Below are positions 1 to 40,728 of a stretch of 40,728 bases of DNA, piece by piece. Position 1 is the stretch's first letter. Each line of letters begins with the position of its first letter. The stretch spans positions 1-40,728 of the forward strand of contig LOES01000103.1 of assembly GCA_001515955.1 (NCBI GenBank), given 5' to 3'. Made by a program: the position numbers and the translations under genes. Under the pieces are notes generated by a model. It was not told where the DNA came from, did no database searches, and saw only the letters and a program-made list of their open reading frames with translations. Origin of the DNA: Clostridia bacterium BRH_c25 (GTDB lineage: Bacteria > Bacillota_A > Clostridia > Lutisporales > Lutisporaceae).

Positions 1-1017
1 ATTGTTAACGCCCCAGATTTTAACGAAGGAACCATAAATCACCGTTCCATAAAACAGTATTATAACTGCCGTAAAAAGTGAACATAGTGCAAATGCACTC
101 CATTTGATCAATGGATTATTCAGTTTCGGCCTCTCATAAGAAGGCTTCCCTGTGACAGTCACATAGGACTTTCCGCTTACCCAGTACTTTTGGAGAAGGA
201 ATGCGGCAACAGTCGGCAACAAAAGCATTATGGAGATTACAGCACCTTTTTTCATGTCGTACATCCCGATTATTTCTACATATGATTGCACTACAAGCGT
301 ATTAAAGTTCCCACCGAGCACCATGGGATTGCTGAAATCCTGCAGAGATTGCACCATAACCAGCAAAAGCGCACTGGCGATCCCTGGAAAAGACAGCGGT
401 AATGTAACCGTTCTAAAAATCCTGCTTCTTTTTGCTCCCAGATTTAATGCTGCATCTTCTACTGAAGGATCAATGGCCTCAAGTATCCCCGACAATGTAA
501 GATATGCTATCGGAAAAAATGACATTACCTGAACAACCAATAGACTGTTAAAGCCATATATATTGACATCTTCCAGACCAAACAGCCCGTTTGTTATTAA
601 ACCGTTCCTTCCAAAAAGCATTATCATGGAAAGGGATAGAACAAAGGGTGGCGAAATGATAGGAAGCGTCGCCATCATTTTAAAAAATGTCTTGAATGGA
701 ATATCTATTCTGGTTATCGTATAGGCGTAAACATAACCGATAAACAATGAGATAACTGATACTGCCCCCGCCAAGCTCAAGCTGTTCATAAGACATTGCA
801 GATAATACTTGTTGCCAAGTACGCTGCGTATTGTCTCGAAGGACAACCTGCCATCACCGTCAGTTACGCTCATACTCAGAATCTTGTATAACGGATATAC
901 AATAAATAAAAATAAAAAGACGACTATAGTGATTATAATTGCAGACACAATGGGTTCTTTTCCGAAGGGGCTTAGCTTTGCAATTTTTGCTCTTAAACTG
1001 GTATTGCTGTTTTTCAT
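1..1017 (-). CDS. ABC transporter permease, AfuB/FbpB type (5' part; runs off the left edge)
   Basis: Inner-membrane permease of a binding-protein-dependent importer of the iron(III)/phosphonate/sugar-phosphate class. I translated the minus strand by hand: it is open from the ATG at 1017 to the window edge, 339 residues. There is a first membrane span near residues 20-42, several more hydrophobic spans, and the classic EAA loop (EDAALNLGAKRSRIF) that docks the ATPase. After about 270 residues a second set of spans begins, so this is the fused two-domain form, usually some 530-560 residues; the second half is missing here. An AAGGAGAA site lies 6 bases before the start. It follows the binding-protein gene on the same strand across a hairpin. 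The ATPase gene is presumably beyond the edge. The substrate cannot be read from the permease. Confidence 0.88.
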   Translation of the reverse strand, partial: MKNSNTSLRAKIAKLSPFGKEPIVSAIIITIVVFLFLFIVYPLYKILSMSVTDGDGRLSFETIRSVLGNKYYLQCLMNSLSLAGAVSVISLFIGYVYAYTITRIDIPFKTFFKMMATLPIISPPFVLSLSMIMLFGRNGLITNGLFGLEDVNIYGFNSLLVVQVMSFFPIAYLTLSGILEAIDPSVEDAALNLGAKRSRIFRTVTLPLSFPGIASALLLVMVQSLQDFSNPMVLGGNFNTLVVQSYVEIIGMYDMKKGAVISIMLLLPTVAAFLLQKYWVSGKSYVTVTGKPSYERPKLNNPLIKWSAFALCSLFTAVIILFYGTVIYGSFVKIWGVNN

Positions 1018-1037
1018 ATGCCATTCTCCTTGTATAA

Positions 1038-1073
1038 TTTCAGGGGTGCAAGTCGTACTTGACACCCCTGAAA
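1038..1073 (-). terminator. Intergenic stem-loop between binding protein and permease
   Basis: An inverted repeat of about 13-16 bp (one bulged base) sits between the binding-protein stop (1085) and the permease start (1017). On the minus strand it is not followed by a proper run of T, so it looks more like an mRNA-stabilising or partially terminating hairpin than a full terminator. Such hairpins commonly let the binding protein be made in excess over the membrane subunits. Confidence 0.6.
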
Positions 1074-1084
1074 AATCTTGATGA

Positions 1085-2170
1085 TTAATTGCTTGGGGTT
1101 GTAGCTATATCAGCGGTGAATTTTTCAACCAGTCTTTTTCTGTTTTCTCCTGCCCAAACGTTGTCATAATCGATAGTCTTGAGGTCCGCTAATGTTACAG
1201 CACCTTCCGGGGGCTTTGAATCTATATTGACAGGAAGTCTGTATGACTTTGTAACTGCCGACAATTCCTGTGCTTCTACATCTGTTATCCAGTCAATGAA
1301 CTTTCTGGCATTCTCTTCTTCCCCTGCAATACCTGTCTTTATGATAGATACTCCGCCGATTTCATATCCTGTTCCGTCATTCGGGAACTTAAGCTCAATG
1401 GGATACCCTTCTGAATTTCTTATTCTCAGGATATCATGGGCAAATGCCAAACCTATTGCGGCTTCGCCTATTGCTGCATTCTTGGCAGGTGCAGAGCCCG
1501 ATTTTGTGTACTGTATTACATTCTTATGAAGCTTTTTCATATACTCGAAAGCCGGTTCCTCATCTTTGAGCTGCACCATGGTGGCTAGTATGGTATAGGC
1601 AGTTCCTGAGGAGCCGGGATGCGCAACAGAAATCTGTTTTACAAATTCTGGCTTTAACAGATCCTCCCATGATTCCGGATAAGCAAGATTCTTCTTTTCA
1701 AACCATCCTCTGTTGCATGCAAAACCTATAGCTCCAACATAGATGGGAGACCAAAAGCCCTGCTTATCTCTGTAAGTTTCCGGTATCTTTGCTATATTTG
1801 CGGATTCATACTTTTCCAATAATCCTGCACTGCCGGCTGCAACATGAGTATCAGATGGGCCTCCGAACCATATGCTGGCCTGAGGATTGTCCTTTTCTGC
1901 AGTAACTCTTGCCATTATTTCTCCGGCTGATAACCTTACGTAATCTACCTTGATCCCGGTAGCTTTTGTAAAACCTTCAAGATACACCAGTATTTCAGCT
2001 TCGTCCAATGCTGAATACATGGTCAGGGTATCGGACTTGGGTTTCTGTGCTTCCTGTGGCGGCGCCTCGGCAGCAGCCGGAGCCTCAGTCTTGGCACATC
2101 CGGCAAAAGCAGCTGCCACCAGTATAAGAACTACGACCAGGCTTAATACTCTGAATAAACTTTTTTTCAT
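1085..2170 (-). CDS. Extracellular solute-binding lipoprotein, AfuA/FbpA family
   Basis: Captures substrate outside the membrane and hands it to the permease encoded next. The 361-residue protein begins with a lipoprotein signal (positive KK, hydrophobic core, lipobox AFAGC with the lipidated Cys25), then a short Ala/Pro/Glu-rich tether and a type II periplasmic-binding fold opening with LTMYSALDEAEI. Fold signatures include WFGGPSDTH, PESWEDLLKPEF and HPGSSGTAYT. Members of this family bind ferric iron, 2-aminoethylphosphonate or sugar phosphates, and I cannot tell which from sequence. A GGGGGA ribosome site precedes the ATG. It is flanked by a HAD phosphatase and a LacI-type regulator, which makes a phosphorylated organic substrate at least as likely as iron; that is inference. 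Confidence 0.88.
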   Translation of the reverse strand: MKKSLFRVLSLVVVLILVAAAFAGCAKTEAPAAAEAPPQEAQKPKSDTLTMYSALDEAEILVYLEGFTKATGIKVDYVRLSAGEIMARVTAEKDNPQASIWFGGPSDTHVAAGSAGLLEKYESANIAKIPETYRDKQGFWSPIYVGAIGFACNRGWFEKKNLAYPESWEDLLKPEFVKQISVAHPGSSGTAYTILATMVQLKDEEPAFEYMKKLHKNVIQYTKSGSAPAKNAAIGEAAIGLAFAHDILRIRNSEGYPIELKFPNDGTGYEIGGVSIIKTGIAGEEENARKFIDWITDVEAQELSAVTKSYRLPVNIDSKPPEGAVTLADLKTIDYDNVWAGENRKRLVEKFTADIATTPSN

Positions 2171-2206
2171 ATTATCCCCCTTTTCGTTATAGTGTTTTTA
2201 TTTTTA

Positions 2207-2223
2207 GATTACATCAAGTAATC
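2207..2223. promoter_or_regulatory. Short inverted repeat upstream of the binding-protein gene
   Basis: Perfect 6-bp arms GATTAC and GTAATC separated by 5 bases, 37 bases upstream of the binding-protein start and downstream of the HAD gene. It could be an operator or a weak hairpin. There is no T-run on either strand, so it is not a convincing terminator. Confidence 0.3.
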
Positions 2224-2271
2224 CAGAAACCTATAACTATACATTTATAATTGTACGGATAACGCCTCGGC

Positions 2272-2895
2272 TTACAGAATATTCTTCAGTTCCAAGAGAT
2301 AATCTATGGTTTTCATCTGGTATAATGCAAGAAAACCTTCTCTTGAATTCAACCCTGTCTTTCCGACAAAACCAATACCACATTCCTTTGCAAGCTCAGC
2401 ATCCTTTAAGGAATCGCCAACCAGTATTATTTCGTCCTTTTTTAGGCCATACTTATCACTGATGTATTCAACATGGCTTCTCCCTTTGGATAATCCTCCA
2501 CTAAAGCCCAATACTTCATCCATATTCAAACCCCTTGAGCTTAAATAATCCTCTATTACCTCCTTGAAGTTGTTCGAGGAGATAATTGTCATATATCCTT
2601 TTCCCCTTAGATATCCGATGGTTTCGATGGTATCATCGAAAAGTCTGTGTTCTTTGAAACTGTTCTTCTTTCGAGTCTCAAACTCGTCTACAGCAAGCTT
2701 GTTTCTTTCACAGTCACAAAACATCATCTCAATCTGCTTGCAAAAGGGGAGTCCTGAGGTCATTTTGTACAGCATTTTCCCATATTCCCTTGAAAGCTTG
2801 TAATGCTTCAGAATCACATCGGCTGCGATATCTGCCAGGTCCTCCATGGAGTCTACCAGGGTACCGTCAAAATCAAACAGAATAGCCTTTATCAA
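2272..2895 (-). CDS. HAD-family phosphatase
   Basis: Predicted cytosolic phosphomonoesterase of the haloacid dehalogenase superfamily, 207 residues. Motif I is DFDGTLVDS with nucleophile Asp8 and acid/base Asp10, motif II is the ISSNN segment, and motif IV is VGDSLKDAE. A helical cap lies between motifs I and II, giving a phosphoglycolate-phosphatase/beta-phosphoglucomutase-like architecture. The start is TTG at 2895, preceded by AAAGGGA at about 9 bases; an ATG just upstream is in another frame. It lies 96 bp downstream of the LacI-type regulator and upstream of the binding-protein gene on the same strand, so it may dephosphorylate the imported compound. The exact substrate is not determinable. 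Confidence 0.82.
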   Translation of the reverse strand: MIKAILFDFDGTLVDSMEDLADIAADVILKHYKLSREYGKMLYKMTSGLPFCKQIEMMFCDCERNKLAVDEFETRKKNSFKEHRLFDDTIETIGYLRGKGYMTIISSNNFKEVIEDYLSSRGLNMDEVLGFSGGLSKGRSHVEYISDKYGLKKDEIILVGDSLKDAELAKECGIGFVGKTGLNSREGFLALYQMKTIDYLLELKNIL

Positions 2896-2991
2896 TAAAC
2901 ATCGTCCCTTTCTTTACATTTGCAGCATTATTTCTACATTCAGTACTTCATTATGCAAAATGTATTTATTATGTCAAACGCCGCCAAAGCG

Positions 2992-3984
2992 TCAGAACTC
3001 ACTGCTTTCTCTAATAATAAGCTGGTAATCCAATATATTTTCCTCACACTGGGGATCCATTCCCTGGAGCATTCCCAGCATAATTTTCATTGATGTAGCA
3101 CCGATTTCATACTTAGGCTGATCGACTGTTGTCAATCTGGGCTTCACCAAGCTTGCTATGCCAATATTATCAAAGCCGGCAATCGATACTTCCTCCGGTA
3201 TTTTACAGCCCTTTTCCTTGGCAAATTCCAAAGCTCCTATAGCAGTCTCATCGTTATATACCACCACCGAAACCGGAACTTCAGTTCTTGAAAGTATTTC
3301 CCCCATTGATCTGTAACCGTCCTCCAAGGATGAATTATCCATGATTACCAGGCTGCTGTCATAATTCATATTCTGATCCTTCAAGGCTGCTTTGAAGCCT
3401 TTGAGTCTGTCCACTGCAATTTTGATATTCTGGGGACCTGCAATGTATGCTATTTTCTTGTGGCTGTTGTTTATCAGATGTTCGGTAATCTGATATGAAG
3501 CCCTGTAATCATCTACACGTACTGAGGGTATGTGTGAATCCTCTATGTAATCACTGACAAGAACTACCGGAACGATTTTATTGATTTCGATTATAATAGC
3601 CTCATCTATTCTGGGTGTGACAAAGATAACACCATCAGCTCTTTTCTCCCTCAAAGCCTTTATATAATCCATAGCCCTTTCGGGATTGCTTCCTGAGTTT
3701 CCTATAAGCAAACAGTAATCATTGCTGTAGGCCACATCCTCCATACCCTTGATCATCTCTGCAAGAACAGGATTGCAAATATCATGCAAAACCGTAATAA
3801 TTGTATTGGTTTTCCTTGTTCTGAAATTCCTGGCCAGTATGTTCGGTGAATACTCAAGCTGTTCTATGACTTTCATTACCTTGCCCCGGGTTTTTTCCGA
3901 AATAGGCCCATTATTATTTATTACTCGAGACACCGTTGCAGTTGAAACCTTCGCTTTTTTTGCGACTTCCTCTATTGTAGCCAT
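2992..3984 (-). CDS. LacI/GalR-family transcriptional regulator
   Basis: DNA-binding regulator of 330 residues. The N-terminal helix-turn-helix is typical (MATIEEVAKKAKVSTATVSR), followed by the hinge helix region and a periplasmic-binding-like sensor domain; ADGVIFV, VVYNDETAIGAL and VSIAGFDNI are conserved family blocks. Start ATG at 3984 with a GGGGAG site. It is the first gene of the minus-strand transport locus, and a palindromic operator-like site lies 34 bases upstream of its start, which suggests autoregulation. The effector is probably a sugar or sugar phosphate, as for most of the family, but this is inference. Confidence 0.93.
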   Translation of the reverse strand: MATIEEVAKKAKVSTATVSRVINNNGPISEKTRGKVMKVIEQLEYSPNILARNFRTRKTNTIITVLHDICNPVLAEMIKGMEDVAYSNDYCLLIGNSGSNPERAMDYIKALREKRADGVIFVTPRIDEAIIIEINKIVPVVLVSDYIEDSHIPSVRVDDYRASYQITEHLINNSHKKIAYIAGPQNIKIAVDRLKGFKAALKDQNMNYDSSLVIMDNSSLEDGYRSMGEILSRTEVPVSVVVYNDETAIGALEFAKEKGCKIPEEVSIAGFDNIGIASLVKPRLTTVDQPKYEIGATSMKIMLGMLQGMDPQCEENILDYQLIIRESSEF

Positions 3985-4017
3985 TTTTTTCTCCCCTGTT
4001 CAGTATTGTGCATCATA

Positions 4018-4033
4018 ATGTAATCGTTTACAT
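4018..4033. promoter_or_regulatory. LacI/CcpA-type operator (cre-like palindrome)
   Basis: Near-perfect 16-bp palindrome ATGTAATCGTTTACAT with the central CG typical of LacI-family operators. It also fits the Bacillus cre consensus WTGNAANCGNWNNCW at every defined position. It lies 34-49 bp upstream of the LacI-type gene. It could bind that regulator (autoregulation) or CcpA (carbon catabolite control). Confidence 0.65.
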
Positions 4034-4226
4034 TTTTGATGAAAATAAAACGCCATATGCATTGGCTTTACTTAGTTTACATACTATATTATGATAACAC
4101 TTTAACAAATAATAAATTTTAATCTGTTAATATATATTCTATAAATTTATCAAAATTCCTTCTTTATTTTTAATATTATAAAAATTTATACTATTATACT
4201 TTAATTATAGCATGACTCCAATTCTC

Positions 4227-4262
4227 AAAAAAAAAGAAAACACCACATTTAAGCAGTGTTTG
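4227..4262 (-). terminator. Intrinsic terminator of rnpB
   Basis: On the minus strand a 6-bp stem (AAACAC/GTGTTT, with further partial pairing) is followed by a run of T interrupted by one C. It is placed directly after the RNase P RNA 3' end. Confidence 0.6.
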
Positions 4263-4272
4263 TTTCGAATCT

Positions 4273-4640
4273 GAGTAAGTCTATAAGCCGGGTTCTGTAT
4301 TAGACGATCATCTATCTAGGCTTGACGTCACCGACAAGCTCAAGCGACCTTACCCGGAGACGGAACGGGCCGTTCCTGCCAAAGCTTGCGCTCTGACTGT
4401 CTCTCTATTTGGTCTTGCTCCAGGTGGGGTTTACATAGCCGGTTAGTTACCTAACCGCTGGTGAGCTCTTACCTCGCCTTTCCATCCTTGCGGCAGCCGG
4501 CCTAAGCCCGCTGCTTCGCGGTATATCTCTGTTGCACTTTCCTTGGAGTCGCCTCCACCGGGGATTACCCGGCACCCTGCCCTCTGGAGCCCGGACTTTC
4601 CTCGTATGCATTGCTGCACACGCGATCATCTGACTTACTC
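4273..4640 (-). ncRNA. rnpB: RNase P RNA (M1-type, bacterial)
   Basis: Catalytic RNA that removes 5' leaders from tRNA precursors. On the minus strand it shows the universal P4 5' element GAGGAAAGTCCGGGCTCC, the conserved CAGGGTGCCGGGTAA segment, AGAGCAAGACC-like J regions and a 3' end with ACAGAACCCGGCTTA. The terminal P1 helix is formed by GAGTAAGTC at 4640-4632 and GACTTACTC at 4281-4273, which sets both boundaries. Length is about 368 nt, normal for the class. Apparent reading frames of about 60 codons inside are not genes. Confidence 0.96.
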
Positions 4641-4684
4641 ATATATTCATTAAAATTTGTTGTTTTAATAATCACTAGATATTT

Positions 4685-4713
4685 ATTATATAGCCAAAGG
4701 ACCATACAGTCAA
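4685..4713 (-). promoter_or_regulatory. SigA-type promoter of rnpB
   Basis: Minus-strand TTGACT (4713-4708), a 17-bp spacer and TATAAT (4690-4685). The expected transcription start is near 4678, about 38 nt before the mature RNA, leaving a short leader. Confidence 0.6.
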
Positions 4714-4771
4714 CATGATATATATATCTAAAATGTAAATGTAATGTCAATTTCCCATATCAACATGGGTA

Positions 4772-5482
4772 TCACGGCTTAAAGAAATATAGCAGCCTTC
4801 CACAGCTTTGGCATCTCATATCAGAGCTGCCGCTTTTCAAGGCTTCATAATCCATACCCGGAACTTCCATTTTACAACCGCTGCACTTACGGTTTTCCAC
4901 CCGGGAAACAGGATCGGAATGTGCTTTTAATAATCTATTGTACATTTCGAAGCTTTCCTTATCAACTTGTTTTATTAAATCGTCAATTTGGGGATCCAGC
5001 TCCGATTTCTGTGCTTCCAGCTTCTCTATTGCCTTTTCGGTACCTTCCTTGCTGCTCAAATATTTTTTCTTTATGAATGCCATTCTTTTTTTTGTTTCTG
5101 CAAGCTCCTTATTGATATTATCCGCTTCATTAATAAGTGCCATTATGTCATTTTCCACCTCTTGTTTCTTCTCTTCAACCTTTTCAAGCTGTTTTTCAAT
5201 ACTTTCCAATTTTTTCACTGTGTCTGTTTCTCTGCTGAACTTGATTTCCTCACAGGCTTTCTTATTATAGTCCAGATTCTTTATTTCATTACTCCTGATT
5301 TCCTGCTGATAAGCGTTTTTCTTGAGTTTTTCCTCACATTTTGTATATTCCTCCCTGAGTCTCTGATATTCATCCTTCAGCTTTTTCAAATCCTTTGTCT
5401 CATGAAGCTCTTTTAGCCTCTTGCCAATGACATCCATTTCCTTATGCAAATCCTGCAGCTTGTAAAGTAATGGCAAATTCAT
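4772..5482 (-). CDS. C4-type zinc-ribbon coiled-coil protein
   Basis: A 236-residue protein. Residues 1 to about 180 are almost entirely charged heptad-type coiled coil (Lys/Glu/Leu rich). The C-terminus is a zinc ribbon with two CxxC pairs, CSGC and CQSC. This family (PF02591-like) is widespread and usually lies beside nif3 and trmK, as here; its biochemical role is poorly defined and nucleic-acid binding is the usual suggestion. The start was moved from a TTG at 5485 to the ATG at 5482 because AAGGAG lies 8 bases upstream of it. It is the third gene of the trmK-nif3 operon, 57 bp after nif3. Confidence 0.85.
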   Translation of the reverse strand: MNLPLLYKLQDLHKEMDVIGKRLKELHETKDLKKLKDEYQRLREEYTKCEEKLKKNAYQQEIRSNEIKNLDYNKKACEEIKFSRETDTVKKLESIEKQLEKVEEKKQEVENDIMALINEADNINKELAETKKRMAFIKKKYLSSKEGTEKAIEKLEAQKSELDPQIDDLIKQVDKESFEMYNRLLKAHSDPVSRVENRKCSGCKMEVPGMDYEALKSGSSDMRCQSCGRLLYFFKP

Positions 5483-5539
5483 CAAATCATCTCCTTGCCT
5501 TATTTTTTAAAAAATAAAATAGGAATAGTCGTGCTATTC

Positions 5540-6661
5540 CTATAAAACTTTCAGAATTTCAGTATTTGAACTTGATTCAACAACTTCCACATCAAGCTTC
5601 AATTCTTGAAATTTACCCTTCAAGTATTCAGTTATATACTTTATCATTATTTTCTCTGTGGCATAGTGGCCTGCATCAATTATGCACAGGCCCATTTCCA
5701 AAGCATCAAGAATCCCATGATACTGCATATCCCCTGTTACAAGCACATCTGCTCCGGCAAATCTGGCGTCATTAATGAACTTATTGCCCGAGCCGTTAAA
5801 TAGTGCAACCTTTTTTATCCTTCTGTCCGAGTCACCTGCAAATCTTACATGGTCGGCACCCAGCAGGGTTTTCACATTTTCCGCATAACTGGAGAGTGTG
5901 GTTTCATTCTCAAGCTCTGCAATTCTCCCCAGCCCCATTATCCGGCCTTCATTTTTTGTTTCATATATATCATAAGCTGCTTCTTCATATGGATGAGCTT
6001 TCAGCATCTCCCTTATCACTTTGTTCATGAGCTTCTCGGGGACTATCGTCTCCATCCTGAATTCCTCTGCACTCTCCAGGCTTCCTGGAGTGCCTATGAA
6101 GGGTTTTGCCCCCTCTTGAGGCTCGTAGGTTCCTATTCCCTTTGTCCTGAAGGTACAGCTGCTGTACTTGCCTATATAGCCTGCTCCTGCACTGCACATT
6201 GCGTTCATTACTTTATCTTCGTGTCCTGAAGGTACATAAACAACAAGCTTTAAAAGCTTCTCTCTGTATGTCTCTTCTATCACACCGGAGTTTAAAAAAC
6301 CCAGCTCTTTTGCAAATATATCATTCAAGCCTCCTGCTGCTATATCGTAATTGGTATGAAGGCAATACAGGGCTATGTTGTTCTTTATAAGACTTAAGAG
6401 CTTTCTGCCTGTGGCAGTATCTGAGTTTACCCTTTTTATTCCGTTAAAAATCAAGGGATGATGTAATATTATCATATCCACGCCCTTTTCCACAGCTTCT
6501 TCTACTACCCACTCCGGTGCATCCAGACATACCATCACCTTGTTTATTTTCTGCTTGCCGTCTCCCACAAGCAGGCCTACATTGTCCCAGCTTTCAGCAA
6601 GCCTCTTGGGAGCTAATTCATCCAATATACCGGCCACTGCCTGGCATTTTACCGTACCCAT
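5540..6661 (-). CDS. Nif3-like dinuclear metal-centre protein (YqfO family)
   Basis: A 373-residue member of the Nif3/YqfO family, often labelled GTP cyclohydrolase I type 2-like; the physiological reaction is not settled. Metal-ligand blocks are visible at both ends: ILHHPLIFNGIK near residue 65 and IDAGHYATEK near residue 325. The roughly 110-residue insert in the middle is the PII/CutA-like domain typical of the longer Firmicutes form, matching the usual length of about 370. Its ATG at 6661 overlaps the trmK stop by 13 bases, so the two are translationally coupled. Confidence 0.92.
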   Translation of the reverse strand: MGTVKCQAVAGILDELAPKRLAESWDNVGLLVGDGKQKINKVMVCLDAPEWVVEEAVEKGVDMIILHHPLIFNGIKRVNSDTATGRKLLSLIKNNIALYCLHTNYDIAAGGLNDIFAKELGFLNSGVIEETYREKLLKLVVYVPSGHEDKVMNAMCSAGAGYIGKYSSCTFRTKGIGTYEPQEGAKPFIGTPGSLESAEEFRMETIVPEKLMNKVIREMLKAHPYEEAAYDIYETKNEGRIMGLGRIAELENETTLSSYAENVKTLLGADHVRFAGDSDRRIKKVALFNGSGNKFINDARFAGADVLVTGDMQYHGILDALEMGLCIIDAGHYATEKIMIKYITEYLKGKFQELKLDVEVVESSSNTEILKVL

Positions 6662-7350
6662 CGTAATACCTCCATGTAGAAGTTCAGCAATTCATTGCAT
6701 TCTTCGGTTCTCTCCCTGCAGTTTTCTGTATCCGTGTTCTTCAGGGCAGCTATCACCTTTTTCAATTCACCTATTTTTTTATCTGCATATTCAGCAGCAA
6801 GAGGATGTTTTTTCTCTATTATTCTGTCGCCCATAAGCATGAGTCCATTTGCCTCTCTTGCTTCCCCCTCCGGTCTTGCCCAAAGCACCTCATATATTTT
6901 ATCCTGTTCTTTCACCAGTTCCTCATCTATTATATCAAAGCCATTATTAAAAAGCCATTTCCTTACCTTTTCCGAATCTCTCATTGGCTGGAGAACCAAG
7001 AGTCTGGCACTTTGTGCAACCTTGGTATCCTGCTCCAATATATCTGTTATGAGAATTCCTCCCATACCTGCAATAACAATAACTTCTACCTCTCCCGGCT
7101 TTATAACCCGGAGTCCGTTTCCCTGTCGCACACTTACCCTCGCTTCAACCCTATAGCTCTTGAGCCTTTTTTTTGATATTTCCACAGGGCCGCTATTCAC
7201 ATCAGTAGCGATAGCACTTATTATCCTGTTATTCTTTACCAGATATATGGGAAGATATGCATGGTCCGATCCAATATCAGCAAGGGTCTTGTAACCTTGT
7301 ATGCTGTCTGCTATAATTTTCAACCTGGGGGAAAGCATCAAATCCATCAT
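6649..7350 (-). CDS. trmK: tRNA (adenine(22)-N1)-methyltransferase TrmK
   Basis: SAM-dependent enzyme that makes m1A22 in certain tRNAs. The SAM site is ADIGSDHAYLPIYLV and the catalytic-region block is VIAGMGGILI; the C-terminal helical tail is typical. Length from 7350 is 233 residues, close to the roughly 238 of Bacillus TrmK. The frame stays open further upstream to 7494, but that would add 48 unrelated residues encoded by the short-repeat block at 7400-7450. The start MMDLMLSPRLK aligns with the family N-terminus (M-x-x-L-x-L-S-x-R-L), so I place the start at 7350; ATG 7338 is an alternative. First gene of the trmK-nif3-zinc-ribbon operon. Confidence 0.9.
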   Translation of the reverse strand: MMDLMLSPRLKIIADSIQGYKTLADIGSDHAYLPIYLVKNNRIISAIATDVNSGPVEISKKRLKSYRVEARVSVRQGNGLRVIKPGEVEVIVIAGMGGILITDILEQDTKVAQSARLLVLQPMRDSEKVRKWLFNNGFDIIDEELVKEQDKIYEVLWARPEGEAREANGLMLMGDRIIEKKHPLAAEYADKKIGELKKVIAALKNTDTENCRERTEECNELLNFYMEVLRWVR

Positions 7351-7399
7351 CCTAACTTTTTTGCCTCGTGCTGCGTGGAAACCGGGGTATTCCATGTAG

Positions 7400-7616
7400 G
7401 TACAGGTACGGATAACACGGAAAACACGGAAATTACACGGAATAACACGGTTATTTTTTAAATCTTGTATTGGTACATCCGTGAATATCGACACTTACTT
7501 TATTACCGAATACCTATTAAATGCCACCATATTTTCCCTCAGCCGTGTGTTTGGTGGAATTCAGTGTGTTCCGTGTTACCTGTTCCCCTCGCACCCCGCA
7601 CCTCGAACCTCGTGCC
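7400..7616. repeat. Short-repeat block with inverted arms (ACACGG / CCGTGT) and a GCACC/CCTCG tail
   Basis: Four copies of ACACGG at 7415, 7424, 7435 and 7445 (spacing 9-11 bp) form a left arm. Inverted copies (CCGTGT) occur at 7543 and 7571, so the two blocks can pair imperfectly around a roughly 90-bp AT-rich centre. Next comes a GC-rich simple-sequence tail at 7587-7616 built from GCACC and CCTCG units. Both kinds of short repeat recur in intergenic DNA of many unrelated bacteria. No coding potential is seen. Confidence 0.6.
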
Positions 7617-7693
7617 GGGAGATTTGAAAAATCTTCTTATTTATTATACTACACTTTATTGATTTTTTTATTATAAATTGAGAAAAATATCTT

Positions 7694-7769
7694 TATATTG
7701 AACGCACAAAAGTATTCCTCTTGGGCAAAGTGCGAATTCAATAACAATCAATGTAACATTTTGCGAAAT
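7694..7769. repeat. Intergenic element copy A (matches 25405-25480)
   Basis: This 76-nt stretch, upstream of the 63-aa gene, aligns in the same orientation with 25405-25480. My hand count is about three quarters identical positions with one 1-base gap. Shared blocks include TATATTG, GCACAAAA, TTGG, CGAATTC, ATAACA and GCGAAAT. Function is unknown; see findings. Confidence 0.5.
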
Positions 7770-7788
7770 TCGAATAAAAAGGTAAAAT
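7761..7788 (+). promoter_or_regulatory. Possible promoter of the 63-aa gene
   Basis: TTGCGA (7761), a 16-bp spacer and TAAAAT (7783-7788), 34 bases before the start codon. The match to SigA consensus is moderate. Confidence 0.35.
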
Positions 7789-7821
7789 GTTTTTCGCATA
7801 ATGTATTAGGGAGTGAAAAAT

Positions 7822-8013
7822 ATGAGCAAAAAAATTCATATGAAGCCTGAAGTGATTCAAAAATTCAACTGGGGAGGAACCACCAAAGAGTGGGAGGATG
7901 AGGCTGATAAACTGTCCAATCAGCTTGAAACCATGCAAGCAATCAATAGTATAATAGAAAAGCAGGATTGTGAAAGCGACATAAAATCACCTCCAAGTGG
8001 AGGAAATGAGTAA
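7822..8013 (+). CDS. Orphan 63-aa hydrophilic protein
   Basis: Not recognised. The 63 residues begin MSKKIHMKPEVIQK and are acidic and helical in the middle, with a Pro/Gly/Glu tail; no signal peptide or membrane span. I favour the ATG at 7822 because AGGGAG lies 8 bases upstream, whereas the GTG at 7813 overlaps that site. A possible promoter lies upstream. A symmetric hairpin at 8025-8048 follows the stop, though it is a better terminator for the opposite strand. It faces the minus-strand tRNA genes and is the only plus-strand gene in the first 15 kb. An opposing frame at 7738-7938 lacks these signals. Confidence 0.6.
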   Translation: MSKKIHMKPEVIQKFNWGGTTKEWEDEADKLSNQLETMQAINSIIEKQDCESDIKSPPSGGNE

Positions 8014-8020
8014 TAAAAGC

Positions 8021-8048
8021 AAAAAACCTGATACCTTCGTATCAGGTT
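8021..8048 (-). terminator. Intrinsic terminator of the tRNA operon
   Basis: A perfect 10-bp stem AACCTGATAC/GTATCAGGTT with a 4-base loop, followed on the minus strand by a T-run. It could also slow plus-strand transcripts leaving the 63-aa gene. Confidence 0.8.
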
Positions 8049-8063
8049 AATTATTATCATATA

Positions 8064-8140
8064 TGGTGGGCCTTCAGGGACTCGAACCCCGGACCAACCG
8101 GTTATGAGCCGGTTGCTCTAACCAACTGAGCTAAAGGCCC
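8064..8140 (-). tRNA. tRNA with CAU anticodon (tRNA-Met elongator, or tRNA-Ile2)
   Basis: Full cloverleaf of 77 nt including encoded CCA. The acceptor stem is GGGCCTT with AAGGCCC, the D-arm is AGCTCAGTTGGTTAGAGC, the anticodon loop is CTCATAA (anticodon CAU), and the T-loop is GGTTCGAGTCC. It is not an initiator, because the first acceptor pair is a normal Watson-Crick pair. CAU could be elongator Met or, after lysidine modification by TilS, Ile2; overall similarity favours Met but is not decisive. Confidence 0.93.
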
Positions 8141-8144
8141 AAAT

Positions 8145-8220
8145 TGGCTCCCCAAGTTGGACTCGAACCAACGACCCTGCGGTTAACAGCCGCATGCTCT
8201 ACCGACTGAGCTATTGAGGA
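8145..8220 (-). tRNA. tRNA-Asn (GUU)
   Basis: 76 nt including CCA. Acceptor TCCTCAA pairs with TTGGGGA, D-arm AGCTCAGTCGGTAGAGC, anticodon loop CTGTTAA (anticodon GUU), T-loop GGTTCGAGTCC. It lies only 4 nt upstream of the CAU tRNA and is cotranscribed with it. Confidence 0.96.
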
Positions 8221-8240
8221 ACTTTAAACTGACAAATATT

Positions 8241-8269
8241 ATTTTACTAACTTTCATAATGAAAGTCAA
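8241..8269 (-). promoter_or_regulatory. SigA-type promoter of the tRNA pair
   Basis: Minus-strand TTGACT (8269-8264), 17-bp spacer, TAAAAT (8246-8241), about 14 bases before the first tRNA nucleotide. The spacer contains a small palindrome, CTTTCA-TAA-TGAAAG. Confidence 0.6.
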
Positions 8270-8307
8270 CAGTAAATTTCATAACAACATGGGTTTTTTT
8301 TCTGTTT

Positions 8308-9396
8308 CTACTCAAGGAAGTCCTTGAGCTTTTTGCTTCTGCTTGGATGTCTGAGTTTCCTCAGTGCCTTCGCTTCAATCTGCCTGATACGCTCTCTGGT
8401 GACGTTGAATTCTTTGCCCACTTCCTCCAGAGTACGTGCTCTTCCATCCTCCAAGCCAAATCTTAGCTTCAGCACCTTTTCCTCCCTTGGAGTCAATGTA
8501 TCCAGTACTTCCATCAGCTGCTCCTTAAGCAATGTGAATGCAGCCGACTCCGCAGGCGCAGGTGCATCTTCATCAGGTATGAAATCTCCCAGATGGCTGT
8601 CTTCCTCTTCACCTATAGGGGTTTCAAGAGACACAGGCTCTTGAGCTATTTTCATAATCTCCCTCACCTTATCCTCTGTCATTCCCATTTCAGCTGCTAT
8701 TTCTTCCGGAACAGGATCCCTGCCAAGCTCCTGCAGGAGCTGTCTTGAAACCCTTATAAGCTTATTTATTGTCTCAACCATATGAACAGGTATTCTTATT
8801 GTCCTTGCCTGGTCGGCAATGGCTCTTGTAATCGCCTGCCTGATCCACCAGGTGGCATAAGTGCTGAATTTGAAGCCCTTTGTATAGTCAAACTTCTCAA
8901 CAGCCTTAATAAGTCCCAGATTCCCTTCCTGAATAAGATCCAGAAACAGCATACCTCTGCCAACATACCTCTTTGCTATGCTGACTACCAATCTAAGATT
9001 AGCTTCTGTAAGCTTCTTCTTTGCATCAGCATCATTTTTCTTGATTTTGTCAGCCAGGTCAATCTCTTCCTCCGGACTTAGCAAGGGCACCTTGCCTATT
9101 TCTTTAAGATACATCCTAACAGGATCATCTATACTAATACCTTCAGGAATGCTTATATCAAGATCCACTTCCTCAGTTTCTTCATCAAGAGGTGGTATAT
9201 CCATATCGTTTTCTATAGCTCCAACTACATCTATACCTTTGGTTTCCAGATATTCATAGAGCTTATCTATCTGTTCCGGATCCATTTCTACTTCTTCAAA
9301 GGTATCCATTATTTCCTTATACGTCAGTGATCCATTTTTCTTGCCTTTATCAACCAGCTCTTTCACATATGTCATTTTTAATTCTTCTGTTTTCAT
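8308..9396 (-). CDS. sigA: RNA polymerase primary sigma factor SigA/RpoD
   Basis: Housekeeping sigma factor, 362 residues. Region 1.1 is the short Firmicutes form, region 1.2 is [17 protein letters not shown], region 2 carries [20 protein letters not shown] for -10 recognition and melting, region 3 follows, and region 4 ends with [20 protein letters not shown] for -35 binding. The start is ATG 9396 with a very strong GGAGGGG site 6 bases upstream; a GTG at 9423 would overlap the dnaG stop and lacks its own site. It follows dnaG on the same strand, as in the classical macromolecular synthesis operon, here without rpsU. Confidence 0.97.
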
Positions 9397-9419
9397 CGTT
9401 ATCCCCTCCCTTCCGGATA

Positions 9420-11189
9420 TCACCTTTTCTTCTTCTGCAGCTCTTTAATCTCAACATAAATTCTATTGGCTTCTTCTTTTTCTCCTGCTTGATACATTTC
9501 ATCCATTTTTTCTATCATTTCCTGAATTCTTCTATCGGATTTTGATTGTTTCACCTTTTCCAAGCTGGATTTTATCAAGCTGTCTACGTCTATCTCCGGC
9601 AGCCTTTGACTAAAGATTTCCGCAACCTTTGACTTTTCGTCGTCCTTTTCAAAGAAACCGATAATCTCACCTGCTGTTATTGTCTTTCTCTCCCTGGCCG
9701 CTTTCTGGATAATTCCGGCAATCTTTATATGAATATCATTAGAAAAATCGGCTGGTTCCAAGAACTCAAAAATATTTTCTGCTTTCTTGAAATAATAAAT
9801 ACATATATTCAAAAGATAAATCTCTGCTGTTATCTCACCCTTTTTTAACTCTAGCTCATTTTTTTTATTATTTAATATATTATGTTTATTATTTCCATTT
9901 TTATTCTCATCCCTGAGTCTGTTCAACTCCGCATAAAGAGCTGTCTCATTTACCTGCATCATTTTTGAATATTTCTTAATGTAAGCATCCACTTCAACAT
10001 TGCTTATAACATCCTTTAAAATTCCAGAAAAACCCTTTGTAAATTTTATTCTGTCTTGTATGTTATTTATGTCCAAACCACTTTTTAAATTTTCAATTTT
10101 ATATTCAATCAGTGAAACACTTTTCTTTATTCTATCCCTGAAGGCGTCTATGCCTTCCTTTCTGATATATTCATCAGGGTCCTTGCCTGTAGGCAAGCTA
10201 AGCACCTTTACAATGCAGCCTTCCTTCTCAAGTACGGATAATCCCTTCATTGTAGCAGTCTGTCCTGCCATGTCGGAATCATAAGATATTATAATCTCAT
10301 TGGAAAAGCGCTTTAAAAGCTTTGCTTGATTCTCGGTAAAGGCTGTTCCCAGAGAGGCAACAGCATTGTCTACTCCAAACTGATGCAAAGCTATTGTGTC
10401 CATATAACCTTCAACCACTATAATATTCTCAAGGTTTTGTACCTTCTTGACAAAATTCAGTCCGTAAATATTATAACCTTTGTTGAAAACAGGAGTATCC
10501 GGTGAGTTCAGGTACTTAGGCTTTGAATCATCTGTAACCCTTCCTCCAAAAGCTATAACATTTCCCTTGAGATCTATTATGGGGAACATTATCCTATTTC
10601 TGAATTTGTCGTAATATCTTTCGCCATCCTTATTCTTAACAATGAGTCCGGCCTTATACAACAATTCAGTATTGAAGCCCTTTCTTTTCATGAAGTCCAT
10701 CAGTTCCTGCCATCTATCCGGTGCGACCCCCAGTCCAAACCTCTTGATTATTGTCTCGCTAAGGCCTCTTCTTCTGAGATACTCCATGGCCTTTTCATTT
10801 GTACTGAGATTGCTGTAGAAAAACCTCGCCGCTTCAGTATTGACCTTGTACAATGCTTTCTGAAGCTTCGCTTTTTCCAGCTGTTTGGGATCCTTGTCCT
10901 CCTCAAGCTGTACACCGGCTCTCTCAGCAAGCAGCTTAACTGCTTCTATAAAGTTTAATTTTTCGATTTTCTGTATAAAAGTTATTACGTTACCTCCAAC
11001 ACCGCATCCGAAGCAATTGAATATCTGCTTTGATGATGACACACTGAAGGATGGTGTCTTTTCGGAATGAAAAGGGCATAAAGCCCCGTAATTACTGCCA
11101 CTTCTCTTCAATGTCATATATTCCGAAATAACATCCACAATATCGTTTTTTTCTATTATCTCAGAAATCTTATCTTCTGAGAAAAGCAT
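9420..11189 (-). CDS. dnaG: DNA primase DnaG
   Basis: Makes the RNA primers for replication forks; 589 residues. The N-terminal CHC2 zinc-binding domain has Cys38, His41, Cys59 and Cys62 (CPFH and CFGC), followed by the TOPRIM catalytic core with [11 protein letters not shown] and the [11 protein letters not shown] block, then a C-terminal helicase-binding region rich in Lys/Glu helices. The start ATG 11189 is preceded by AAAGGTGG; a GTG at 11201 would lie inside that site. Lies upstream of sigA and downstream of yqxD on the same strand. Confidence 0.96.
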
Positions 11190-11257
11190 CACTTTTTCCA
11201 CCTTTTATTTTATTCAAACATTCTATCAATAATTTATATATTTATTCTCCATTTATT

Positions 11258-11710
11258 CTAAATATCCTTCATGTTTTGAGAAATTAGAAAGCTGAGTGCT
11301 TTTTCAAAGTCCTTGTCATCGCTTCCACAACGCTTTGCAGGGCCTTTGGTCCGCCCGCCGCTTCTTCTTACAATTCCAGCCATATGTCTTTCAAAAAGCA
11401 GCCGGTCAATATTGTTCTCATCATATACCATCCCGCTGAAGGATAGAGCATAAGCCTTCTTGCCGAGTACAAGGGATGCTAGTCCGAAGTCTCCTGTCAC
11501 AACGATATCTCCCTTTGATGCCTTATTAATTATTGCCATATCCACTGCCTGCGATACATTGTCAACCATTATTTTTTCCATGGCTCTATTGTAATTGTCG
11601 CTATGGTGGCATGTGCTGTGAAAAAAAACAACACCGACTCCATGTCGGGCTGCTATTTTCTCAATCAAAGCAGTCACAGGGCAAGCATCCCCATCTACAA
11701 GTATTTTCAT
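11258..11710 (-). CDS. yqxD: YaiI/YqxD family protein (DUF188, UPF0178)
   Basis: A 150-residue conserved protein with a PIN-like NYN-type fold. It begins MKILVDGDACPVTALIE and contains the acidic blocks VDMAIINKASKGDIVVTGDFG and the Arg/Gly-rich RRSGGRTKGPAKR near the end. The biochemical activity is unproven, although family structure suggests a nuclease. In Bacillus the gene also lies immediately before dnaG-sigA, so synteny supports the assignment. Confidence 0.92.
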   Translation of the reverse strand: MKILVDGDACPVTALIEKIAARHGVGVVFFHSTCHHSDNYNRAMEKIMVDNVSQAVDMAIINKASKGDIVVTGDFGLASLVLGKKAYALSFSGMVYDENNIDRLLFERHMAGIVRRSGGRTKGPAKRCGSDDKDFEKALSFLISQNMKDI

Positions 11711-11813
11711 TTTGATACCTCGGTAGTTTTTAAATTACATGCCGAATTAAAATTTATTCGACATGCAATCCAAATATCCTTCAAAATATAAGAAATTTTA
11801 TACATTTTTTCTT

Positions 11814-12812
11814 CTACACCTGCCACGGAGATGGAATAAACAGCTCAGTGAAAATATTTATAGCAAAACGGTCAGACATCCCTGCGATATAATCACACAC
11901 AAGTCTATCTATATTTGCATTCTCCTTTTTCCGTAAATCCTCAACGGGTATCTCCTCAGGGTTCTGAATATAATACTCATACAAGCCCTTAATTATATTT
12001 TTCGTTTTCTTCTCCTCCACCTTGGCAGCGGAACCTATATACACCATATCAAACATGAATTTTCTCAGCTCCCGGCTAGCCTGATTTACATTGCTGCTCA
12101 TCATTATGTCTTCTTTACACATGCTTTCAGTTATTATGTCATTTATCATTGTATTTATCCTTTGTTTGTGTGTATATCCGAGAACCTTCATACACTCTTC
12201 CGGTATTGATGAGATTTCAAGGATTCCTCCTCTAAGTGCATCATCAATATCATGGTTAATATAAGCAACCCTGTCTGATAAACTGACGATCCTGCCCTCC
12301 AGTGTTTCAGGCACCAGCTCCCCGGGATGCTTCAAAATTCCGTCTCTTACCTCATAGGTCAAGTTAAGTCCCTTCCCCCCTTCGAGAATATCAACGACCC
12401 GCAGACTCTGTTCATTATGCTTGAATCCACCGGGGTGTAATTCATTAAGCACCTTCTCCCCTGCATGTCCAAAGGGTGTATGTCCCAGGTCATGCCCAAG
12501 GGCTATTGCCTCAGTCAGGTCTTCATTCAATCTGAGTGCTCTTGCAATGGTACGTGCTATCTGTGATACCTCCAGGGTGTGGGTAAGCCTTGTCCTGTAA
12601 TGATCCCCTTCCGGAGATATGAATACCTGGGTTTTATGCTTTAGTCTCCTAAATGCCTTAGAGTGCAATATCCTATCCCTGTCCCTTTGATAATCGGTTC
12701 TTATATCACACTTCTCCTCTGAAACCAACCTCCCTTTTGTATTCATACTTAAGGCAGCGTACTTGGAAAAATTCTGCTTTTCCATGCTTTCAGTGATTTC
12801 TCTGATTTTCAT
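11814..12812 (-). CDS. dgt: Deoxyguanosinetriphosphate triphosphohydrolase-like protein (dGTPase)
   Basis: HD-superfamily dNTP triphosphohydrolase of 332 residues, which cleaves dGTP (or other dNTPs) to the nucleoside and triphosphate. The metal site is visible: [14 protein letters not shown] supplies the first His, then [16 protein letters not shown] holds the HD pair, and [12 protein letters not shown] the distal Asp. The N-terminal block [14 protein letters not shown] is diagnostic of dGTPases. This short form is the type-2 subfamily. Start ATG 12812 follows GAGAGGT. Often found beside dnaG-sigA in clostridia, as here. Confidence 0.94.
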
Positions 12813-12925
12813 ATATACCTCTCCATTTGCAATATTCTTGCATATGTTCAGTGTAACTGCTATTAATAATTTATATGTACATGATTATATACAACATAAA
12901 TTTAAATATTCCTTTTTTTTTGCAT

Positions 12926-12971
12926 AAAAAAGGCTTCCATTAAATTTTTCAACGATCAAGGAAGCCTTTTA
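12926..12971 (-). terminator. Second intrinsic terminator after the ArsR-type gene
   Basis: An 11-bp stem (AAAAGGCTTCC with its complement) around a 21-base loop, ending in T6 on the minus strand. Together with the hairpin at 13037-13055 it forms a tandem terminator that isolates dgt from upstream transcription. Confidence 0.65.
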
Positions 12972-13030
12972 TGAAACTCGCTTACGGGGCATGACAAATT
13001 AAGGTGGAACAGATGCTCCTACTCGTTATA

Positions 13031-13055
13031 AAAAAAGGTTGCACTTAATGCAACC
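13031..13055 (-). terminator. Intrinsic terminator of the ArsR-type gene
   Basis: Stem GGTTGCA/TGCAACC with a 5-base loop and a 7-T run on the minus strand, 5 bases after the stop codon. Confidence 0.85.
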
Positions 13056-13060
13056 AAAGA

Positions 13061-14089
13061 TTAATCCGCTCCGAAGAAATATTTGTTTATATCATCTATC
13101 ACTTTTTTGAGTTTTTCCTTATCAGCATAGAAATATTTAATATTCCTTATTTTTTCTTCTTTAATAAAGCCCGCTTGTTTTAATATGTCCAAATGATGGG
13201 ATACTGTGGGGGTGGAAATGCCAACCAGATCGGACAGCGCCTTCCCATAGCTCTTATTGTTTACAAGCAAGCGAAGAATCTCCATCCTTGACTTATCATC
13301 AATAACCTTTAAAATAGTGGAAAGCTCATCCAATAGTGCTTCCCTCTTATCCCTGGTCACCCTGCAGTCAAAAACCACATAAAGCTTATCACCGGAGAAT
13401 ATCCTTATGCACCTTTGGGGAGAAACAAAATATGAGGGAATTACATAATATTCCTTGTAGCCGGAAAATAGTTTTCTCGGCCTTCCTGAAATCTTTTCAA
13501 GAATTGATTCTATGCTGTCCTTACCGTTGAAGCTGTCTACGTACTGTATTCCTGCTTCCATCCTGTCCTTGCAGTGCTCCAGCTTTGTCACGAAATCATG
13601 TTTCATAATAGTTCTATACGTGTGCACTGTATTGCTCTTTACTTTCCCTGGGTGCTCAAAGAACTCCATGAGCTCACTTTCTTCAACAATCCACTTGATC
13701 TTTTCCTGTATCTTATACCGTTCTTTTCTATCGGTAAATGCTTTTTGTATCCTTGATTTATCTATTTCTTCATTTAACAAGAAAAAGTAAAAATCCAACA
13801 GATCAAGCTGCTCTATGTACTCAATAAACCGCGTTATTGAGGTAAGCTCTTCGCTTTCCAGTATGAGGTTCAGTATGTTCATTCCTCCTGCCGGAAACAG
13901 CTTGAAAGTATCCAAGGCTTTCAAATCTTCTTCCTTAAGCTTGGTCAGCATCTCTTCCGCCCATTTTATCTCATATTGGTGATGTGCAGCATCTGTGAGC
14001 AAATGAACCGCACAGATCAATTCTATGACAGGAGAATTAAATACCTTTATATTCGGTTCATTGGTCTCACCGTATATTTCCATTGGCAT
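13061..14089 (-). CDS. ArsR-type HTH regulator with a long N-terminal domain
   Basis: A 342-residue predicted DNA-binding regulator. The C-terminal 80 residues are an ArsR-like winged helix (KSRMEILRLLVNNKSY, then STPTVSHHLDILKQAGFIKE). The N-terminal 250 residues are a helical domain I do not recognise, with the block SGRPRKLFSGYKEYYVIPS and no cysteine-rich metal motif, so it is unlikely to be a metal sensor. Classic ArsR proteins are about 100 residues, so the N-terminal part is probably the sensor. Start ATG 14089 with GGGGGG upstream. It is monocistronic with tandem terminators. Confidence 0.75.
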   Translation of the reverse strand: MPMEIYGETNEPNIKVFNSPVIELICAVHLLTDAAHHQYEIKWAEEMLTKLKEEDLKALDTFKLFPAGGMNILNLILESEELTSITRFIEYIEQLDLLDFYFFLLNEEIDKSRIQKAFTDRKERYKIQEKIKWIVEESELMEFFEHPGKVKSNTVHTYRTIMKHDFVTKLEHCKDRMEAGIQYVDSFNGKDSIESILEKISGRPRKLFSGYKEYYVIPSYFVSPQRCIRIFSGDKLYVVFDCRVTRDKREALLDELSTILKVIDDKSRMEILRLLVNNKSYGKALSDLVGISTPTVSHHLDILKQAGFIKEEKIRNIKYFYADKEKLKKVIDDINKYFFGAD

Positions 14090-14171
14090 CTACAATACCC
14101 CCCTTAATTCGACATATATCTAATTAATAATATTACCAATTAAATGACAAACATGCAACTGAAAATTTTAA

Positions 14172-14894
14172 TCATTCAATACCAATTATTCTTCGTTCAT
14201 CCTCATTAAGTTCTCTGAAATCACCGGGTTCAAGAGTTTCATCCAGCTTAAGCTCTCCCATGGACTTACGTTTCAAATATATGACTTCCTTTCCCACTGC
14301 CTTAAACATTCTCTTGACTTGATGGAACTTACCCTCATAGATAGTAATCTCAACCAGCGAAATGCTCCCCCTTTCCAATATCTCAAGCTGTGACGCCATG
14401 GTCTTGTAGCCGTCCTCCAGAATTACACCCTTGCTGAAGGCTTCTACATCCTCCTCACTTACCCTGCCCATTACTCTTGCCATATAAGTTTTAGGAACAT
14501 GCTTTTTAGGGGACAGCAGCCTGTGGGAAAGCTGTCCATCGTTTGTAAGCAGCAATAGACCTTCGGTATCCTTGTCCAGTCTGCCTACCGGAAAAGGATC
14601 GAAGGCCTTGAATTCCTCGGGAAGCAAATCGACAACTGTCCGCTCCCGGCTGTCTTCAGTAGCGGATATAACCCCTTGGGGCTTGTTCATCAATATATAT
14701 ATGAAATCCTTATAAAAGAGCTTGCTGCCTCCTACGTTTATTGTCTGACAACCAGCCTCCACCTGCTGTCCCGGGTCTTTTACCACTATCCCGTCTATTT
14801 CAACCAAGCCGCTTTTTATAAGCTCCTTTACTTCTTTTCTGGTACCATACCCCATATTGGAGAGTATCTTGTCTATTCGCTGTCTGTTACCCAT
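14172..14894 (-). CDS. Pseudouridine synthase, RsuA/RluB/E/F family
   Basis: Converts a specific rRNA uridine to pseudouridine; 240 residues. An S4 RNA-binding domain (RIDKILSNMGYGTRKEVKELI) precedes the catalytic domain with VGRLDKDTEGLLLLTNDG, whose Asp is the nucleophile, and with KFHQVKRMFKAVG near the C-terminus. Length fits RsuA (16S) or RluB-type (23S) enzymes; which target cannot be read. ATG 14894 is chosen because AAAGGAG lies 8 bases upstream; GTG 14915 lies before that site. Divergent from the giant gene at 15090. Confidence 0.92.
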   Translation of the reverse strand: MGNRQRIDKILSNMGYGTRKEVKELIKSGLVEIDGIVVKDPGQQVEAGCQTINVGGSKLFYKDFIYILMNKPQGVISATEDSRERTVVDLLPEEFKAFDPFPVGRLDKDTEGLLLLTNDGQLSHRLLSPKKHVPKTYMARVMGRVSEEDVEAFSKGVILEDGYKTMASQLEILERGSISLVEITIYEGKFHQVKRMFKAVGKEVIYLKRKSMGELKLDETLEPGDFRELNEDERRIIGIE

Positions 14895-15089
14895 CACTGC
14901 GTCTCCTTTATCCACTTATTACTCTCTTGCCCTTCCTCTAAGAATATATTTTATCACATTCTGTCTCCTTATTCTAATATAATGAAGTTTGAAAAGTTAA
15001 AATAATTGGAATATAATATAATGTAATGCAAATGAATATAAAGGAAACCCTATGTTTCTCCACAATTTCCGGTACATAAGGAGGATTAT

Positions 15090-18000
15090 ATGCACACAGA
15101 CAACTTAACCCGGCTTTATAACAATATATACGGCTGCCTGCTCTCAGCATACCGGACTCACGATGCTGAGGGTACATGGAATGCTGTAAAGGCATACATT
15201 GAAGACGCCAAATTCATGGATGACCTTAATAAGATGGTTGAAAACAGAGATTACAGCTGCAGCGCTGTACTGACACTGTGCCAGAGTCTTATGGATAAGC
15301 TTGCTCAGGATAATATACCTCCAAGCTGGCTTGAATATGTATACCAGTATTCCTTAAACAAGTCCTTCCCTCATACAGTTACAACAGAGCTTCTGAACAA
15401 GCTCGAAGACTCGAGTATTATATATCTTGCAATTCTGAGGGCAATTTCTGAATTTCAGAAGGAAAGCAGTGATAATACCTGGCAGAGCAAATATCCCATG
15501 CTGTTCCTCTCTCCCGATGAGGAGTCTGCACTGGAAAACCCAATCGAATATAAGAAATTCCTTAAAGCCTTCGATGATGAATACATATATGAAATGATGA
15601 AGCTTAACCAGGAGGTTTTGGGCTTTAATACCCTTGATCATATTTGCGGCGTGCATTCCCTTGCATTATATATAGGAAGAGAATTGAAAAAAACTGGAAT
15701 TCCCATCGATCTTGGCAGGGTATCCGGAGCTGCTGCAGGTCATGATATAGGAAAATACGGCTGCAAGTCAAAGGAACTAAAAAGAGTGCCGTATCTTCAC
15801 TATTATTATACCGATTTATGGTTCAAAAACCACGATATCACCTATATCGGCCACATAGCCACCAATCATTCCACCTGGGATCTGGAGCTTGAGAATCTTC
15901 CTCTTGAATCCCTGATACTCATTTACTCAGATTTCAGAATAAAACAGAGAACAACAGATAATATCAAAGAAATGTATATCTACTCCCTCCAGGATTCCTT
16001 CAGTGTTATTCTTGATAAGCTGGACAATGTAGACGCTGCAAAGGAAAAGAAGTACAAACGTGTGTATTCCAAGCTTTTAGATTTTGAGAATTATATGATA
16101 AACCTTGGCATAGAAGTTGATATCAGCAAGATAAGGAATGAATCCCCTAAGGACTATAAGCTTAAAAACTACCATTTTTCTTTGATAAGTGGAAATCAGA
16201 TAATTAAGAACATCAAGTATCTGGCAATAAATCATAATGTAAACCTCATGTATCAGATGAGAGATGAGGCTTCTCTTAATCTGATACTTGAATCAGCCAG
16301 GAGTGAAAGCAATTGGAAAAGGCTCCGGGAATACATAAGAATCCTGGATGAGTATTCCACATATCTCACACAGAAGCAAAAGCTTGTAACAATTAAGTTC
16401 CTTTATGATCAACTGGTTCATTGGGAGGATGATATCAGAAGACAGTGTGCTGAGCTTATGGGGCTTCTGATTGCCACTTTTGATGAAAACTACCGCAAGG
16501 CGGTTCCTGAGGATGTCATACTTGACACTCCATTCATGACCAGTCATGAGCTTTTAGATAAATACATACAGCTTCTTGCCAACCCTGATCACAAGATGGT
16601 ACCCCTTCATAGAAGCTACTTGGGTTACAGCATCAGCATCGTTATATCTTCATTGTTTTCCCATTGCAGCAAGAGTCATGTGGAAAGCTTCATGAGAGTT
16701 GTTGTCAAGTACTATAATGACGGCATTCGCAGGAGTAACGAGACCAAGCTGTACCTGCTTGAAGCAATAAGGTATATTCCGGTCTCCAATGACCATGTGA
16801 CGGACAGTAAAATATTTGAGTTTGTCAGAAGAATGTTGAAGGAAAAAAACAATACCCTCAGGATTTCCGCTCTGGATGTGACATATAGTGTTTTATCCCG
16901 GTTTGCGGACCCCATTGATGCATCAGGCGAAAAAAACGCTGTAGCCAGCTTTATCTTATGTATTAGACAATTTATATATGATACTCTTAAACGGTCCGGT
17001 GTCGCTTCAGAAAACTTTATTAAATACAAAACAGCCTGTCTCCTTGACATGGAGCCAATGGTACTGAATATGCTTTCCGACTTTTGTCAGAAGGATATAC
17101 ACAAGTTTTCCGAGATATCCTTAAGCAATCTTAAAACAGCAACAGAGTGGGTAATAAAAAGACTCCAGATTGACCTGCTGCTTGACAATTCCTTGAAAAA
17201 CCCCAAGTCTAACGGGTTTTACTCAGCCATGCATTTCTGCAACCTTCTAAAGGTCAGTGCCTCAGAGAATGTCCGCAATCGTGCCGGAGAAGCTCTGATA
17301 CAGATTGTACCCCATTTATCCATAGAACAGAGGAATGACATTGTTGTAGAAATGCTGAGGGCTCTTGAAATTGACGGATACCAATTTGCCGAGTATATTC
17401 CCAATTACCTGGGAAAATTGATACTTTCCCTTGAACCCGTCGAGCTGGATGAAGTCCTGGATGATTTCAAGGAAAAAATCAAGAGCTCCACCCCCCATTT
17501 GGATTCACTTATGCTAAAAACCATAAGCATAGCAATAGCAAATTATCCATCATATATTGAGGTGTCAAATGAAAAGAAGAGCTTCCATGAAAGCAGACTA
17601 GCCAGAATGCTGGGAATAATCATTAACGGACTTGCACATTACGATGGTAATGTAAAGCAGGCTGCCTTCAGCGTTTTAGGCAAGGAGATCTTTGGTTCGA
17701 CAACTCTCCCGCTTAATGAAAAGAGTCAGGTTTTTACCCATATCGCCAAGAAGCTGCTTACACTGCTTGAGGATGATATACAGGAAGGCCTGCTTTTTCT
17801 TACAAATTCTGCAGGCTTGAATAACATATACAGGTTTATTTCTGATTATACCTTCTTCTATAAAGACATTGACATAGCTGTTCCTGAGAAGGTCGCTTTC
17901 TTCCCCGGAGCTTTTGACCCCTTCTCCCTGGGACATAAAGAGATTGCAAAGGCCATTCGGGATATGGGCTTTGAAGTTTATCTTGCAGTGGATGAATTTT

Positions 18001-20018
18001 CCTGGTCAAAGAAAACTCTTCCAAATCTTATCCGTAAGAATATTATAAATATGTCTATAGCAGATGAATTCAATATATACATTTATCCTGAGGATTATCC
18101 CACAAATATAGCAAACCCCTTGGATTTAAAAGTATTGAAGGATAATTTTCCTGCATCGGAAGTATATATCGTTGCAGGAAGCGATGTCATGATTAATGCA
18201 TCTGCATATAAGAAGGAAAAAGGCAAAAACTCCATACAGACTTTTTCACATATAATATTTGAAAGAAAGAGCTTGAACAGTCAATATGAAAGTGATGACA
18301 ATTCCCTGGAGGAAACAGTGAGCAAAATAGGCGGGACGGTTATCCGCTTGTCTCTTCCTCCTCAATATGAAGATATCAGTTCTACTCAAATACGGAATAA
18401 CGTGGATGAAAATAGAGATATATCAATGCTTGTAGACCCTTTGGCACAAAGATTTATTTATAATAACGGCTTCTATCAGAGTGAACCGCAGTATAAATCA
18501 ATGATACAGACAAAATCCACCGAGATCGAAGTCGTGGAGGAAGCCGGCAGAGAGCTTCTCACAGAGCTGTCCGCAGCCTTGAGTATCAGCTATGAGATCT
18601 TTGCAGCCAAGTTTGGCAGTTTTCTCAAAAAGACATCAAATAGGCTGCTGCTGATCAGAGATGCTGAGCACGGGAAGCAAATCCTCGGCTTCTCAGCTTT
18701 TCACAGAGTAAACTTCAGCCTTCTATACGAGGAATTCAGAAACAGTACGGTAACAGAATATATTAGAAACAACTCAACCGGAAAAATAGTGAGTTTAGAT
18801 GGTATTTTCATTGCCAATAGTGCAGTCCTTGAAAATATGGCGCAGATTCTTCTTGCCGAGACATTGGCTTACTGCATATCCAGGGACTATGACTATGCAA
18901 TCTACAGCAATACTTTGAATGAACACAACTCATCCGGCCTTCTTGAGGTTCTGCATCTTATGGGCTTTAAGGACATACCCTGTCCGGAATTTGACAATAA
19001 AGTGCTTTCAGTAAATATCAGCACTCCCTGCACCTTGAATCTGGATATTGAAACCACTATCAAAGAGCCCTTTCGAAACAGCAATGCATTTCTGGATGTA
19101 GTATCCAGAACGAGAAAAAAGCTTCAAAGCACTCTGGCGGAAGTATATGACGGGAATCTTATATTGCCTTTTGACAGAGGGATTATGTACAACACCCTGA
19201 TTAAAAAAATATGTGAGGTGAATGATGTTCCCTCAAAACCTGTTACTCCCAGAAAGCTTGGCCCTGCGATGTGTGTTCCTTATGGCAACATGCTAAGCAG
19301 AAGCATTATTCCCAATACCGTTACCAAGGCACTGCACACTGAAAAGCTCTTCAGTCCTGATATGAGAAGCTACAAAATTGGTAACTTCCCCTACTATCTG
19401 GATCTGGATATACAGATAAAGATGCTGCATTCCTTTGGAAAGCCCATCATACTAGTAGACGATACCCTTCATCACGGCTATAGAATAAAGGTGCTGGATC
19501 CTCTGCTGAAGAAAGAAAACCTTAAGGTACGGAAGATAATTGTAGGGATACTGTCGGGCAGAGGAAAGGAACTTATGGAGATTCAGGGCCGGGATATTGA
19601 TTGTGCGTATTTCATACCCAGATTGAGAGAATGGTATAACGAAAACAACTTTTATCCTTTTATCGGTGGTGATGCTTTGTGGAGAGGTGTATATCCAAAA
19701 AGAAACCTGCTTCCTTCGATAAATATGATACTGCCTTATACCTCACCTTCATTTCTTAATGAGACGTCTAAAAAATCAATATTCAAGCTTTCACAAGTCG
19801 CAATGGAAAATGCGATAGATATACTGTCGACCCTGGAAGATGAGTTCCAGTATGTCAACGAAAGAAGTATGACCCTGTCATCCATGGGGCAGGTATTCAT
19901 AATACCCAGGAGTCCTGACCATGGAAAAAATATGGACTATGACCTGAGTCTAAGTCCATCCTTCTACTTGAAAAATGACCTGGAGCTTTTAAACAGACTC
20001 GAGAATATCATATGCTGA
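15090..20018 (+). CDS. Giant multidomain protein: HD hydrolase / helical region / NadD-like nucleotidyltransferase / PRTase-like
   Basis: A 1642-residue cytosolic protein with no signal peptide or clear membrane span. Domains seen: (1) HD phosphohydrolase, about 170-300, with His184/His189, the pair His218-Asp219 in AAGHDIGKYG, and distal Asp281 in YSDFR; (2) an all-helical, HEAT-like stretch, about 350-920; (3) a nucleotidyltransferase of NadD/cytidylyltransferase type, 935-1125, with FFPGAFDPFSLGH at 937-949 and ISSTQIR at 1096-1102, where the first His of the usual HxGH is Ser946; (4) about 1150-1320, possibly GNAT-like (weak); (5) a phosphoribosyltransferase-like domain with IILVDDTLHHGYR at 1453-1465, resembling a PRPP loop. 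AAGGAGG precedes the ATG. The LDH-like gene follows after 25 bp. The domain set suggests nucleotide, NAD-type cofactor or dinucleotide metabolism, but substrates are unknown. Confidence 0.85.
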   Translation: MHTDNLTRLYNNIYGCLLSAYRTHDAEGTWNAVKAYIEDAKFMDDLNKMVENRDYSCSAVLTLCQSLMDKLAQDNIPPSWLEYVYQYSLNKSFPHTVTTELLNKLEDSSIIYLAILRAISEFQKESSDNTWQSKYPMLFLSPDEESALENPIEYKKFLKAFDDEYIYEMMKLNQEVLGFNTLDHICGVHSLALYIGRELKKTGIPIDLGRVSGAAAGHDIGKYGCKSKELKRVPYLHYYYTDLWFKNHDITYIGHIATNHSTWDLELENLPLESLILIYSDFRIKQRTTDNIKEMYIYSLQDSFSVILDKLDNVDAAKEKKYKRVYSKLLDFENYMINLGIEVDISKIRNESPKDYKLKNYHFSLISGNQIIKNIKYLAINHNVNLMYQMRDEASLNLILESARSESNWKRLREYIRILDEYSTYLTQKQKLVTIKFLYDQLVHWEDDIRRQCAELMGLLIATFDENYRKAVPEDVILDTPFMTSHELLDKYIQLLANPDHKMVPLHRSYLGYSISIVISSLFSHCSKSHVESFMRVVVKYYNDGIRRSNETKLYLLEAIRYIPVSNDHVTDSKIFEFVRRMLKEKNNTLRISALDVTYSVLSRFADPIDASGEKNAVASFILCIRQFIYDTLKRSGVASENFIKYKTACLLDMEPMVLNMLSDFCQKDIHKFSEISLSNLKTATEWVIKRLQIDLLLDNSLKNPKSNGFYSAMHFCNLLKVSASENVRNRAGEALIQIVPHLSIEQRNDIVVEMLRALEIDGYQFAEYIPNYLGKLILSLEPVELDEVLDDFKEKIKSSTPHLDSLMLKTISIAIANYPSYIEVSNEKKSFHESRLARMLGIIINGLAHYDGNVKQAAFSVLGKEIFGSTTLPLNEKSQVFTHIAKKLLTLLEDDIQEGLLFLTNSAGLNNIYRFISDYTFFYKDIDIAVPEKVAFFPGAFDPFSLGHKEIAKAIRDMGFEVYLAVDEFSWSKKTLPNLIRKNIINMSIADEFNIYIYPEDYPTNIANPLDLKVLKDNFPASEVYIVAGSDVMINASAYKKEKGKNSIQTFSHIIFERKSLNSQYESDDNSLEETVSKIGGTVIRLSLPPQYEDISSTQIRNNVDENRDISMLVDPLAQRFIYNNGFYQSEPQYKSMIQTKSTEIEVVEEAGRELLTELSAALSISYEIFAAKFGSFLKKTSNRLLLIRDAEHGKQILGFSAFHRVNFSLLYEEFRNSTVTEYIRNNSTGKIVSLDGIFIANSAVLENMAQILLAETLAYCISRDYDYAIYSNTLNEHNSSGLLEVLHLMGFKDIPCPEFDNKVLSVNISTPCTLNLDIETTIKEPFRNSNAFLDVVSRTRKKLQSTLAEVYDGNLILPFDRGIMYNTLIKKICEVNDVPSKPVTPRKLGPAMCVPYGNMLSRSIIPNTVTKALHTEKLFSPDMRSYKIGNFPYYLDLDIQIKMLHSFGKPIILVDDTLHHGYRIKVLDPLLKKENLKVRKIIVGILSGRGKELMEIQGRDIDCAYFIPRLREWYNENNFYPFIGGDALWRGVYPKRNLLPSINMILPYTSPSFLNETSKKSIFKLSQVAMENAIDILSTLEDEFQYVNERSMTLSSMGQVFIIPRSPDHGKNMDYDLSLSPSFYLKNDLELLNRLENIIC

Positions 20019-20043
20019 ATCCATTTGACGGGGGTGATGAAAA

Positions 20044-21294
20044 ATGTTTTATTACAAGCACTGCAACAGGACCTTGGTATCCTTGAAAAGCTATGAGCAG
20101 ATTAATGAAATTTCCGAGGCAGCTGCAGCCTCCGACACCGGACGCATATTCGCACTGACAAGCGGCTCTCCGAAAGCTGCACGAAGAAGCTTTTGTGTAT
20201 CCCAGTCCGACCTGCTTTTTACTTCAGAAGAGAATTTGAGAATGCTGCTTCTCCCCAGATTAGCCGAAGACAATCTGCCTGCATGGCTATTACAGGCTGT
20301 GCATAACAATAGAGTCACTATGCTAAACACTGACTATCCCAACTGGGAGGATGTCCTGCTCTTTGAAGCACCTGAAAAGTGGCGAATCAATGTTGTAGGC
20401 CTTGGGGATGTCGGAGGCACTCTTGTCTCCGGCCTAAGACTCTTGGGAGGAGACTGCATATCGGATATAGGAATATATGACATAGATCCAAATAAGGTTA
20501 AACGCTGGGAGTTCGAAGCCAACCAAATCATGGACCCTTCCGGTATACTTGACCATCCTCCGGTCCTGCCCATATCAGAAGACCAGCTTTTTGACTGTGA
20601 CATGTTCATATTCTGTGTTACTGTGGGTGTGCCTCCTATAAGCGAAAATCCGGGAGACGTCAGAATTGCGCAATACGAAGGCAATTTAAGGATAATTAAA
20701 CAATATGCCTTATCTGCCAGAGCTAACTGCTATAAAGGAATATTTGCAGTAGTATCCGACCCGGTGGATTTATTATGCAAGGCCGCCTTTGACTTCAGCA
20801 ATACCGACAGCAGCGGCAGGCTTGATTTTAAAGGTCTTGCAGCTGAACAGACAAGAGGTTACGGGCTCGGTGTCATGCATGCACGGGCAGCTTACTATGC
20901 CGGACTAAGCAATTCGACGGCACATTATATAAAAGAAGGCAGAGCTTTCGGTCCTCATGGTGAAGGACTGATAATTGCAGACAGCATCGTTAAATACAAT
21001 GACCTTCTTTCCCGAGGCCTTACAGAAAAAGCAAAAACGGCCAACCTTGAAGTCCGTAATCTGGGCTTCAAGCCTTATGTAGCACCGGCTCTTTCATCCG
21101 GCTGCTTGTCAATACTTGCTACCATCAGAGGACAGTGGCATTATAGCGCCACCTTCCTGGGCGGAGTATATCTGGGAGCAAGAAACAGACTGCTTCCCTC
21201 AGGTATCGAGCTAGAGAGGCTGCCAATTCCTGATGAGCTTTTCCACAGATTGGAAAACACTTATGAAAGCCTGAGAGAGATTAAAAGGCCCTGA
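20044..21294 (+). CDS. Lactate/malate-dehydrogenase-fold protein with altered active site
   Basis: A 416-residue protein. Residues 1-110 have no counterpart in LDH/MDH. From about 112 a Rossmann domain begins with NVVGLGDVGG (GLGDVG at 119-124) and acidic IYDID after beta-2, so NAD is the likely cofactor. The substrate loop NPGDVR keeps its Arg, Arg281 aligns with the LDH substrate Arg, and His305 in GPHGE aligns with the catalytic His. However, the relay Asp of LDH (three residues before that Arg) is Met278, and the usual NPVD block is SDPVD. True lactate or malate dehydrogenase activity is therefore doubtful. It is cotranscribed with the giant gene (25-bp gap, GGGGG site) and ends in a shared terminator. 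Confidence 0.8.
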   Translation: MFYYKHCNRTLVSLKSYEQINEISEAAAASDTGRIFALTSGSPKAARRSFCVSQSDLLFTSEENLRMLLLPRLAEDNLPAWLLQAVHNNRVTMLNTDYPNWEDVLLFEAPEKWRINVVGLGDVGGTLVSGLRLLGGDCISDIGIYDIDPNKVKRWEFEANQIMDPSGILDHPPVLPISEDQLFDCDMFIFCVTVGVPPISENPGDVRIAQYEGNLRIIKQYALSARANCYKGIFAVVSDPVDLLCKAAFDFSNTDSSGRLDFKGLAAEQTRGYGLGVMHARAAYYAGLSNSTAHYIKEGRAFGPHGEGLIIADSIVKYNDLLSRGLTEKAKTANLEVRNLGFKPYVAPALSSGCLSILATIRGQWHYSATFLGGVYLGARNRLLPSGIELERLPIPDELFHRLENTYESLREIKRP

Positions 21295-21320
21295 ACTTCA
21301 AGTGTTCAGGGCCCTTTATT
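21287..21320 (+). terminator. Bidirectional intrinsic terminator
   Basis: A perfect 10-bp stem GGCCCTGAAC/GTTCAGGGCC with a 7-base loop. It overlaps the stop codon of the LDH-like gene, with T-rich flanks on both strands (CTTTATTT on plus, TTTTAAT on minus). It ends the cassette and also the convergent formate dehydrogenase operon. Confidence 0.85.
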
Positions 21321-23248
21321 TAAAACTCCGGAGGCAGTGTCAGCATTTCTTCATAGTTGAACACCGGCCCGTCTACGCACATGTACTTGTTCCCCACCTT
21401 GCAGTGCCCGCACTTTCCTATGCCGCACCTCATATGGGTTTCCAGGGATGTAAGTATGTCAGTTCCCTTCATTCCAAGCTTTATAAGGTCTTTTGCCACT
21501 GCTTTTATTCTCCTTGGGGAAGCACATATAATAGCTGTAGTATTCTCCCAATCCAATCCCAGATCAGGCAGCAGATCATTGATATAGCCTACATAAGCAT
21601 CAACCTTGTCAGTAGGCTTGCTAAGCGCATAGAGAGCATTGACCCCGTCAACCTCATTCCACTTTTTAATGTCCTCCTTGTAAACAAGTCCTTCATAGGT
21701 TGTAGCACTGGCTATTACTACAAGCTTCCCAAAATCCTTTATATTCTCAATTATCCTTACAATCATGGTCCGGACCGGTGCCAGCCCTACACCGCTGCCT
21801 ACAATCAGTATATCCCTTCCCTTAAGCTCCTCATAGGGGAAGCCTTTTCCGAAAGGCCCCCTGAGACCTACCTTGTCGCCGACCTTAAGCTCATGCATTG
21901 CAGATGTAACACGGCCTGCCTTCTTTACACAGAAATCAAAGTAATCCTTCTGGGATGGTCCAAAGGGTATGGAAATCGCTATTTCCCCTACTCCAAATAT
22001 GGTAATCTCAAAAAATTGTCCTGTAAATTTATAGTTTTCATGCAGCCCCTTATCCTCATATTGGATAATAAACCTCTTTATGTCCCTTGTTTCCTGAATT
22101 ATCTCCTTTATCACGGCTACTTGGGGCCTATAGACATTTTCACAGCTATTATGCTCCGAATTATGCGCCTGTATCTCAAATCTTGCAGCTGCTGCATTAC
22201 CCTGCTTCATCGCTTCGATATCATGCTTGTACTCCTGCTTAAGCTTTGATGCAACTTCAATAATATCAATAAACGCAGGACATACATTTATACATCTCCC
22301 ACAGCCTGTGCACCCTTTGAAGCCGAATCTTTCCTCTATATACTTCAGCTTGTCGTAAATCCTGTACCTTACTCTTGAAACCTCGTTTCTGGGGTTATGT
22401 CCTCCGGCATTTCTGGTAAAGGAATCACTCTGGCAGGAATCCCAGTATCTGACCCTGCATTTCTCCCCATAGCAGCCTTCTTCCTCTACTATGTTGAAGC
22501 AGGTGCAGGTGGGGCATACGCTTGTACAGCCGGTACAGCCTATGCACTGCTTTGATATTTCCTTCCAGATTTCATTATTGTAGGTTTCTTCCATTACCTT
22601 TGCTATATTAGTTAAATTCACCCTGCTTACAAACTTCTCCAGAACAGCATTTTGAAGAGCTGCCTTCAGCTCATCTGCTTCGACCTCAATATTTCCAAAA
22701 AAATCAGCTGCAAGGTCAATAAGCTCCTTTCCCTTTTCTGAGCCTGCTTCAACCAAATATTCATCCTCTATTGGAGTCAGCATCAGATCATAGCCTTTTT
22801 GTGCAAAGGGCCCAACTCCGGTAGAGGAGCAATAGCAATTGTACCCCGGTTCGGTACAGTTTACTACTACTATATAGGTCTTTTCCCTTCTTCCGGCATA
22901 ATTGTGATCCCTGAATTCTTCTGCATAAAACCTGTCCAGGTAGGCTATGCCATATGCGTCACAAGCTCTGACTCCAAATAGTATTCTCGGTTTAAGCTTA
23001 CCGGCATCAAATTCTGTAATTTGTATATCTCCATCATTTTTCTGCCAATTATACAGGTTTTCCTTCTGCTCAAACAAATACTCCTTCACAGGCATTGCAG
23101 TATTAAGATAGTCCATAGTAAAACTCTTCTCCTGAAAGGGCATGAGCATTACATCTTCATTCTGCTGCCTCGTGGGCGCATACACATCAAAGCTGAGTGA
23201 CCATGCTTCAAGTAATTTGGATACATCTTTTTTGTTTAATATCAGCAA
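21320..23248 (-). CDS. Fused iron-sulfur/flavin oxidoreductase subunit (AsrA-like + AsrB-like)
   Basis: A 642-residue electron-transfer subunit. Residues 1 to about 345 resemble anaerobic sulfite reductase subunit A/sulfhydrogenase beta: one 4Fe-4S motif CIGCTGCTSVCPTC and a second CTGCGRCINVCP. Residues about 370-600 resemble subunit B/gamma: an FAD-binding barrel (GPFGKGFP), an NAD(P)-binding fold (ILIVGSGVGLAPVR) and a C-terminal 2Fe-2S set CGIGKCGHC. These halves are usually two proteins. The start is TTG 23248, directly abutting the fdhF TAG, with GGGGTGAAG as ribosome site, so the two are coupled. It probably passes electrons between the formate site and NAD(P); the direction and the choice of NAD or NADP are inference. 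Confidence 0.85.
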   Translation of the reverse strand: MLILNKKDVSKLLEAWSLSFDVYAPTRQQNEDVMLMPFQEKSFTMDYLNTAMPVKEYLFEQKENLYNWQKNDGDIQITEFDAGKLKPRILFGVRACDAYGIAYLDRFYAEEFRDHNYAGRREKTYIVVVNCTEPGYNCYCSSTGVGPFAQKGYDLMLTPIEDEYLVEAGSEKGKELIDLAADFFGNIEVEADELKAALQNAVLEKFVSRVNLTNIAKVMEETYNNEIWKEISKQCIGCTGCTSVCPTCTCFNIVEEEGCYGEKCRVRYWDSCQSDSFTRNAGGHNPRNEVSRVRYRIYDKLKYIEERFGFKGCTGCGRCINVCPAFIDIIEVASKLKQEYKHDIEAMKQGNAAAARFEIQAHNSEHNSCENVYRPQVAVIKEIIQETRDIKRFIIQYEDKGLHENYKFTGQFFEITIFGVGEIAISIPFGPSQKDYFDFCVKKAGRVTSAMHELKVGDKVGLRGPFGKGFPYEELKGRDILIVGSGVGLAPVRTMIVRIIENIKDFGKLVVIASATTYEGLVYKEDIKKWNEVDGVNALYALSKPTDKVDAYVGYINDLLPDLGLDWENTTAIICASPRRIKAVAKDLIKLGMKGTDILTSLETHMRCGIGKCGHCKVGNKYMCVDGPVFNYEEMLTLPPEF

Positions 23249-25285
23249 CTACTTCACCCCCTCTAATCTAACGGCGCAAACCTTGAACTCAGGTATCTGC
23301 GATACCGGATCAAAGCTTCTGTTGGTCAGCCTGTTGACCGGAGCTTCCCCAAAATGGAAGGGCATGAAAACAACTCCCTTTGTGATTTTATCTGTGATAA
23401 TTGCAACTGTTTCAATTTCTCCTCTTCTGGAAGTCACCCTTACTTTATTATTGTTGCTTATTCCCAGCTTTTCAGCATCTGCAGGATGTATCTCTATAAA
23501 ACCGTGAGGATATTCTCTATCCAATGCCCAGGATCTCCTGGTCATAGTCCCTGTATGATAGTGATGCTGGATCCGTCCCGTTGTCATTACAAGGGGATAC
23601 TCGTCACTGACTGATTCACCCGGATCTCTGTATTCGTTAACAGTGAATTTCCCCAAGCCTCTAGAAAACTTATCCTTATGCAGAAATTTTGTGCCCGGGT
23701 GCAAAAGATCAGGGCATGGCCACTGCAAACCAACTTTATCTATTCTATTGTAACTGATTCCTCCATAGCTTGGAGTCAGGCTCCGGATTTCTTCCATTAT
23801 ATCACCGGGTTCTTTATAATCAGCCGGATAGCCAAAAGCTTCAAAAAGGGCACAGAGTATTTTCCAGTCAGGCATACTGTTTCCTACAGGTTCAATGGCC
23901 TTTCTCACTCTTTGCACTCTACGCTCTGTATTTGTAAAGGTGCCGTCCTTTTCCAGGAAACTGGTTCCCGGCAATACTATATTTGCAAGCTCTGAGGTCT
24001 CAGTCATGAAAATATCCTGCACCACCAGGAATTCCAGATTCTTCAGAGCTTTCTCCACATGGCTCATATCAGGGTCGGAAAGCATGGGGTTTTCACCCAT
24101 TATAAACAAAGCCTTTATCTTACCGTGAGCTGCCTCCTCCATCATTTGGGATACAGTCAAGCCGTTGTCACAGGCTGTATCCTTGCCCCATGCGGCTTTG
24201 AACTTTTCTCTGATACTGTCATTCAGTACAGACTGGTACCCTGGGAATACATTGGGCAGGGCACCCATATCACAGGCACCCTGTACATTGTTCTGCCCCC
24301 TCAGCGGGTTTACTCCCGAGGCTTCCTTTCCGATCTGCCCTGTTATCAAGGCAAGGTTTGCCAGTGCAGCAACATTTGCCGAGCCGGTCACATGCTGTGT
24401 GATTCCCATAGCATAGACAATGGAGGCATTTCCAGCTCCTGCAAACATTCCTGCAAATTCCCTCACCGTATCGGCATCAACCCCGGTTATCAGAGATACA
24501 GCTTCCGGAGTATATTTATTGACAGACTCTTTGAATTCTTCATAGCCTTCCGTCCTGCTTCCAATGAAGTCCTCATTTGCCAGACCTTCAGATACAATTA
24601 CATTAAGCATCCCGTTAATAAAAGCAAGATTGGTTCCCGGGTTCAACGGCGCATATGCTGCAGCATGCTCCACCAGAGGTATGCGCCTGGGATCTGCAAT
24701 AATAAGCCTTGCACTGTTTTTCAATACAGCCTCTCTTATCCTCATTCCAATGAGAGGGTGCTGTTCAGTTGTGTTTGATCCTATAATAAATATAACATCT
24801 GCCTTTGAAAGCTCATCTATCGAGTTGGTCATTGCACCACTACCGAATGCAGCAGCTAAACTAGCCACTGTAGGACTATGTCACAAACGGGCACAATGAT
24901 CTATATTGCTTGTTCTCAATACCGATCTCGCAAACTTTACCATCAGGTAGTTTTCTTCATTGGTACATCTTGCCGAGGACAATACCCCGATAGCTTCAGG
25001 TCCATATTCAAATATTATCCTGTTCAGTTCTTCTGCTGTACTCTCTATTGCCTCCTCCCAGGCCATCTCCTTGAAGCTTCCATCCCTCTGTCTTTTTAAA
25101 GGCTGCTTTAACCTATCGGGATGGTTGACAAAAGTATATCCCTGCCAGCCTTTGACGCATAGCTTGCCCTGGCTTACAGGATGGCCTGCTTCCGGAGTTA
25201 CTCCTATAACCTCGTCATCCCGGACATTTACATAGAAGCTGCAGCCACAGCCGCAATAACCACAAGTAGTCAGTACTTTTTTCAT
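23249..25285 (-). CDS. fdhF: Formate dehydrogenase catalytic subunit FdhF, selenocysteine-containing
   Basis: Molybdopterin (Mo/W) enzyme interconverting formate and CO2. The frame begins at ATG 25285 (GGGGGAAG upstream) with CGYCGCGC, the 4Fe-4S site with Cys8, Cys11 and Cys15. An in-frame TGA at 24883-24881 is codon 135, within NIDHCARL-TGA-HSPTVASLAA. This is where Escherichia coli FdhF has selenocysteine 140 (CARV-U-HGPSVAG). Reading TGA as Sec gives a continuous 678-residue protein close to the family length of about 700. A SECIS-like hairpin follows at 24870-24850. Downstream blocks IIGSNTTEQHPLIGMRI and LRGQNNVQGACDMG bind the pterin cofactor. A naive annotation would split it into two genes. 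sel genes must lie elsewhere. Confidence 0.93.
24850..24870 (-). promoter_or_regulatory. Bacterial SECIS element of fdhF
   Basis: In the mRNA an 8-bp stem (with G-U pairs) closes a 5-nt loop AGUUU, spanning nucleotides +11 to +31 after the UGA. Size, distance and the GU in the apical loop fit the SelB-binding minihelix of bacterial formate dehydrogenase mRNAs. Confidence 0.75.
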
Positions 25286-25404
25286 TCCTTGCTTCCCCCT
25301 TACTCTGCAATACAAATATTTGTCTTTTTAATTATTAAACTATGTGTTTTGTACTAAAGCTTCTTCATTTGCATGATTTGGGACAAATTCTCCCTTTATC
25401 ATGA

Positions 25405-25480
25405 ATATATTGTAGCACAAAAATATTTACATTGGATATAGTACGAATTCCATAACAGCCAAGGAAACTTTTCGCGAAAT
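25405..25480. repeat. Intergenic element copy B (matches 7694-7769)
   Basis: Second copy of the 76-nt sequence described at 7694-7769, in the same orientation, between fdhF and gdhA. On the minus strand it includes an extended -10-like TGCTACAAT at 25417-25409, which could serve fdhF. Confidence 0.5.
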
Positions 25481-25493
25481 ATATATTTGAATT

Positions 25494-25522
25494 TTGCCAT
25501 CAATTTTTGTATATATTATAAT
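25494..25522 (+). promoter_or_regulatory. Candidate promoter toward gdhA
   Basis: TTGCCA (25494), 17-bp spacer, perfect TATAAT (25517-25522). It lies 326 bp before the gdhA start, immediately after element copy B. Confidence 0.45.
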
Positions 25523-25848
25523 ATTGAGAACATTTTGTCAAAATAAATTATCTGTGAAAATTATATCAAATTTATAAATTGCTAAAAGAATACGCAGGAT
25601 TTTTAATTTCTATATAGAAGATATAATATAGCTAATTAATTTTATGTGCTATACTATTTTTTGAATTTTCCGATAAAATACTTAATTAAACCGGGAAAAT
25701 TTCTAAAAAACCTATTCTCTATTTTGCAACTTATTATATAATATATATGGGCGTAATATAAGCTTGAATATTATATATGAGTTTATAAAAATCTCAAAAT
25801 TTTGACAGCTGTGTACGAACAAAAATTAATATTTGGAGGGAGATACCT

Positions 25849-27198
25849 ATGAACGCAAAACAATACTGCGAGGAACTTTACGAAAGAGTTGTAAAGAGAA
25901 ATCCTGGAGAGCCGGAATTCCATCAAACTGTTAGAGAGGTTCTTGATTCCTTAGTACCAGTTCTTGATAAGCGCCCTGATTTTATAGAGCTTGGTATCAT
26001 GGAAAGCCTGGTTGAACCGGAAAGACAGTTCACATTCAGAGTGCCGTGGGTGGATGACAAAGGTAAGGTACAGGTTAACAGAGGCTTTAGAGTACAGTTC
26101 AACGGAGCTATTGGACCATACAAGGGGGGCTTGAGATTCCATTCTTCAGTATATATAGGAATCATCAAATTCCTCGGCTTTGAGCAAACATTCAAAAACT
26201 CCCTGACCGGTCTGCCAATAGGCGGCGGCAAGGGCGGTTCCGACTTTGACCCAAGAGGCAAGTCAGATGCAGAAATAATGAGATTCTGCCAGAGCTTTAT
26301 GACCGAACTTTACAAATATATCGGGCCGGACGTCGACGTTCCTGCAGGTGACATCGGTGTTGGCGGAAGAGAAATTGGCTACCTCTACGGACAGTATAGA
26401 AGAATCAAAGGTGTATTTGAAAACGGCGTACTTACCGGAAAAGGCCTTTCTTATGGCGGAAGCCTGATAAGACCTGAGGCTACAGGCTATGGTGTTACTT
26501 ATTTCTGTAATGAAATGCTGAAGCATGAAGGTGATACAATCGAAGGCAAGACAGTTGCTATTTCCGGCTTTGGTAATGTTGCATGGGGTATATGCATAAA
26601 GGTTGCCGAATTAGGCGGAAAAGTTGTTACACTCTCAGGCCCTGACGGATACATCTATGATCCGGATGGAGTAGTAGGCGAAAAGATAGAATATTTGCTT
26701 GAAATGCGTAATTCAGGAAGAGATATGGTTAAGGACTATGCAGATAAGTATGGAGTTCAGTTCTTCCCTGGGGAAAAGCCGTGGAATGTCAAAGCTGATA
26801 TTATAATACCTGCTGCTACTCAGAACGATATCCTGTTGGAGCATGCAAAACAAATAGTTGCCAACGGTGTCAAGTATGTCTGCGAAGCTGCCAATATGCC
26901 ATGTACAAACGAAGCAGTTGAGTACTTCCTCGAGCATAAGCTGATAGTTGGACCCTCCAAGGCAGCCAATGCCGGCGGAGTTGCTACATCAGCCCTTGAA
27001 ATGTCCCAGAACAGCATGAGACTTTCATGGACAGCAGAAGAAGTTGACCAGAAGCTTCATCAGATAATGATCAACATACACAACAATGCAATGAAAGCTG
27101 CCGAAGAGTTTGGATTCGGCTACAACCTGGTTGCAGGCGCCAATATCGCAGGCTTCCTTAAAGTAGCAGAAGCTATGAAGGCTCAGGGTATAGTATAA
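25849..27198 (+). CDS. gdhA: Glutamate dehydrogenase, hexameric (NADP-type family)
   Basis: Interconverts 2-oxoglutarate plus ammonia and glutamate; 449 residues, normal for the 50-kDa hexameric class. The substrate site is GPYKGGLRFH, the catalytic lysine block is LPIGGGKGGSDFDP (Lys128), followed by PAGDIGVGGREIGYL and the dinucleotide fold with ISGFGNVAWG. Family resemblance is to the clostridial/NADP-type enzymes, but the NAD versus NADP preference is not provable by eye. GGAGGG lies 9 bases before the ATG. Monocistronic, with a hairpin at 27228. Confidence 0.96.
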   Translation: MNAKQYCEELYERVVKRNPGEPEFHQTVREVLDSLVPVLDKRPDFIELGIMESLVEPERQFTFRVPWVDDKGKVQVNRGFRVQFNGAIGPYKGGLRFHSSVYIGIIKFLGFEQTFKNSLTGLPIGGGKGGSDFDPRGKSDAEIMRFCQSFMTELYKYIGPDVDVPAGDIGVGGREIGYLYGQYRRIKGVFENGVLTGKGLSYGGSLIRPEATGYGVTYFCNEMLKHEGDTIEGKTVAISGFGNVAWGICIKVAELGGKVVTLSGPDGYIYDPDGVVGEKIEYLLEMRNSGRDMVKDYADKYGVQFFPGEKPWNVKADIIIPAATQNDILLEHAKQIVANGVKYVCEAANMPCTNEAVEYFLEHKLIVGPSKAANAGGVATSALEMSQNSMRLSWTAEEVDQKLHQIMINIHNNAMKAAEEFGFGYNLVAGANIAGFLKVAEAMKAQGIV

Positions 27199-27227
27199 TA
27201 TAAATAATATCAACCATTTAAGCTTTA

Positions 27228-27257
27228 AAGAGACCTGTGAATTATCACAGGTCTCTT
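27228..27257 (+). terminator. Terminator of gdhA
   Basis: A perfect 13-bp stem with a 4-base loop (ATTA), 30 bases after the gdhA stop. The following T-run is imperfect (CAGTTTGATT). Confidence 0.7.
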
Positions 27258-27584
27258 CAGTTTGATTATTGACTACCTCCACCTTTAAGCTTATCCGCCT
27301 TGAACAATTCAAATTTGTAATCCTCTCTGAATAATTAAGGTGTAGACTTTCTGAACATCCGTATATATACAGCTCCATCACAAAACCTACCCTGGCATTC
27401 CTCAGATTATTTTACAATATCCGCCAATTATATCCTGCAATTTATGTTTAATATTGAAGGATAAAGGAGGTTTATGCAGAATATGTATATGGTAAAGCTT
27501 TATATGTAATAATAACCATTTTTCATATGTGAGTATTATTGCTCACTATACAGTAATTTATTGCGGAAGTGAGTGTGTAATAAT
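27258..27584. other. Intergenic stretch upstream of the broken sensor gene
   Basis: No conserved gene is visible. It contains an 11-codon frame with a very strong ribosome site (27474-27509) and a small inverted repeat GTGAG-TATTATTG-CTCAC near 27530-27547 that could be an operator. The rest is unremarkable AT-rich sequence. Confidence 0.4.
27474..27509 (+). CDS. Possible 11-codon leader peptide
   Basis: ATG through TAA encodes MQNMYMVKLYM, preceded by AAAGGAGG at an ideal 3-5 base distance. It lies 75 bp before the broken sensor gene. The product is too short to match anything, and whether it is translated is unknown. Confidence 0.25.
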   Translation: MQNMYMVKLYM

Positions 27585-29301
27585 ATGCTGAGAAAATTTA
27601 TTATAAGCATTGTTTTACTGATAACCCTTGCAGTTTTATCCATCTCTTCTTCTGCCTCAAGCATTTCTTATTCTGAACAACCCCCAACCGAGCTGATATA
27701 TCAAGTTGACGAAAGCCATCCGCCTTTTGAATACTCCTCCGGTGATGAAGTCTATGGCTTCGGTATGGATCTCGGCAATATAATATTCAGCGCAGGCAAT
27801 TACAATGTCCGGTATTCCTCTGATACCTGGAGCAAAGTCTATGACCGGATAAAAAAAGGTGAAATTGACATATGTGGTTTACTGGCCATAACTGAAGATC
27901 GAAAAAAGGATATACTGTTTTCCAAGCCCGTAGTCAAAACCTTCAGAGCTGTATATGCAAAAAGAGCAATGAAAATTAGTGAAATTACAGATATTGCAGG
28001 GTACAGAATCGGGGGTACAAAAGTCCGACTACTCTGAGGCAATACTTCAAAATGAACTTGGCATAAAAAACTACTTTACCTTCAAGGACCTGGAGGAATG
28101 TATCCATGCCCTGAAAGAAGACAGTATAGATATTGTTTTGGGGAACCAGGAAGTAACAAACTACCTGCTTGTAAAGCTTCAGATGTCCAATGACATATCA
28201 CCCCATATCATAAATCTTTATCCGATTGATTTGGCTTTTGGTGTCAGTAAAACCAGACCTGAGCTTATACCCTTCATTAATGAACAAATTAAAAAGCTGA
28301 AGAAATCAGGCCTGTACGAGCAAGCCTTCCAGAAGCATTTTTACAGACATTCGGAGAATTTCAGAACCAATCAGCAAAGAATGTTTATGTCCTTGTGCAT
28401 ATTTCTTTTATTTGTGATAATCACTACTGCAATGTCCTCCAATGCCATTATAAGGCAGCTCCGGAAAATGGTTGACAAAGCCACAAGCAATCTGAAGAAG
28501 GAACATGAACTGCTTCGGATTACACTTCTGAGTATAACAGATGGTGTAATGGCAGTTAACAGTCAAGGCAGAGTAACCTTTATAAATCATGCTGCAGAAC
28601 AGCTTACAGGCTTTATTGAAAAGGAGTGTATAGACAAGCCTTTGGATGAAGTGCTGAATATCATAGATACAGACAGGGGAATGCAATATGAAGTCCCTGT
28701 AAAGGAGGTTCTTGACTAGGGATGTCCGGTCAACTTCAACAGCCTCAATATGCTTATATCCAAAAGAGGCTCCCAACATCTGATTCTTGGCTCCGCATCT
28801 CCCATAAAAAATGATACGGATGAAGTAATCGGCGTTCTGGTTGCCTTCCAGGATATATCTGAAAAAAAACAGTCCGAGGAAACTATTAAATACCATGAGT
28901 ATTATGACAGTCTTACAGACTTACCCAACAGAAAGCTTCTTCATCAATACCTGAACAGTGCTGTTGAAAATGCCGGCAGGAATAACAGCAAGCTGGCTGT
29001 CCTTATCATTGATCTTGACTATTTCAAGAATATAAACAATTCACTGGGACATCATATCGGTGATAAGCTGCTCCAGCAAGCTGCAACAAGGCTGATTAAA
29101 GTGCTTAACGGGAATGATGTCCTCGCCAGAATGGGTGGAGATGAGTTCACAATTCTAATGCCGCAAATCAACGGAGTAGAACAGGCATACGAGCTTGCTC
29201 ACAGAGTAATAGAAGAATTGAGATATGAATATGTTATAGATGAGCATGAACCCCTGCCCCTTATAGAGCTTCAAAAGAATTTACTGCAGGGAATGGCATG
29301 A
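27585..29301 (+). pseudogene. Degraded sensor diguanylate cyclase (SBP domain-TM-PAS-GGDEF)
   Basis: The original protein had a signal peptide (MLRKFIISIVLLITLAVL), an extracellular family-3 solute-binding sensor domain, a membrane span (FMSLCIFLLFVIITTAMSS), a PAS domain (ITDGVMAVNSQGRVTFINHAAEQLTG shortened by lesions) and a GGDEF domain with an intact RMGGDEF site. Three lesions are visible: a +1 frameshift in a G5 run at 28011-28015, after which the frame continues as GVQKSDYSEAIL; an in-frame TAG at 28717-28719, with PAS sequence continuing beyond it (GCPVNFNSLN); and an early end, since the GGDEF domain stops about 30-40 residues short. The product would normally make cyclic di-GMP in response to an external ligand. 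Two independent lesions make sequencing error an unlikely full explanation. Confidence 0.85.
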
Positions 29302-29352
29302 TTTAATAAGGTATACAGTGTGTTCAGTGTTATATGTTATCTTTCATTTGTA

Positions 29353-29384
29353 TTGTTAACCTCATACATAAATACAGTTGACAA
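29353..29384 (+). promoter_or_regulatory. BirA operator (BioO) of bioY
   Basis: Palindromic half-sites TTGTTAAC (29353-29360) and GTTGACAA (29377-29384) separated by 16 bp match the biotin-repressor operator known for Firmicutes. It overlaps the -35 box of the bioY promoter, so BirA-biotinyl-AMP would block polymerase. Confidence 0.85.
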
Positions 29385-29406
29385 TACACTGTCATATATA
29401 TATAAT
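29378..29406 (+). promoter_or_regulatory. Consensus SigA promoter of bioY
   Basis: Perfect TTGACA (29378-29383), 17-bp spacer and TATAAT (29401-29406), 47 bp before the bioY start. Confidence 0.85.
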
Positions 29407-29453
29407 TAGGTTTGTAGTTATCAATTTTAAATTAACAACAGGGGGTAAAAAAC

Positions 29454-29999
29454 ATGCAAAAGAAATTTTCAGTTAGGGACTTATGCTACATATCACTATT
29501 TGCCACGCTTATATCAGTTTCAGGGTACATTTATATACCCCTCCCCTTCTCTACAGTTCCGGTAACCGCCCAGACCCTTGCGGTTATGCTGGCAGGAAGT
29601 CTGCTGCCTGTAGGACATGCGGCTGCTAGTGTGCTAATCTTTCTCCTGATGGGTGCAATAGGTCTTCCTGTTTTCTCAGGTGGTGCTGCAGGCTTGGGTA
29701 TTATTATCGGGAAGACAGGAGGCTACTTGATAGGCTTTCTTGCCGGAGCTGTTTTCATATCGGCACTAAAGGGCAAAAGGACTGATTTCTTGAGGCTGCT
29801 GACTGTAAATGCAGTTGGAGGAATTCTATTGGTATATGCATTTGGCGTATTCTGGCTGAACTATATTACCGGATTAGGCATCTCTCAAGCAATTGTGTTG
29901 GGTGCACTTCCCTTTATACCCGGGGATATTGTTAAAATAATAGTTGCAGCACTTGTCACCTTAAGACTCAAAAAACATGTGAAGCTCGGTGCTGATTGA
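29454..29999 (+). CDS. bioY: Biotin transporter substrate-binding subunit BioY
   Basis: S component of an ECF-type vitamin importer, which binds biotin in the membrane. 181 residues with about six hydrophobic spans. Family blocks include YIPLPFSTVPVTAQTLAVML near the N-terminus, LLMGAIGLPVFSGGAAGLG and GGYLIGFLAGA, and PGDIVKIIVAALV near the end. GGGGG lies 6-10 bases before the ATG. No ECF ATPase or T component is adjacent, so it presumably shares an energising module encoded elsewhere. Control by BirA is supported by the operator upstream. It converges on the DUF192 gene with one base between the stops. Confidence 0.95.
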   Translation: MQKKFSVRDLCYISLFATLISVSGYIYIPLPFSTVPVTAQTLAVMLAGSLLPVGHAAASVLIFLLMGAIGLPVFSGGAAGLGIIIGKTGGYLIGFLAGAVFISALKGKRTDFLRLLTVNAVGGILLVYAFGVFWLNYITGLGISQAIVLGALPFIPGDIVKIIVAALVTLRLKKHVKLGAD

Positions 30000-30000
30000 T

Positions 30001-30339
30001 TCAGCTCAAAATCAAAATATCGCCCATTGAAATATTTTTTCTGCCAACCGTGCCTTCCGGCAGCTCCAAGACTATATATGCCTTACGGACAAAGCCGCTT
30101 TGCCGCCACGGTTTTATTTTTTCCTTTATGGATATAACCCTATGGTCTATATCCATAAAGACAACATCTATCGCAAATCTCATGAAGCATGTATGTATTG
30201 AATTGCAGCCCAGCAGCATAAGTCCTTCGCTGCTGCTGATCCTTCTCTTAAACATAAGTCCGACCAGGCGTTCCTTAAAGCTTCTGGCTATTTTGATATC
30301 AGCAACCACCATGGTTTTCTTTGTTTCATTGTATAACAT
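30001..30339 (-). CDS. DUF192 family protein
   Basis: A 112-residue small domain protein with the DUF192 signature: RLVGLMFKRRI, then LMLLGCNSIHTCFMRFAIDVVFMD and a C-terminal LELPEGT. The function is unknown; family members are often exported or encoded in pilus/secretion loci. Here there is no signal peptide, and the gene is the last of the tad operon, 11 bp after tadC, with its own AAGGAGG. This position suggests a role linked to the pilus, by association only. Confidence 0.88.
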   Translation of the reverse strand: MLYNETKKTMVVADIKIARSFKERLVGLMFKRRISSSEGLMLLGCNSIHTCFMRFAIDVVFMDIDHRVISIKEKIKPWRQSGFVRKAYIVLELPEGTVGRKNISMGDILILS

Positions 30340-30350
30340 ATTGTACCTCC

Positions 30351-31265
30351 TTATTTTGCAAAAGCCTGCATGACTTTTATCAGAACCGGTCCAAGAAGCA
30401 CTATGAATATCGTAGGCATTATGAATATTATCATGGGCAGCAGCATCTTTACCGGTGCCTTCATAGCATTCTCCCGGGTTTTCTGCCTTCTTTTCTGCCT
30501 TACCAAGGAGGACTGTATCCTAAGAACATTTCCAATGCTTATACCCAATTGATCTGCTTGTATTATTGCACCTACAAAAGTCACAAGACCGGGAACAGGC
30601 ACTCTCTCTATAAGAGACCGGAATGCATCCTTCTTGGATACCCCGACTCTCATTTCCTTCAATACTATTGAAAACTCCTGCACCAGCACTCCTGACATTT
30701 TTTCAACCAGCTTTGCAACTGCACCGTCAAAGCTTAAACCCGCTTCTATTGATACGGTAAGCAGATCAAGTACATCAGGGAGACTTCGTTCAATTTCCTT
30801 TTGCCGCACAACAATTTTATGCTTCAAGTAATATTTAGGGAGTATATTGATTATCCCCGCCAAAGAAAGCAGAATGACCAAAACCTTTGGCAGAGGCGTA
30901 CCTATTGCAATCCTAAGTATTATCGCTGCCGCAGCAGAAATACAAGTGAAGCAGATCTGAAAGAAAACAATTCCCCCTACGCTAATCCCCTTTGGACTAC
31001 CTGCTTCTTTTATTCTCTTTTCCATCTGCTTATAATAGTGCTTTGGTGTAACCCTGTCCAGAAAGCTATCAGCCTTTCCCAGTACAGGCTTTATAACCCT
31101 TTCTGCAAAGGAACCCTCCAGCACACCTTCGGCCATTACATCTGTATGCAAAAATTCTTTTATCCTTTTCTGTATATGCAGCTTATCCTTGAAAAGTATG
31201 TTTAATACTATCACTATGATAAAGCATACCGTTGCAAATGTACCTATGATTATAGCCGCAAGCAT
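30351..31265 (-). CDS. tadC: Tad pilus inner-membrane protein TadC
   Basis: A 304-residue type II secretion F-domain protein that forms the pilus assembly platform in the membrane with TadB. An N-terminal span is followed by a basic cytosolic segment (RIKEAGSPKGI), two spans, the GspF-like cytosolic domain (LPDVLDLLTVSIEAGLSFDGA, shortened) and C-terminal spans (IFIMPTIFIVLLGPVLI). It follows tadB with a 2-base gap. It is assigned TadC rather than TadB by order, since TadB precedes it, and by sequence resemblance. Confidence 0.88.
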   Translation of the reverse strand: MLAAIIIGTFATVCFIIVIVLNILFKDKLHIQKRIKEFLHTDVMAEGVLEGSFAERVIKPVLGKADSFLDRVTPKHYYKQMEKRIKEAGSPKGISVGGIVFFQICFTCISAAAAIILRIAIGTPLPKVLVILLSLAGIINILPKYYLKHKIVVRQKEIERSLPDVLDLLTVSIEAGLSFDGAVAKLVEKMSGVLVQEFSIVLKEMRVGVSKKDAFRSLIERVPVPGLVTFVGAIIQADQLGISIGNVLRIQSSLVRQKRRQKTRENAMKAPVKMLLPMIIFIMPTIFIVLLGPVLIKVMQAFAK

Positions 31266-31267
31266 AA

Positions 31268-32233
31268 CTACACCTCTATTCTAATAATCATCCTGATAAG
31301 AAATATCCCTATGCCCTGCATTACTACAGCCAGGATTATCATAGCCCACCCCACGGGATTCTCAAAAAGCTCGGAAATATAAGAGGGATTTATAAAGTAA
31401 AGTATTACTCCAAGGGCAACCGGCAGCAAGGATATTATAATTCCTGAAATCCTCCCTTGTGCTGTCAATATCTTTATTTCACCTTTTACTTTTATCCTGG
31501 AGCGTATTGTTTCAGATATATTGTCCAATATCTCCGACAGGTTCCCCCCTATCTGCCTTTGTATAAGCACTGCCATTATAATCAGCTCCAGATCCTGACT
31601 TTGAACCCTCTTGCCCAGACTTTCCAAGGCCTTTTCCGTATTAACCCCCAGGCTGATTTCCTTTAGTATTTGTTGGAATTCAAGAGAAATGGGAGGAGGA
31701 AGCTCCTTGGCGGCAGTGTCAACTGCCTGAAGAAAGCTGTATCCCGATTTCAGAGTATTTGAAATAAGTGCTATTGTATCCGGCAGCTGTTGCTCAAGCT
31801 TTTGCAGGATGTCCCTTTTCCTTGCATTTACATAGATTCCAGGTACACATGCTGCCAGCATTGCAAAACCAACTGATGCAGTCAGACTTTCTGTGAATAT
31901 AAGAAAAATCACTGCCGCTGATATGAAGGTCAGTATATTTATTGCTATGTATTCCTCAGGTTTTAGCGGCAAATGTGCTTGAATGAGATCTATTTCGACC
32001 TTTCCCTTGTACTTGCTTCCCAATTTGCTTTTCCCTAGAGTTTTACTTAAGGCCACCATACCCTCACGCCAGGAGATTCCTTTTTCTTTTTCAGGCTTTT
32101 CTTTATTTTTCTCCGGATTAAGATAGTGCTTCATCCTGCCGGATATATTCCTTTTGCCGGATAAAAATGAACACATCAAGTATATAACAATTATCAAATT
32201 CAAAAAAAACAGCAGCAGTACAAGCTCCAGCAT
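31268..32233 (-). CDS. tadB: Tad pilus inner-membrane protein TadB
   Basis: A 321-residue F-domain platform protein. It has an N-terminal span (LVLLLFFLNLIIVIYLMC), a paired span near residues 100-130, the conserved cytosolic block LPDTIALISNTLKSGYS, QRQIGGNLSEILDNISETIR and a C-terminal pair of spans. It probably heterodimerises with TadC and contacts the ATPase TadA encoded upstream. ATG 32233, 18 bp after the tadA stop. Confidence 0.9.
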   Translation of the reverse strand: MLELVLLLFFLNLIIVIYLMCSFLSGKRNISGRMKHYLNPEKNKEKPEKEKGISWREGMVALSKTLGKSKLGSKYKGKVEIDLIQAHLPLKPEEYIAINILTFISAAVIFLIFTESLTASVGFAMLAACVPGIYVNARKRDILQKLEQQLPDTIALISNTLKSGYSFLQAVDTAAKELPPPISLEFQQILKEISLGVNTEKALESLGKRVQSQDLELIIMAVLIQRQIGGNLSEILDNISETIRSRIKVKGEIKILTAQGRISGIIISLLPVALGVILYFINPSYISELFENPVGWAMIILAVVMQGIGIFLIRMIIRIEV

Positions 32234-32251
32234 GATGCTATCCCTCTTTTC

Positions 32252-33598
32252 TCATACTTGATTAAACAGGTTATTCGGCAACGATACTCTTGTGTTAGCA
32301 AGCTTTTCCATGAACTTCGGCCTTATGCCGGTTGCTGTGAAGCTTCCCTGTATTTTCCCTTTTTCATCTATTCCCTTTTCATTAAATAGGAATAGGTCCT
32401 GAAGTATTATCGTGTCCTTTTCCATACCCTGTACTTCTGTTATATGGGTTATCTTCCTGCTTCCGTCCTTCAATCTTGTCTGCTGTATTATGATATCTAT
32501 AGCAGAGGCTATTTGCTCCCTTATAGCTCTTACCGGAAGATCCATACCTGCCATGAGCACCATTGTCTCCAGCCTTGACAGCATATCTCTGGGAGAGTTG
32601 GAGTGACCTGTGGTGATTGAACCGTCATGGCCTGTATTCATTGCCTGCAGCATGTCCAAAGCTTCTCCCCCTCTGACCTCTCCTATTACTATTCTGTCCG
32701 GTCTCATTCTAAGGGCGTTTTTCACAAGCTCCCTTATGCTGATTGCGCCTTTACCTTCTATGTTTGCAGGCCTGCTCTCAAGCCTCACTACATGCTCCTG
32801 CCTGAGCTGAAGCTCCGCAGCATCTTCTATGGTCAGTATTCTTTCATCGTCAGGAATGAAGGAGGAAAGCACATTCAGGGTTGTAGTCTTACCACTTCCG
32901 GTACCCCCTGAAACAACAATATTGAGCCGTGCTTTGATACATGCCTCAATAAAAAGTGCCATATCCGGGGTCAAAGTGCCAAAGGAAATCAAATTGCCTA
33001 CGCTAAAGGGCTTTTTAGAAAATTTTCTTATAGTTATTGTTGGTCCGTTAAGTGATAACGGGGGGATTACCGCATTTACTCTTGAACCATCAGGAAGCCT
33101 CGCATCAACCATTGGAGAACTCTCATCTATTCTTCTTCCCAGAGGGGATACTATTTTTTCAATAATCCTCATCACATGCTGATTATCATCAAAGCTTGTA
33201 TCAGCAAGCTCCAGGCATCCTCTCTTCTCAACATAGACCTGTTCCGGTCCATTCACCATTATTTCTGAAACTTCCTCATCCAGAAGATACTTGCTAATTG
33301 GACCAAAGCCTATGGACTCATCTATTATGTAGTTTATCATTGTCTGCCGCTCGGTTCGTGAGAAGTGCAGTTCCTTTTCCTTAAGAGTTTCTTCCACTAT
33401 ACCGGCTATTTCTATATTGAGCCTCTGCTCCTCATCCTCCCTGTCCAGTAACCCCGTATCTATTCTTTCAATAATCTTTTTATGGATAATACTCTTAACC
33501 TCACCAAGGGGATCCTCTTTCTTTATCTCCCTGCTTGGTTGTCTGCCTTCTGACAACACCTCTGTTTTTTCCTGTTCCATCCTCTTAAGCAGGCTCAT
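32252..33598 (-). CDS. tadA: Tad pilus secretion ATPase TadA/CpaF
   Basis: Cytosolic hexameric motor that powers Flp pilus assembly; 448 residues. The N-terminal domain (about 30-180) carries [22 protein letters not shown], followed by the Walker A site GGTGSGKT at 231-238, an Asp box ([12 protein letters not shown]), Walker B ([16 protein letters not shown]) and a His box ([13 protein letters not shown]). Length and order are typical for CpaF. ATG 33598 follows a strong GGGAGGTGA site. Confidence 0.95.
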
Positions 33599-33642
33599 GA
33601 AATCACCTCCCGGGTATTACTCTATAGTCTGGTTGCGTGTTT

Positions 33643-34833
33643 CTAAAATACCGCTGCAAATATTCTCTTCTTAACCTTTTCATCACCAATTATACTCTGG
33701 GCGAGCTTGTAGATCCTTTTAGACACTGCCGATGATTTCCTATGGGCTACAAGAGGGTGCCCATTGTTAACCGATACTGTTACTGATGCTAAGTCATCCG
33801 GTATCATTGCCCATATATCTACTCCAAGAGCACTTTCAAAATCCGAGTGGTTTATACCAAAGTTCTCATTTGACTTATTTATTACAAGCTTGACCTTCTC
33901 TTTGGGATAATTCAAAGATTTCATCACCTCAAGACCGTTCTTGGTATTCTTTATAGACGGAAGGTCCAAGGTTGAAATGTATATTATCGTATCCGACATA
34001 TCCAGGGCAGTTATAACCGTATCATTGAAGCCATGGGAGGTGTCGATTATTATATAATCATACCTCCCCTTCAGAAACTCAATTATATTCTTTATATGTT
34101 CTGCCGTAACATACTCAGCATTTTCCGGCCTGATGGGAGCAGCAAGTACCTTTACTCCGGAATAATGGGCCAGAAGGTATTCCTCCATCAATCCGGAATC
34201 CTGCTCAATATTGGCGAAATCCTTTACCAACTCTGTCATGGAATTCTTGATATACAGGTTAAGACATATAGCAACATCTCCAAACTGCAAATCCAAATCC
34301 AGCAATACTATCTTTTTACCCGTGAGATTCGATAGTGATACTGCAAGATTAGTTGCTATAGTAGTCTTACCAACTCCACCTTTTGTGGAAAAAATACTTA
34401 TTATCCTAGACTCTATAATACTTGCAGAGATATTATTGTTCTTTCTCTTCTTGTTCATATCCATCTCATACACACGTCTTACAGTATCCACCAACTCTCT
34501 TACTCCAAAGGGCTTAACTACATAATCTCTTGCTCCCGCAGACATTGCCCTTTTTATATACTCCCCCTCGCCTTGTATAGACATTATTATTATGGATGAC
34601 TCAGCACCTTCTTCAGTCAAAGCTTGTGTTGCTTTTATCCCGTCCATTACAGGCATATTGATATCCATAAGTACAATATCGGGTCTTTTATCCCTGACAA
34701 TTTCTATCGCTTCTTCTCCATTCCCGGCTTCACCAATAATCTCTATGTCTTTTTCAAAGCTCATTATTGATGCAATGTTCTCTCTGGTCTGCTCAGAATC
34801 ATCAACAATAACCATTTTGATTTTATTTTCCAT
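33643..34833 (-). CDS. CpaE/TadZ-type pilus localisation protein (receiver + ParA-like ATPase)
   Basis: A 396-residue two-domain protein. Residues 1-122 form a response-regulator receiver with the acidic pair DD at 11-12, the potential phospho-acceptor Asp57 in VLMDINMP and the Lys of VVKPFG. Residues 143-390 form a MinD/ParA-type ATPase with the deviant Walker A KGGVGKTT (151-158) and DLDLQFGDVAI. CpaE/TadZ proteins place the pilus machinery at the cell pole. The intact receiver residues suggest control by phosphorylation, but no histidine kinase gene is nearby. Confidence 0.9.
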   Translation of the reverse strand: MENKIKMVIVDDSEQTRENIASIMSFEKDIEIIGEAGNGEEAIEIVRDKRPDIVLMDINMPVMDGIKATQALTEEGAESSIIIMSIQGEGEYIKRAMSAGARDYVVKPFGVRELVDTVRRVYEMDMNKKRKNNNISASIIESRIISIFSTKGGVGKTTIATNLAVSLSNLTGKKIVLLDLDLQFGDVAICLNLYIKNSMTELVKDFANIEQDSGLMEEYLLAHYSGVKVLAAPIRPENAEYVTAEHIKNIIEFLKGRYDYIIIDTSHGFNDTVITALDMSDTIIYISTLDLPSIKNTKNGLEVMKSLNYPKEKVKLVINKSNENFGINHSDFESALGVDIWAMIPDDLASVTVSVNNGHPLVAHRKSSAVSKRIYKLAQSIIGDEKVKKRIFAAVF

Positions 34834-34859
34834 ACTACCACCCTCTTGCTCCTAGAGTT

Positions 34860-35603
34860 TTAATTTGCTATTTTTCCTTTCGGCACTACCATATCATCCT
34901 TTATTACACCATTGGTCTGTACTCTGATATTATCAGCTGCAGGCTTTAGAGCAAGCCTCAGCACACCATTCTCATCAGCATATACAAGCCTCTCCGCTTC
35001 ATCCAGGGTCACAGCCAGCGTCACACTGGCAGGAAGCTTCCTGTCCTGTTCCTTAATAACCTGCATATTTTGACCCACCCCCATTACCTGCACATTCTGC
35101 AATATGGCCTTGGTATATTTGGGGTAGTATATCTTACTTCCTCCAATATCCACAGATGCTTCCTCAAAGGTTGCAATAACATCCACATAATCACCCGGGA
35201 TTATAAAATCTCCGACTTCAGTAACTTCATTTACTCCTATTGTTACAGCACGCTTTCCTGTAGGGATGACAAAGGCCATATTGGTTTTTTCTCCTGTATG
35301 GAGCCTTTCCGGTAATATTGCTTCTCCCTTTATAATTCTTTCTTTTGTCAGCCTTCCTACTATCTGGCTCTTATCCGACAATCCCATGATAATTTTAGTA
35401 TTTTTAGGGATCTGCACTTTCTCCAGCATATCATCCTTGACTACCGTCCTCGCAGGAATCTCAGATTTTGCAGCGTAAATCTCCGTATATTCTATATCAG
35501 ACGTTCTGCTATTCAGCCTTGTAATATAAAGATATAGCAGCAAGCTTGTAACAAGTGCCATTATGATTGCTATAACAAGTATCTTCTTATTAAGGCTCTC
35601 CAT
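34860..35603 (-). CDS. cpaB: Flp pilus assembly protein CpaB/RcpC
   Basis: A 247-residue protein with an N-terminal membrane anchor (ILVIAIIMALVTSLLLYLYI), then a SAF domain (EIPARTVVKDDMLEKV) and the RcpC/CpaB domain (AVTIGVNEVTEVGDFIIPGDYVDV). In Gram-negative Tad systems it is periplasmic; here it must sit outside the membrane, facing the wall. Of the starts in frame, ATG 35603 has AGGAG at 9 bases; GTG 35612 touches that site and is rejected. Sits between cpaE and the tadG-like gene. Confidence 0.88.
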   Translation of the reverse strand: MESLNKKILVIAIIMALVTSLLLYLYITRLNSRTSDIEYTEIYAAKSEIPARTVVKDDMLEKVQIPKNTKIIMGLSDKSQIVGRLTKERIIKGEAILPERLHTGEKTNMAFVIPTGKRAVTIGVNEVTEVGDFIIPGDYVDVIATFEEASVDIGGSKIYYPKYTKAILQNVQVMGVGQNMQVIKEQDRKLPASVTLAVTLDEAERLVYADENGVLRLALKPAADNIRVQTNGVIKDDMVVPKGKIAN

Positions 35604-35629
35604 TTTCACCACTCCTATAATTTAAGACA

Positions 35630-36541
35630 CTACTGAACCAGCTTAGTACCGAACAAGCCGGACCCTTCTCCATTTTCATCAATTTCACCCTCGGCAATCC
35701 TTTTTATAAATCTTCCTGTTATCTCTGTCTTTCCATTAACCTTCACTACATCGTCCAGAAAGAAAGCTGCAAATCCTACAACCTTCACTGCACTTCTGCC
35801 TGCTACTGTCAAAAAATCAATCACCGGTATCTTTATCAATCTTGGACAGCCCACCTCAAGCTGTGAAATATCCTCTCCATGTATGCTGGAGTCGGAATCC
35901 AATATTTCACTTATGCCATCAAATGTGGCACCATTCATATTTCCTGTCTCAGTGTCTATCAGGTCCCCTATTTTTATTGAATGTGCATCATATCCGTTAA
36001 TCAAATTGTCTCTATAGTTAGAAGCTCCGGTTCCCCCTAAAGCTATTGCGCCATAGTTGCCGCTGGTTCCCCCTCCCCCTCCATTTTTCAGAGTATAGGT
36101 TGCACCATATATGAATTCCTGAGCCTCTACCCCGAAGGGACGAATACCTTTAACAGAAACAATAGGCCCTGTAACCGCTGTAGCTTCAGCCACCACATCA
36201 GCACTGGATCTGCTGAATATCTTTGCAAAGTATAGTGTGACAGACTTGTTACTGCTTACAGTCACCTTTCTGTTGTCTTCCAGTATATCTATAAAAATGT
36301 CTTCTGCCGGAACCCCATTCAAACCTGCGTATTTAATAGCTTCCTCCCTCATCTTGTCCTGACCTTCGGAATATGATGAAATCGCTGCCAATGCCGCAGA
36401 GTCCACTGTGTTCTGCAGCCTGCTCTTTTCCAGATAGAGAAGCCCTGCATCCACAGTAAGCGTCATCAAGCCTATAATAGCAGTGGTCATGAACAAGAGA
36501 ACTATTGAACTGTTCCCTCTTTTATTCTTTAAATATTTCAT
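35630..36541 (-). CDS. TadG-like protein (putative Flp pilus-assembly TadE/G N-terminal domain)
   Basis: A 303-residue protein. The N-terminus RGNSSIVLLFMTTAIIGLMTLTVD (shortened here to its character) is a prepilin-like positively charged stretch plus hydrophobic helix, followed by the TadG-type segment SRLQNTVDSAALAAISSY. The rest is extracellular, with a glycine-rich linker near residue 155 (NGGGGGTSGNYG). TadG proteins are minor components needed for Tad adhesion. Its ATG overlaps the ribosome site region of tadE, with only one base between the tadE stop and this start. Confidence 0.8.
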   Translation of the reverse strand: MKYLKNKRGNSSIVLLFMTTAIIGLMTLTVDAGLLYLEKSRLQNTVDSAALAAISSYSEGQDKMREEAIKYAGLNGVPAEDIFIDILEDNRKVTVSSNKSVTLYFAKIFSRSSADVVAEATAVTGPIVSVKGIRPFGVEAQEFIYGATYTLKNGGGGGTSGNYGAIALGGTGASNYRDNLINGYDAHSIKIGDLIDTETGNMNGATFDGISEILDSDSSIHGEDISQLEVGCPRLIKIPVIDFLTVAGRSAVKVVGFAAFFLDDVVKVNGKTEITGRFIKRIAEGEIDENGEGSGLFGTKLVQ

Positions 36542-36542
36542 T

Positions 36543-36926
36543 TCATTCCACCCTCATATAAGTATTAGCTTCCATTTCAAAGGGATTTGAAACGATACTG
36601 CTTATCACAGGAGCATATATCTGAAGCTTATACTTTACACATACCCTTACATCCTCTCCGGTTGTCCTTGCGCCATCTGCAGGTGTCAATATTACCTGAA
36701 GCTCACTTACATTTAGTATTCCGGCCTTGCCGGCTAAATTTGCCTGTATCTCAGCATCTGTCCTGCCTATAGATGCCAGTCTCGCTCCCTCCCGCGAAAC
36801 ATGGGTTACAAGCAGATAGGAGCCGAATACTCTGGATAATTCTACCATTCCCATCAATAACAATATTACAAGAGGTAATATAAGTGCCATTTCAACCATT
36901 GATTGCCCTTTCTTATTCAGTTTCAT
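36543..36926 (-). CDS. TadE-like minor pseudopilin
   Basis: A 127-residue protein. The N-terminus KKGQSMVEMALILPLVILLL has the TadE signature: basic lead, a Gly before the probable cleavage site, Glu in the +5 region and a hydrophobic helix. A short extracellular domain with a Thr/Asp-rich hairpin follows. It is expected to be processed by the prepilin peptidase, which is not encoded in this window. GGAAGGAGG precedes the ATG. Confidence 0.85.
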   Translation of the reverse strand: MKLNKKGQSMVEMALILPLVILLLMGMVELSRVFGSYLLVTHVSREGARLASIGRTDAEIQANLAGKAGILNVSELQVILTPADGARTTGEDVRVCVKYKLQIYAPVISSIVSNPFEMEANTYMRVE

Positions 36927-36967
36927 GGCTTACCTCCTTCCATATACTTCAATTTTATAGATGAAAT

Positions 36968-36996
36968 GACCCTACCGGATAGAACCAAGTAGGGTC
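36968..36996 (-). terminator. Stem-loop between flp and tadE (probable attenuator)
   Basis: An 8-bp stem GACCCTAC/GTAGGGTC with a 13-base loop, followed on the minus strand by ATTTCAT rather than a full T-run. Leaky termination here would make pilin mRNA far more abundant than the assembly genes. Confidence 0.55.
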
Positions 36997-37050
36997 GTGG
37001 GGGTTGGCTATTAAGCCGCTCCGAAAGTTAGTTGCCGGGAACTGATGCTG

Positions 37051-37233
37051 TTAAAGACTATCAACTATTTCCTGGAATTTAAGCTTAATACTTGTGCCCA
37101 TGTCTCCCAGAACTATAATAAGAACTACTGCGATTAAGCCTATGATCAGTGCATACTCTACCATGCCCTGCCCTTTCTTGTCATTTATTCTTTCCTTTAT
37201 GTCATACCAGAAATTATACAATCTAATAATCAT
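37051..37233 (-). CDS. flp: Flp/Fap-type major pilin
   Basis: A 60-residue prepilin, the structural subunit of the Tad pilus. The leader ends in KKGQG, followed by MVEYALIIGLIAVVLIIVL, the conserved hydrophobic helix with Glu at the third position and Tyr next to it (the Flp motif). The mature protein would be about 39 residues, ending in a short polar tail. First gene of the tad operon, with AAAGGAGG 8 bases before the ATG. Confidence 0.93.
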   Translation of the reverse strand: MIIRLYNFWYDIKERINDKKGQGMVEYALIIGLIAVVLIIVLGDMGTSIKLKFQEIVDSL

Positions 37234-37393
37234 CTAAACGACCTCCTTTGTTTTTACTGTTTATGTCTACATTCTACTCATAATTATGAATGGTTACTAT
37301 CCCACAGAATACTCATTTTTATTGCAGCACAAGTGCCTACGCTATGAGCAGCACTACCCACACCGTATATTTATACAAGTCCTATTTATAAAT

Positions 37394-37423
37394 AAAAGCA
37401 CTATGAATTTTCATAGTGCTTTT
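37394..37423 (-). terminator. Intrinsic terminator of the DUF2935 gene
   Basis: A perfect 13-bp stem AAAAGCACTATGA with its complement and a 4-base loop, about 65 bases after the DUF2935 stop on the minus strand. It is symmetric, but only minus-strand transcription is expected here. Confidence 0.75.
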
Positions 37424-37488
37424 TACCGATACACTATAGGTATTATGGCATATAAGTAAGCCATCAGACTATTTATCCCTATATGCAC

Positions 37489-38415
37489 CTATACCATTTT
37501 TTCAAAGGTCTTAAGCAGTCTTAAATAATGATTTGCTTCCCTTAGCACATGATCTGACAGCAGCGGGAGTATCAAGGATTTTATTTTGCATGCGAGTATT
37601 CCCTCGGTGCCCTGTACTTTGAAGTTCCTGAGTCCAATAACATGCTTCAAGCTCTCCTTGGTAACCTCCGGCAGCATATTAGGGTTATCAGCAGCCTGCT
37701 TTGTCTTTTCCAGAAGTCTGTCAAACTCCTTTGCGAAGCTGTTTGCCTTGTTGAACAGCTTTTCCTCCTCCGAATCCAGATACCCTCTGATAAACTTGCT
37801 GTGCTCTTCCATAATATGATTCCAGTTTATTTCCTCTTTAAATATTTCTTTTACACTATCGATAGCATCCCTCTTCTCCAGCTTTTCAAGCATTGTGACA
37901 TAATACCGGCTTTCTTCTATGACATGCTCAAGCATTGCTGGATAGGTATAACTGAATGCCTTGCATTCCAATATGCTTTTTAAGAGCTTGGTTTTAAAAG
38001 CAATGGCTGACTTAGTCATAACCATAGCTTCCCTGTTTAGTGCTTCTACCTCCTCATAAAGCCCATCCATCTTTCTGCCAGGCTTTTCTCCTCTCAGCTC
38101 CAGCTCTCTTCTTGTCAGCTCAGTATCTATCGGAATGCCCGTCAAAAACTGAGTTTTCATCTCTGCTGCCAGTGTAAAGTCAGTAACCAGCTCATCCGAA
38201 GCCAATACTTCATAGTTTACCGCTCTGTCTGCCAGTTCAATGGACTCCGACAGCAGTTCCTCAAAGCTGTTCTTCATTGCAACCAGCTTGTTGGTAACTG
38301 CGCGGTCCCTGGGCGGCAGAGAAGCAGCTGCAAAAATCGCATGCTCCTTTACTATTCTCAAATAAAATAGATTCGTCTCCAGAGAATGTCTGATATATTC
38401 CTTATCAGATAACAC
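37489..38415 (-). CDS. DUF2935 domain protein
   Basis: A 308-residue all-helical protein made of two similar four-helix-type halves (about 1-140 and 150-300), each beginning near a tyrosine/His-rich helix (FYLRIVKEHAIFAA; SRYYVTMLEKL). Clostridial and Bacillus relatives are annotated DUF2935; some have a ferritin-like metal site built from His/Glu, compatible with HxxE-like pairs here (EHVIEESRYY, EEHSKF). The role is unknown. Start GTG 38415 with AAAAGAGGG 5 bases upstream. Single-gene unit, divergent from the GNAT gene. Confidence 0.8.
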   Translation of the reverse strand: MLSDKEYIRHSLETNLFYLRIVKEHAIFAAASLPPRDRAVTNKLVAMKNSFEELLSESIELADRAVNYEVLASDELVTDFTLAAEMKTQFLTGIPIDTELTRRELELRGEKPGRKMDGLYEEVEALNREAMVMTKSAIAFKTKLLKSILECKAFSYTYPAMLEHVIEESRYYVTMLEKLEKRDAIDSVKEIFKEEINWNHIMEEHSKFIRGYLDSEEEKLFNKANSFAKEFDRLLEKTKQAADNPNMLPEVTKESLKHVIGLRNFKVQGTEGILACKIKSLILPLLSDHVLREANHYLRLLKTFEKMV

Positions 38416-38587
38416 AATATCCCTCTTTTCCTTTTACACTCCTGAACCATAATATCACTACTATAATATTCCATGGGAGCTATATATGTTACAGTTTAAT
38501 AATATTCGGAGCACTTTTAGGGCAGTATAATCCTGCAAGCCATGAAGATCTCATGTATTGCAAATTCACCTATGAGGAGGACTACTT

Positions 38588-39118
38588 ATGTTTGAGGGAA
38601 AAATGGTGAGATTGAGAGAATACAGAAAAGAGGACATAAACCTTAAACTCAATTATATCAACAATCCCGAGATACTGAGATATCTGGAATCCGGCATCCC
38701 CTACCCCGTAACTTTCAATGAAGAGCTTAAATGGTTCGAAGCAATTTCAGCTTTTAAGGATTCTTACAGATTTGCAATAGAAACAATTGAAGACAGCCAC
38801 TATATTGGTGACTGCGGCATTAACAGTGTTGATTGGAAAAACAGCGTGGCAAATGCCGTTATTTTCATTGGAAATAACGCATACCGGGGCAAGGGCTACG
38901 GCACTGAAGCCATGCAAATCCTGATGGCCTTTGCTTTTGACCAGATGAACATCAATAAGCTCCGGCTGAATGTATACTCCTTCAATGAGCGGGCAATAAA
39001 AAGCTATGAAAAATGCGGCTTTATAAGAGAAGGGGTTTTGAGACAGGAAATATTCAGGGACGGCAAATACTATGACACAATTGTGATGGGTATTTTAAGA
39101 GCTGAGTATCAGAAATGA
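38588..39118 (+). CDS. GNAT-family N-acetyltransferase, RimJ/RimL-like
   Basis: A 176-residue acetyl-CoA-dependent acyltransferase. The acetyl-CoA-binding loop is RGKGYGTEAM near residue 102, followed by NKLRLNVYSFNERAIKSYEK, with the Asn and Tyr typical of the RimJ/RimL/SpeG branch, and GFIREG. The acceptor could be a ribosomal protein N-terminus, a polyamine or an amino-glycoside-like small molecule. GAGGAGG lies 7 bases before the ATG. Single gene ending in a strong hairpin. Confidence 0.9.
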   Translation: MFEGKMVRLREYRKEDINLKLNYINNPEILRYLESGIPYPVTFNEELKWFEAISAFKDSYRFAIETIEDSHYIGDCGINSVDWKNSVANAVIFIGNNAYRGKGYGTEAMQILMAFAFDQMNINKLRLNVYSFNERAIKSYEKCGFIREGVLRQEIFRDGKYYDTIVMGILRAEYQK

Positions 39119-39120
39119 AG

Positions 39121-39147
39121 ACCCGAGGGATTATCCCTCGGGTTTTA
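39121..39147 (+). terminator. Terminator between the GNAT gene and nrdG
   Basis: A 10-bp stem ACCCGAGGGA/TCCCTCGGGT with a 3-base loop and T4, two bases after the GNAT stop. It overlaps the end of nrdG on the opposite strand and may serve both. Confidence 0.8.
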
Positions 39148-39657
39148 ACTTACTTCCCTATATAGCTTTTCCAGCACTGCCCTTTTTTCTTTCATGCTGC
39201 TTTTCACATCGATTATTCTTTGATTTCTGGAGCCTCTGTAGGTCAGACTCAGGTCTATCAGCTCTTCCACGTAAGGTCCGTCAATCAGTATGTCTACAAG
39301 TCCCAGGAGCTTCAACCGGCTTTCATCCGGCTTCTCAACAAGCTCTTCAAAGGTATAGCCGGTGTAGCATACAATATTAATATCCGCTTCCTTCAGCTTT
39401 TCCGCAATGTGTATGAAAGCATCTGCCTGAAGGAAGGGTTCCCCTCCCGAGAAGGTCACTCCATCTATGTATCTGCTCTGCTTTATATCTTCAATAAGAC
39501 CCTCGGTGTCTACCATATAGCCTCCATCCAAAGCATGGGTATCGGGGTTATGGCAGCCTTTACAGCAATGGGTACAACCCTGGGCAAATATCACGTATCT
39601 GAAACCGGGGCCGTCCACTACGCTTTCCTTTACAATACCAGCCACTCTCAATTCCAT
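39145..39657 (-). CDS. nrdG: Anaerobic ribonucleotide reductase activating protein NrdG
   Basis: Radical-SAM activase that installs the glycyl radical on NrdD; 170 residues. The cluster motif CTHCCKGC (CxxxCxxC) binds the 4Fe-4S, and SGGEPFLQ binds SAM. DGPGFRYVIFAQGC is the NrdG/PflA family block. The start is ATG 39657 with TTGGAGGA upstream; the frame extends to 39729, but those residues come from the hairpin-rich spacer. Lies downstream of nrdD on the same strand, 136 bp away. Confidence 0.95.
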   Translation of the reverse strand: MELRVAGIVKESVVDGPGFRYVIFAQGCTHCCKGCHNPDTHALDGGYMVDTEGLIEDIKQSRYIDGVTFSGGEPFLQADAFIHIAEKLKEADINIVCYTGYTFEELVEKPDESRLKLLGLVDILIDGPYVEELIDLSLTYRGSRNQRIIDVKSSMKEKRAVLEKLYREVS

Positions 39658-39678
39658 AATGGTGATTCCTCCAATATA

Positions 39679-39789
39679 TTTCGCACTAAATCCTTTAAAC
39701 AATAGTTCAATAGTGCGAAATGTTTTCATTGATTTAGTTCATTCGTGCAGCAAAGCTGCATCGCTTCCAGGCAAGTTATTGCCTGGAAG
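39679..39789 (-). promoter_or_regulatory. Structured nrdD-nrdG spacer with three inverted repeats
   Basis: Going 5' to 3' on the mRNA: an 11-bp perfect stem with a 4-base loop (39789-39764); a 6-bp stem TGCAGC/GCTGCA with a 3-base loop (39760-39746); and a long-range 10-bp pair TTTCGCACTA (39720-39711) with TAGTGCGAAA (39688-39679) around 22 bases, ending just before the nrdG ribosome site. There is no T-run after the first hairpin, so processing or attenuation is more likely than full termination. Confidence 0.6.
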
Positions 39790-39793
39790 GGAC

Positions 39794-40728
39794 CTAATAT
39801 GTATGCTTTATTCTGTCTGCAAGCTCTGCCTGCTTTGCATCATTAAACCTATCAATAGTTGACAGGTAGCCTGTGATCCTCCTGATTCTCCTGATATCTT
39901 CACTTCCGCAGCTTACACAGTTGTTGTCTATTATTCCTGATACACCGCAGCTTCTGCATTCGTCTATGGGGAAGTTTATACCCGCATAACCCATATCGCA
40001 TTTTGCCATATGCATCAATATCTTTTCAAAGGCCTGCAGGTTGCTCTTCGGTGATGAAGGCAGCTCTACATAAGAAATGTGACCTGCTGCACATAGCTTA
40101 TGGAATGGAGCTTCCTTTTCTATTTTATCAAATATGCTTATCTGGTAGTTGACCGGAACATGGAAGGAATTGGTGTAATATGCCTTATCCGTAACTCCCT
40201 TTATTACCCCGAATTCTTTTCTGTCTTTTTCAATGAACCTTCCACTGGTTCCTTCCGCCGGAGTAGCATAAGCCACAAAATTCAGGTCATACTGCTCTGA
40301 ATAATTATCTGTAGCCTTTTTTATACCCTCTATTATCTGATAGCCCAGCTTCCAAGACTCCTCGTCCTCCCCATGGTGCTTTCCGGTAAGCACTATAAGG
40401 GCCTCAGCAAGTCCTATGAAGCCTATTCCCAAGGTTCCATTCTTTATTGCTTCTCTTATCTCATCCTGCTCCTTCAGGTTTTCAGAGCCCATGTAAAGCT
40501 TCTGTCCCATTAAGAAAGGCAGATCCTTTACCTTGATGGAAGCAATGACATTAAATCTATGGACCAGCTGTCTGCTGCACAAATCCAATATATTATTCAG
40601 TTCGAGGAAGAAAGCATCTGCATCCTTTGTCCTCAAAGCCAGTTTTGGCAGATTTATGGTAATAGGTGTGATATTTCCCCTGCTCGCTGATTTTTCAGCT
40701 CCATGCCTGTTTGCAATTACCCTTGAAC
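39794..40728 (-). CDS. nrdD: Anaerobic ribonucleoside-triphosphate reductase NrdD (3' part; runs off the right edge)
   Basis: Oxygen-independent class III reductase making dNTPs. The 310 C-terminal residues are present; by hand translation the frame continues through ARGNITPITINLPKLA to the window edge, so the Met at 40636 is internal. Features: IGFIGLAEALIVLTGKHHGE, TPAEGTSGRF, a C-terminal zinc site with two CxxC pairs (CRSC, CVSC), and the glycyl-radical region RRITGYLS. About 400-450 N-terminal residues are missing. Activated by NrdG, encoded next. Confidence 0.95.
   Translation of the reverse strand, partial: SRVIANRHGAEKSASRGNITPITINLPKLALRTKDADAFFLELNNILDLCSRQLVHRFNVIASIKVKDLPFLMGQKLYMGSENLKEQDEIREAIKNGTLGIGFIGLAEALIVLTGKHHGEDEESWKLGYQIIEGIKKATDNYSEQYDLNFVAYATPAEGTSGRFIEKDRKEFGVIKGVTDKAYYTNSFHVPVNYQISIFDKIEKEAPFHKLCAAGHISYVELPSSPKSNLQAFEKILMHMAKCDMGYAGINFPIDECRSCGVSGIIDNNCVSCGSEDIRRIRRITGYLSTIDRFNDAKQAELADRIKHTY

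Follow-up and report, generated by a model that had tools for sequence, protein, structure and literature searches.

A multidomain HD-HEAT-NMNAT-PRTase-like protein and its redox-type operon partners form a candidate dinucleotide pathway in clostridia

One of the closest described systems to the locus analysed here is the mycoplasma NadD-YqeK fusion, for which the accessible part of the source reports proofreading by HD and NadD domains and activity of the fused YqeK domain of JCVI-Syn3 on NaCD and NaUD (PMC9426524). A clostridial protein, here called BIG, resembles that fusion as described there in having an HD hydrolase and a NadD-type transferase in one chain (PMC9426524). However, its HD domain is not YqeK by profile, and it has HEAT, GNAT-like and PRTase-like domains and redox-type partner genes in addition. 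The first-pass annotation knew of no described pathway for this architecture, and we found no paper on it in a search of the literature on the architecture and its parts, a search that left most subscription papers outside its reach.

The window, that is, the whole stretch of DNA that we analysed, comprises 40,728 nucleotides from Clostridia bacterium BRH_c25. In its ORF listing, BIG starts with ATG and encodes 1642 aa. The features of BIG and of the gene that follows it (G2) are:

14989..15017, + strand: candidate sigma-A promoter TTGAAA-N17-TATAAT, 5' of BIG (the same element is seen by eye in L001 and L002)
15090..20018, + strand: BIG, an HD-HEAT-NMNAT-GNAT-like-PRTase-like protein (ORF; a family of proteins of 1,600-1,699 aa)
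15537..16124, + strand: HD phosphohydrolase domain, residues 150-345, ligands H184, H218-D219, H237, H260 and D281 (PF01966, ligands, model)
16245..17876, + strand: HEAT/ARM superhelix, about residues 386-929
17877..18497, + strand: NadD/NMNAT-type adenylyltransferase domain, residues 930-1136
17904..17936, + strand: PGAFDPFSLGH, residues 939-949, counterpart of NadD GGTFDPxHxGH (alignments)
17991..18011, + strand: DEFSWSK, a family signature (residues 968-974) that aligns with NadD PPHK and is unchanged in 57 of 64 copies
18375..18395, + strand: ISSTQIR motif, residues 1096-1102 (alignments)
18498..19079, + strand: GNAT-like domain without evident acetyl-CoA loop, residues 1137-1330 (strand and helix order in the model)
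19080..20015, + strand: probable type I PRTase-like domain, residues 1331-1642 (PF00156, PF24390 and PDB matches)
19449..19484, + strand: PRPP-loop-like ILVDDTLHHGYR, residues 1454-1465 (alignments)
20044..21294, + strand: G2, an LDH/MDH-superfamily dehydrogenase-like protein of 416 aa (profile, alignments)

Our database search for relatives of BIG scored 7991 candidates, 5301 of them with E ≤ 0.001. Among the matches listed, 119 of 120 were 1,600-1,699 aa long, with identities of 52 to 84%; relatives carry the automatic names 'cytidyltransferase', 'nicotinate-nucleotide adenylyltransferase' and 'HD superfamily phosphodiesterase'. When 120 full-length proteins were aligned, 270 positions were at least 98% conserved, including H184, H218, D219, H237, H260 and D281 of the HD domain and P939, G940, D943, H949, S1097, S1098, R1102, D1457 and G1463 further along the chain. 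Because they are kept to this degree across the alignment, the motif residues are not there by chance. The first-pass annotation had placed His218-Asp219, Asp281, PGAFDP at 939-944, Ser946 and His949, ISSTQIR at 1096-1102 and VDDTLHHG at 1456-1463 correctly, and the conservation that it had named as a check at His218/Asp219, His949 and the first aspartate of VDDT is borne out in the 120 proteins, as is that of the second (D1458) in 62 of 63 ORFs. Its HD and NadD-type assignments were likewise confirmed, with constrained catalytic residues. For motif counts we used a wider set of 64 ORFs, 59 of which have the HD region. The motif, neighbour and operon counts leave out 15 locus identifiers. Eleven of these duplicate counted places, two (L025, L026) are short matches of NadD type, and two (L032, L033) mark further BIG genes, each with G2 downstream. 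Of two sequence sets, both with the window included, A1 adds 45 of 59 listed loci and A2 adds 43 of 58.

All six HD ligands were present in 58 of the 59 HD-bearing copies, the exception (L058) having Tyr at H260. PF01966 matched 29 of 44 BIG sequences at E ≤ 1 (best 1.4e-5) and the window protein with 15.3 bits (E 0.026; cut-off 22 bits), and structure prediction gave a helical model of the region with a pLDDT of 89.7. By sequence, the domain is not recognisably YqeK: the TIGR00488 profile matched neither the window protein at E ≤ 1 nor the 44 sequences at E ≤ 0.01, and hhalign gave 37% in a comparison with only three distinct sequences on the YqeK side. Among the best named relatives were the DVU_1551-family NTP transferase (NF045665; 22 of 44 sequences at E ≤ 0.01, best 1.8e-6) and TIGR00295 (19 of 44, best 7.2e-6). 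The window protein lies far below both cut-offs (13.5 versus 315 bits and 14.5 versus 172.35, respectively), and the resemblance is confined to the HD domain, the remaining chain being unlike. The long helical middle, which the first-pass annotation had taken for a scaffold, is a HEAT/ARM solenoid that matches HEAT/ARM-like solenoids in the PDB fold lists, in keeping with that idea.

Fold searching revealed an NMNAT Rossmann-like fold across the whole nucleotidyltransferase domain, with NadD/NMNAT as the closest solved relatives. Among the matches listed, the PDB fold lists contained the NMNAT domain, other nucleotidyltransferases and HEAT/ARM-like solenoids, together with 1wk4_A (row 49), the title of which gives no function; HD or PRTase rows were absent from these matches, the lists being filled by the NMNAT domain. 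The active-site motifs of NadD are (H/T)xGH and ISSTxxR, and these are matched in BIG by the conserved H949, S1097, S1098 and R1102. NadD GGTFDPxHxGH becomes PGxFDPF(S/T)LxH in BIG, and P939, G940, D943, P944 and H949 are all present in 59 of 64 ORFs. Ser946 had been read as a hint of changed chemistry, but it does not signal a lost activity: this position is Ser in 50, Thr in 11 and Asn in 3 of the 64 ORFs. Ser or Thr stands there in 61 of 64, and the three with Asn are second copies with a dead NMNAT domain. When 59 BIG sequences were compared with 12 canonical NadD sequences from the genomes of relatives, the ATP-side motifs (FDP...H, GxD and ISSTxIR) were common to both, whereas the PPHK, SYT, WK and KYLLP segments of NadD gave way to conserved WSK, NIAN, Y and DISxLIDP. 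SYT, WK and KYLLP form the NaMN (acceptor) side of NadD, and the acceptor specificity of the BIG domain appears to have changed relative to NadD. Tyr1040, invariant in the 61 copies that have a residue at this position, aligns to a conserved Trp of NadD. In BIG the NadD-type part is embedded in a chain of 1642 aa and scores below the cut-offs of the NadD profiles TIGR00482 and NF000840 in the window (31.5 versus 112.45 bits with one and 36.3 versus 150 bits with the other); four BIG copies passed the NadD search at E 1e-15, with a top score of 60.8 bits.

The order of elements in the predicted model of residues 1137-1330 fits GNAT, and 20 of 50 rows of the viral fold list for BIG were named acetyl- or acyltransferases, although the matched ranges are not displayed. 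GNAT proteins have an acetyl-CoA loop, Q/RxxGxG/A; visual inspection of 21 aligned BIG sequences showed none ahead of the helix that follows strand 4. No GNAT family was among the Pfam families listed for BIG, a PDB profile search with the domain gave no relevant match, and the region matched no profile in L039, L041 or L043.

Type I phosphoribosyltransferases (PF00156, PF24390) have in common with BIG the PRPP loop and the local strand-loop-helix pattern, whereas the PPi loop and hood are unrecognised in BIG, which has a long C-terminal extension. D1457 occurs in 63 of 63 ORFs with letters there; the single exception at D1458 is a Glu in L028, which reads LSDEVINRGRT at the loop position. PF00156 matched 20 of 46 BIG sequences at E ≤ 1 (best 2.6e-4) and PF24390 (PRTase-CE) matched one of 46 (6.1e-5). 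Five of six weak PDB matches have the PRTase fold, comparison with Hpt gave an hhalign probability of 9%, and the secondary structure of the model is compatible with a PRTase over residues 1331-1642. The earlier assignment of this region as a PRTase therefore stands as likely, favoured by the PRPP loop, weak profile matches and predicted secondary structure and tempered by a window score of 11.5 bits against a PF00156 gathering score of 26.3. Stand-alone relatives of the domain (97 proteins, E 1.5e-38 or better) are probably fragments, because many sit on short contigs.

The first-pass annotation had proposed a one-chain system; instead, BIG most often opens an operon of three genes. Of 64 BIG loci, 58 extend at least 2.6 kb downstream, and in 47 of these G2 follows on the same strand at a median gap of 11 bases, within 500 bases in all but one (L004, 5.4 kb off). 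A third gene, G3, follows G2 in 43 of the 58, with a median overlap of 4. Nine of the 11 loci without G2 are second copies, and the remaining two (L048, L055) come from genomes without detected G2 or G3. Neighbouring ORFs came from a simple greedy script, which can miss overlapping genes; at L051 it missed the G3 of genome G417, which was found otherwise. The annotated neighbours of BIG in the window are mostly housekeeping genes, and no gene neighbour in a survey of the loci names a substrate. No riboswitch reached Rfam gathering scores near BIG in the window, L006, L013, L014 or L018.

The Rossmann half of G2 matches the LDH/MDH profile (E 1e-13). In LDH numbering we take R207, R281 and H305 to be Arg109, Arg171 and His195, and D239 and M278 to stand at Asn140 and Asp168. 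The first three are kept, whereas, relative to L-lactate and malate dehydrogenases, all 22 aligned G2 sequences have Asp for Asn140 and Met for Asp168. These dehydrogenases have a catalytic His195-Asp168 pair, of which G2 has only the His (H305), M278 being invariant; because Asp168 is absent, G2 may not be a normal dehydrogenase. Its C-terminal half is hardly matched by these enzymes, and it has an extra N-terminal part, with 42 of 52 copies at least 380 aa long. G3 contains an FMN_red domain (PF03358, E 2.1e-22) preceded by an N-terminal half that FMN_red flavoproteins lack. C207, C210, C215 and C224 (L001 numbering) are invariant in 20 sequences, and G3 is possibly an FMN_red flavoprotein of the iron-sulfur type, with a putative cluster. 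A PDB search with the G3 profile gave no match at E ≤ 0.01. An operon of C. difficile, CD3638-CD3637, which the accessible part of its source places under sigma-E and describes as including an FMN reductase (PMC3789822), was a lead for G2-G3 that we dropped; a literature search on its locus tags brought nothing further.

The window itself has no match to G3, whereas its kin L001, L002 and L016 do have the gene. The coding sequence of G2 ends, at 21280-21320, in codons resembling the last ones of the L001 G3, and a similar terminator-like repeat follows the window G2 and the L001 G3. This arrangement is consistent with loss of G3 through a deletion of ~1 kb, in the organism or in the assembly.

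To assess distribution, we counted BIG in genome samples. Of 148 genomes from the order of Maledivibacter, 90 carry it (E 1e-30), as do 19 of 50 genomes of Atribacterota, the order and phylum samples including genomes first met as BIG carriers (G001, G002, G004, G005; G007). Six of 299 genomes of a Bacillota sample matched, four with a long BIG (including the chosen centre, G001); the other two (G043, G302) are short, NMNAT-only matches and were excluded from the count. Within the order, G2 was found in 87 of the 90 BIG-positive genomes (E 1e-25) and G3 in 83 (E 1e-40), and neither in any of the 58 BIG-negative genomes. Fisher values for this co-occurrence overstate independence because the genomes are related. 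Two genomes (G412, G434) have BIG while G2 and G3 were not found.

Of the order's 148 genomes, 142 have a canonical NadD scoring above cut-off, as do 89 of the 90 with BIG, and YqeK was present in 16 of 16 BIG-positive genomes tested. In several genomes of the order NadD is matched by open frames some 390-440 aa long; one of that length (L089 of G374) matches YqeK as well, which suggests that NadD-YqeK fusions are not limited to mycoplasmas. PncB (TIGR01513) was not found in 37 of 90 BIG-positive versus 8 of 58 BIG-negative genomes, counts that are uncorrected for kinship and for genome completeness; among these PncB-less genomes NadC was over cut-off in 25 of 37 and 2 of 8, respectively. With NadC in most PncB-less carriers and PncB in 53 of 90, BIG is not a clean replacement for nicotinate or quinolinate PRTase. 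A link to sporulation was also rejected (SpoIVA in 42 of 90 BIG-positive versus 25 of 58 BIG-negative genomes, Fisher p 0.74), as was a viral origin, as 13 viral loci align to the nucleotidyltransferase domain alone, most of them to its first 70 residues. The plasmid set yielded one BIG record, NZ_CP154629.1, which is a 2.6-Mb replicon of Acetoanaerobium noterae (40% identity, no listed gene beneath). L017, labelled as Lutibacter sp. B2 (Bacteroidota), has the operon and clusters with clostridia in both of the trees described below, making the label doubtful.

BIG has split naturally in a few genomes. Operon copies of 1,075-1,201 aa in G330, G447, G365 and G399 (L043, L041, L045 and L047) lack the HD domain and keep intact NMNAT and PRTase motifs; G3 follows where the contig reaches (L041, L043, L045). 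In the first three genomes a copy elsewhere (L044, L042 and L046, of which L042 is truncated where its contig stops) retains every HD ligand, its NMNAT motif having been lost, and G399 also has an HD piece. G341 and G435, in which a full operon BIG is accompanied by a solo copy (L039, L049) with intact HD domain and broken NMNAT motif, look like an earlier stage of this split. The HD-less copies form one clade (100/99) in a tree of the NMNAT and PRTase parts, which omits eight rows (L007, L009-L012, L015, L016 and L042), and the five HD-keeping, NMNAT-dead solo copies form one clade (97/89) in an HD tree of 59 rows. The four of these five that are included in the former tree have branch lengths between 1.4 and 5.8, compared with a median of 0.24, and do not group as one clade. 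Thus, where BIG divided, the HD part separated and the NMNAT and PRTase parts stayed with G2, a pattern drawn from few events in one group with long branches. This division of labour is not general, because the solo second copy is complete in five genomes (G316, G340, G403, G381 and G392; L058, L061, L065, L067 and L069), L058 but for its Tyr at H260. G398 has two complete BIG operons. A gene for an APH-fold kinase adjoins 5 of 10 solo second copies (L049, L061, L065, L067, L069).

Tentatively, and at somewhat less than an even chance, we favour BIG as the multi-enzyme scaffold of a dinucleotide pathway. What follows on substrates, on a PRTase reaction and on the sequence of reactions is our inference. 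The PRTase-like domain would join a base to PRPP, and the neighbouring NMNAT-type domain would adenylylate that mononucleotide with ATP to give an NAD-like dinucleotide; a PRTase reaction followed by an NMNAT reaction leads from base to dinucleotide. Incorrect or excess dinucleotide would be hydrolysed by the HD domain, a task that YqeK performs on the products of NadD, and the product would be used or reduced by G2, with G3 as a redox helper. The hydrolase role of the HD domain and the dehydrogenase and flavoprotein as users are plausible. Because a normal nadD is kept, BIG is not the NaAD maker for growth. In favour of the scaffold we count the NMNAT fold with its retained ATP-side motifs beside replaced NadD segments, the linkage to G2 and G3, the natural split, the separate nadD and yqeK and the proofreading reported for the mycoplasma fusion (PMC9426524); against it stand the weak PRTase homology, an HD domain unlike YqeK, a G2 without Asp168, the lack of a riboswitch or a substrate-naming neighbour, the G3-less window, the genomes with BIG and no G2 or G3 (G412, G434), the complete solo copies and the small number of split events. 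A narrower proposal is unlikely: BIG would build an undescribed NAD-like dinucleotide, starting from a free base, by a PRTase step and then an NMNAT-type step on the one chain, policed by the HD domain, as a private redox cofactor dedicated to the G2 and G3 proteins of the operon; if true, about 60% of one clostridial order and part of Atribacterota would have kept it.

The main competitor keeps to NAD itself. As a conditional quality-control or salvage machine, BIG would use its NMNAT-type domain on NaMN or NMN and its HD domain to destroy miscoded or damaged dinucleotides, with the PRTase-like domain as PRPP sensor or base recycler. Such a role, possible though on the unlikely side, would fit the solved NadD/NMNAT relatives, Tyr1040 at the place of the conserved NadD Trp (61 of 61), the action of the JCVI-Syn3 YqeK domain on NaCD and NaUD given in the accessible part of that report (PMC9426524) and the more frequent lack of PncB in BIG-positive genomes (37 of 90 versus 8 of 58, uncorrected for kinship). 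It leaves G2 and G3 unexplained, however, and is at odds with the unconserved NadD segments outside the ATP motifs, with housekeeping nadD and, where tested, yqeK coexisting with BIG, and with PncB in 53 of 90 carriers and NadC in 25 of the remaining 37.

PRTase folds are often regulatory, as in PyrR, PurR and ComF, and BIG could be a nucleotide-sensing scaffold in which the NMNAT-like and PRTase-like domains bind without turnover and the HEAT solenoid couples them to the HD domain and a G2/G3 redox switch. The large HEAT/ARM scaffold and a GNAT-like domain without cofactor loop would suit this role, but the nearly invariant catalytic-type residues of the HD and NMNAT domains and the whole motif sets kept in the split copies make it distinctly improbable. 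Least probable by far is a stress, defence or conflict system with the PRTase-like domain as an effector on nucleotides, which would draw on a PRTase-CE match in one relative and a weak PADLOC match to ShosT at the PRPP loop (residues 1449-1489, E 0.0019). That match covers only profile positions 170-209 of 237, unlike ShosTA no partner match is found in G2 or G3, and BIG, G2 and the L001 G3 have no other PADLOC match at E ≤ 1. None of the papers listed for ShosT was of use. The occurrence of BIG in 90 of the order's 148 genomes, the mostly housekeeping neighbours, viral matches restricted to the nucleotidyltransferase domain and a single plasmid-set record on a 2.6-Mb replicon also argue against it. 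If the dinucleotide pathway is right, common anaerobes carry a nucleotide-cofactor pathway that we have not found described, hidden under automatic gene names. The co-occurrence of the three genes and the natural separation of the HD part from the NMNAT and PRTase parts make the function of BIG directly testable.

Downstream of G2 in the window, a 315-aa ORF at 21302-22249 (+) with no Pfam match lies nearly entirely antisense to a 642-aa iron-sulfur/flavin ORF at 21320-23248 (-). ORFs of 539 and 144 aa at 23249-25315 (-) form one frame of a formate-dehydrogenase-like molybdopterin protein. A 66-nt fold around the TGA that breaks this frame at 24883-24881 (-) was no better than shuffles (z -0.43); the TGA is likely a selenocysteine codon, and a similar split occurs in L001.
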